A stretch of DNA of 39,300 nucleotides from Deltaproteobacteria bacterium (GTDB taxonomy: Bacteria > Myxococcota_A > Polyangia > Haliangiales > Haliangiaceae): NCBI GenBank assembly GCA_019237945.1, contig JAFAOG010000036.1, positions 1 through 39,300 of the forward strand, written 5' to 3'. Made by a program: the position numbers and the translations under genes. Positions 1 to 39,300 of this stretch are shown here, in pieces. Under the pieces are notes generated by a model that was given only the letters and a program-made list of their open reading frames with translations, had not been told where the DNA came from and did not search any database. The first letter of the stretch is position 1, and every line of letters starts with the position of its first letter.

Positions 1-345
1 TACGCCGAGCTCGACAGCGGCGACGTCCGCGCGCTCGGCGACGAGATACGCGGCCCCACCTGGGCTTGCTCCGGGGATGCCTTCGGCGTCGCCGGTTGCT
101 GGCTAGGTGTTGCCGACCGCTGCGCGCCGGTCGTCGAGCTTGCCTCGCCGCTCTTCACGCGTCTCGCGTGGGTTCCCGCCGGTCCGAAGCAGCACGGCGA
201 CGCCTGCTCGTTCACGTCCTATCCGGACGGCGCGTACGACGACTGCGGGAACGGACTCTTCTGCTACCAGGGCACTTGCCACACGCTGTGCGCCGACGGC
301 GGCGTCATCGACGGCTACCCGCGCGAAGTCCTGCTCTGCGATTAG
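1..345 (+). CDS. C-terminal part of a Cys-rich exported protein
   Basis: The frame is open from the first base to a TAG at 343-345, giving the last 114 residues of a protein whose start lies before the window. The visible part is rich in cysteine, with a cluster near residues 74-100 containing GDAC, YDDCGNGLFCY and CHTLC. Spacing of the type CGxGLxCxxxxC is common in myxobacterial exported proteins, where the cysteines probably form disulfides. No catalytic motif is visible and I cannot name the family. It converges on the small Pro-rich gene at 363-515, with 17 nt between the stops. The reading is firm because no other frame gives such a coherent composition; function is unknown. Confidence 0.75.
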   Translation, partial: YAELDSGDVRALGDEIRGPTWACSGDAFGVAGCWLGVADRCAPVVELASPLFTRLAWVPAGPKQHGDACSFTSYPDGAYDDCGNGLFCYQGTCHTLCADGGVIDGYPREVLLCD

Positions 346-362
346 CGACTGTCGTGGACCGG

Positions 363-515
363 CTACTCGACTTCGCCCGGGTCGACGATCGGCGTCGCGT
401 CCGGCTCGTGCGTCTCCGGCGCTTCGGGCTCGTGCTTGATGCCTCGCGACGGCGCGGGGTCGTGGGACAGCGGCGTCTTCGGCGGGGGCTGCGGATGATT
501 CGGATCGGTCGGCAT
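363..515 (-). CDS. Small Pro/Glu-rich protein (50 aa)
   Basis: The minus-strand frame begins with ATG (MPTDPNHPQPPPKTPL) and ends at a TAG at 363-365. About a quarter of the residues are proline and the C-terminal half is acidic (EAPETHEPD, IVDPGEVE). It has no signal peptide, membrane segment or cysteine, so it is probably a disordered cytoplasmic peptide. The composition and the IVD near the end recall the 77-aa protein at 2616-2849, suggesting the same loose family. It fills the gap between the Cys-rich gene and the ankyrin gene. No convincing -10 or Shine-Dalgarno sequence lies before it, so it could be a chance frame in GC-rich DNA. Confidence 0.45.
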   Translation of the reverse strand: MPTDPNHPQPPPKTPLSHDPAPSRGIKHEPEAPETHEPDATPIVDPGEVE

Positions 516-543
516 GACCGTGGATCGTGCAAATCGCGGGGCA

Positions 544-549
544 TACGAT
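544..549 (+). promoter_or_regulatory. -10 element TACGAT, leaderless arrangement
   Basis: TACGAT ends 6 nt before the GTG at 556. The same hexamer at the same distance occurs before the genes at 1138 and 6771. This puts the expected transcription start on the start codon and is the reason for preferring GTG 556 over the ATG at 514. No clear -35 is visible. Confidence 0.55.
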
Positions 550-555
550 GTTCTC

Positions 556-1125
556 GTGGAGCTGCTGGAGCTGTGTCGGGCGATCGCGGCGGGCGAGCGC
601 GCACGGGTCGAGCGGGCGATCGCGGCGGAGCCGGCGCTGGCGCGGGCGGCGTTGAAGCAGGGTGCGACGCGCGCGGATCCGCATACGTATCGGCTCGCGC
701 CGTTCGGGCACTACGTGTACGCCGGAGATACGGCGCTGCATGTGGCGGCGGCGGCGTACGAGGCGGCGATCGCGCGGTTGCTGCTGAAGCACGGTGCGGA
801 CGTCGGGGCGGAGAATCGGCTCGGGCAAACGCCGCTGCACTACGCGGCGGATGGGCAGCCGGGGAGCGCACACTGGAACCCGCGCGCGCAGGTCGCCGTG
901 ATCAAGGTGCTGGTAGGCGCGGGTGCGCAGGTCGACGCGGGCCCGGTGACGCCGTTGCACCGCGCGGTGCGGACGCGGTGCGCGAGCGCGGTCGCGGCGT
1001 TGATCGCGGCGGGCGCGCGCGTCGACGCGAAGGCGCGGCGGCTCGCCGTGACGACGACCGGGCGCGGCGGTAGCGGCTCACCTTCGGCTCTCGCGGAACA
1101 GCGACGGATCGCGCGCCTGCTCTGA
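556..1125 (+). CDS. Ankyrin-repeat protein
   Basis: The 189-residue product contains at least three ankyrin units. Diagnostic pieces are DTALHVAAAA followed by LLLKHGADV, then GQTPLHYAADG, then VTPLHRAVRT followed by LIAAGARVDA. Ankyrin repeats bind other proteins, and here no catalytic domain is attached. There is no signal peptide, so it is presumably cytoplasmic. The frame is also open from an ATG at 514, but the TACGAT hexamer at 544-549 lies 6 nt before GTG 556, as for several other genes here, so the shorter start (VELLELCRAIAAGE) is preferred. The next gene's -10 element begins directly after this stop codon. Binding partner and role are unknown. Confidence 0.85.
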   Translation: MELLELCRAIAAGERARVERAIAAEPALARAALKQGATRADPHTYRLAPFGHYVYAGDTALHVAAAAYEAAIARLLLKHGADVGAENRLGQTPLHYAADGQPGSAHWNPRAQVAVIKVLVGAGAQVDAGPVTPLHRAVRTRCASAVAALIAAGARVDAKARRLAVTTTGRGGSGSPSALAEQRRIARLL

Positions 1126-1131
1126 TACGAT
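1126..1131 (+). promoter_or_regulatory. Extended -10 (TGA-TACGAT) for the lipoprotein gene
   Basis: TACGAT is preceded by TGA at 1123-1125, giving an extended -10, and ends 6 nt before GTG 1138. The TGA is also the stop codon of the ankyrin gene, so promoter and stop overlap. A leaderless transcript is expected. Confidence 0.55.
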
Positions 1132-1137
1132 CGCAGC

Positions 1138-2601
1138 GTGCGCTGGCGGTTGCTCGTGCTCGCATGCGGTGCGTGTGGGCGCATCGGCTTCACGGCGCGC
1201 GCCGGCGATGCGGGTGATGCGGGCGGCGATGCGGCATTCGCGGTCAGCGATGCAACGATGTTGCCGGCGACCGCGATCGCGCTCGACGGACCGGCGGGCG
1301 TCGCGTGGACGGCGCTCGACTGCGGCAGCGTCGATGCGCGCGGCGTGTTCACGGCGCCGACGGTCCCGGGCGACTGCCACGTGCAGATCGCGGCGGGCGC
1401 TCAGACCGCGACCGCGACCGTGCACGTCGAGCTGCCGGGGGTGGCGCACGCGATCGCGCCCGTCGGGACGCTCGCGAATGCGACGGGCATGTCGAGCGAG
1501 CGGCGGATGGTGTACGTCGACGACGAGTGGTGGGTGTTCTTCGCGTCGTCGCTGACGGGCAACGGGCTGTCGAGCGCGCACTCGGCTGACTTCGTGACGT
1601 GGGCGGCGGGCGCGTTCCTGGCGACACCGAACGGACTTGCCGGCGACGGCCGCAACATCGATGTCGCGGCGCGCGACCTCGGCGGACATCACGTCGTGCA
1701 CGCGGCGCTCAGCTACGAGACCGGGCGCGGTCGGTATCACGTGCGCGGCGAGATCGCCGGTGGCGCGATCGCGTGGGGCGCGCCGCAGGTCGTGAACCAG
1801 GGCGGGGTCGTGTCGCCCGACGGCCCGAGCGTCGTGATCACCGCCGGTGGCCAGGTCGTCGACGGCACCGGCTACCTGATGACGCCGCAGACGCCACCGC
1901 TCATGCCGTGCGGTGACGGCGACAACGTGATCTACACGGCCGCGATGCTCGACACCGGCACCACGAGCTTCGACGCCATCGGGTGGAACCAGAAGGTCGT
2001 GTGGTGCGTCGGCGTGCGAAGCAATGCGCGCCGGCTGCTCTCGGACGGCGAGACGCTCTACGACCTGTTCGACGACGCGCAGATGGATCCGCAGCCCGAC
2101 AACCTGTTCTTCAACGTGCGCCGGCCCGACGGCGCGTGGCTGCCGGACGAGACGACGTACACGGTGCCCCCGCGCGTGTTCGCGACCGATACGGCGTTCC
2201 AGCTCGAGGACTGGGACGCGATGATCGTCGGCCGCACGCTGCACGCGATTCGCCGGCTGCCGAATGACGCGTTCGAGCACGCGACGTACGACCTCGACGC
2301 CGGCGGGCCGTGGACGATGGCGGCCGCGCCCGTGAATCGCGGCATCACGCCGAGCAGCGGCGTCGTGCTCGAGCCGTACGGCGTCGGCATGCTCGCGGTG
2401 ATCATCAGCGGCGGCAGCTCGCTGCAGTACGCGTACTTCGACGGCACCGCGTGGACGCCCTGGCACGACCTCGGTGGCGGTGCGGCGGCGAACCGCTTCG
2501 CGATCAGCGGCGGCGCGGCGGCGGGCGTGCGGCCCGCGATCATGTGGACCGAGCAGACGGGGACGAATGCATTCGAGCTCGCCGGCGTGCAGCTGCCGTA
2601 G
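1138..2601 (+). CDS. Lipoprotein with sialidase/GH43-like beta-propeller appearance
   Basis: This 487-residue protein starts at a GTG with a very short lipoprotein signal (MRWRLLVLACGACG; the lipid-bearing Cys is probably residue 10 or 13). A short Ala/Asp-rich stretch and an Ig-like segment (about residues 40-105) precede a long region rich in Trp, Gly and Asp with blade-like pieces such as RRMVYVDDEWWVFFAS, SADFVTWAAG and YAYFDGTAWTPWHDL. This resembles the five-bladed propellers of glycosidases and sialidases, but I see no certain catalytic residues, so enzyme activity is only a possibility. It should be anchored in the outer membrane or periplasm. It converges on the Pro-rich gene, 14 nt away. 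Confidence 0.8.
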   Translation: MRWRLLVLACGACGRIGFTARAGDAGDAGGDAAFAVSDATMLPATAIALDGPAGVAWTALDCGSVDARGVFTAPTVPGDCHVQIAAGAQTATATVHVELPGVAHAIAPVGTLANATGMSSERRMVYVDDEWWVFFASSLTGNGLSSAHSADFVTWAAGAFLATPNGLAGDGRNIDVAARDLGGHHVVHAALSYETGRGRYHVRGEIAGGAIAWGAPQVVNQGGVVSPDGPSVVITAGGQVVDGTGYLMTPQTPPLMPCGDGDNVIYTAAMLDTGTTSFDAIGWNQKVVWCVGVRSNARRLLSDGETLYDLFDDAQMDPQPDNLFFNVRRPDGAWLPDETTYTVPPRVFATDTAFQLEDWDAMIVGRTLHAIRRLPNDAFEHATYDLDAGGPWTMAAAPVNRGITPSSGVVLEPYGVGMLAVIISGGSSLQYAYFDGTAWTPWHDLGGGAAANRFAISGGAAAGVRPAIMWTEQTGTNAFELAGVQLP

Positions 2602-2615
2602 CTCGCCGGCGCACC

Positions 2616-2849
2616 CTAATCGACGATCTCGGGCGGACCGGGCGGCTCGGGCGGATCGCCCTCGGGCGGCACCGGCGACGGGTCGTGCGGGTCGGGCGGC
2701 TGCGCCGGCGGATCGTGGCGCGCGGGCTCGTGCGACGGCGGATCCTTCTGCGGCGGGATCTCGGTGTCGGGTTTCGGCGGCTTTGCCGGTGGGCGCGGGC
2801 CCTCGGGCGAGACGGCGTGCCACGCGGGGGCGGGCATTGTGGGGTCCAT
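2616..2849 (-). CDS. Small Pro-rich acidic protein (77 aa)
   Basis: The product is roughly one third proline, with short units such as PPEGDPP, EPPGPPEIVD and DPPSHEPARHDPP. It has no signal peptide, cysteine or hydrophobic segment and is probably disordered. It lies 21 nt downstream of the methyltransferase gene on the same strand and could be cotranscribed with it. An alternative start is the Met at residue 5. Similar composition and an IVD near the C-terminus link it to the 50-aa protein at 363-515. Function is unknown, and GC-rich DNA can produce such frames by chance. Confidence 0.5.
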   Translation of the reverse strand: MDPTMPAPAWHAVSPEGPRPPAKPPKPDTEIPPQKDPPSHEPARHDPPAQPPDPHDPSPVPPEGDPPEPPGPPEIVD

Positions 2850-2870
2850 GCAGGTGCGAGTTGCAAGGAG

Positions 2871-3611
2871 CTAGCCGAGCCGGCGCGCGACGAATGCGAG
2901 AGTTGCGTACGGGATGACGACCTCACCGCCGGCGCGATCGATGATGGCCGCGATCGCGGCGAACAGCGCGTCACGGTTGGCTTGCGGCAGCACGGCGTGG
3001 TCGGAGTACGTCGCGATCAGGTCGAGGTACTGCTGCGTCGTGTAGCGCTGCGTCCATGCGAAGTCGTGGATGCGCGGCGGCGCGAACACGCCGCTGTCGC
3101 GGATCTCCGTCTCGTACTTCGCGCGGTGATCGACGACCGGCTGCAGGCGCGCGGCGTCGCCGACCCAGTGCGCGGCGTAGACGGCGTCGAGCTCGGCGCG
3201 CAGGGACAGCTCGAAGTCGGCGATGTTGTAGAGCAGCACGAGGTGCGGCGCCGCGGCGGCGGCGAGCACGTACTTCTTCGCCGGATCCATCCAGTGCCAG
3301 GCCTGGGCGGCGACCACGGTGTCGTAGTCGTGCTCGACGACATCTTCGAACCGCGCCTCGACGACGCGTACGCGCGGCAGATCCTTCGCGCGCAGGGCAG
3401 CCGCCATCGTCGCGCCCGGCTCGACCGCGGTGACGTGGAGCCCCACGCGCGCGAGCAGCTCGGTCGCCTTGCCCGTGCCGGCGCCGATCTCGAGGACGCG
3501 CGGCCCGAGCTCGCGGATCACGTCGATCGCGCGGAGGTCGTACGACGGGCGTGCGGCGTCGTAGAGCGCGGCGTTGCGATCGAAGGAGGTGCGGCGGTTG
3601 TCGTCGATCAT
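2871..3611 (-). CDS. Class I SAM-dependent methyltransferase
   Basis: The 246-residue protein has the Rossmann-type SAM-binding motif I RVLEIGAGTGKATE, an acidic residue ending strand 2 (VTAVEPG), and a motif-IV region VVAAQAWHWMDPAKK. N-terminal FDRNAALYDAARPSYD is typical of the Methyltransf_11/25-type proteins often annotated as ubiquinone/menaquinone-biosynthesis-like. The substrate cannot be read from the sequence. The frame extends to a TTG at 3632, but the ATG at 3611 (MIDDNRRTSFDR) gives a normal N-terminus. The gene starts 25 nt after the puuD stop on the same strand, so the two may be cotranscribed. The methyltransferase at 11421-12167 is of a related type. Confidence 0.9.
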   Translation of the reverse strand: MIDDNRRTSFDRNAALYDAARPSYDLRAIDVIRELGPRVLEIGAGTGKATELLARVGLHVTAVEPGATMAAALRAKDLPRVRVVEARFEDVVEHDYDTVVAAQAWHWMDPAKKYVLAAAAAPHLVLLYNIADFELSLRAELDAVYAAHWVGDAARLQPVVDHRAKYETEIRDSGVFAPPRIHDFAWTQRYTTQQYLDLIATYSDHAVLPQANRDALFAAIAAIIDRAGGEVVIPYATLAFVARRLG

Positions 3612-3636
3612 GGCATCCCGACGGTCAGCCAACCCA

Positions 3637-4833
3637 TCACTGGAGGGAGTCGACCCACTCGGCGAGCTCGGCGCGCTCGCGCGGCGTGATCTGCGTCTTG
3701 TTGTTGAACGGCATGTTGCCGAGCTCGTACGCGCGGTACTTGATGCGCGGCGCCATCGTGCGGATCTGGTCGGGCGTATCGAACATCACGCCGACCGGTG
3801 CGGAGTGGAAGACGTCGTCGGACGGCTTCTTGCTGTGACACGGCAGGCAGCGCACGCCGATGATCTCCTTGACGCGATCGAGCGTGACCGGGTGATCGAT
3901 GCCGTACTTCGGCGTCGCCTTGATGTGCGAGATCACCATCAGGCCCGCGATCGCGACGGCGAGCGAGGCGAGCGCGGGGGCCAGCCAGGCGCCGAGCGCG
4001 AGCTGCTTGCCGCCGCCCGTGTAGCGGATGTTCATGAAGTGGCGGACGCCCGCGCCGCCGACGAACACGAAGATCAGGATCAGCCAGTTCAGGTGATGGG
4101 TCGTCGCCGCCGAGAAGTGGTTCGACACCATGATGAACAGCAGCGGAAACGTGAAGTAGTTGTTGTGAATCGAGCGGTGCTTCGCCGCGATCGAGTACTT
4201 CGGATCCTGCTCGCGGCCCGCGAGCGTCGCCGCGATCAGCTCCTTCTGCGACGGCAGGATCACGAGCCACACGTTGCCCGTCATCAGCGTGCCGACGAGC
4301 ACGCCGGTCTGGATGTACGCGGCGCGGCCGCTGAAGACCTGCGAGAACGCGAAGATCGATCCGAACAGCAGCACGACCGAGATCACGGTCGCGACGCGCG
4401 GGTTCGTCTCGCCGACGGTGCGCCAGATCGCGTCGTAGATCAGCCAGCCGCAGAACAGCGAGCTGATCGAGAGCGTGATCGCGATCGTCGGACCGACGTC
4501 GTGGACGCTCGGATCGACGAGGAACGCTGCGCCGTGGAAGTAGTAGACGATCACGAGCAGCGAGATGCCCGTCAGCCACGTGATGCCGTTCTGCCACTTG
4601 AACCAGTGCAGCGTCGGCGGCAGCTCGCCCGGCTCGAGCAGCTTCTTCTCGACGTCGTAGAACGCGCCGGAGTGGACCATGAAGATCTTGCCCTGCGAGA
4701 GCCGCGTCAGCTGCGCCGACTTCTCGAGGTTCCGATCGAGCCAGTTGAACAGCATCGAGTTGCCGACCCACATGATTCCGGCGATCAGGTGCGCCCACCG
4801 AAACAGGGCGTCGAGCAGCTCGCGTACGTCCAC
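3637..4833 (-). CDS. puuD: Membrane urate hydroxylase with C-terminal cytochrome c domain (PuuD)
   Basis: PuuD oxidises urate to 5-hydroxyisourate and passes electrons to a c-type cytochrome instead of making peroxide. The 398-residue protein has several hydrophobic helices (for example WAHLIAGIMWVGNSMLF, ITWLTGISLLVIVYYF, LIFVFVGGAGV) matching the urate-oxidase N-terminal (DUF989) family. It ends in a cytochrome c domain with the haem motif CLPCH (Cys329, Cys332, His333) and a likely axial Met in GNMPFNN (about Met374). The length is close to that of known PuuD. The GTG at 4833 is preceded by AGGA about 10 nt upstream. No hydroxyisourate hydrolase, OHCU decarboxylase or allantoinase gene is adjacent, so later steps must be encoded elsewhere. 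Confidence 0.93.
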   Translation of the reverse strand: MDVRELLDALFRWAHLIAGIMWVGNSMLFNWLDRNLEKSAQLTRLSQGKIFMVHSGAFYDVEKKLLEPGELPPTLHWFKWQNGITWLTGISLLVIVYYFHGAAFLVDPSVHDVGPTIAITLSISSLFCGWLIYDAIWRTVGETNPRVATVISVVLLFGSIFAFSQVFSGRAAYIQTGVLVGTLMTGNVWLVILPSQKELIAATLAGREQDPKYSIAAKHRSIHNNYFTFPLLFIMVSNHFSAATTHHLNWLILIFVFVGGAGVRHFMNIRYTGGGKQLALGAWLAPALASLAVAIAGLMVISHIKATPKYGIDHPVTLDRVKEIIGVRCLPCHSKKPSDDVFHSAPVGVMFDTPDQIRTMAPRIKYRAYELGNMPFNNKTQITPRERAELAEWVDSLQ

Positions 4834-4874
4834 GGGCGCAAGTTCCTACAAATCGTTCGCGATCGGTAGTGCGG

Positions 4875-4896
4875 GCCACGCGTGTTTCAGCGTGGC
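4875..4896. promoter_or_regulatory. Inverted repeat between puuD and the HELSE-protein gene
   Basis: GCCACGC and GCGTGGC form a perfect 7-bp inverted repeat around an 8-nt centre (GTGTTTCA) in the 157-bp divergent intergenic region. It is about 40 nt upstream of the puuD start. It could be an operator for a purine-responsive repressor or a structured leader; no regulator gene is adjacent. There is no T-tract on either side. Confidence 0.35.
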
Positions 4897-4954
4897 GCGG
4901 CGAAATGGCAAGTCGGGTCGCCAGCTTGCGCATCAGGTGTACAAGCGAATGTCA

Positions 4955-4983
4955 TTCGACGCCGAGGTCATCTGATGTAGGTT
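4955..4983 (+). promoter_or_regulatory. Promoter of the HELSE-protein gene
   Basis: TTCGAC at 4955-4960 and TAGGTT at 4978-4983 are separated by 17 nt, the standard sigma-70 spacing. The -10 ends 7 nt before the ATG at 4991, so the mRNA should be leaderless or nearly so. Confidence 0.55.
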
Positions 4984-4990
4984 CGCCGCC

Positions 4991-5896
4991 ATGAAGCAGC
5001 TTGCCCTCGCTCTCGTTCTCCCGCTCTCGCTCGGTGCGTGCCTCGACATGTCCGACGAGTCCTCTGTCGATCAGGCCGCGACCGGTGAAGCGAACGGCGA
5101 CCTCCACGGCGCCCCCGAGCACCTCCACCATCAGAAGGGCTTCGCGCACGGCGGTGGCGGCGGCGCGAGCGGCTCTCCGGTGATGACGTCGCACGGCGGC
5201 ACGGTGCTGACGACCAACAAGACGTTCGCGATCTTCTGGGGCGACTGGACGAATCCGGGCGACAAGATCACCGGCATCGACAGCTTCTTCCAGGGCTGGG
5301 GCGGCAGCCACATGGCGGGCGACTCGACGGAGTACGCCGGCACGAACGGCCAGGTCACGGCGGCCTCGACGTACCTCGGTCACACGTTCGATACGTCGGC
5401 GGCGCCGCGCAAGGCGCTGACGACGAACAGCGCGGTCGCCGAGGCGTGCAAGATCACGAACAACAACCCCGACCCGAACGGCGTGTACTTCATCTACACG
5501 TCGACGGGCGCCGGTCACGTCAACTACTGCGCCTGGCACAGCTGGGGCACGTGCAGCAACGGCGCGCCGATCCAGGTCGCGTACATGCCGAACGTCGATG
5601 GCATCGCGGGCTGCGATCCGGTCGCCCCGGCGTCGCTCGGTCACTCGCAGGGCCTCAACGCGGTCATCAACGTGACGTCGCACGAGCTGTCGGAAACGAT
5701 CACCGACCCGCGCGGCGCCGGTTGGTTCGACGCGAGCGGCAACGAGAACGGCGACAAGTGCGCGTGGACGTTCAACGGCGTCGAGACGCTGTCGAACGGC
5801 TCGCAGTGGTACCTGCAGGGCGAGTGGTCGAACGCGGCCTACAACGCGGGCACCGGCATCGCGAACTCGGCCGGCCAGAAGGGCTGCCTCTACTAG
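4991..5896 (+). CDS. Exported protein with HELSE motif, EXORDIUM/Phi-1-like
   Basis: The 301-residue protein has a lipoprotein-type signal (LPLSLGAC, Cys17) followed by an acidic, His- and Gly-rich linker. The folded part (about residue 65 on) contains TFAIFWGDWTNPGD, an AYMPNVDGIAGCDP segment, NVTSHELSETITDPRG and GNENGDKCAW. A HELxExxTDP segment followed by a Gly-rich turn and Cys is found in proteins related to plant EXORDIUM/phosphate-induced protein 1 and in some putative zinc peptidases. HELSE lacks the second His of HExxH, so peptidase activity is uncertain. It ends 28 nt from the convergent HAD gene. Likely extracellular or on the outer membrane; role unknown. Confidence 0.75.
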   Translation: MKQLALALVLPLSLGACLDMSDESSVDQAATGEANGDLHGAPEHLHHQKGFAHGGGGGASGSPVMTSHGGTVLTTNKTFAIFWGDWTNPGDKITGIDSFFQGWGGSHMAGDSTEYAGTNGQVTAASTYLGHTFDTSAAPRKALTTNSAVAEACKITNNNPDPNGVYFIYTSTGAGHVNYCAWHSWGTCSNGAPIQVAYMPNVDGIAGCDPVAPASLGHSQGLNAVINVTSHELSETITDPRGAGWFDASGNENGDKCAWTFNGVETLSNGSQWYLQGEWSNAAYNAGTGIANSAGQKGCLY

Positions 5897-5924
5897 GCGC
5901 TCCCCGCCGCGCGGCCCTAAGGAG

Positions 5925-6743
5925 CTAGCCCCACGCGCGGCGCACCGCTTCGGCGATGCCGCCGCCCGCGCCGGCAGGGCGACCGAGGACATCGGTCGCC
6001 TTTTCGCGTACGTGGTCCGGCGCTTCGCCCATGACGAAGCTCTTGCCGGCGACCTCGAACATCGGCACGTCGTTGACCCAGTCGCCGACGACGACCGCCT
6101 GATCGACGGACGCACCGATCCGCTCGCACAGCGCGCGCAACGCGGTTCCTTTGTTCGGGCCCTGCGCGCGGACGAGCACCGCGTGCTTGCCCGGGCACGC
6201 GCTGACCGCGAAGCTGACCGAGAAGATGTGGTCGGCATGCACGCGCAGCTCGGCGTGGGCGGCGGCGACCTCGGCCGCATCGCCGATCGCGACCGCCGCG
6301 AGGGGATCGTTGGCCCACACGTGCCCGTCGAGCGCCTCCTCGACGACGCGCAGCTTCGGCGACCACGTCGAGACGTAGCGCGCGTAGGGCTCGCCGCGCT
6401 CGTCGTGGTGGATGCCGTCGGCCTCGAAGATGAAGCTCGCGAGGCCGTGCGCCTTGAAGGCGGTGCGCAGCGCGGCCGTCGATGTCGGCGTCATCGCGTG
6501 GTGGTGCAGCGTCTTGCCCGCGACCTCGACGAGGTGGCTGCCTTCCATGCAGGCGATCGCGCCTTCGATCCCGCAGGTCTGGGCCGCGAACAGCGCGCCC
6601 GAGTGGAGACGGCCCGTGACGATCGTGACGCACACGCCGGCATCGCGAAGCTCGCGGATCGCCGCGATGTCCCGCTCGTCGACCCGGCCGTCGGCTCGCA
6701 GGAGAGTTCCGTCGAGGTCCACTGCGAGGAGCCGGTACGTCAT
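5925..6743 (-). CDS. HAD-superfamily Cof-type phosphatase
   Basis: All four HAD motifs are present in the 272-residue protein. Motif I is VDLDGTLL, with nucleophile Asp9 and acid/base Asp11. Motif II is TIVTGR, motif III is the Lys in GPNKGTAL, and motif IV is VVGDWVNDVPMF. The large C2-type cap between motifs II and III is typical of the Cof/YidA branch, which dephosphorylates sugar phosphates and related small molecules; the specific substrate cannot be told. The ATG at 6743 is preceded by the hexamer TACAGT 8 nt upstream. The gene is divergent from the ECF sigma gene with only 27 bp between start codons, so each gene's upstream promoter region lies in the other's coding sequence. Confidence 0.92.
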   Translation of the reverse strand: MTYRLLAVDLDGTLLRADGRVDERDIAAIRELRDAGVCVTIVTGRLHSGALFAAQTCGIEGAIACMEGSHLVEVAGKTLHHHAMTPTSTAALRTAFKAHGLASFIFEADGIHHDERGEPYARYVSTWSPKLRVVEEALDGHVWANDPLAAVAIGDAAEVAAAHAELRVHADHIFSVSFAVSACPGKHAVLVRAQGPNKGTALRALCERIGASVDQAVVVGDWVNDVPMFEVAGKSFVMGEAPDHVREKATDVLGRPAGAGGGIAEAVRRAWG

Positions 6744-6770
6744 CGCCTGGCACTGTAGTACGATTCAGCT
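6744..6770. promoter_or_regulatory. 27-bp divergent promoter region
   Basis: The whole gap between two start codons holds two -10 hexamers. TACAGT on the minus strand (6752-6757) ends 8 nt before the HAD ATG. TACGAT on the plus strand (6759-6764) ends 6 nt before the sigma-factor GTG. There is no room for leaders with ribosome binding sites, so both mRNAs should be leaderless and the promoters probably compete. Confidence 0.6.
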
Positions 6771-7580
6771 GTGTCGGCAGACGAGCGCGTGACGGCAGCA
6801 GCGGCGAGGATCTCGGCCGCGGGGCGCGCGGCGTGGCCCGGCGTCGAGCTCAGTGATGCGCTGATCGTCGAGAGCCTCGAGCAGCGGCTGCGCGATGACC
6901 CGCAGATGGTGATGGACGAGCTCAAGGATGCCGACCTCTACCTCGCGATGGCGTTGACGCGGAAGGATCCGATCGCCGTGCGGGCGTTCGAGGACAAGCT
7001 CGTGCCGCAGATGGACGTCGCGCTGCGGCGCCTGCGGCTCGCGGGCGGCACGGCGGATGAAGTGAAGCAGGCGTTGCGCGTCGAGCTGCTCGCCGACGGC
7101 AAGATCGCGGACTTCGCGGGGCGCGGCGAGCTCGCGGCGTGGGTGCGCGTGTCGGCGACGCGCAAGGCGCTCAAGCTGGTGCGGCGCGCCGATCGCGAGG
7201 AGACGCTCGACGAGATCCTGCTCGACCACTGGCCGAACGCGACCAGCAATCAGGGCGACAAGCACATTCGCTCGACGTACACGGCCGAGCTCAAGAAGGC
7301 GATCCGCGAGGCGTTCGCGGCGCTCGAGGTGCGGCAGCGCAACATCCTGCGCCAGCACATCCTCGACGAGCTGACGATCGACGACCTCGCTCGCCTCTAC
7401 CGCGTCCATCGCGCGACCTGTGCGCGCTGGCTGGCGGATGCCCGGGCGGACCTCGGCAAGCTGACGCGCAAAAAACTCCTGGCATCTCTCAAGGTGGGCA
7501 GCCAGGATCTCGACAGCTTGCTGCGGTTCCTCGACAGCGATATCGAGCTGTCGATCTCGCGCATCTTGCAATCGAAATGA
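6771..7580 (+). CDS. ECF-type sigma factor, Myxococcales family (TIGR03001-like)
   Basis: The 269-residue protein matches the pattern of the sigma-70 factors called Myxococcales family 1. It has a sigma-2 region in the middle (FEDKLVPQMDVALRRL to RVSATRKALKLVRRADRE), then sigma-4 with FAALEVRQRNILRQHILDEL and the helix-turn-helix TIDDLARLYRVHRATCARWL, and a C-terminal extension after sigma-4. Its start codon GTG 6771 follows TACGAT by 6 nt. The stop codon overlaps the start of the kinase gene (ATGA at 7577-7580), so the two are translationally coupled. Sigma factors of this kind are thought to be controlled by the partner kinase rather than a classical anti-sigma factor. The regulon cannot be deduced. 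Confidence 0.9.
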   Translation: MSADERVTAAAARISAAGRAAWPGVELSDALIVESLEQRLRDDPQMVMDELKDADLYLAMALTRKDPIAVRAFEDKLVPQMDVALRRLRLAGGTADEVKQALRVELLADGKIADFAGRGELAAWVRVSATRKALKLVRRADREETLDEILLDHWPNATSNQGDKHIRSTYTAELKKAIREAFAALEVRQRNILRQHILDELTIDDLARLYRVHRATCARWLADARADLGKLTRKKLLASLKVGSQDLDSLLRFLDSDIELSISRILQSK

Positions 7581-9676
7581 CTAGCTGCCCACCTGCCGAC
7601 AAGCTGCTGGAGTTCGCGGCAGGCGCACTTCCCGACGATCAGGCGGCGACGCTCGAGAAGCACATCGACGAGTGCACGGAGTGCCGCGGCGCCTTGAGCA
7701 ACCTCGCGCGCGGCGACGCCCCGCCCTCGTTCGGCCGCTATCGCATCGACACGGTGCTCGGCTCGGGCGGCATGGGAATCGTGTATCGCGCGTGGGACCC
7801 ACAGCTCGCGCGGCCGGTCGCGATCAAGGTCGTGCGGCGCGGCGGCGAGGACACACAGGGCCGCGCGCGGCTGGTCCGCGAGGCGCAGGCGCTCGCGCGG
7901 CTGTCACATCCGAACGTCTGCCACGTCTACGACGTCGGCACCGACGCCGACGAGGTGTGGGTCGCAATGGAGTTGATCGACGGCGTGTCGCTTCGCCAGT
8001 GGGTCGATCAGACGCGCACGCGCGAGCAGATCATGGACGTGCTTCTCGGCGCCGCGAACGGCATCGCGGCCGCGCACGAAGCGGGGCTCGTCCACCGCGA
8101 CGTCAAGCCGGAGAACGTGCTGATCACGCGCGACGGCCGCGCGATCGTCACCGACTTCGGACTGGCGCGCACGGAAGACCGGATCGATCCGAATGCGTCG
8201 ACCTTGTCGACCGATCCGCATCTCACCGCGACCGGCGCGATCGCTGGCACGCCCGCGTACATCGCGCCCGAGCAGCTGACCGGTGATCCGATCGACGCGC
8301 GCGTCGACCAGTTCGCGTGGGCGGTGATGGCGTGGGAGCTGCTCGTCGGCGCGCGCCCGTTTCCGATCATCTTCGCCGCGCGCATCGAGGCGGTACAAAA
8401 TGGCCTCAAGCCGCCCGAGTCGCTGCCGAAGCACATCGGCGCCGCGCTCGTGAAGGCGATGTCGTACGTCGCGCGAGATCGCTACCCCTCGATGCGCGAG
8501 CTGATCGAGGCGATGCGCGCCGCGCCGGCCGTGCCGGTGACGACGGCGAAGATCCGGCGCCGCGAGCGCAGCGATGGCGAGGCGCGCAGCCGGGCGCCCG
8601 CGATCGCGGGGCTCGTCGTGCTCGGCATGAGTGGCATCGCGATCGGCGCGTGGGTGTTCGCGCGCGGTCCCGAGCACGCCGCCGCGAAGCTGCCCGAGCC
8701 TTCGCCGTCGGTCGCGACCGTCGAGTCTCCGAAGCCGGCGCCGCCGTTGCCGGCCGTGACGACGCCGTCGCCCGCCGTGACATCGCCCTCGCCGCCCGTG
8801 GCCCCGCCCGACGCCGCGCCGGCCCCCGCGAAGATCGTCGAGGCACCGAAGAAGCAGCAGCCCGCCGTCGCGGTCGCGCCGAAGAAGCAGCCGGCGCAGC
8901 CCGCGCCGCCGCCACCGGGGCAGCAGGATCTCGCGCCGAGCAACGCCTCGACGGTCGCCGCGATCAAGGCGGCGCAGAGTGCGCGCGCGGTGAGCGTCTC
9001 GGCGAACTACTGCCGGTCGTGCATGGTCGCGTCGATGGACAGCTTCTGCCGCATCCCGATCGATCCGTCGAAGCCGGCGAAGTTCGAGACCGCCGACTGG
9101 GGCAAGGTGGTCAAGGTCGAGCAGGAGGTCGGCGAATTCCGCGACCAGCAGATCCTGGAGACCGTGATCACGCTCAAGGGCCAGCGCGACACCTACCGGC
9201 TCGACGCCGACTTCCTCGACGAGCACGTCGACACCAACGTCGGCGACTGGCTCGCGTTCTGCGTCGAGGACCAGAACAACAACATCTACCAGCTGTCGGG
9301 TGGTCCGACCTGGCGCACACACGCGGTGATCACGATCTCGGGGCCGCCGCGCGTCGGCGAGCTCGCGAAGCTCGACCCGATCCACATTCCCGAGATCAAG
9401 ATGGTCGCCGAGGGGTTGCAGGGGAAGTTCAGCAGCATCGACCCCGCGAAGCGCTACCTGATCCGCGGCCAGGTGAAGAAGGCGAGCGGCGGGCGCTGGG
9501 AGATGGACCGCTACGAGATGCAGGTCCCGGCCGGCATCCCCGGCGCGAAGCTGATGGCGACCGGCAAGCGGCTGTGGTTCGTCGTCGATCACCTGCGATT
9601 CGAGGACGATCCGGCGGGCGGCAAGCAGCATCTGGTCGTCGACGCCGCGTACATCCTCGATGACTTGTTTCCGTAA
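7577..9676 (+). CDS. Zinc-finger / Ser-Thr protein kinase / membrane sensor fusion
   Basis: The 699-residue protein begins with a zinc-binding anti-sigma-like segment (Cys4, His29, Cys33, Cys36, pattern HxxxCxxC). A eukaryote-type kinase domain follows (about 54-320), with the P-loop GSGGMGIVYRAWD, Lys84 in VAIKVV, HRDVKPENVL (Asp175), DFGLAR (Asp193) and GTPAYIAPEQ. One membrane helix lies at about 341-362, then a Pro/Ala/Lys-rich linker. The C-terminal domain (about 460-699), with NYCRSCMVASMDSFC and a beta-rich remainder, should be periplasmic and is not a family I recognise. The ATG overlaps the stop of the sigma gene. The likely role is sensing an envelope signal, then controlling the ECF factor through its N-terminal part. 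Confidence 0.92.
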   Translation: MTSCPPADKLLEFAAGALPDDQAATLEKHIDECTECRGALSNLARGDAPPSFGRYRIDTVLGSGGMGIVYRAWDPQLARPVAIKVVRRGGEDTQGRARLVREAQALARLSHPNVCHVYDVGTDADEVWVAMELIDGVSLRQWVDQTRTREQIMDVLLGAANGIAAAHEAGLVHRDVKPENVLITRDGRAIVTDFGLARTEDRIDPNASTLSTDPHLTATGAIAGTPAYIAPEQLTGDPIDARVDQFAWAVMAWELLVGARPFPIIFAARIEAVQNGLKPPESLPKHIGAALVKAMSYVARDRYPSMRELIEAMRAAPAVPVTTAKIRRRERSDGEARSRAPAIAGLVVLGMSGIAIGAWVFARGPEHAAAKLPEPSPSVATVESPKPAPPLPAVTTPSPAVTSPSPPVAPPDAAPAPAKIVEAPKKQQPAVAVAPKKQPAQPAPPPPGQQDLAPSNASTVAAIKAAQSARAVSVSANYCRSCMVASMDSFCRIPIDPSKPAKFETADWGKVVKVEQEVGEFRDQQILETVITLKGQRDTYRLDADFLDEHVDTNVGDWLAFCVEDQNNNIYQLSGGPTWRTHAVITISGPPRVGELAKLDPIHIPEIKMVAEGLQGKFSSIDPAKRYLIRGQVKKASGGRWEMDRYEMQVPAGIPGAKLMATGKRLWFVVDHLRFEDDPAGGKQHLVVDAAYILDDLFP

Positions 9677-9712
9677 CGTCGTTTTTTCTGCGACCAGGTA
9701 GGCGGCCGCGGC

Positions 9713-9738
9713 TCGCTCCTTTGCTGAGAAGGGAGCGA
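9713..9738 (+). promoter_or_regulatory. Hairpin overlapping a Shine-Dalgarno sequence
   Basis: TCGCTCCTTT pairs with AGAAGGGAGCGA-type sequence to form a 10-bp stem (one G-T pair) with a 6-nt loop. The 3' arm contains AAGGGAG, the only Shine-Dalgarno-like sequence before the ATG at 9749 (about 13 nt away). It could hide the ribosome binding site. Alternatively it ends the kinase transcript, but no T-tract follows it; a T6 run lies upstream at 9682-9687. Confidence 0.4.
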
Positions 9739-9748
9739 TTCGTCCGTA

Positions 9749-10495
9749 ATGAAAAACCTGCTGCTACTGCCCACCGTGTTCCTCGTCGCTTGCTACGGCG
9801 CTGCGCCGCCGAAGCCGCCCGTTGTCCCACTGCCGCCGACCGAAGACGGCGCCCAGATCCTCGTCCACACCGAGAGCCACACGACGTACGAGAACGTCCA
9901 GAAGCAGGCGACCAGCTGCCCGCAAGGCAAGGGCGAAGGCGATCCGTCCTGCACGGTCACTCGCTACAACGTCACCGAGCCGGTCACGCACACGACGAGC
10001 GCCGCGACGTACGGCACGACGCCGATCACGTACGCGCAGTTCAAGGTGATGACGGATCCGCAGTACGCGCAGAAGGTGGACGCGGTCGGCGACCTCGGCC
10101 ACAAGTGCCAGCGCGCGAACGTGCCGCGCTACATCGGCCTCGGAATGCTCGCGGCCGGCCTGCTCGTCGGTCCGATCATCTCGGCAGAGGGCGGCGGTGG
10201 CGTCGGCACGGCCGTGACGTATGGCGGTCTGATCGGCGGCGGCGTGTCGTACGCGGCGGGCTACTTCGCGTTCGGCGGCCGCGACTGCGTCGAGGCGCGC
10301 GCGATCTACAACAGCATCGACTACAGCGCCGCGATGGGCTGGAACACCGTCGAGGGCGCGGATGTCGCGACCGAGATGCAGGCGCTCGCCGGCCAGTTCA
10401 ACCAGACGCACAGCGGGCCGACGGCCGCTTCGAACGACGAAGCACCGCCGCCCGCGCAGGTGCCGCCGCGCCGCCGCCTGAAGATGCGCCGCTAG
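9749..10495 (+). CDS. Lipoprotein with a Gly-rich hydrophobic region
   Basis: The 248-residue protein has a lipoprotein signal peptide (MKNLLLLPTVFLVAC, lipid site Cys15). A polar Thr-rich domain follows with the cysteines TSCPQGKG, DPSCTVTR and LGHKCQRA. Two adjacent hydrophobic, Gly-rich stretches (about residues 130-175, GLGMLAAGLLVGPI and YGGLIGGGVSYAAGYFAF) could be membrane-spanning or glycine-zipper-like. The end is basic (PPRRRLKMRR). I do not recognise the family. Its stop codon shares the palindrome CTAG with the stop of the convergent aldo/keto reductase gene, so the two genes overlap by 4 nt. Confidence 0.8.
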   Translation: MKNLLLLPTVFLVACYGAAPPKPPVVPLPPTEDGAQILVHTESHTTYENVQKQATSCPQGKGEGDPSCTVTRYNVTEPVTHTTSAATYGTTPITYAQFKVMTDPQYAQKVDAVGDLGHKCQRANVPRYIGLGMLAAGLLVGPIISAEGGGGVGTAVTYGGLIGGGVSYAAGYFAFGGRDCVEARAIYNSIDYSAAMGWNTVEGADVATEMQALAGQFNQTHSGPTAASNDEAPPPAQVPPRRRLKMRR

Positions 10496-11385
10496 GAAGC
10501 CGCGTTCGGCGCGAGCTCGGCGATCGTCGTCGCATCGACCGCGACGTGGACCGCGCCGATGTTCTCCTCGAGGTGCGCGACCTTGCTCGTGCCCGGAATC
10601 GGCAACATGACAGGCGAGCGCGCGAGCAGCCACGCGAGCGACAGCTGCGCGGGCGAGCACCGGTGGCGCTTCGCCGCCGCCTCGAGCGAGCCACCGCCCG
10701 CGGTCAGCGTGCCGGTCGCGAGCGGGAAGTACGGCATGAACGCGATGCCGTGCTTCTCGCACGTCGCGAGCACCGCGTCGGGATTGTCGGGCGCCTTCAT
10801 GAACGAGTGGCTGCCGCCCGTCAGGTTGAACAGGTTCTGGACGTCGACGATCGGCGTCTTCTTCAGCGCCTCTTCGATCTGGCCGACCGTCACGTTCGAC
10901 AGCGCGAGGTGACGGATCTTGCCGGTGCGCTGCGCATCGATCAGCACGTCGAGCGACTCGCCGAACGCGATGTCCTTCTGCGGGATCCATCGCAAGTGCA
11001 CGACCGGCAGCTGCTCGAGCTTGAGCGTCTGCAGATCGGTGTCGATGCCGGCGCGCAGCTCCGCGGGCGTGAGCGCGGGTGCCCAGCTCTTGTCGGGCAG
11101 TCGCTTGCCGCCGAGCTTCGTCGCGATCACGAGATCCGACGGGTACGGATACAGCGCCTCCGCGATCAGCCGGTTCGCGACGTGCGGGCCGTAGTACCAG
11201 GCCGTGTCGATCAGATTCACGCCGAGCTCGATCGCCCGCCGCAGCACCGCGCGCGCCGCCGTCGGATCCGCCGGCTCGCCCCACACGTCCTTGCCCGGCA
11301 GGCGCATCGCGCCGAACCCGAGCCTGCGCACCGCGAGGTCGCCGAGCTGGATCGTTTCGGGGCCGTGGGCGAAGCGCATCAGCAT
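10492..11385 (-). CDS. Aldo/keto reductase
   Basis: This is an NADPH-dependent oxidoreductase of the (beta/alpha)8 aldo/keto reductase superfamily. The full catalytic tetrad is visible: Asp and Tyr in NLIDTAWYYG, Lys in VIATKLGGK and His in LPVVHLRW. The C-terminal cofactor region MLPIPGTSKVAHLEENI is also present. The frame extends upstream to 11463 but that would overlap the preceding methyltransferase gene. ATG 11385 (MLMRFAHGPETIQL) gives 297 residues, the normal length, and a spacing of 35 nt. The physiological substrate is unknown. The gene probably belongs to one minus-strand unit with the methyltransferase and outer-membrane genes upstream. Confidence 0.92.
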   Translation of the reverse strand: MLMRFAHGPETIQLGDLAVRRLGFGAMRLPGKDVWGEPADPTAARAVLRRAIELGVNLIDTAWYYGPHVANRLIAEALYPYPSDLVIATKLGGKRLPDKSWAPALTPAELRAGIDTDLQTLKLEQLPVVHLRWIPQKDIAFGESLDVLIDAQRTGKIRHLALSNVTVGQIEEALKKTPIVDVQNLFNLTGGSHSFMKAPDNPDAVLATCEKHGIAFMPYFPLATGTLTAGGGSLEAAAKRHRCSPAQLSLAWLLARSPVMLPIPGTSKVAHLEENIGAVHVAVDATTIAELAPNAAS

Positions 11386-11420
11386 TGCCCAGAGGATGCC
11401 ATGCGTCGCACGCGCCGGGA

Positions 11421-12167
11421 TCAGCGCGAGGGCACCCTTGCGAGCCGGATCGCGAGCGGCCACGTCACCTCGCGGCGCTCGTCGGTGGGCCAGCGCGTCG
11501 CAACCGCGTCACACAGCTCGCGATACGGCGCGTCGCCCTGCGCCGCGGTCAACCGCTGCGTCGCCGACCACGTCGCGAGGTAGCCGAGCAGCTCTTCGCG
11601 CGTCCATTGCGCGACGATCTGCATGCGCGGTGCAGCAACTTCCGGCCACGGCCACACGAGGTCGCGATAGAAGTTGTCGACGTGCTCCCGGCCCTTGGGC
11701 CAGTAGCCCGCCGTCGTCACCGTGTAGTAGTGCGCGACGAGCCCGCCCGCATCGCCGGTGACGGTCAACCCGCCGTAGCCGACGAGCGCCGCCAGCGCAC
11801 CCGGCCTCGCCACGCGCGCGACCTCCGATGTGTAGCGCGGCCAGTCGAACCAGTGAGCGGCCTGCGCCGCCACGCAGAGGTCCGCGCGGCCCGCCGCGAG
11901 CGACGACTGCTCGGCGGGCTCGCACCGGTACTCGACGTTCGGTCGCGCCTCCGCCGCGTCGAGTTGCGCGCGCGCCGGATCGGTCGCGATCACGTGCTCG
12001 AACCGCGCGGCGAGCGCGACGCTGAGCTGGCCGTTGCCGCATCCGGCATCCCACGCGAGCGCATGCGCCGGGCTCTCGCGCACGAGAAGCTCGAGGAGCG
12101 CCTCGGGATAGCGCGGCCGATACGCGGCGTACTTGGCGGCGACGTTCGAGAAGTGATCCGCGAACAT
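11421..12167 (-). CDS. Class I SAM-dependent methyltransferase
   Basis: The 248-residue protein has the SAM-binding loop LAWDAGCGNGQLSV, the strand-2 acidic residue in VIATDPA, and the motif-IV region LCVAAQAAHWFDWPRY. N-terminal FSNVAAKYAAYRPRYPEALL is typical of a Methyltransf_11 family related to yeast trans-aconitate methyltransferase-like proteins. The AQAxHWFD pattern matches AQAWHWMD of the enzyme at 2871-3611, so they are distant paralogues. The substrate is unknown. It starts 18 nt after the stop of the outer-membrane gene upstream, so the two are probably cotranscribed. Confidence 0.9.
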   Translation of the reverse strand: MFADHFSNVAAKYAAYRPRYPEALLELLVRESPAHALAWDAGCGNGQLSVALAARFEHVIATDPARAQLDAAEARPNVEYRCEPAEQSSLAAGRADLCVAAQAAHWFDWPRYTSEVARVARPGALAALVGYGGLTVTGDAGGLVAHYYTVTTAGYWPKGREHVDNFYRDLVWPWPEVAAPRMQIVAQWTREELLGYLATWSATQRLTAAQGDAPYRELCDAVATRWPTDERREVTWPLAIRLARVPSR

Positions 12168-12185
12168 GGCCGTCAGATGCTCTGA

Positions 12186-12884
12186 CTACGGATATCGTCC
12201 CTGAAAACCGACGCCGGCCTCGAAGTTCGCATCGATCCAGCGCACGAACTCGAGCGTCTCGCCGACGAACGCGTACATGCCGTACGTCTTGTGCAGGTCG
12301 AGCCAGATGCCCTCGAGCCCGCGAAAGCCGAAGTCGTTGCCGCGGCTGTTGCCCGAGGCGTCCTTGTACGGCGTGAAGTCGAACACGACCTCGGGCTGCG
12401 CGAACAGCCGCGTGCGCTTCGCCTCGCTGAAGAAGAAGCGCGCGCCCGGCGCGAAGAACAGCGGGTGCGGGCCGTCGGTCATCGGCCGCGGGCCGAACTC
12501 CTTCTCGAGGCCGATGCGCAGCTCGAGCACGAGGTCGACGCCGCGCCCGACGCCGTAGCTCGCTTCGAAGCCGAGCGACACGGGCGAGCGAGCCGCACAC
12601 ACCGGGGCGTTGCCGTTCGCGGCCGTCGCGTCGACGGTGCCGCAGTAGAGCTTGCTGTCGTACGTCGCGATCGCCTGCGCGCCGAGCGACAAGCGCGCCG
12701 ACAGCCCGAACTGACCCTTGTGATACGTCGTCGGGATGTCGCCATGGTCGACGACGGGCGATGGCGCATCAGGTTTCGCCGGCGCGGCGTCGTCCTTCGC
12801 CGGTGCCGTGTCTTCCTTCGCAGGCGCGACCGGATCGGCAAACGCTGGCGCCGCCAGCACGCATAGGAGCAGCATCACCCGCAC
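12186..12884 (-). CDS. Outer-membrane beta-barrel-like protein
   Basis: The 232-residue precursor has a signal peptide (MLLLCVLAAPAFA, cleavage before DP). A short spacer of repeated Ala-Pro-Ala-Lys units (APAKED, APAKDD, APAKPD) follows, then a region of alternating strands with aromatic ends (GQFGLSARLSLGAQAIATY, FEASYGVGRGVDLVLELRIG, GARFFFSEAKRTRLFAQP). This is typical of small outer-membrane barrels. The GTG at 12884 is preceded by TGA-TAGCGT and 6 nt, supporting it over the ATG 9 nt downstream. The transported or bound molecule is unknown. Confidence 0.8.
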   Translation of the reverse strand: MRVMLLLCVLAAPAFADPVAPAKEDTAPAKDDAAPAKPDAPSPVVDHGDIPTTYHKGQFGLSARLSLGAQAIATYDSKLYCGTVDATAANGNAPVCAARSPVSLGFEASYGVGRGVDLVLELRIGLEKEFGPRPMTDGPHPLFFAPGARFFFSEAKRTRLFAQPEVVFDFTPYKDASGNSRGNDFGFRGLEGIWLDLHKTYGMYAFVGETLEFVRWIDANFEAGVGFQGRYP

Positions 12885-12940
12885 GCCGCGACGCTATCAC
12901 GAATGATTGTGTAGTTTTGGCGGTCTGCTAGGTTCAGGCG
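12885..12940. promoter_or_regulatory. Divergent leaderless promoters
   Basis: On the minus strand TGA-TAGCGT (hexamer 12891-12896) ends 6 nt before the GTG at 12884. On the plus strand TGC-TAGGTT (hexamer 12929-12934) ends 6 nt before the GTG at 12941, with TTGTGT at 12907-12912 as a possible -35 (16-nt spacer). Both are extended -10 elements with identical spacing to their start codons. Confidence 0.6.
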
Positions 12941-13737
12941 GTGCTGACCCGGCGAACGCTGCTCGGGAGCGCCGCGGCGGCGCTCGTGCTGGCCAGGCGC
13001 GCGTTCGCGATCGGCCCCGCGAGCAAGTTCCGGTTCGGTCAGCTCCAGCTCGGCACGGGCACGTCGTGGAATCCGCGGCCGCGCGCGCTGGAGCGGCTCG
13101 CCTGGGAGATCGACAAGCGCACGTCGATCGACGTCGACCTCGTGCCGGTGCCCGTCGCGGCGACCTCCGACACGCTGCACGAGACGCCGTTCCTCTACCT
13201 CGCGGGCGAGCGCGCATTCGATCTGCCGAGCACCGCCGGCATCGAGGCGCTGCGCCGCTTCTTGACGTTCGGCGGCTTCCTGCTCATCGACAGCGCAGAG
13301 GGCTCGACGGACGGTGCGTTCGATACGAGCGTGCGCAAGCTGATGGCCGCGATCTTCCCGGCGCCCGAGAAGGGCCTCGAGATCATTGCCGCCGAGCACG
13401 TCGTGTTCAAGAGCTTCTACCTGCTCGACAAGCCGCTCGGCCGCCTCGCGATCGCGCCGGCGATGGAAGGCGTGATCCGCGATGACCGGCTCGTGTGCGC
13501 GTACGTCGCGAACGATCTCGCGGGCGCGTGGGCGCGCGATGACTTCGGCAACTACGACTATCCGTGCGAGCCGGGCGGCGAGAAGCAGCGCGAGCTCGCG
13601 TTCCGCATGGGCGTGAACCTCGTGATGTACGCGCTCTGTCTCGACTACAAGAGCGACCAGGTCCACGTCCCGTTCATCATGAAGCGGCGGCGGTGGAAGC
13701 CCGACGACGGTGCGATCGCGCCGCTCAAGGCCAAGCC

Positions 13738-13741
<4 letters not shown>
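12941..13741 (+). CDS. DUF4159-like exported protein
   Basis: The 266-residue precursor has a twin-arginine-type signal (MLTRRTLLGSAAAALVLARRAFA). The mature part resembles DUF4159: an N-terminal RFGQLQLGTGTSWNPRP, then TPFLYLAGERAF, LRRFLTFGGFLLIDSAEG, and a C-terminal region with AFRMGVNLVMYALCLDYKSDQ. The fold is thought to be flavodoxin/amidotransferase-like, with no known activity. In many bacteria DUF4159 proteins are encoded with MoxR ATPases, DUF58 and VWA proteins. Here only the VWA-type partner is adjacent, and its start overlaps this stop as GTGA. Start GTG 12941 follows TAGGTT by 6 nt. Confidence 0.8.
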
Positions 13742-16224
<2,483 letters not shown>

Positions 16225-16236
16225 ATAAGGGCACCC

Positions 16237-17457
16237 ATGGCGCTTTCGCTCGACAGCATCGTCACCGACTTGATGTTCCAGGCGTCGGCGGCGATCGACC
16301 AGAAGACGTTGATCGACGGCCTTGGAGGCGAGGCCGCGCTCGAGACGAAGCAGCTGCTCGACGTCGACCGGCTCGACCCGCGCGCGGAGATGGAGCTCTC
16401 GCCCTCGATGCCGTTCCGCCGGCGCGGCGAGCGGCGGCTGATGATCATCGACGATCAGGCGACGACGCCGCGTCAGGATCCGGGCGCCGACCCGATCATC
16501 AAGACCGATCTGCGGCCGTACAAAGAGGCGCTGATCGAGATGTGCCAGAAGCTCCCCGTGCGGCTCGGGCGCGTGTTCGCGCTCGGGACGTGGGGCGATG
16601 CGGTGATCGTCGCGCGCTCGCTGCGGGACCTCCGCGGCGTGTGTCTGATCCCGTGGGCGCTCGACCCGCAGATCGACATCGATGGCAAGCGCCGCCAGAC
16701 GCCGCTGTCGCAGAAGGAGTTCGAGGCGAAGCTGATGGCGTTCGAGAAGCGCCTCGAGGAGCTCGACGATCAGCAGATCACGGCGCGGATGAGCGGCATC
16801 ACGTTCGAGCGCCGCGGCGAGGTCGTCGTGATCGACGTGCTCGAGGCCGACGGCACGTGGGACCAGCGCAAGTCGATGATGATGGAGGCGCAGCTCGCGG
16901 CGGTCGAAACGTTCTCGATGATCCCGGGCGCGCCGTCGCAGACCGCGAAGGCAGCCGAGCCCGCGCCGGCAGCGGCGAAGAAGCCCGAGGCCGCGGCCGC
17001 CGCGCCGCCGAAGGCCGAAGCGAAGAAGCCCGAGGCGCCCGCGCCGAAGCCCGAGCCGAAGGGTCCGCCGATCGCGGCGAAGGAGATCGACGGCAAGGTC
17101 GTGCTCGTGTTCCCGCCCGAGCGGTTCGATCTCGACGTCGCGGCCGCGCTCGGCAAGCGCGACTGGGATCAGGTCGTGCGGTCGTCGGATAACGTCCCCG
17201 GCGCGATGCGCGACAAGATCCAGCGTGACGGCGCGGCATGGATCGCGCCGCTCGAGTTCCTCAGCGAGGTGTTCGTCGAGGGCAAGCCGCTGACGAAGCA
17301 GCAGTTCGAGAAGGACGCGCGCCAGGTCGATGGAGGCCGCGCGCTCGACGTGCACTTCCCGCGCTTCGGCGAGGTCGTGCTGCTCGAGATCGCCGGCAAG
17401 CGCTACGTCACGTCGCTCACCGATCGCGCCGAGCGCGCCGCGCAGCTGGTGAAGTGA
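16237..17457 (+). CDS. Conserved-looking hypothetical protein with Ala/Pro/Lys linker
   Basis: The 406-residue protein has no signal peptide or membrane helix and should be cytoplasmic. It has two folded parts. Residues 1-235 include RRLMIIDDQ, VFALGTWGDAVIVARSLRDLRG and a polar helical segment (FEAKLMAFEKRLEELDD). Residues about 285-406 include GKVVLVFPPERFDLD and KRYVTSLTDRAERAAQL. They are joined by a low-complexity linker of Ala, Pro, Lys and Glu. I do not recognise the family. A good Shine-Dalgarno sequence (AAGGG, 5-nt spacing) precedes the ATG, 12 nt after the VWA gene, and its stop overlaps the next start (TGATG). It belongs to the DUF4159/VWA operon. Confidence 0.8.
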   Translation: MALSLDSIVTDLMFQASAAIDQKTLIDGLGGEAALETKQLLDVDRLDPRAEMELSPSMPFRRRGERRLMIIDDQATTPRQDPGADPIIKTDLRPYKEALIEMCQKLPVRLGRVFALGTWGDAVIVARSLRDLRGVCLIPWALDPQIDIDGKRRQTPLSQKEFEAKLMAFEKRLEELDDQQITARMSGITFERRGEVVVIDVLEADGTWDQRKSMMMEAQLAAVETFSMIPGAPSQTAKAAEPAPAAAKKPEAAAAAPPKAEAKKPEAPAPKPEPKGPPIAAKEIDGKVVLVFPPERFDLDVAAALGKRDWDQVVRSSDNVPGAMRDKIQRDGAAWIAPLEFLSEVFVEGKPLTKQQFEKDARQVDGGRALDVHFPRFGEVVLLEIAGKRYVTSLTDRAERAAQLVK

Positions 17458-18554
17458 TGCGCGCGGTCGTCGTCGCGCTCGCCCTGCTCACCGCAACGGC
17501 GTACGCCGACGACGAACCCGCCGGCAACATCATCTTCGCGCGCGGCGGCCAGCTGTTCCGCGTCGACACGCGCGGCCGCGGCGAGACGGCGATCGCGACG
17601 CTGCCCGCCAAGGCGACCGTCCGCGCGCTGCGCACCGACGCGGCCGGCAAGATCCTGCTCGTCGACCTCGGGGGAAAGTGGCTGTGGATGCCGCTCGACG
17701 GCACGGCCGCGCTCGCCGAGCTGCCGTGCGCTGACGGTCCCGCGCAGCTCGCCGAGGACGGCGCGTGCGTGCTGTGCTCGAGCGCGAGCGGCTCGCAGAT
17801 CGTCAACCTCGGCAACGGCAAGACGACGCCGATCGAGATTCCCGCACCGGGCGCCCGCCTCGCCCACGCCGGCGCCGATCGCGTGCTCGTGTGGACCGAC
17901 GGCAAGTCCGTGTTCACCGCGCCGCCGCGCGCGCCGAAGCAGTCGAAGGTCGTCGCGCCCGAGGCGCCGCTGCGCGGGTTCTCGCCGTCGCCCGACGCGT
18001 CGCACGCGTTCGGCGTCTACGCCGACGAGATCTACACCGACGCGCATCACAAGAAGCCGGCCGACGTCCTCGAGGTCTTCGCGCTCGACGTCCAGGGCGC
18101 GCGCCGCAAGAGCGTGAAGTCGGGCGTGCCGTTCGAGTGGTCGCACGACTCGCAGTGGGCGCTCGTGCAGGACGGCTCGCAGGCGTGCATCGTTCGCGCT
18201 TCGGGCGGCCAGTACAAATGCTGGCGCGGCTTCTCCCCGGCGAGCATCGCTCCCGACGGCAAGTACGCGCTGCTGCTGTTCGCGCGCGACAAGAAGCCGC
18301 CGCCTCCTCCGCCGCGCAAGCTCCCGAAGGACAAGCACGGCCGCCCGATCCTGCCGAAGTCGCCGCCGCCCGATCAGCCAACGGACGAGGGCGAAGGAGA
18401 CGAGACCGAAGCTCCCGCCGAGGACGTCGCGATTCCGCCGCCCTCGGGCCCGCTGTCGCTGTACCGCGCGCAGCTCGAGGGCGCATTCACGACCGCGCCC
18501 CAGCTGATCGTCAAGGCGGTCGACGGCGCGGCCGTGTGGGTGCCCGCCCCGTAG
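17457..18554 (+). CDS. Exported WD40/TolB-like beta-propeller protein
   Basis: The 365-residue precursor has a signal peptide (MRAVVVALALLTATAYA). It then shows repeated units of the kind seen in PD40/TolB-type propellers: NIIFARGGQLFRVDTRG, LRTDAAGKILLVDLGGKWLW, AHAGADRVLVWTDGKSVF, VPFEWSHDSQWALVQDG and ASIAPDGKYALLLFARD. A Pro/Lys-rich then acidic insertion (about residues 280-330) precedes the last blade. The start is the ATG overlapping the stop of the previous gene by one nucleotide. Probably periplasmic and the last gene of the DUF4159/VWA operon; ligand unknown. Confidence 0.8.
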   Translation: MRAVVVALALLTATAYADDEPAGNIIFARGGQLFRVDTRGRGETAIATLPAKATVRALRTDAAGKILLVDLGGKWLWMPLDGTAALAELPCADGPAQLAEDGACVLCSSASGSQIVNLGNGKTTPIEIPAPGARLAHAGADRVLVWTDGKSVFTAPPRAPKQSKVVAPEAPLRGFSPSPDASHAFGVYADEIYTDAHHKKPADVLEVFALDVQGARRKSVKSGVPFEWSHDSQWALVQDGSQACIVRASGGQYKCWRGFSPASIAPDGKYALLLFARDKKPPPPPPRKLPKDKHGRPILPKSPPPDQPTDEGEGDETEAPAEDVAIPPPSGPLSLYRAQLEGAFTTAPQLIVKAVDGAAVWVPAP

Positions 18555-18559
18555 GGTGG

Positions 18560-18565
18560 TAGCAT
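18560..18565 (+). promoter_or_regulatory. Extended -10 (TGG-TAGCAT) for the rhodanese gene
   Basis: TAGCAT is preceded by TGG at 18557-18559 and ends 6 nt before ATG 18572. It lies in the 17-nt gap after the preceding stop, so the rhodanese gene has its own leaderless promoter. Confidence 0.55.
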
Positions 18566-18571
18566 TGGGGC

Positions 18572-18991
18572 ATGCGCACGCTGCTGTTCGGACTCGCGCT
18601 CTCGCTCGCGGCCGTCACGGGCTGCAACGCCGACAAGACCGCCTCCGCCGACAAGGCGAAGGACGAGTTTCCCGCCCTCTCGATGGACGACGTCCAGAAG
18701 GGCATCGAGGGCAAGACGCTGACGGCCGTCGACTGCAACGGCGACCGCACGCGCAAGAAGCTGGGCACGCTGCCCGGCGCGATCGTCGTCTCCGACGAGG
18801 AATCGTTCGAGGCGAAGGAGCTACCGGCCGACAAGGCTACCAAGCTCGTCTTCTACTGCGCAAACCCTGGTTGACACGCCTGCCATGTTGGCGCCGGGCG
18901 CGCCAAGAAGCTGGGCTACACGAACCTGTACGTCATGCCGGATGGCATCGAGGGCTGGGTCAAGGCCGGCAAGCCGGTCCAGAAGACCTGA
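18572..18991 (+). CDS. Rhodanese-like lipoprotein with in-frame TGA, candidate selenoprotein
   Basis: The frame codes for a lipoprotein signal (LAAVTGC, Cys18) and a rhodanese-like domain up to LVFYCANPG, then TGA at codon 101 (18872-18874). It continues in the same frame without another stop through HACHVGAGRAKKLGYTN and LYVMPDGIEGWVKAGKP to a TGA at 18989-18991. The 38 codons after the TGA are clearly the missing end of the domain. If TGA is read as selenocysteine, the protein has 139 residues, with the presumed catalytic Cys96, Sec101 and Cys104 (a UxxC redox motif). A hairpin with the expected bacterial SECIS geometry follows. Alternatives are a nonsense mutation or a base error (TGC/TGT to TGA), which would leave a 100-aa fragment. 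Confidence 0.7.
18888..18906 (+). promoter_or_regulatory. Candidate bacterial SECIS hairpin
   Basis: TTGGCGC pairs perfectly with GCGCCAA around the loop CGGGC. The loop begins 20 nt after the TGA, inside the 16-37 nt window described for bacterial SECIS elements. It has a G among its first two bases, as SelB recognition needs. The whole element is inside the coding sequence, as in bacteria. Confidence 0.6.
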
Positions 18992-19003
18992 GCGCCGCGC
19001 CGC

Positions 19004-19501
19004 TCACAGCGTCGGGACCAGCTCGGCCAGCTGGTCGAGCGTCTCGCGCATGCCTCTCTCCATTCCGCTCGCGAGCACGCCGTCGAGGACTTCCTTCGAC
19101 GGAAACCGCTCGTTCTGCGTGAACAGCGTGCCCAGCGGGTGCGCGGCATAGACGGACGTGATGATGCCCTCGCCGGCCTGCGGCATCGGCTCGAACACCT
19201 GCGTGTAGACGACGCGCGCGCCCGGCTCGACCTCGAGGTAGCGGCCGTTGAACGCCATCGTCGGCTCGCCCGCCTTGCCGAACACGTAGCGGTAGCGGCC
19301 GCCGACGCGCACGTCCGCCTCCGCGGAGTGCAGGATGACGCCGAGCGAGCACGGCGCCCACCAGCGCTTGAGCAGCTCGGGGTTCGTCATCGCGTTGAAC
19401 ACGGTCTGCGGCTTTGCGCGGAACGCGCGGCGGATCTGCAGCTCGTTCGGCGCGATGCGCTCGACGTGGGTCGTGAGGAGGTCAGCGTTTGCGTCGGCCA
19501 T
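19004..19501 (-). CDS. SRPBCC / AHSA1-family protein
   Basis: The 165-residue protein has the START-like fold signature of the AHSA1 family: LQIRRAFRAKPQTVFNAMTN, ELLKRWWAP, VGGRYRYVFG, FNGRYLEVEPGARVVYTQVF and the C-terminal helix ERGMRETLDQLAELV. These small proteins bind a hydrophobic ligand in a deep pocket; the ligand here is unknown. Chromosomal pairs of an ArsR-type repressor and an AHSA1 protein are very common. Its ATG lies 20 nt inside the end of the ArsR gene, so the two are translated from one mRNA. It ends 12 nt from the convergent rhodanese gene. Confidence 0.9.
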   Translation of the reverse strand: MADANADLLTTHVERIAPNELQIRRAFRAKPQTVFNAMTNPELLKRWWAPCSLGVILHSAEADVRVGGRYRYVFGKAGEPTMAFNGRYLEVEPGARVVYTQVFEPMPQAGEGIITSVYAAHPLGTLFTQNERFPSKEVLDGVLASGMERGMRETLDQLAELVPTL

Positions 19502-19811
19502 GAGGGTTCTCCATCTCTTCGAGCAGGTCGTCGAGGGCGCGTGCGCGCGCGTCCCACAGCTGCCGGTAACGATCGAGCCAGTCGTGCAGCTCGCGCAGCG
19601 GCGCGGCGCGCAGGCCGTAGACGCGTTGCTGGGCGCGCGCCTCGACATCGACCAGTCCGGCTTCCTTGAGGACGCGCAGGTGCTTGCTGACCTGCGGTTG
19701 GTTGAGATCGAGGCGTTCGCCGATCGCGTTGACCGTGCGCGGACCTGCGCGCAGCAGCTCGACGATGCGAAAGCGATTGGGCTCGGCCAGCGCGGCGAAC
19801 GTCTCGACCAC
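19482..19811 (-). CDS. ArsR-family winged-helix repressor
   Basis: This 109-residue DNA-binding protein has the typical N-terminus FAALAEPNRFRIVELLRAGPR, the recognition region AIGERLDLNQPQVSKHLRVL, and the wing KEAGLVDVEARAQQRVYGL. No metal-binding cysteines (such as ELCVCDL) are present, so it does not look like a metal sensor; non-metal ArsR proteins usually pair with AHSA1 genes, as here. The GTG at 19811 is preceded by CATATT and 6 nt, with TTGACA 18 nt further upstream. Copies of an inverted repeat overlap these promoter elements and are the likely operator for autoregulation. Confidence 0.92.
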   Translation of the reverse strand: MVETFAALAEPNRFRIVELLRAGPRTVNAIGERLDLNQPQVSKHLRVLKEAGLVDVEARAQQRVYGLRAAPLRELHDWLDRYRQLWDARARALDDLLEEMENPHGRRKR

Positions 19812-19816
19812 GCGGA

Positions 19817-19856
19817 GAATATGCGCCTAAGGGCATATTCCTGTCAAGGCATATTC
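19817..19856 (-). promoter_or_regulatory. ArsR promoter and operator with three GCATATTC half-sites
   Basis: On the plus strand GAATATGC (19817-19824) is inverted relative to GCATATTC at 19833-19840 (8-nt spacer), and a third GCATATTC lies at 19849-19856. On the minus strand the -35 TTGACA (19842-19847) sits between the second and third copies, and the -10 CATATT (19818-19823) is inside the first. The -10 ends 6 nt before GTG 19811. A dimer bound here would block the polymerase. Confidence 0.75.
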
Positions 19857-19858
19857 GG

Positions 19859-20458
19859 TCAGGGGACGTAGATGCGGTCGCCCGGCAGCACGTAGATGTT
19901 CATGTCGAGGCGCTTGCCGCTCGCGAGCAGGTCGTAGTCGAGCGGGATCTCGCGGATCTGGCCGGTCTTGGGGTCGGAGCGGAACAGCACGACGTCGGAG
20001 CGCTTGGCGAAGCGGGTCAGGCCGCCGCCCATCGCGATCGCATCGTCGACGGTCAGGAAGTGATCGGGGTTGTAGACGCCGGGCTTGCCGACCTCGCCGT
20101 CGAGCGTGAACCGGTAGCTCTTCCAGTTCTTCACCGCGACCGTGACCTCGTTGCCTGCCGCGAGCTTGAGGAAGTTCGCGAGCTGGGTCTTGATCGTCTC
20201 GCGCAGCTCGCTCGGCGTGTGGCCACTGGCCTTGATGTCGCCGACGAGCGGCATCGTGATCGTGCCGTCGGGCCGGATCGCGGAGTCGGTGTCGACGCCC
20301 TGCTGGCCGTAGACCTTGATCTCGACGACGTCGCCGACGCCGAGGATCAGCTCCTTGTTCCGCGGATCGACTTCGCGACCGTACGGATAGTCGTAGTTCT
20401 TGGGGCCGCACGCGGCGACGAGCAGGCCGGCAACGAGCAACAGGAGCGCGTGGCGCAT
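19859..20458 (-). CDS. Wza-like polysaccharide export lipoprotein
   Basis: The 199-residue precursor has a lipoprotein signal (LLVAGLLVAAC). A polysaccharide-export domain (LGVGDVVEIKVYGQQG, SAIRPDGTITMPLVGDI, ELRETIKTQLANFLK) and an SLBB-type segment (FTLDGEVGKPGVYNPDH, VDDAIAMGGGLTRFAKRSDVVL, LPGDRIYVP) follow. Such proteins form or line the outer-membrane channel for capsule and exopolysaccharide secretion. It is short compared with Wza, with one SLBB repeat. No Wzc-type kinase or glycosyltransferase gene is nearby, so it acts with a system encoded elsewhere. Its stop lies right next to the ArsR operator. Confidence 0.9.
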   Translation of the reverse strand: MRHALLLLVAGLLVAACGPKNYDYPYGREVDPRNKELILGVGDVVEIKVYGQQGVDTDSAIRPDGTITMPLVGDIKASGHTPSELRETIKTQLANFLKLAAGNEVTVAVKNWKSYRFTLDGEVGKPGVYNPDHFLTVDDAIAMGGGLTRFAKRSDVVLFRSDPKTGQIREIPLDYDLLASGKRLDMNIYVLPGDRIYVP

Positions 20459-20520
20459 TGCCTGCGAATGTTCCGCAAGAACGCCGGTCGCGCAACTGTG
20501 CGCGCGCGCTCAGATCGCGA

Positions 20521-20526
20521 TAGGTT
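20521..20526 (+). promoter_or_regulatory. -10 element TAGGTT for the M16 operon
   Basis: TAGGTT ends 8 nt before the ATG at 20535, the same hexamer used at 4978 and 12929. No clear -35 is visible and there is no Shine-Dalgarno sequence in the gap. A leader of at most one or two nucleotides is expected. Confidence 0.5.
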
Positions 20527-20534
20527 CCCGCGCG

Positions 20535-21875
20535 ATGAGACATCGCATCCTCAGTGCCGCGGTGATCGTGGTCGGGCTGGCTGCCCGCGCGCACGCCGAT
20601 GGCGACCCTCACCTCGACGTCGAGAAGTACACGCTGCCGAACGGCCTGGAAGTCATCCTGGCGCCGGATCAGAGCGTGCCGCTCGTCGCGGTCAACGTCT
20701 GGTACCACGTCGGCAGCGGCAACGAGGTCCCGCACCGCAGCGGGTTCGCGCACCTGTTCGAGCACATGATGTTCCAGGGCTCGAAGAACACGGGGCCGGA
20801 CGCGCACTTCAAGATCCTGCGCGAGGTCGGGGCGAGCGACGTCAACGGGACGACGAACACCGACCGCACGAATTACTTCGAGGTCGTGCCGAGCAATCAG
20901 ATCGAGACCGCGCTGTGGCTCGAGAGCGATCGCATGGGCCACCTGCTCGACATCCTCGACAAGAAGGAGCTCGAGAACCAGATCGACGTCGTCCGCAACG
21001 AGAAGCGGCAGAACTACGACAACGTCGCGTATCGCAAGGCGCTGTTCTCCGAGTTCGAGGCGCTGTACCCGGAGGGACACCCGTATCGCCACCTGACGAT
21101 CGGCCTGCACGAGGACCTCGTCGCCGCGTCGGTTGAAGACGTGAAGAATTTTTTCCGCACGTGGTACGTGCCATCGAACGCAACGCTGACGATCAGCGGC
21201 GACTTCGACACCGGCGAGGCGAAGAAGCTCGTCGAGAAGTGGTTTGGCTCGTTCCCCAGGAGCGCAAAGCCGGCGGCGATCAAGATCCCCGCGCCGACGG
21301 TCTCCGCGAAGGAAGTCTCCGTCGAGGACAGCTTCGCGAAGCTGCGCCAGGTCTCGTACGTGTGGCACTCGCCGGCGAGCTACGCACCCGATGATGCCGA
21401 GCTCGACATCGCGGCCGCCGCGCTCGGGCGCGAGGGCTGGGGCCGGCTGTACAAGCGGCTCGTCTACGAGAAGCAGCTCGCGCAGAGCGTGCGCGTCAAC
21501 CAGGGCGGCATGACGTTCTCGGGGATCTTCGACATCACCGTGACGCTGCGCAGCGGCGCCGATCTCGGCGAGGTGAAGAAGATCGTCATGGAGGAGGTCG
21601 AGCGCATCAAGAAGGAGAACCTCGACCAGAAGGACCTCGATCGCGTCATCGCGTCGAACGAGTCGGGGATGATCCACCAGCTCGAGAACCTCAACAACCG
21701 CGCGAACGTCCTGCAGGAGTACAACCAGTTCCTCGGCGATCCGAACAAGCTCACGTGGGACCTCGATCGCTACCGCAAGACCACCCCTGCGAAGGTCCGG
21801 GAGGCCGCCGCGCGCTACCTCGACCCCGCGCACATGATCACCGTGATCACGAATCCGGCGGGAGGTTCCAAGTGA
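20535..21875 (+). CDS. M16-family zinc peptidase (active subunit)
   Basis: The 446-residue precursor has a signal peptide (ILSAAVIVVGLAARAHA). The inverted zinc motif HxxEH is intact in SGFAHLFEHMMFQG (His73, Glu76, His77), with the third ligand probably Glu156 in VVRNEKRQN. The second, non-catalytic half of the M16 fold includes RQVSYVWHSPA and RLYKRLVYEKQLAQSV. M16 enzymes degrade or process peptides in a clam-shell chamber, often as a heterodimer of active and inactive subunits. This one is followed by such a partner through a GTGA overlap. Both are exported, so the pair should act in the periplasm or outer membrane. Confidence 0.93.
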   Translation: MRHRILSAAVIVVGLAARAHADGDPHLDVEKYTLPNGLEVILAPDQSVPLVAVNVWYHVGSGNEVPHRSGFAHLFEHMMFQGSKNTGPDAHFKILREVGASDVNGTTNTDRTNYFEVVPSNQIETALWLESDRMGHLLDILDKKELENQIDVVRNEKRQNYDNVAYRKALFSEFEALYPEGHPYRHLTIGLHEDLVAASVEDVKNFFRTWYVPSNATLTISGDFDTGEAKKLVEKWFGSFPRSAKPAAIKIPAPTVSAKEVSVEDSFAKLRQVSYVWHSPASYAPDDAELDIAAAALGREGWGRLYKRLVYEKQLAQSVRVNQGGMTFSGIFDITVTLRSGADLGEVKKIVMEEVERIKKENLDQKDLDRVIASNESGMIHQLENLNNRANVLQEYNQFLGDPNKLTWDLDRYRKTTPAKVREAAARYLDPAHMITVITNPAGGSK

Positions 21876-23536
21876 AGAAGCTGCTTCTCCTGATGCTCGT
21901 CGCCTGTCACTCGGCGACGCCCGCCGCCACGACGCCCGCACCGGCGCCCGCTCCCGCTCCGGCTCCCGAGCCGATGAAACCCGCGCCGCCGCCGCCGGAG
22001 GCTCCGAAGATGGTGACCCAGACCGCTCAGCCGCAGAATCTGCAATTCCCCGACGAGGACTTCCGCACGAAGCAGCCGGCCGCTGGTCCGCCGCGCCCGT
22101 TCAAGCTGCCGCCGGTGAAGCCGTTCACGCTGAAAAACGGCATCAAGGTCTACCTCGTCGAGCAGCACACGCTGCCGATCGTGTCGATGGACCTCAACTT
22201 CGACGGCGGCTCGCTGACAGATCCCAAGGGCAAGGATGGCCTCGCCGGCGTCTGCACGCAGCTGCTGACCGAGGGCACCGACAAGCTCGACAAGATCCAG
22301 TACAGCGAGGCGCTCGCCGACATCGCGTCGAGCATCAACGCGTACGCCGCGGATGACTCGCAGGGCGTGACGCTGTCGTCGCTGACGAAGCACCTCGACG
22401 CGACGTTCGCGCTGTTCTCCGACACGATCCTGACGCCGGGCCTGCGCGCGCCGGACTTCGATCGCCTGCTCAAGCGGCGCATCGAGAGCGTCAAGCAGCA
22501 GCGCGGCAACCCGACGTCGATCCCGGGCCGCGTGATGGGCAAGGTCCTCTACGGCGCGACGCACCCGCTCGGCAGCGTCACGACCGAGCAATCGCTCGCC
22601 GCGATCACGCTCGACGACTGCAAGAAGCAGCTCGCGACGTGGATGAAGCCGAAGAACGCACGGCTGTTCGTCGTCGGCGACGTGACCGAGGCGCAGATCA
22701 AGGATGCGTTCGAGAAGTCGCCGCTCGCGAAGTGGAGCGGGGCCGCGCCCGCCGAGCCGCGCCTGCCGCCGGCGAAGACGCTGCCGGGCCGGATCTTCTT
22801 CGTCAACGTGCCGAAGGCGGCGCAGTCGAGCGTGATGGTGCTGCAGCTGGGCCCGACGCGCACGGCGCCGGATTACTTCGCGAGCTCGATGATGGGCGCC
22901 GTGTTCGGCGGCAGCTTCACGAGCCGCCTCAACATGAACCTGCGCGAGGACAAGGGCTACTCGTACGGCGCGCGCGGCGGGTTCTCGTATCCGCTGAAGT
23001 CGCTCGGCGTGTTGACGGTCAGCGCGCCGGTGCAGGCCGATGCGACGTATCAGGCGCTGCGCGAGGTCGATCGCGAGATGAAGGAGCTCGCGTCGGGCAA
23101 GACGCCCGTGACCAAGGACGAGCTCGAGCGCGAGAAGACGAATGCGATCCTCGCGCTTCCCGGCCGCTTCTCGACGGCAGGCGCCGCGCTCGGTCAGTAC
23201 CGTAGCCTCGTGTACTACGGGCTCCCACTGGACTACTTCAATACCTACGTCGCGAACGTGCAGAAGGTGAACGAGGCGCAAGCGAAGGCGGCCGCCGCGA
23301 AGAACCTGCGCCCGGGGCAGGCCGTGTATCTCGTCGTCGGTGATGGCGACGCGAAGATGATCGTCCACAACGACAAGTCGAAGAAGGACGACCCGGCCGA
23401 CGTCCGCCGGCTCCCGTATCAGAAGGACGGCAAGCAGCTGACGCTGCGGGAAGCGCTGACCGAGCTCGCGAAGAGCGGGGATGTAGGCTCGGGTGGTCTG
23501 GTCGAGCTCGATGTCGACGGTGCGATCGTGCACTGA
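21872..23536 (+). CDS. M16-like lipoprotein lacking the zinc motif (inactive partner)
   Basis: The 554-residue protein has a lipoprotein signal (MKKLLLLMLVAC) and an Ala/Pro linker. Two M16 domains follow, with FTLKNGIKVYLVEQHTLPIV, ARLFVVGDVTEAQIKDAF, GGSFTSRLNMNLREDKGYSYG and VTKDELEREKTNAIL. Where the active subunit has HLFEH this one reads GLAGVCTQLLTEGTD, so zinc cannot be bound and it should be the structural subunit. The RLNMNLREDKGYSYG segment contains the R/Y pair that helps bind substrate in M16 dimers. GTG 21872 overlaps the upstream stop and has a good Shine-Dalgarno sequence (GGAGG, 6-nt spacing). Confidence 0.92.
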   Translation: MKKLLLLMLVACHSATPAATTPAPAPAPAPAPEPMKPAPPPPEAPKMVTQTAQPQNLQFPDEDFRTKQPAAGPPRPFKLPPVKPFTLKNGIKVYLVEQHTLPIVSMDLNFDGGSLTDPKGKDGLAGVCTQLLTEGTDKLDKIQYSEALADIASSINAYAADDSQGVTLSSLTKHLDATFALFSDTILTPGLRAPDFDRLLKRRIESVKQQRGNPTSIPGRVMGKVLYGATHPLGSVTTEQSLAAITLDDCKKQLATWMKPKNARLFVVGDVTEAQIKDAFEKSPLAKWSGAAPAEPRLPPAKTLPGRIFFVNVPKAAQSSVMVLQLGPTRTAPDYFASSMMGAVFGGSFTSRLNMNLREDKGYSYGARGGFSYPLKSLGVLTVSAPVQADATYQALREVDREMKELASGKTPVTKDELEREKTNAILALPGRFSTAGAALGQYRSLVYYGLPLDYFNTYVANVQKVNEAQAKAAAAKNLRPGQAVYLVVGDGDAKMIVHNDKSKKDDPADVRRLPYQKDGKQLTLREALTELAKSGDVGSGGLVELDVDGAIVH

Positions 23537-23576
23537 CGTACCCGATCGTTCATGCGCGCCCAGACAGCGCCAATGC

Positions 23577-23582
23577 TAGGAT
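23577..23582 (+). promoter_or_regulatory. Extended -10 (TGC-TAGGAT) for the pilus operon
   Basis: TAGGAT with TGC before it lies 60 nt upstream of ATG 23643. Unlike most genes here this gives a normal leader of roughly 50 nt. The ATG has a Shine-Dalgarno GGAG with 6-nt spacing, so the operon would use SD-led translation. No sigma-54 -24/-12 sequence is visible. Confidence 0.45.
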
Positions 23583-23642
23583 GGTCCCAGTACGGACGCC
23601 GTGTGCATGGTGCGCACGCCGTTCTTCGTCACGGAGCCGTCC

Positions 23643-26600
23643 ATGCGCGATCTGTTCAAGTTGGCTTTGGTCTGCGCGGCGCTCGCTCTGCCGACAGCGT
23701 CGCGAGCCGGCACGTCTTACAACTTTCCTGCGAACACGATCATCATCCCGACGAACGCGGCGTGGCAAGACGACTGCGGCGCGGTGTCGGCGTACGGCCT
23801 CGTCTACGACGTCCTTCGCGCGAACTCGTGGCTCGACGCGAACGGCTACGGCCACATCACGATCTACTACATCATCAGCGACACCAAGGCGTCGCCGAAC
23901 CGCTGCCTGCCGACAAACCTCGACACGCAGCCCGCGGGCGTCGCGGTGATGCCTTCGTCGGGAACGTGCACCGGCTCGTGCCTGACCGACTCGTCGTGGA
24001 ACGACGGCTGCGACATCACGGTGACGAACTCGACGGGCACGCCCGTCAAGACGCTGACGTTCGGCGCCGGCACGATGACCGCCGGCACGACGTCCTCGTT
24101 CAACACGACGGCGAAGTCGAACGTGTCGCCGCGCTTCAGCAGCCGCACCATCAACTCGTCGGTGACGACGGTGCGCTATTCGGGTGGCCCGTTCGTGATC
24201 ACGGGTAGCGACGTCACGACGTTCCAGAACCTGATGAAGGGCACGATCATCGCCAAGGACAGCCAGAACAACAACATCGACTTCTCGATCTTCAGGACGT
24301 TCAACGCCTCGGGCACCGAGAAGCAGCCCGGCGTCGGCGACGCGTGCACGCTCGCGACCGACAACTTCGTGTGGATCCACCAGGCGCAGGCCGCGTTCAC
24401 CGCGACGATCGACAAGTCGTTCACGCAGACGCCGCCCCGGCTCGCGCTCCTCGCGCACGACAAGAACAACACGAGTGGCACGAACTCCGGCGCGCCGGCG
24501 GGCGTCGTCGACGGCATCCTCGAGGCGTACCTCGATGACGCCGGCCTCAAGTTCACCGGTGCCGGCGGCTGCCCCTCGGACGGCGTCAACATCGCGAACG
24601 CCGCGAAGTGTCCGACCGGCGCGGTCAACGGGCAGATCTACGACCTGTTCGACATCCAGGATCTCGCGAGCTCGAATTCGACGACGCACACCGGCATCTA
24701 CAAGCTCGATGCGAGCAACAGTCCGAAGTACACGATGCTGTGGACGCCGCACTGGCGCCTCGGCAGCGGCACGACACCGAGCGCCGAGGAGAGCAGCGCG
24801 CTCGCCACGGTCAGCTCGTTCCTCGACGGCGTCAACGGCGCGAGCGGTCTGATGGGCGAGTGTGCGGCGATCAGCTCGTACGAAGGCGGCTCGTTCGCGC
24901 CGAGCCCGAGCACGCTGCGACTGCAGACCTGCGCCGGCACCTCGTCGTGCACGGGTACCGGCACGTACCAGATCACGGCGACGTCGACCGCTCCGGGCTT
25001 CGGCGGCTACTACCCGAACTGCAGTGACGTCAGCGTCGCCGCGAACAGCAGCACGAACTGCGCGTACTATAACGTCCCGAGCGACCCGTTCGCGCAGATC
25101 GGCGAGTATCTGTGGGCCGAGCGCTACGGCACCGTCGGCGATTTCAAGCCGACTGCCGGCTACATCTACAAGCCCGGCGTCACGCCGCTGGTGTCGAAGA
25201 TCTCCGGCCTCGGAAGCCGCAGCCACCTGACGAGCTACTCGCTGATGTACAGCTCGGGCGAGATCGACGAGGACTTCGCCACCCGCAACGTGAAGGACAA
25301 CACGTCGGGCAAGGGCAACATCCTTTACATGGGCGGCCACGACCAGTCGGCCGAGGTCGCCGGCACCAAGGTCGTGCTCGAGACGCTGCTCCAGCTCGGC
25401 TTCACGACCGTCGTCCCGCCGACCTCGACGTTCGAGGTCTCGCGCGCGTCGCCGATCGTCGCGACGATCAGCTCGCAGACGGCGATCGTGCAAGGCACGT
25501 TCGAATCGGTGACTCCGGCGACGACCGCGAAGACGGTGACGACCGCCGCGGACACCGCCTCGTTCATCTTCCCCGCCGTCTACGGCCACATGCGCGCGCG
25601 CACCGCGGCCTCTGTCTCGACGACGGCATCGACGTTCTCGAGCGGTACGGTGCTGTTCGACGCGGCGAACGGCATCCCGCTGTCTACGTACACCGGTTGC
25701 TCGAGCCCGTTCGCAGGAAGCTGCCGGTCGATCTTCACGACGACCGCCACACCGTCGACGACCACCGGCATCGCATTGCATCCGAGCCGCGTGATGGTCG
25801 ACGAGAGCAACGCGGCGACGCTGGGACCGCTGATGGTCTCCGGTTTCACGACGGCGCAGGCGCAGGCGTTCATCGACCGCATCCTCGCGGGCGTTCCGAA
25901 CGGCGCCGGCGGCTATACCTCGAAGCTCGGTGGTGTCGATCGCTCGACGGTCGCCGTGGTGGGCGCGAGCAACGTCGTCTCGACCACGCGCCCGACGATG
26001 GTCTACTTCGGCGCGACCGACGGCATGCTGCACGCGGTGTGTGGCAGCGTCACCGGCGCCTGTGATTCGCTCGGCCGCGAGCTGTGGGCGTTCATCCCGC
26101 GCACCAACCTGCCGTACCTGCGCCTCAACACGGCGCGCGTCGACGGCTCCGTTCGCGTGTTCGATGCGTTCGGCGACTTCTCGGGCAGCGGTACGAAGAG
26201 CTTCCGCACGCTGCTCGCGTTCCAGACCGGCTGGGGTGACCCGACGACATCGGGCAAGACGCCGTCGGTCATCGAGATGGACGTCACCGATCCGACGAAT
26301 CCGACCGTCGTGTTCGAGTACACGATTCCGAACCCGTCGTCGCGTGGCACCAACGAGCTCGGCGTCGGCCTGACGCTCGGCGAAGGCTCCGTCGCGATCA
26401 GCGGCACCAACACGCCGGTGCTGTTCGCAGAGACGAACAACGGCGGCACCGCGGGTGCCGGCGCGACCGTGATCGCGATCAATGCGTCGACGGGCGCCCA
26501 GATCTGGAAGTTCGGCTACACGTATCCGAACCCGCGCACCGGTGGTGACTCCGCGGTGCCCGCGACCGGTATTCCGGGCGGAGCCGTCCCCGTCGACAAG

Positions 26601-27284
26601 ACCGGACAGGGCCTCGTCACCGACGTGATCTTCGGCGATCTGTACGGCGACCTGTGGGAGCTCGACCCGGCCACCGGGGCGAGCCGGTACACGAACACGG
26701 GCCCCGTCAACAAGGCGCTGTTCTCGTTCTCCACCGACTACCACGCGATCGGCACGCCGCCGGCGGTGTACTCGAACGGTGGCGTCCAGTACGCGGCATT
26801 CGTGTCGGGCGGCTACGCCGATGACAGCGACACCACCTGGGGCAGCGCGACGCAGTATCTGATCTCGGTCAACCTGAACACCCCGACCGCGAACGCCACC
26901 GTCAACGAGGCCTCCGCGGCGACCTACGTGCCGATCAAGGTCACCCTCGGCGCCGGCGAGAAGGGCTTTGCCCAGGCGCTCGTCGTCGGCTCTCAGCTGT
27001 TCGTGACCACGGACAACAGCGACATCAACTCGAGCACGTACGGCACGACCGGCACGAACACCGGGCACGTGTACAGCTACGACGTCGGCAGCGGCACGTC
27101 GGGCACGACGGTTGTCGTCGCCGGTGGTGCGGGCTCGATCGCGAATTCCTCGACGACGCTCTACGCGGCATCGAGTGCGGCCGAGCAGCAGCTCTCGACC
27201 GGCGCCACGAGCGCGACCGGAACGTCGCCGTTCGCGATTGCCTCTACGAAAGTCACCCGAGCCCTGTGGTTGCGCACCCAATGA
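23643..27284 (+). CDS. pilY1: PilY1-type pilus tip adhesin
   Basis: PilY1 sits at the tip of type IV pili, promotes pilus assembly and helps adhesion and surface sensing. The 1213-residue precursor has a signal peptide (MRDLFKLALVCAALALPTASRA). A long Thr/Ser/Asn-rich N-terminal region with scattered cysteines is followed by the PilC/PilY1 beta-propeller (about residue 760 on): MVYFGATDGMLHAVCG, ELWAFIPRTNLPYLRL, GSGTKSFRTLLAFQTGWG, VIEMDVTDPTNPTVVFEY, TDVIFGDLYGDLWELDP. No VWA metal site was seen in the N-terminal part. The upstream ATG-like starts lack a signal peptide; ATG 23643 has GGAG 6 nt upstream. The stop overlaps the next gene (ATGA). Confidence 0.92.
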   Translation: MRDLFKLALVCAALALPTASRAGTSYNFPANTIIIPTNAAWQDDCGAVSAYGLVYDVLRANSWLDANGYGHITIYYIISDTKASPNRCLPTNLDTQPAGVAVMPSSGTCTGSCLTDSSWNDGCDITVTNSTGTPVKTLTFGAGTMTAGTTSSFNTTAKSNVSPRFSSRTINSSVTTVRYSGGPFVITGSDVTTFQNLMKGTIIAKDSQNNNIDFSIFRTFNASGTEKQPGVGDACTLATDNFVWIHQAQAAFTATIDKSFTQTPPRLALLAHDKNNTSGTNSGAPAGVVDGILEAYLDDAGLKFTGAGGCPSDGVNIANAAKCPTGAVNGQIYDLFDIQDLASSNSTTHTGIYKLDASNSPKYTMLWTPHWRLGSGTTPSAEESSALATVSSFLDGVNGASGLMGECAAISSYEGGSFAPSPSTLRLQTCAGTSSCTGTGTYQITATSTAPGFGGYYPNCSDVSVAANSSTNCAYYNVPSDPFAQIGEYLWAERYGTVGDFKPTAGYIYKPGVTPLVSKISGLGSRSHLTSYSLMYSSGEIDEDFATRNVKDNTSGKGNILYMGGHDQSAEVAGTKVVLETLLQLGFTTVVPPTSTFEVSRASPIVATISSQTAIVQGTFESVTPATTAKTVTTAADTASFIFPAVYGHMRARTAASVSTTASTFSSGTVLFDAANGIPLSTYTGCSSPFAGSCRSIFTTTATPSTTTGIALHPSRVMVDESNAATLGPLMVSGFTTAQAQAFIDRILAGVPNGAGGYTSKLGGVDRSTVAVVGASNVVSTTRPTMVYFGATDGMLHAVCGSVTGACDSLGRELWAFIPRTNLPYLRLNTARVDGSVRVFDAFGDFSGSGTKSFRTLLAFQTGWGDPTTSGKTPSVIEMDVTDPTNPTVVFEYTIPNPSSRGTNELGVGLTLGEGSVAISGTNTPVLFAETNNGGTAGAGATVIAINASTGAQIWKFGYTYPNPRTGGDSAVPATGIPGGAVPVDKTGQGLVTDVIFGDLYGDLWELDPATGASRYTNTGPVNKALFSFSTDYHAIGTPPAVYSNGGVQYAAFVSGGYADDSDTTWGSATQYLISVNLNTPTANATVNEASAATYVPIKVTLGAGEKGFAQALVVGSQLFVTTDNSDINSSTYGTTGTNTGHVYSYDVGSGTSGTTVVVAGGAGSIANSSTTLYAASSAAEQQLSTGATSATGTSPFAIASTKVTRALWLRTQ

Positions 27285-27808
27285 AGCCCCATACGTCCGA
27301 GCGCGGTTTTACGATCATCGAGCTGATGGTCGTCGTTGCGATCATCGCGGTCCTCGCGCTGATCGTCGTCCCGACGTTCCTGCGCGAGACGCGCAAGGCG
27401 AAGGCCGACACCGAGATCAACGCGATGTTCACCGAGATCGCGATCAAGGAAGAGCAGTACAAGAGCGAGAACAACGGCAGCTACCTGCCGGCAACGACGA
27501 CCTGCCCGACGTCACCGAGCTCGGCGGGCGTCGACTTCAACTCGACGTGCGTCACGACCGGGTCGCCGTGGGCGAACTTGCGCATCAGCGCGACCGATAC
27601 GAAGATCCGTTGCACGTACTCGGTGACCACAGGAGCAGCAGGCACGACGCTGACGCCGCCGAGCGGCTTCACGGTTGCGAACCAGCCGGCGGGCGCCTGG
27701 TACTACATCCTCGGCACGTGCGACATGGACAGCCGCGGTGGCACGAACGCGCAGTTCTTCCGTACCAGCGTGGACACGGTCGTCCAGAAGACGAACTACG
27801 GTAGCTGA
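27281..27808 (+). CDS. Type IV prepilin (PilE/PilA-like)
   Basis: The 175-residue prepilin has the short basic leader MKPHTSERG, the PilD cleavage site G/FTIIE with Glu5, and the hydrophobic alpha1-N helix ELMVVVAIIAVLALIVVP. An amphipathic helix (RKAKADTEINAMFTEIAIKEEQYK) leads into a C-terminal domain with cysteines (TTTCPTS, NSTCVTT, KIRCTYS, LGTCDMD) that could form the pilin disulfides. It may be a minor or a second major pilin. The start is the ATG overlapping the pilY1 stop; the stop overlaps the next ATG (TGATG). Exported to the inner membrane and assembled by the type IV pilus machine. Confidence 0.9.
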   Translation: MKPHTSERGFTIIELMVVVAIIAVLALIVVPTFLRETRKAKADTEINAMFTEIAIKEEQYKSENNGSYLPATTTCPTSPSSAGVDFNSTCVTTGSPWANLRISATDTKIRCTYSVTTGAAGTTLTPPSGFTVANQPAGAWYYILGTCDMDSRGGTNAQFFRTSVDTVVQKTNYGS

Positions 27809-28347
27809 TGAAGTCGCAACGCGGGTTCACCTTGATCGAGCTGATGGTCGTCGTCGCGATCATCGCGTTCTTGTCGACGATCGTGATCTCGGTGATGCCT
27901 CGCACGTACGGCGCGAGCACGGAGTCGATCGCGAACAACATCACGCAGCACGCCAACCTTGCCAAGATGCGCGCGGTGTCGACGCGGCACTACCACCGCC
28001 TCGAGGTCCTGCCGACGGGCATCAACCTGTGGCAGTGGTCCGAGGTCGGTATGACGGTGCCCAGCGGCACCTGTACGACCTCGCCGATCTCGCACTGCTG
28101 GCAGATCGTCCAGAGCATGGCGTTCAGCGGCAACGTGCAAGCGTGGGACGTCACGAGCGCCGTCCACTCGACGAGCGGAACGTCGATCACGAAGAACGCC
28201 TCGCTCGACTACGGCATCGATTTCCGTCCCGACGGGTCGAGCACCGGCGCCACGATCTTCCTGACCGATCTCCAGTCGCCCGCCCGGCAGTGGCGCGTGC
28301 TCGTCTACGCCGCGACCGGCAGCTCCTACGCACGGGAGATCTGGTGA
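27808..28347 (+). CDS. FimT/GspH-like minor pseudopilin
   Basis: The 179-residue protein has leader MKSQRG, cleavage site G/FTLIE with Glu5, and the helix LMVVVAIIAFLSTIVISVMP. FimT/FimU/GspH-type features follow: the alpha helix with ANNITQHANLAKMRAVSTRHYHRL and a C-terminal beta domain with GIDFRPDGSSTGATIFLTD, close to the usual FRPDG(S/T) pattern of this family. Minor pilins of this type prime pilus assembly with PilV, PilW and PilX. It overlaps both neighbours by one nucleotide (TGATG). Confidence 0.9.
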   Translation: MKSQRGFTLIELMVVVAIIAFLSTIVISVMPRTYGASTESIANNITQHANLAKMRAVSTRHYHRLEVLPTGINLWQWSEVGMTVPSGTCTTSPISHCWQIVQSMAFSGNVQAWDVTSAVHSTSGTSITKNASLDYGIDFRPDGSSTGATIFLTDLQSPARQWRVLVYAATGSSYAREIW

Positions 28348-28721
28348 TGGCGCCCCGCAAGGAAGCCGGCTTCACCATGATCGAGGTCATGGTCGCGATG
28401 CTGATCACGGCGATCGCGGTGATCGGGATCGTGGCGCTGTTCATGACCCAGAGCAACGCGTCTTCGCTGTCCCGCCATCAGACCGAGGCGACGGTGTTGG
28501 CCGAGGACAAGATCGAGAAGCTGCGTACGCTCGGCGCGGCTACCGCCCAGAGCGGCACCGATAACAACCTCAATGAGAAGGGCGTCACCGGTAGCGGCAT
28601 CTACACGCGGACGTGGACGGAGACCGTCGGAACCAACTTCGCGGACATCACCGTGACCGTGAGCTGGAGCGAGAACGGCGTTGCGAAGTCGGTGCCGATC
28701 CGCGCGAGGCGAAACCTGTGA
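28347..28721 (+). CDS. pilV: PilV-like minor pilin
   Basis: The 124-residue protein has leader MAPRKEAG, cleavage site G/FTMIE with Glu5, and the helix VMVAMLITAIAVIGIVALFM. A following segment (SLSRHQTEATVLAEDKIEKLR) matches the PilV pattern, where many members read ATxLAxxxxExLR. It is short, with a compact beta domain ending VPIRARRNL. Position between a FimT-like gene and a PilW-like gene supports the name. The start overlaps the previous stop (TGATG) and its stop overlaps the next GTG (GTGA). Confidence 0.85.
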   Translation: MAPRKEAGFTMIEVMVAMLITAIAVIGIVALFMTQSNASSLSRHQTEATVLAEDKIEKLRTLGAATAQSGTDNNLNEKGVTGSGIYTRTWTETVGTNFADITVTVSWSENGVAKSVPIRARRNL

Positions 28722-29686
28722 GCTCCGAAAACCACGACCAGGCGGGCTTCACGCTCGTCGAGCTGATGATCGCGCTGACGATCTTCTCGTTCGTGATCGC
28801 GGGGGTGCTCGCCGTCGCCGTCTCGACGACACAGGGCTATCGCGAGCAGCGCCAGACGATCGCCGCCGAGTCGGCCGCCCGAGTGCCGATCGACTTCATC
28901 GCGGACGCGCTCCGGCAGGCGAGCCCGGGTGTCCCCGATCCGACGCGCATGCAGGACGGCATCACGTGCGTTTCCGGCGCGCTGACAGTCACGAACAACT
29001 CCGGCGGTCTCGGCCCTGACAAGCTCGACGTCATCTACGCATCCGGCGCCGTCGTGACCTCGACGCAGGCCGCGTACACGACTGGCACGACGTCACTGGC
29101 TGTCACCGATGCGAGCAGCCTGTCGGTCGGCGACTTCATCGTGATCACGAACTTCGATCAGGGCACGCTGCTCAAGATCAGCGCGATCAGCACCAACACG
29201 CTGACGCTCAACACGCAGTGCGGGACGATCTCGCTGCCGAGCGGCGGCTACGCCGCAGGCTCGCTGGTCGTGCGCGCGCAGCACGCGACGTTCTACATCG
29301 GCACGCAGGACGGAATCCCGACGCTGTTCATGGATCCCGACTCCGATGCGAACGCGACCATGCCGGCCGAGCCCCTCGCCGAGGGCATCGAGGACCTGCA
29401 GGTCGCGCTCGGCGTCGACTCGGGAACCGACGGCGTCTCGGAAAACGGCGCCGGCGCCAACGACGATGAGTGGCAGTACAACTTCAGCGGAGACAGCGTG
29501 CTGGCGGGAACGCTCCGTGCGGTCCGCGTGACGCTCGTCTCGCGCGCCGCGCAGGTCGTCTCGGGCGGTATCACGCCGTATTCGCGCCCAGCCATCGAGG
29601 ACCACGCGGCGGGCGGCGCGGACGCCTACAAGCGGCGCGTGCTGCGTACGATCGTCGAGATTCGCAATACGGGAGTCTCACCATGA
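28718..29686 (+). CDS. pilW: PilW-like minor pilin
   Basis: The 322-residue prepilin starts at a GTG (MSSENHDQAG) with cleavage site G/FTLVE, Glu5 and the helix LMIALTIFSFVIAGVLAVAV. PilW features are the length, the downstream helix with RQTIAAESAARVPIDFIADALRQ and the late segment EGIEDLQVALGVD followed by an Arg/Val-rich strand (RAVRVTLVSRAA). It contains an Asp-rich stretch (MDPDSDANATMP). GTG overlaps the pilV stop and its TGA overlaps the ATG of the next gene. Confidence 0.88.
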   Translation: MSSENHDQAGFTLVELMIALTIFSFVIAGVLAVAVSTTQGYREQRQTIAAESAARVPIDFIADALRQASPGVPDPTRMQDGITCVSGALTVTNNSGGLGPDKLDVIYASGAVVTSTQAAYTTGTTSLAVTDASSLSVGDFIVITNFDQGTLLKISAISTNTLTLNTQCGTISLPSGGYAAGSLVVRAQHATFYIGTQDGIPTLFMDPDSDANATMPAEPLAEGIEDLQVALGVDSGTDGVSENGAGANDDEWQYNFSGDSVLAGTLRAVRVTLVSRAAQVVSGGITPYSRPAIEDHAAGGADAYKRRVLRTIVEIRNTGVSP

Positions 29687-30192
29687 GACAGCAAGAACGT
29701 GGAAGCGCGATGCTCGTGACGATGATCCTCGTCGCCGCGTTGCTGGCAGGGGCCGCGGTGATCGCCGCGATGCAGATGGCCTCGACGCGCGGATCGGACG
29801 TGACGCGCACTGGAATGTCGGCCGTGTACTGCGCCGAGGCCGGGCTCTCCGCCGCGCGTCCCGTCGTGGCGAGCAACTACGCATCGTGGGCGGGAACGTT
29901 CTACACGAGCGGCACGCCGACGGAGCCCACGTGGCTCTCGACGGGCATTGGCTCGCACGACCTCGACGGCGATGGCAACGCCGACTTCATGGTCTACATC
30001 AAGGACAACGACGACGAGATCGGCACGAACAATCCGGCGGTTGACAACGACCTGCGCATTTTCATCGTGTCGCGATGCATCAAGTACGGCGAGACAATCA
30101 AGGAAGTCGAGGAGCTCGTGACGTACTCGGGTGGCGGCACCTGCTACCACTCTCAGTCGGGCAACTGCTTCGGCAACAACAACGCGAACTGA
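29683..30192 (+). CDS. pilX: PilX-like minor pilin with calcium-loop motif
   Basis: The 169-residue protein has the PilX_N type of start: MRQQERG then SAMLVTMILVAALLAGAAVI, which lacks the Glu5 of ordinary pilins. A helix with MSAVYCAEAGLSAARP follows. The motif DLDGDGNADFM (about residues 89-99) is an EF-hand-like calcium loop (DxDxDG), fitting the calcium dependence known for PilY1/PilX tip complexes in other bacteria. The end is Cys- and Asn-rich (GGTCYHSQSGNCFG). ATG 29683 overlaps the PilW stop and has GGGAG 7 nt upstream. It is the last gene of the six-gene pilus operon. Confidence 0.85.
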   Translation: MRQQERGSAMLVTMILVAALLAGAAVIAAMQMASTRGSDVTRTGMSAVYCAEAGLSAARPVVASNYASWAGTFYTSGTPTEPTWLSTGIGSHDLDGDGNADFMVYIKDNDDEIGTNNPAVDNDLRIFIVSRCIKYGETIKEVEELVTYSGGGTCYHSQSGNCFGNNNAN

Positions 30193-30233
30193 CGACGGCG
30201 TTACCGACTCCCCCTCACCGCTCGCAGCCTGTA

Positions 30234-30239
30234 TATATT
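30234..30239 (+). promoter_or_regulatory. AT-rich -10 element TATATT
   Basis: The AT-rich run TATATATT is conspicuous in GC-rich DNA. TATATT ends 10 nt before GTG 30250, so the leader would be about 3-4 nt. It could serve the zinc-ribbon gene. Confidence 0.4.
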
Positions 30240-30249
30240 CGCGCGCGAG

Positions 30250-30777
30250 GTGGCCGATCTTGTCGCCCAGCGGTTTGCTGCGAAGCATCTCCACGAGGGA
30301 CTGATGCCATGTCCCGCATGCGGCGCCGAGATCCGCGCGTGGGATCCCGGCTGGGTGCTCGGATCGCCGTCGACGTTGATCCCGCGGATCGATTGCCCCC
30401 GGTGCGATCGCACGTCGAGACTTGTCGATGCTACGGACCTCGTGGCGACTGGACGGGCGCTACCGGCTCGCACACTCCAGTGGTTGCAGGCATACGTCTA
30501 TACGTGCGAATCGCTGCTCGCGCGGTTGCGGGACGATTTCACGATCTCGACATGCTTCGGTGTCTTTCACGGTTGTCGCGAGCTGGTCGTCGATCCTGCG
30601 TTCGAGAAATACGTGCGCAGCGGTGCTCGCCGCGAGGCGCACGACGTGGGCGAAATCGATGTCACGCCGTTCTATGACGTGATCGCGCTGGAGCTGCGTA
30701 CTCGTGGTATCGCCCGGCTCGGGCGTATCGGCGTCTTTCGTGCGTTGCCGAGCGTCGACTTCTTGTTCGGTTCGTCG

Positions 30778-30786
<9 letters not shown>
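30250..30786 (+). CDS. Zinc-ribbon hypothetical protein
   Basis: The 178-residue protein carries two CxxC pairs near its start, CPACG (about residue 21) and CPRC (about residue 49), the pattern of a small zinc ribbon. The rest is helical and rich in Arg, with LQWLQAYVYTCESLLARL and VTPFYDVIALELRTRGIARLG; it matches no family I know. There is no signal peptide, so it is cytoplasmic. Codon third positions contain more A and T than in neighbouring genes (TCGATGCTACGG, GTCTATACG), which hints at a different origin. The gene overlaps the convergent response-regulator gene by 9 nt at their stops. Confidence 0.75.
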
Positions 30787-32122
<1,336 letters not shown>

Positions 32123-32148
<26 letters not shown>

Positions 32149-33343
32149 GCGCGCCCCGAAGAATAATCGAGAATCGCGCGCCACGGGCGGCCGGCTCGAG
32201 CTCGATCGTTCCGCCGTGGCGTTCCACGACATGCCGGACGACCGCGAGCCCGAGCCCGCTGCCCCCCGGGCGCTTCGTGACGAACGGATCGAACAGCGTC
32301 GTCGCGACGTCCGCGGGAATCCCCGGCCCGTCGTCGCTGACGGTGATGCGCGGCCCCTCGGCGACCTCGATGCGCACGTGTTGCGCGCCGACCTGGCCGG
32401 CATTGATCACGAGGTTGTAGAGCGCCTGCTGCAGCTTCGCGCGGTCACCGTCGAGAGAAACCGTGGGCCCGCTGACCTCGACCTCGAGCGTGTGGATCGC
32501 GAGCCGCGCGTTCGCTGCAACCTCGCGAGCGAGCTCGGTCAGCTCGATGGGCTCGACGACGAGCGGCGTGTCGCGCGCGAGCGTCATGAACTCCTTCGTC
32601 AGCCCGTTGATCCGCTCGACCTCGCCGAGCATCTCGTTGTAGCGCTCGCTCTGCGCCGCATCGCGCTCGCGCGCCAGCTCGAGATGCGCGCGCAGCACGG
32701 CGAGCGGGTTGCGGACCTCGTGGGCGACCATCGCCGACATCTGGCCGACCGCCGCGAGTCGCTCCGCGCGACCGTAGGCGAGCCGCGTCCGCTCGAGCGC
32801 GCGCAGCGCCAGGAGCAGCGCGAGCGCGAACACGGCGACGGCGAGCACGCTGATGCCGACGGCAGTCAGGTACGTCGTGCGCAGCCGCGCCTCGGGCTGG
32901 TGGAACTCCTCGCCGGCCTCGAGCGCCAGCACGCGGCCGTTCGCCATCGGGAAGTACGCCGTCTCGACGCTCGCGTTGGCGACCGAGTAGCCGTTGCCGA
33001 CCGACGGCTTGCCGGCGAGCGCGTTCGCCATCCGATCCTGATCGACCCTCAATAGATTTAGGCTGCCCGGCTTCGTGCGAACGCCGGCGACGACCCGGAG
33101 CATCGGATCGACGATGTACGCGTCCTCGAGGCGGTTCTGCGCGACAACGACCGCGAGCAGCGCCGGATCGTCGGTCGTCGCGAGGAAGCGCGCCGCGGTG
33201 CCGCCGAGCGCGGTCAGCCGATCGTCGAGCGACGCGGCGACCGTGTTGACCTCGCTGCGGTACAGCGAATACACGAGCGCGTTGAGCGCGACGAGCAGCG
33301 CGATGGCGGCGGCGAGCACGGCGAGCGCGCGGCGGCGGTTCAT
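32123..33343 (-). CDS. NtrB-like membrane histidine kinase
   Basis: The 406-residue kinase has two membrane helices (about residues 6-28 and 158-182) enclosing a periplasmic sensor of roughly 130 residues. The H-box is AVGQMSAMVAHEVRNPLAVL (His208), followed by N-box YNLVINAGQV, G1 SDDGPGIP and G2 KRPGGSGLGLAVV. The sensor (YIVDPMLRVVAGVRTKPG) could be a PAS/Cache-like fold; the signal is unknown. It overlaps the barrel-protein gene upstream by 4 nt and the response regulator downstream by 26 nt, so the proteins are made together. Confidence 0.94.
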
Positions 33344-34593
33344 GGGCCTCCGATCGCGAACGCGAGCCCGATGCGCGCGACGAGCTTCCAGTAGTCGAAG
33401 TCCGCGATCGTCGAGCGGTTGACCATCGCGGTGACCGCGGCGAGCGCGAGCACGTTGTCGTCGAGATCGAGCTCGACCTCGCCGCTGGCATCGGCGTGGT
33501 AGTCGTGGCGCGCGTCGCCGTTGGGATCCAGGCCGTCGTAGAAGCCGGCCCAGCTGCCGAGCGTCGCGCCGATTCGCACGCGATCGCGCGGCCGTACGCG
33601 CACCCCGAGCTGCGCGCCGACCGTCCAGTTCGTGAACAGCGGGTCCTCCGTCGTCTCGCGCCACCCGAACATCTTGCTGTCGACGTCGAGCGTCGGCGAT
33701 GCATGCACGGTCGACGTGACCTCGGCGCTGTGGACGTCGCCGTCGAACGTCGCCTCGGTCGCGCGCTGGAAGTCGCGCACGCGAAACGAGTAGCTCGCGC
33801 CGACGTCCCAGCCGGCGAGGTCGCGGCGATAGCCGAGCGTGGCGCGGTGCGCGATCAGATACATCTCGCCGCCGAGCACGTCGTCGTCGAAGTCGTAGCG
33901 GATCACGACGTGATCGGGGCCGCGATCGTCCTCGACGGCGAGCGACGCGGTGTTGCCGAGATAGTCGAGATCGGACTGCGTCGCCTGCTTGCGCCAGACC
34001 AGCGCGTCGCGCAGGGCAAGCCACGCCCACGGCCGCGCGGCCGTCGTGACCGCGAGCTGGCCGTTGCCGTCGGTCGCGGGCGTCGCGGTGTCGCCGGTCG
34101 GCGGTGTGTCGGGCAACAGGTGCGGGTTCGTGTCGACCTCGCCGCCGATGAACGCGACGCCCTCGAGCTTGCCCGTGCGCCGCGCGATGCGCAGCAGGGT
34201 CTGGCTCGCGCCGGCATATGCGGGATCGCGCTCGGCGACGCGCAGGTACGCTTCGGCGTGCGTGCCGTCGTGCCGGCGAAGCGCGATCGCGCCGCGAAAG
34301 AACGAGGCGCCGGGTGTGTCGAGCGTCGCGAGGATCGCGTCCGCCTTGTCGAGCTCGCCGCGCTTGAACAGCGCGACCGCATCGTCGAGCGTCAGCGCGC
34401 TGCCGAGGGCACACAGCTCGCGAATGGCGACGACCGCGTGCTCGTCGCCGAGCTCCGCCGCCTTGCGATACGCGACGAGCGCGATCCGCGTATCGCCGGC
34501 GGTGCGCGCGTCGTCGGCCGTGCGCGCGTACTCGGCCGCTTCGGCGGCATCAGGCGCGGAGGGCACGACGGGCGTGCACAGGTCGGCAATCAC
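33340..34593 (-). CDS. TPR / outer-membrane beta-barrel-like protein without a visible signal peptide
   Basis: The 417-residue protein has an N-terminal helical-repeat part (about 1-140) with AAEYARTADDARTAGDTRIALVAYRKAAELG and FRGAIALRRHDGTHAEAYLRVAE. GGEVDTNPHLLPD follows, a phrase typical of TPR-to-barrel junctions, and then about 230 residues of beta strands with aromatic girdles, ending KLVARIGLAFAIGG like a barrel C-terminus. A barrel needs a signal peptide, yet GTG 34593 gives MIADLCTPVVPSAPDA with none. It overlaps the stop of the TPR gene before it (GTGA), and that protein does have a signal peptide. The two may be halves of one ancestral protein. Confidence 0.75.
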   Translation of the reverse strand: MIADLCTPVVPSAPDAAEAAEYARTADDARTAGDTRIALVAYRKAAELGDEHAVVAIRELCALGSALTLDDAVALFKRGELDKADAILATLDTPGASFFRGAIALRRHDGTHAEAYLRVAERDPAYAGASQTLLRIARRTGKLEGVAFIGGEVDTNPHLLPDTPPTGDTATPATDGNGQLAVTTAARPWAWLALRDALVWRKQATQSDLDYLGNTASLAVEDDRGPDHVVIRYDFDDDVLGGEMYLIAHRATLGYRRDLAGWDVGASYSFRVRDFQRATEATFDGDVHSAEVTSTVHASPTLDVDSKMFGWRETTEDPLFTNWTVGAQLGVRVRPRDRVRIGATLGSWAGFYDGLDPNGDARHDYHADASGEVELDLDDNVLALAAVTAMVNRSTIADFDYWKLVARIGLAFAIGGP

Positions 34594-35297
34594 GGGAGCT
34601 TGGCGAGCATATCGGCTGCTTCGGCCGCGTGCGCGCCATGGCCCGCCGCGATCGGCTCCAGGATCGGCCGCGCCCGCGCGGAGTCCCCGAGCGCGACGTA
34701 GCGCTGCGCGAGCTGCCAGCCGATCTCCTCGGCGCGATGCGTGCCGGCGAGCTCGTCGACCTGGCGGCCCTCGTCGAGATACGCCGCCGCGAGCCGCGCA
34801 TCGCTCAGGGCGAGTCCTTGCGCGACGTACGCTTCGACGACCACCGGTGCCGGTCTGCGCGCGTAGCCGCGATCGATCTCGGCGACGTACTCGCCCGCCG
34901 CGGCGTCGAGCGCCGGGCCGAGCCCGCGAGTCCGCAGATCCACGAACACGGCGCGCGCGCTGCGGTAGAGCGCCAGCCGGTAGTACGTCTGCGCGAGGTA
35001 GAACTCGGTCAGCGTGTCGCGCGACGCCTTCGAGCCGAGGAACACGCCGAGCGCGTCCTGATAGCGACCGAGCTTGTAGAGCGTCGGCCCGAGATAGAAC
35101 GCGAGGTCATCCGGCGCGTCGGCGGCGCGAGCGACGATCCGCAGCTCGACGAGCGCCTCCTCGTAGTGCTGCGCCTTGAACGCCTTGACGCCCGCGAGCA
35201 GGTGGCGCGGCGTCGTGCTGCTCGCGGGCGCAGCTCCGCCCTGGCCGTACGCCGTCGCGCACAGCCCGATCAGGACCGCGACGCAGAGAGCACGCAT
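34590..35297 (-). CDS. Exported TPR protein
   Basis: The 235-residue precursor has a signal peptide (MRALCVAVLIGLCATAYG). Tetratricopeptide-like repeats follow: GVKAFKAQHYEEALVELRIV, LAFYLGPTLYKLGRYQDALGVF and FYLAQTYYRLALYRSARAVF, then RYVALGDSARARPILEPIA. TPRs hold protein partners, here in the periplasm. The gene starts 9 nt after the small exported protein gene and its stop overlaps the barrel-protein gene. Together with the histidine kinase and response regulator it forms one operon, so a role in an envelope-sensing complex is plausible. Confidence 0.85.
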   Translation of the reverse strand: MRALCVAVLIGLCATAYGQGGAAPASSTTPRHLLAGVKAFKAQHYEEALVELRIVARAADAPDDLAFYLGPTLYKLGRYQDALGVFLGSKASRDTLTEFYLAQTYYRLALYRSARAVFVDLRTRGLGPALDAAAGEYVAEIDRGYARRPAPVVVEAYVAQGLALSDARLAAAYLDEGRQVDELAGTHRAEEIGWQLAQRYVALGDSARARPILEPIAAGHGAHAAEAADMLAKLP

Positions 35298-35306
35298 GCG
35301 CGTGGG

Positions 35307-35672
35307 TCAGTGCGTCGGGTGCGGCGGATGCGGATGGTCGTGCGCGCGCTGCTTGGCGTTCTCGGACTGCGCGTTGCCGGCGGCGTCCCGCGCGGCGTTC
35401 GCCGCGTGATGCGCGGCGGCGTTCGCCTGGCCGGTCAGCTTGCCCTCTTCGGAGCTCGCCTGCGCGTTCGCCGACTGGGGTCCGTTGCCACGCTTGACGG
35501 CGCTGTTCGCCGAGGCGTGCTGCGGAGCCTGCGCCGTCGTCGGCAGCTGCATCGGCGACGGATGGAGATCCGCCTGCGCGAGCAATGCTTCGCTCATCTC
35601 GTCGTGCGCCCGATCAGCGACCGCCAACGGCGGTGCGGCGAGCAGTGCCACGACAACAGCTAGACGACGCAT
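35307..35672 (-). CDS. Small exported Ala/His-rich protein
   Basis: The 121-residue precursor has a signal peptide (MRRLAVVVALLAAPPLAVA). The mature part is rich in Ala, Gln, Asn and Ser (SANSAVKRGNGPQSANAQ, NAAAHHAANAARDAAG) and ends with a His/Pro tail (HDHPHPPHPTH) that could bind metal ions. It is probably disordered and periplasmic. The start ATG 35672 has a strong Shine-Dalgarno sequence (AGGAGG, 5-nt spacing), so the longer frame from 35729 is rejected. It is the first gene of the operon leading to the histidine kinase. Function unknown. Confidence 0.75.
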   Translation of the reverse strand: MRRLAVVVALLAAPPLAVADRAHDEMSEALLAQADLHPSPMQLPTTAQAPQHASANSAVKRGNGPQSANAQASSEEGKLTGQANAAAHHAANAARDAAGNAQSENAKQRAHDHPHPPHPTH

Positions 35673-35731
35673 CAGTCCCTCCTTGGTGCAGCCGCCATGC
35701 CCGGAATCCCCCCGGGTGGTTCCGCACACCT

Positions 35732-35737
35732 AGAGTA
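35732..35737 (-). promoter_or_regulatory. Possible -10 TACTCT for the five-gene operon
   Basis: On the minus strand TACTCT lies 59 nt before the ATG at 35672, giving a leader of about 50 nt that holds the AGGAGG Shine-Dalgarno sequence. Just upstream a CCTCC/GGAGG hairpin with a TGC loop (35747-35759) lies beyond the stop of the neighbouring lipoprotein gene and may help end that transcript. Confidence 0.3.
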
Positions 35738-35793
35738 TGCACGACCTCCGCAGGAGGCCCGTTCAGGACAAGCGCCGTCCCGTTCCGTACACG

Positions 35794-36267
35794 CTACTTC
35801 GGCTGGTGGAACGCGCCTTCGTTGAAGACCATGTAGCCGAATGCACTTGCAAATGCGGCGCAGGAGGCATTCGCAGCCTCGGTGACGGCCTTCACGCTCT
35901 TCTCCGACGGCGCCTTCGTGTGCTCGAGCGAGGCCTGGCAGTTCTGCTCGAAGCCATGCTCGTTATAGAGCTTGAGCATGTCTTCCTTCATCACGCCGAT
36001 CCAGTGCTCGCGCTCGGTGTCGTCGACGGCGAGGTTCGTGTTCGCGAAGTACATCGTCGAGAAGATCTGCCAGAACTGCGCGTCCTTGAAGCAGTCCATC
36101 ACCTTGAAGTAGCACTGCGTGCAGAACTTCACGAGCGTCGGATCGGTCGCCGATCCGCTCGTCGAAACAGGTGGCGGTGGTGGTGGCGCAGGCGCGGGCG
36201 CGGGCTTCGGGTCGGAGGACTTCGAGCACGCGGTGACGAGAGCGAGCGCGACGAGCAAGCGGGTCAT
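35794..36267 (-). CDS. Small lipoprotein with Cys motif
   Basis: The 157-residue precursor has a lipoprotein signal (MTRLLVALALVTAC) and a Pro/Ala linker. A helical domain follows with LVKFCTQCYFKVMDCFKDAQFWQ (CxxC and a third Cys), then EREHWIGVMKEDMLKLYNE, QNCQASLEH and ANASCAAFASAFG. The cysteines probably form disulfides. I do not recognise the family. ATG 36267 overlaps the stop of the large repeat protein (ATGA), so the two are coupled and may form a complex in the envelope. Confidence 0.8.
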   Translation of the reverse strand: MTRLLVALALVTACSKSSDPKPAPAPAPPPPPPVSTSGSATDPTLVKFCTQCYFKVMDCFKDAQFWQIFSTMYFANTNLAVDDTEREHWIGVMKEDMLKLYNEHGFEQNCQASLEHTKAPSEKSVKAVTEAANASCAAFASAFGYMVFNEGAFHQPK

Positions 36268-38756
36268 GGCGTGGGCTCCTGGGTCATGTCGATCACGATC
36301 GAGGTGTCCTTCGCGCCGGCAACCGTGATCGGGCGCGAGACCCACTCGTCGCCGGGCTTGGCTTGCGCGCGATGCGCCCACAACACGTACGCGCCGGCCG
36401 GCACGTTGTCGAGCGTGAAGCGGCCGCCGTCGAGTGCCGTCGTCGTCGCCTCGGGCTTGAGTCCCTCGCCCGGCGCGCCGGCGCCCGGCAGCGTCAGCAC
36501 GATCACGCGATCGATCACCGGATGCTCGGGATCGACGAGCACGCCGCGCACGGTCCCGCGCGTCGGATCGCTGAGCACGATGTCGACCGTCGTCGCGCCG
36601 GGCGCGACCGCGACCCAGTCCGAGGTCGTCGATTCCGTCGACGCGCGCACGCGCATCACGGTGCCCTTCTTGACGACCGGCAGCGTGAACGATCCCTCGT
36701 CATCCGACGAGGCGTGCTGGTAGACGTCGGGCTTGTCGGCGGTCGCCATCGTGATGTCGGCGTTGCGCACGGGCTCGCCGGCCCGTGACAGCACGCGCCC
36801 GGTGATCGTCGTGCCGGTCGTCACCGTGATCGTGCCGAGATCGGTGACGCTTCCGCCGCGCACCTCGATCGGACGGCTCGTGCGCCACTCGACGATCCCC
36901 GGCCCCGTCACGGCGACGATGTACTTGTTCGCCGGCACGCCATCGATCTTCAGCGCGCCATCGGCGCTCTCGACCGGCCGTCCCGGCGGCATCGCCGCGT
37001 TCTGCATCGCCGGCTCGAACATCGCGAACGACACGACGTACGTCGAGACCGGGCGCCCGTCGCCGTCGACGACGCGACCGGTGATCGTGCCGAGCCCCGG
37101 CAACACCATCGTCACGTTCGAGCCGAGCGCGACCTTCTCCTTCCACACCGCCGAGTACTGCGGCGGCACGCTCGTCGCGCCGGGCCGCTGCGCGCGCAGC
37201 GTGTACACGCCCGGCGGCAGGCCCGCGACGCGGAACTTGCCATCGGCATCGCACAACGTCGCGCCGATCGACTTCGGCAGCGCGAGGCCACGCGACTCCG
37301 CCTCGGTCTTGACGAACTTGATCTCGCTGATGTCGGGCGCGATGAAGTAGCTGACGATCGCGAACGGCGCCGGGCCGGCATCCTCCTCGGTGACCGTGCC
37401 GGTGAGGACGCCGGTGTTCGCGAGGACGATGCGCACGCCCTGCTTGTCGGCGGTGCCGCGCATGTCGAGCTCGACGAGATCGCTCGACGCGTCGTCGGTC
37501 CACGCGGTCACCGCGAGCGGCATGCGATCGACACCGTCGAACGAGAACCGGCCCTCGGCATCGGTCGTCGTGCGCGAGCGATAGCTGTCGGAGAGCCGCG
37601 GGATGTGCTCCCAGCTCGGCTCGGTGACGATCACCTCGGCGCGCGGCGCGGGCTTGCCGTCGGCGGTGACGACGATGCCGCTGATCTTCGCGCCCGACTT
37701 CATGACGATCTGCACGCCCGTGCGCGGCTGGCCGATCGCGGTACGCACGCCACACGCCTGCGCGGTCAGATGCGACGGATGCACGGCGACGAGGCAGCCG
37801 AGCCCCGGCGGCACCGTCTTGTGAAACGCACCGGTCGCGTCGGTGACGGCCGCGATGTAGTGGCCGCCATCGGCGAGCGGCGTGACGAACGTGTAGGCGC
37901 CGTCGCGCTCGCCCTGCCCGGGCTCCCAGCCGACCTTCGCACCCGGAACCGGCACGCCGCGCTCGTCGATCACGCGCCCGCTGACCTCGCCGCCCGGCTG
38001 CAGATCGATCGTGACGTCCCAGTCGGAGAGCAGATGCTCGTTCGCGCGGATGTTGTCGAACGTGCCGGCGAAGCCGTCGGCGACCGCGTAGACGGGATGG
38101 TTGTCGATCCGCGCGACGCCCTTGAACCGCGCGACGCCCGCCGCATCGGTGCGCTCGAGCATGTACGCATCGGATGCGCCGAACAGCCCGCTGCCGATGC
38201 CGAGCTTGACCGTCGCGTCCGGAATCGGCTTGTGATCGACAGCGCTGCGCACATGGATCGCGAGCGCCGCCGACGGGAACACCATCAGCGTGACCGGCTG
38301 CGATCCGGCGACGAGGCGGACCGGCGTCGTCGGCGATACCGCGTCCTCGGTCTCGGCCTCGAGCAGGTAGTCGCCCTGCGCCTGCCGTGCGAGCGCGAAC
38401 GCTCCGTTCGCATCGGTGCGCGCGATCCGGCGCGTCATGCTCGCGTGCGGCGCGCCGCTCGGCCGCGACAAGAGGCGCACGGCCGCCCCTCCCGCTGCGC
38501 GACCGTCCGGATAGATGACGCGCCCCGCGAGCGTCAGCCCATCGGCAACGGCGCCGTCCTCGTCGGGCCCCTCATCGTCGAGCGCCGCGCGCGAGCTCGC
38601 ACGCAGCGCCGCTCCTCCGGCCCGTTCGCGGTCGGCGGCTGTCGTCGGTGTCGCCTCGTGCGAATCCCCCGATTCGCAGGCGAGGCGTCGCAGTCCGAAG
38701 ACCGCGAGAACGATCAGCAGCGCGACCGGCCACCAGCGGTATCGCTTGTTCCCCAT
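36264..38756 (-). CDS. Large envelope protein of carboxypeptidase-regulatory-like repeats
   Basis: The 830-residue protein has one N-terminal hydrophobic segment (WWPVALLIVLAVFGLRRLAC). A chain of transthyretin-like beta-sandwich repeats follows, recognisable by G(R/T)V-type openings and PxGxYxL endings: LAGRVIYPDGRAAGGA, VSGRVIDERGVPVPGA, ISGIVVTADGKPAPRA, LPPGVYTLRAQRPG, ITGRVVDGDGRPVSTY, ITGRVLSRAGEPVRNA and VPAGAYVLWAHR. At least six to seven such units are present. They are usually binding or spacer modules on cell-surface proteins. It could be anchored by the helix or lipidated at Cys27. The start ATG follows TGA-TACTGT by 15 nt, so the leader is short. It is cotranscribed with the small lipoprotein gene. 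Confidence 0.88.
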   Translation of the reverse strand: MGNKRYRWWPVALLIVLAVFGLRRLACESGDSHEATPTTAADRERAGGAALRASSRAALDDEGPDEDGAVADGLTLAGRVIYPDGRAAGGAAVRLLSRPSGAPHASMTRRIARTDANGAFALARQAQGDYLLEAETEDAVSPTTPVRLVAGSQPVTLMVFPSAALAIHVRSAVDHKPIPDATVKLGIGSGLFGASDAYMLERTDAAGVARFKGVARIDNHPVYAVADGFAGTFDNIRANEHLLSDWDVTIDLQPGGEVSGRVIDERGVPVPGAKVGWEPGQGERDGAYTFVTPLADGGHYIAAVTDATGAFHKTVPPGLGCLVAVHPSHLTAQACGVRTAIGQPRTGVQIVMKSGAKISGIVVTADGKPAPRAEVIVTEPSWEHIPRLSDSYRSRTTTDAEGRFSFDGVDRMPLAVTAWTDDASSDLVELDMRGTADKQGVRIVLANTGVLTGTVTEEDAGPAPFAIVSYFIAPDISEIKFVKTEAESRGLALPKSIGATLCDADGKFRVAGLPPGVYTLRAQRPGATSVPPQYSAVWKEKVALGSNVTMVLPGLGTITGRVVDGDGRPVSTYVVSFAMFEPAMQNAAMPPGRPVESADGALKIDGVPANKYIVAVTGPGIVEWRTSRPIEVRGGSVTDLGTITVTTGTTITGRVLSRAGEPVRNADITMATADKPDVYQHASSDDEGSFTLPVVKKGTVMRVRASTESTTSDWVAVAPGATTVDIVLSDPTRGTVRGVLVDPEHPVIDRVIVLTLPGAGAPGEGLKPEATTTALDGGRFTLDNVPAGAYVLWAHRAQAKPGDEWVSRPITVAGAKDTSIVIDMTQEPTP

Positions 38757-38771
38757 GCGACGCTGGCGGCG

Positions 38772-38777
38772 ACAGTA
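38772..38777 (-). promoter_or_regulatory. Extended -10 (TGA-TACTGT)
   Basis: On the minus strand TACTGT, preceded by TGA, ends 15 nt before the ATG at 38756. The leader would be about 8 nt, with no Shine-Dalgarno sequence in it. The element lies in the 32-nt gap after the Cys-rich gene, so the repeat protein has its own promoter. Confidence 0.45.
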
Positions 38778-38788
38778 TCAGCGAACGC

Positions 38789-39229
38789 TTACCAGGCGAG
38801 GCCGGAGAGCTTGTTCCAGCCCCAGCCGACCGCGCTCGTGACGCGCGAGAAGATGTTTGTCGCCGGCGTCGTGATGTAGCGGCCCGTCATGCACGAGGCC
38901 CACTTGCGGAGCGCGGGCGGGAACTTGTTCATCGCCTGCGACGAGAACATGCCGTACGTGCGCGTCGCGAGGTCGTGCTCGTAGCAAGCGCCGCCGGGGC
39001 CGTCGCCGTCGCAGTTGAAGCTGCAGCCCGGGCCGCACGCGCCCATGCAACCCGTCGACGTCGAGTAGTCCTCCGACGTGTGGTAGCTGTAGCTGCCCAT
39101 GCACTCGGCGTAGACCGACCCGTTGTTCAGCGTGCAGGCATCGGCGTTGGAGGCCTGCGCCTGGCGCGCCGTCGGCGCGGCAAAGGCGAGGAACGCGAAG
39201 GCGGCGAGGGCGAGCGTGGCTTTGGTCAT
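38789..39229 (-). CDS. Exported Cys-rich protein with phospholipase-A2-like HD motif
   Basis: The 146-residue precursor has a signal peptide (MTKATLALAAFAFLAFAAP, cleavage likely near AQAS). Nine cysteines include CTLNN, ECMGS, GCMGACGPGCSFNC and GACYEHDLATRTYG, then a single late Cys (KWASCMTG). A Gly-rich Cys cluster followed by CxxHD and an Arg/Tyr pair resembles the calcium loop and catalytic His-Asp helix of secreted phospholipases A2, including the prokaryotic type (CxxHDxxxRxY). The resemblance is short and the activity is a hypothesis. ATG 39229 has a Shine-Dalgarno sequence (GGAGA, 4-nt spacing). It would act outside the cell or in the periplasm. Confidence 0.75.
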   Translation of the reverse strand: MTKATLALAAFAFLAFAAPTARQAQASNADACTLNNGSVYAECMGSYSYHTSEDYSTSTGCMGACGPGCSFNCDGDGPGGACYEHDLATRTYGMFSSQAMNKFPPALRKWASCMTGRYITTPATNIFSRVTSAVGWGWNKLSGLAW

Positions 39230-39300
39230 CGTTTCTCCGAGGCGACGGGTGGAACCGGGTGGGCCACGAGCCCTTCAGCAAGTCGCGTGCGCGGCTAACC

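Follow-up and report, generated by a model that had tools for sequence, protein, structure and literature searches.

In rhodaneses, a loop cysteine carries sulfane sulfur in the form of a persulfide. Rhodanese-like selenoproteins have been published in five forms (PMC13188914). Form 1 is a PF00581 protein with the motif UxxS (WP_010941598.1; Table 1 of PMC13188914), form 3 (NF041203) carries LYCAU, with the motif CxU, and form 5, TsoB (NF045694), is a rhodanese/DsbD fusion with the motif UxxxxU (PMC13188914). A 'sulfurtransferase homologous to a rhodanese-like protein' is named as a bacterial selenoprotein family (a table row of PMC5029168; PMC2398784), and a rhodanese-like selenoprotein is recorded in a marine deltaproteobacterium (PMC8318568). 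The published forms are catalogued mainly by motif, and a selenoprotein gene can readily be mistaken for a truncated one.

The window analysed here, a stretch of 39,300 nucleotides, contains a rhodanese lipoprotein gene with an in-frame TGA that is, on sequence grounds, almost certainly a genuine selenoprotein gene. Its best explanation, which we consider very probable, is a selenocysteine (Sec) rhodanese lipoprotein whose UGA would be decoded by means of SelB and a hairpin, and in which Cys96 and Sec101 would carry out persulfide chemistry.

A rhodanese domain interrupted by a UGA codon

The open reading frame begins with the ATG at 18572, contains a TGA at codon 101 and, by its translation, stays open to a second TGA. 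The features discussed below are as follows.

18572–18991, forward strand: selenoprotein gene for a rhodanese lipoprotein of 139 residues with putative Sec at position 101; terminal stop TGA at 18989–18991
18572–18625, forward strand: signal peptide with lipobox VTGC and predicted lipidated Cys18, from sequence and lipobox pattern
18683–18964, forward strand: rhodanese domain, residues 38–131, from Pfam PF00581 (E 2.4e-11) and the predicted fold
18857–18859, forward strand: Cys96, presumed catalytic Cys of the rhodanese loop, Cys in 107/107 aligned domains
18872–18874, forward strand: UGA probably read as Sec101; 33 TGA and 74 Cys codons in this column of 107 domains
18881–18883, forward strand: Cys104, UxxC partner of Sec101, not conserved (Cys in 25/33 Sec and 8/74 Cys forms)
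18888–18906, forward strand: predicted SECIS apical hairpin, stem 18888–18894 with 18900–18906, loop CGGGC at 18895–18899

The readthrough protein matched the Pfam Rhodanese profile over residues 38–131 with 44.4 bits (cut-off 22.2), which places it in the superfamily. In this and the other profile and homology searches the query protein, P0001, carried one extra C-terminal residue from translation of the terminal TGA. Taken separately, the part before the TGA covered PF00581 profile positions 2–70 (21.6 bits, E 3e-4) and the part after it positions 78–101 (14.6 bits, E 0.047), both below the gathering score. The initial annotation had read the locus as one rhodanese domain split by a TGA with no frame shift, and this reading holds: the stretches of the profile covered by the two halves follow one another, in order and in the same frame. 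It had also placed the TGA five residues past the presumed catalytic Cys96, in agreement with our alignment, where Cys96 is invariant and Sec stands at Cys+5. An AlphaFold model (4-sequence alignment, mean pLDDT 75.2) has Cys96 directly after strand 91–95, as befits the catalytic cysteine, and matches the solved rhodaneses 6mxv, 2hhg, 3nhv and 1qxn in Foldseek. D54, N56, Y95 and W129 are among the core residues that are invariant in a 41-row alignment.

The N-terminus (MRTLLFGLALSLAAVTGC) has the signal sequence and lipobox of a lipoprotein, a pattern that predicts lipidation. The lipobox noted initially is therefore present, but the accompanying view that an exported lipoprotein of this kind would be unusual should be softened, since a lipobox-like N-terminus was counted by eye in 22 of the 33 Sec forms found here; a strict pattern recovers a lipobox in 12/33 Sec forms and 48/74 Cys forms.

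No conserved neighbourhood was found among two genes on each side at E values up to 1e-4, most flanks being about 1.5 kb long. In the window, the frame just upstream (17238–18554) has no Pfam match; neighbours include an AHSA1-type protein (19004–19648, reverse strand) and an M16 peptidase (21755–23536, forward strand). A plasmid search returned four records, all of them distant and all with less than 80% coverage of the query.

Selenocysteine and cysteine at position 101

Searches of 35 genomes from the order and of 377 from the phylum, the latter drawn from a larger group, led to an alignment of 109 homologous domains. Two were set aside: L106 (G271:C193), which matches rhodanese and carries one flagged TGA but is gapped at column 101, and L130 (G374:C1:3133905-3134252), a homologue with Gly in place of Cys96 and an internal TAG that is likely to be a decayed copy. 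Of the 107 domains counted, 105 come from the window's phylum and two, both with Cys, from Sutterellaceae. Column 101 contains 74 Cys codons, 33 TGA codons and nothing else, which bears out the statement in the initial annotation that relatives tend to have Cys where this gene has TGA. The 33 TGA loci are spread over 26 genomes and several clades; the nearest named relative, Kofleriaceae bacterium Bin8.14, is 68% identical, likewise has TGA at codon 101 and points to Myxococcota as the phylum. All rows with a TGA flag were retrieved, and none of the 27 rows outside the count is TGA-flagged (most have E worse than 1e-13; the others include extra copies in G163, G085 and G143, and also G244), so that TGA is over-represented in the ratio of 33 to 74. 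Duplicates (L019, equal to L015, and L065, equal to L040) were removed. The distant rhodaneses L042–L047, through which alone the weak rows of the order search (E above 1e-6) were sampled, were excluded; the column is Gly or Val in five of them and unaligned in L043. Two proteins, L121 (G174) and L128 (G124), have two Cys-type domains of the Cys+5 family in tandem in one frame.

The UxxC motif with Cys104, also pointed out in the initial annotation, is present in the window gene but is not conserved: the position is Cys in 25 and Ser in 8 of the 33 Sec genes and Cys in 8 of the 74 Cys forms, and the association of Cys104 with Sec is not significant over independent pairs (5 pairs).

On a tree of the 107 rows, the Sec/Cys label needs seven changes, five of them forced by well-supported branches. 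After removal of 17 loop and hairpin columns it needs eight, four of them forced, without breaking up the six Sec lipoproteins that form the window's clade; bootstrap support in this reduced tree is unsettled, and L105 is placed with little certainty because its long branch joins that of L134. These sequence trees imply at least four to five exchanges between Sec and Cys. Three copies were examined in the window's genome, namely the Sec lipoprotein, a second Sec rhodanese with no signal peptide (L049, G000:C212) and a Cys-type lipoprotein paralogue (L048, G000:C250). Among the copies examined, Sec and Cys forms occur together in 10 of the 26 genomes that have a Sec form. Because there are several natural Sec/Cys switches at one site and Sec and Cys paralogues in one genome, the role of Sec at the resolving position can be tested directly.

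Export, catalysis and the reductant partner of the Sec rhodanese are proposed as follows. The protein would be a small lipoprotein with one rhodanese domain, predicted to lie on the periplasmic side of a membrane. The hairpin at 18888–18906, which would double as coding sequence for residues of the domain, would recruit SelB and Sec-tRNA to decode UGA codon 101 as Sec. Cys96 would take up sulfane sulfur as a persulfide, like other rhodaneses. Sec101 lies in the same loop where 74 domains have Cys, and the loop of both forms therefore holds two chalcogen residues; the most likely role of the second is to resolve the persulfide by way of a Cys–Sec bond, in that Sec101 (Cys in the paralogues) would attack the persulfide to form a Cys96–Sec101 bond, with the sulfur released or passed on. 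The protein would then be reset by Cys104, where present, and subsequently by a reductant of the DsbD/thioredoxin type. The UxxC pair may add a step in Sec forms, since Cys104 is far more frequent in these than in Cys forms. A DsbD-type reductant is suggested by analogy with TsoB, because this published UxxxxU protein is itself a rhodanese/DsbD fusion; the window's genome encodes a DsbD/thioredoxin protein, and no genomic link between it and the Sec rhodanese gene was seen.

We put the sulfur-relay mechanism close to, though a little under, an even chance. Its wider form, too, is somewhat less likely than not. On this view the phylum has a family of rhodaneses, most of them exported, whose Cys+5 resolving position, and not the sulfur-accepting Cys, has swapped between Cys and Sec several times; Cys and Sec would then act as a two-residue persulfide relay at the cell envelope, with lipoprotein paralogues of both kinds in one genome.

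The strongest alternative, which we consider unlikely, is that the rhodanese fold acts as a scaffold for a Sec that takes part in peroxide or metal(loid) chemistry or delivers selenium, with no role in sulfur transfer. Selenoproteins of unknown function are mostly thought to be redox proteins (PMC13188914), and UxxC is frequent in the Sec forms, as such a role would have it. However, Cys96 is invariant in Sec and Cys domains alike, as are D54, N56, Y95 and W129 in the 41-row alignment, which suggests that the chemistry of Cys96 has been kept.

Decoding of the UGA codon

The host assembly (8.1 Mb in 632 contigs, 94% complete, 4.9% contamination) encodes SelA (528.9 bits), SelB (305.6 bits over model positions 1–345 of 581) and SelD (297.1 bits; C457), each over its curated cut-off, and a tRNA-Sec (71.8 bits, gathering score 47; tRNA-SeC with anticodon tca in ARAGORN). 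The initial annotation, which had seen no such machinery in the window, was open to refutation by a genome without SelB and tRNA-Sec; selA, selB, selC and selD are all present. Among 14 named control genomes, SelA was over the cut-off in 1, SelB in 2, SelD in 2 and tRNA-Sec in 5, and among the 35 genomes of the order tRNA-Sec was over the cut-off in 29 and SelA in 30. SelA was found in 25/26 genomes with a Sec form versus 31/58 with Cys forms only (Fisher p 5e-5), an association that is not significant over independent tree pairs (5 pairs). Neither SelA nor tRNA-Sec was over the cut-off in G003, a 73% complete genome with a Sec form. Besides the C457 match, the window's genome has an N-terminal piece of SelD at the end of a contig (L068, G000:C377:8-226); because this fragment carries GGGUAAK, a SelD with Sec may be encoded too. 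A genetic code in which TGA is always sense was rejected, the terminal stop being TGA in 18/33 Sec genes, the window gene included.

The published model of the bacterial SECIS element has a loop of 3–9 nt with G in the first two positions, 16–37 nt after the UGA, and an energy of −7.5 kcal/mol or lower (PMC13188914). The initial annotation had described a SECIS-like hairpin at the right distance, and the hairpin at 18888–18906 (7 bp, 20 nt from the TGA, −10.4 kcal/mol) does fit this model, as do those of all 33 Sec genes. By itself the model is weak because of its high background: it also fits 11/74 Cys genes, 101/800 TGA triplets of the window (both strands) and 4/18 terminal TGAs of Sec genes. 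The window gene's own terminal TGA passes too (−13.5 kcal/mol, loop AGCU at 37 nt) but fails a stricter form. This strict form, which we defined post hoc with the data already seen, places a loop of 4–5 nt with [N]G[G/U] at 20–21 nt; it fits 31/33 Sec genes (all except L095 and L098), 0/74 Cys genes and 2/800 window TGAs, one of which is 18872–18874. The other is at 24423 on the reverse strand and is probably a chance match, because its frame context looks non-coding.

The loop starts at nucleotide 20 or 21 after the TGA and contains G[G/U] in 30/33 Sec genes, with sequences such as CGGGC, CGUGC, GGUC, GGUCG and CGUGU. Among 16 aligned Sec genes, a stem of six pairs is kept in 99% of cells and the covariation score was reached by 0/500 shuffles; two pairs are changed on both sides, a number reached by 54/500 shuffles. 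L052, L057, L086 and L093 have another stem with the loop GGUC, and of these L057 and L093 carry a U-A for C-G exchange. The corresponding stretch of protein (GAGRA and similar) is probably shaped by the SECIS element encoded in the same sequence.

We compared selection before the TGA, after it and after the hairpin by Nei-Gojobori dN/dS. The values for these three segments were 0.24, 0.55 and 0.43 in the window's clade, where constraint is weaker downstream, 0.23, 0.20 and 0.16 in a second Sec clade, and 0.27, 0.24 and 0.23 in the Cys paralogues. Downstream decay in relatives, which would have told against a coding role, was looked for and not found; codons past the TGA are under purifying selection.

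Termination can occur at any Sec UGA when selenium is scarce. The UGA might thus be a programmed partial stop, with a 100-residue main product and Sec readthrough as a minor, selenium-sensing event, and the Cys lipoprotein paralogue L048 has been kept and could serve when selenium is short. We regard this as improbable, since the short form would be without the last third of the rhodanese domain and conservation extends past the TGA, which argues that selection keeps the long form. The initial annotation had also left room for a point mutation or base error, that is, a pseudogene or misread Cys codon in this genome only; TGC and TGT are one base from TGA and the assembly is fragmented, but the chance of this is vanishingly small and a base error is ruled out, because this TGA is shared by 33 loci from 26 genomes and several clades, each with a hairpin that fits the SECIS model, and the downstream codons are under purifying selection. 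From the Sec machinery, the TGA/Cys column, the hairpin, its covariation and purifying selection, we conclude at the level of sequence that this is a selenoprotein gene and not the product of mutation or read error.

Comparison with known rhodanese selenoproteins

Sud, the polysulfide-sulfur transferase of Wolinella (1qxn), is a small protein of rhodanese fold that ranked 14th in Foldseek at 20% identity; it is periplasmic, has one catalytic Cys and is not known to contain Sec. The PQQ-dependent catabolism-associated CXXCW protein (TIGR03865), which by its name has two Cys, gave a weak C-terminal match (E 3.1e-9) but at 36.9 bits lies below its cut-off of 128.05.

TsoB resembles the window protein in that, by its published motif, the second U lies five residues past the first, as Sec101 does past Cys96, and residues 82–138 of P0001 align to positions 102–158 of the TsoB profile with no net length change. 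The two differ in that TsoB has two Sec and a DsbD-like fusion, whereas the window protein is a single domain of 139 residues with one Sec. P0001 scores 34 bits against the NF045694 cut-off of 805 and is not a TsoB; no TsoB was found over this cut-off in the 377 phylum genomes searched.

Form 3 likewise has a rhodanese domain with Sec shortly past an invariant Cys, but its motif places Sec at Cys+2 and not at Cys+5. With 35.4 bits against the NF041203 cut-off of 115, and with Sec at Cys+5, P0001 is not a member. Seven other rhodaneses of the phylum (L137, L139, L140, L141, L142, L146 and L147) have TGA at Cys+2 (YC[TA]UP) and match NF041203 below the cut-off; these are a second, different Sec rhodanese group in the phylum.

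A search of titles and the starts of abstracts, with most subscription papers outside its reach, found no literature on Cys+5 Sec rhodaneses in Myxococcota, myxobacteria, Myxococcales or Haliangium. The 'sulfurtransferase homologous to a rhodanese-like protein', a catalogued bacterial rhodanese-like selenoprotein family (PMC5029168, PMC2398784), may include the Cys+5 family, and the rhodanese-like selenoprotein of the marine deltaproteobacterium (PMC8318568) may overlap with it.

Form 1 also has a rhodanese domain with one Sec, and its UxxS fits U101-x-x-S104 as found in 8/33 Sec forms. Compared by motif only, form 1 may share its Sec position, Cys+5, with the window's family. If the Sec of form 1 does correspond to column 101, our finding amounts to a wider set of form 1 members; unless it does, the window protein is a rhodanese-like selenoprotein set apart, among forms compared by motif, by Sec at Cys+5.
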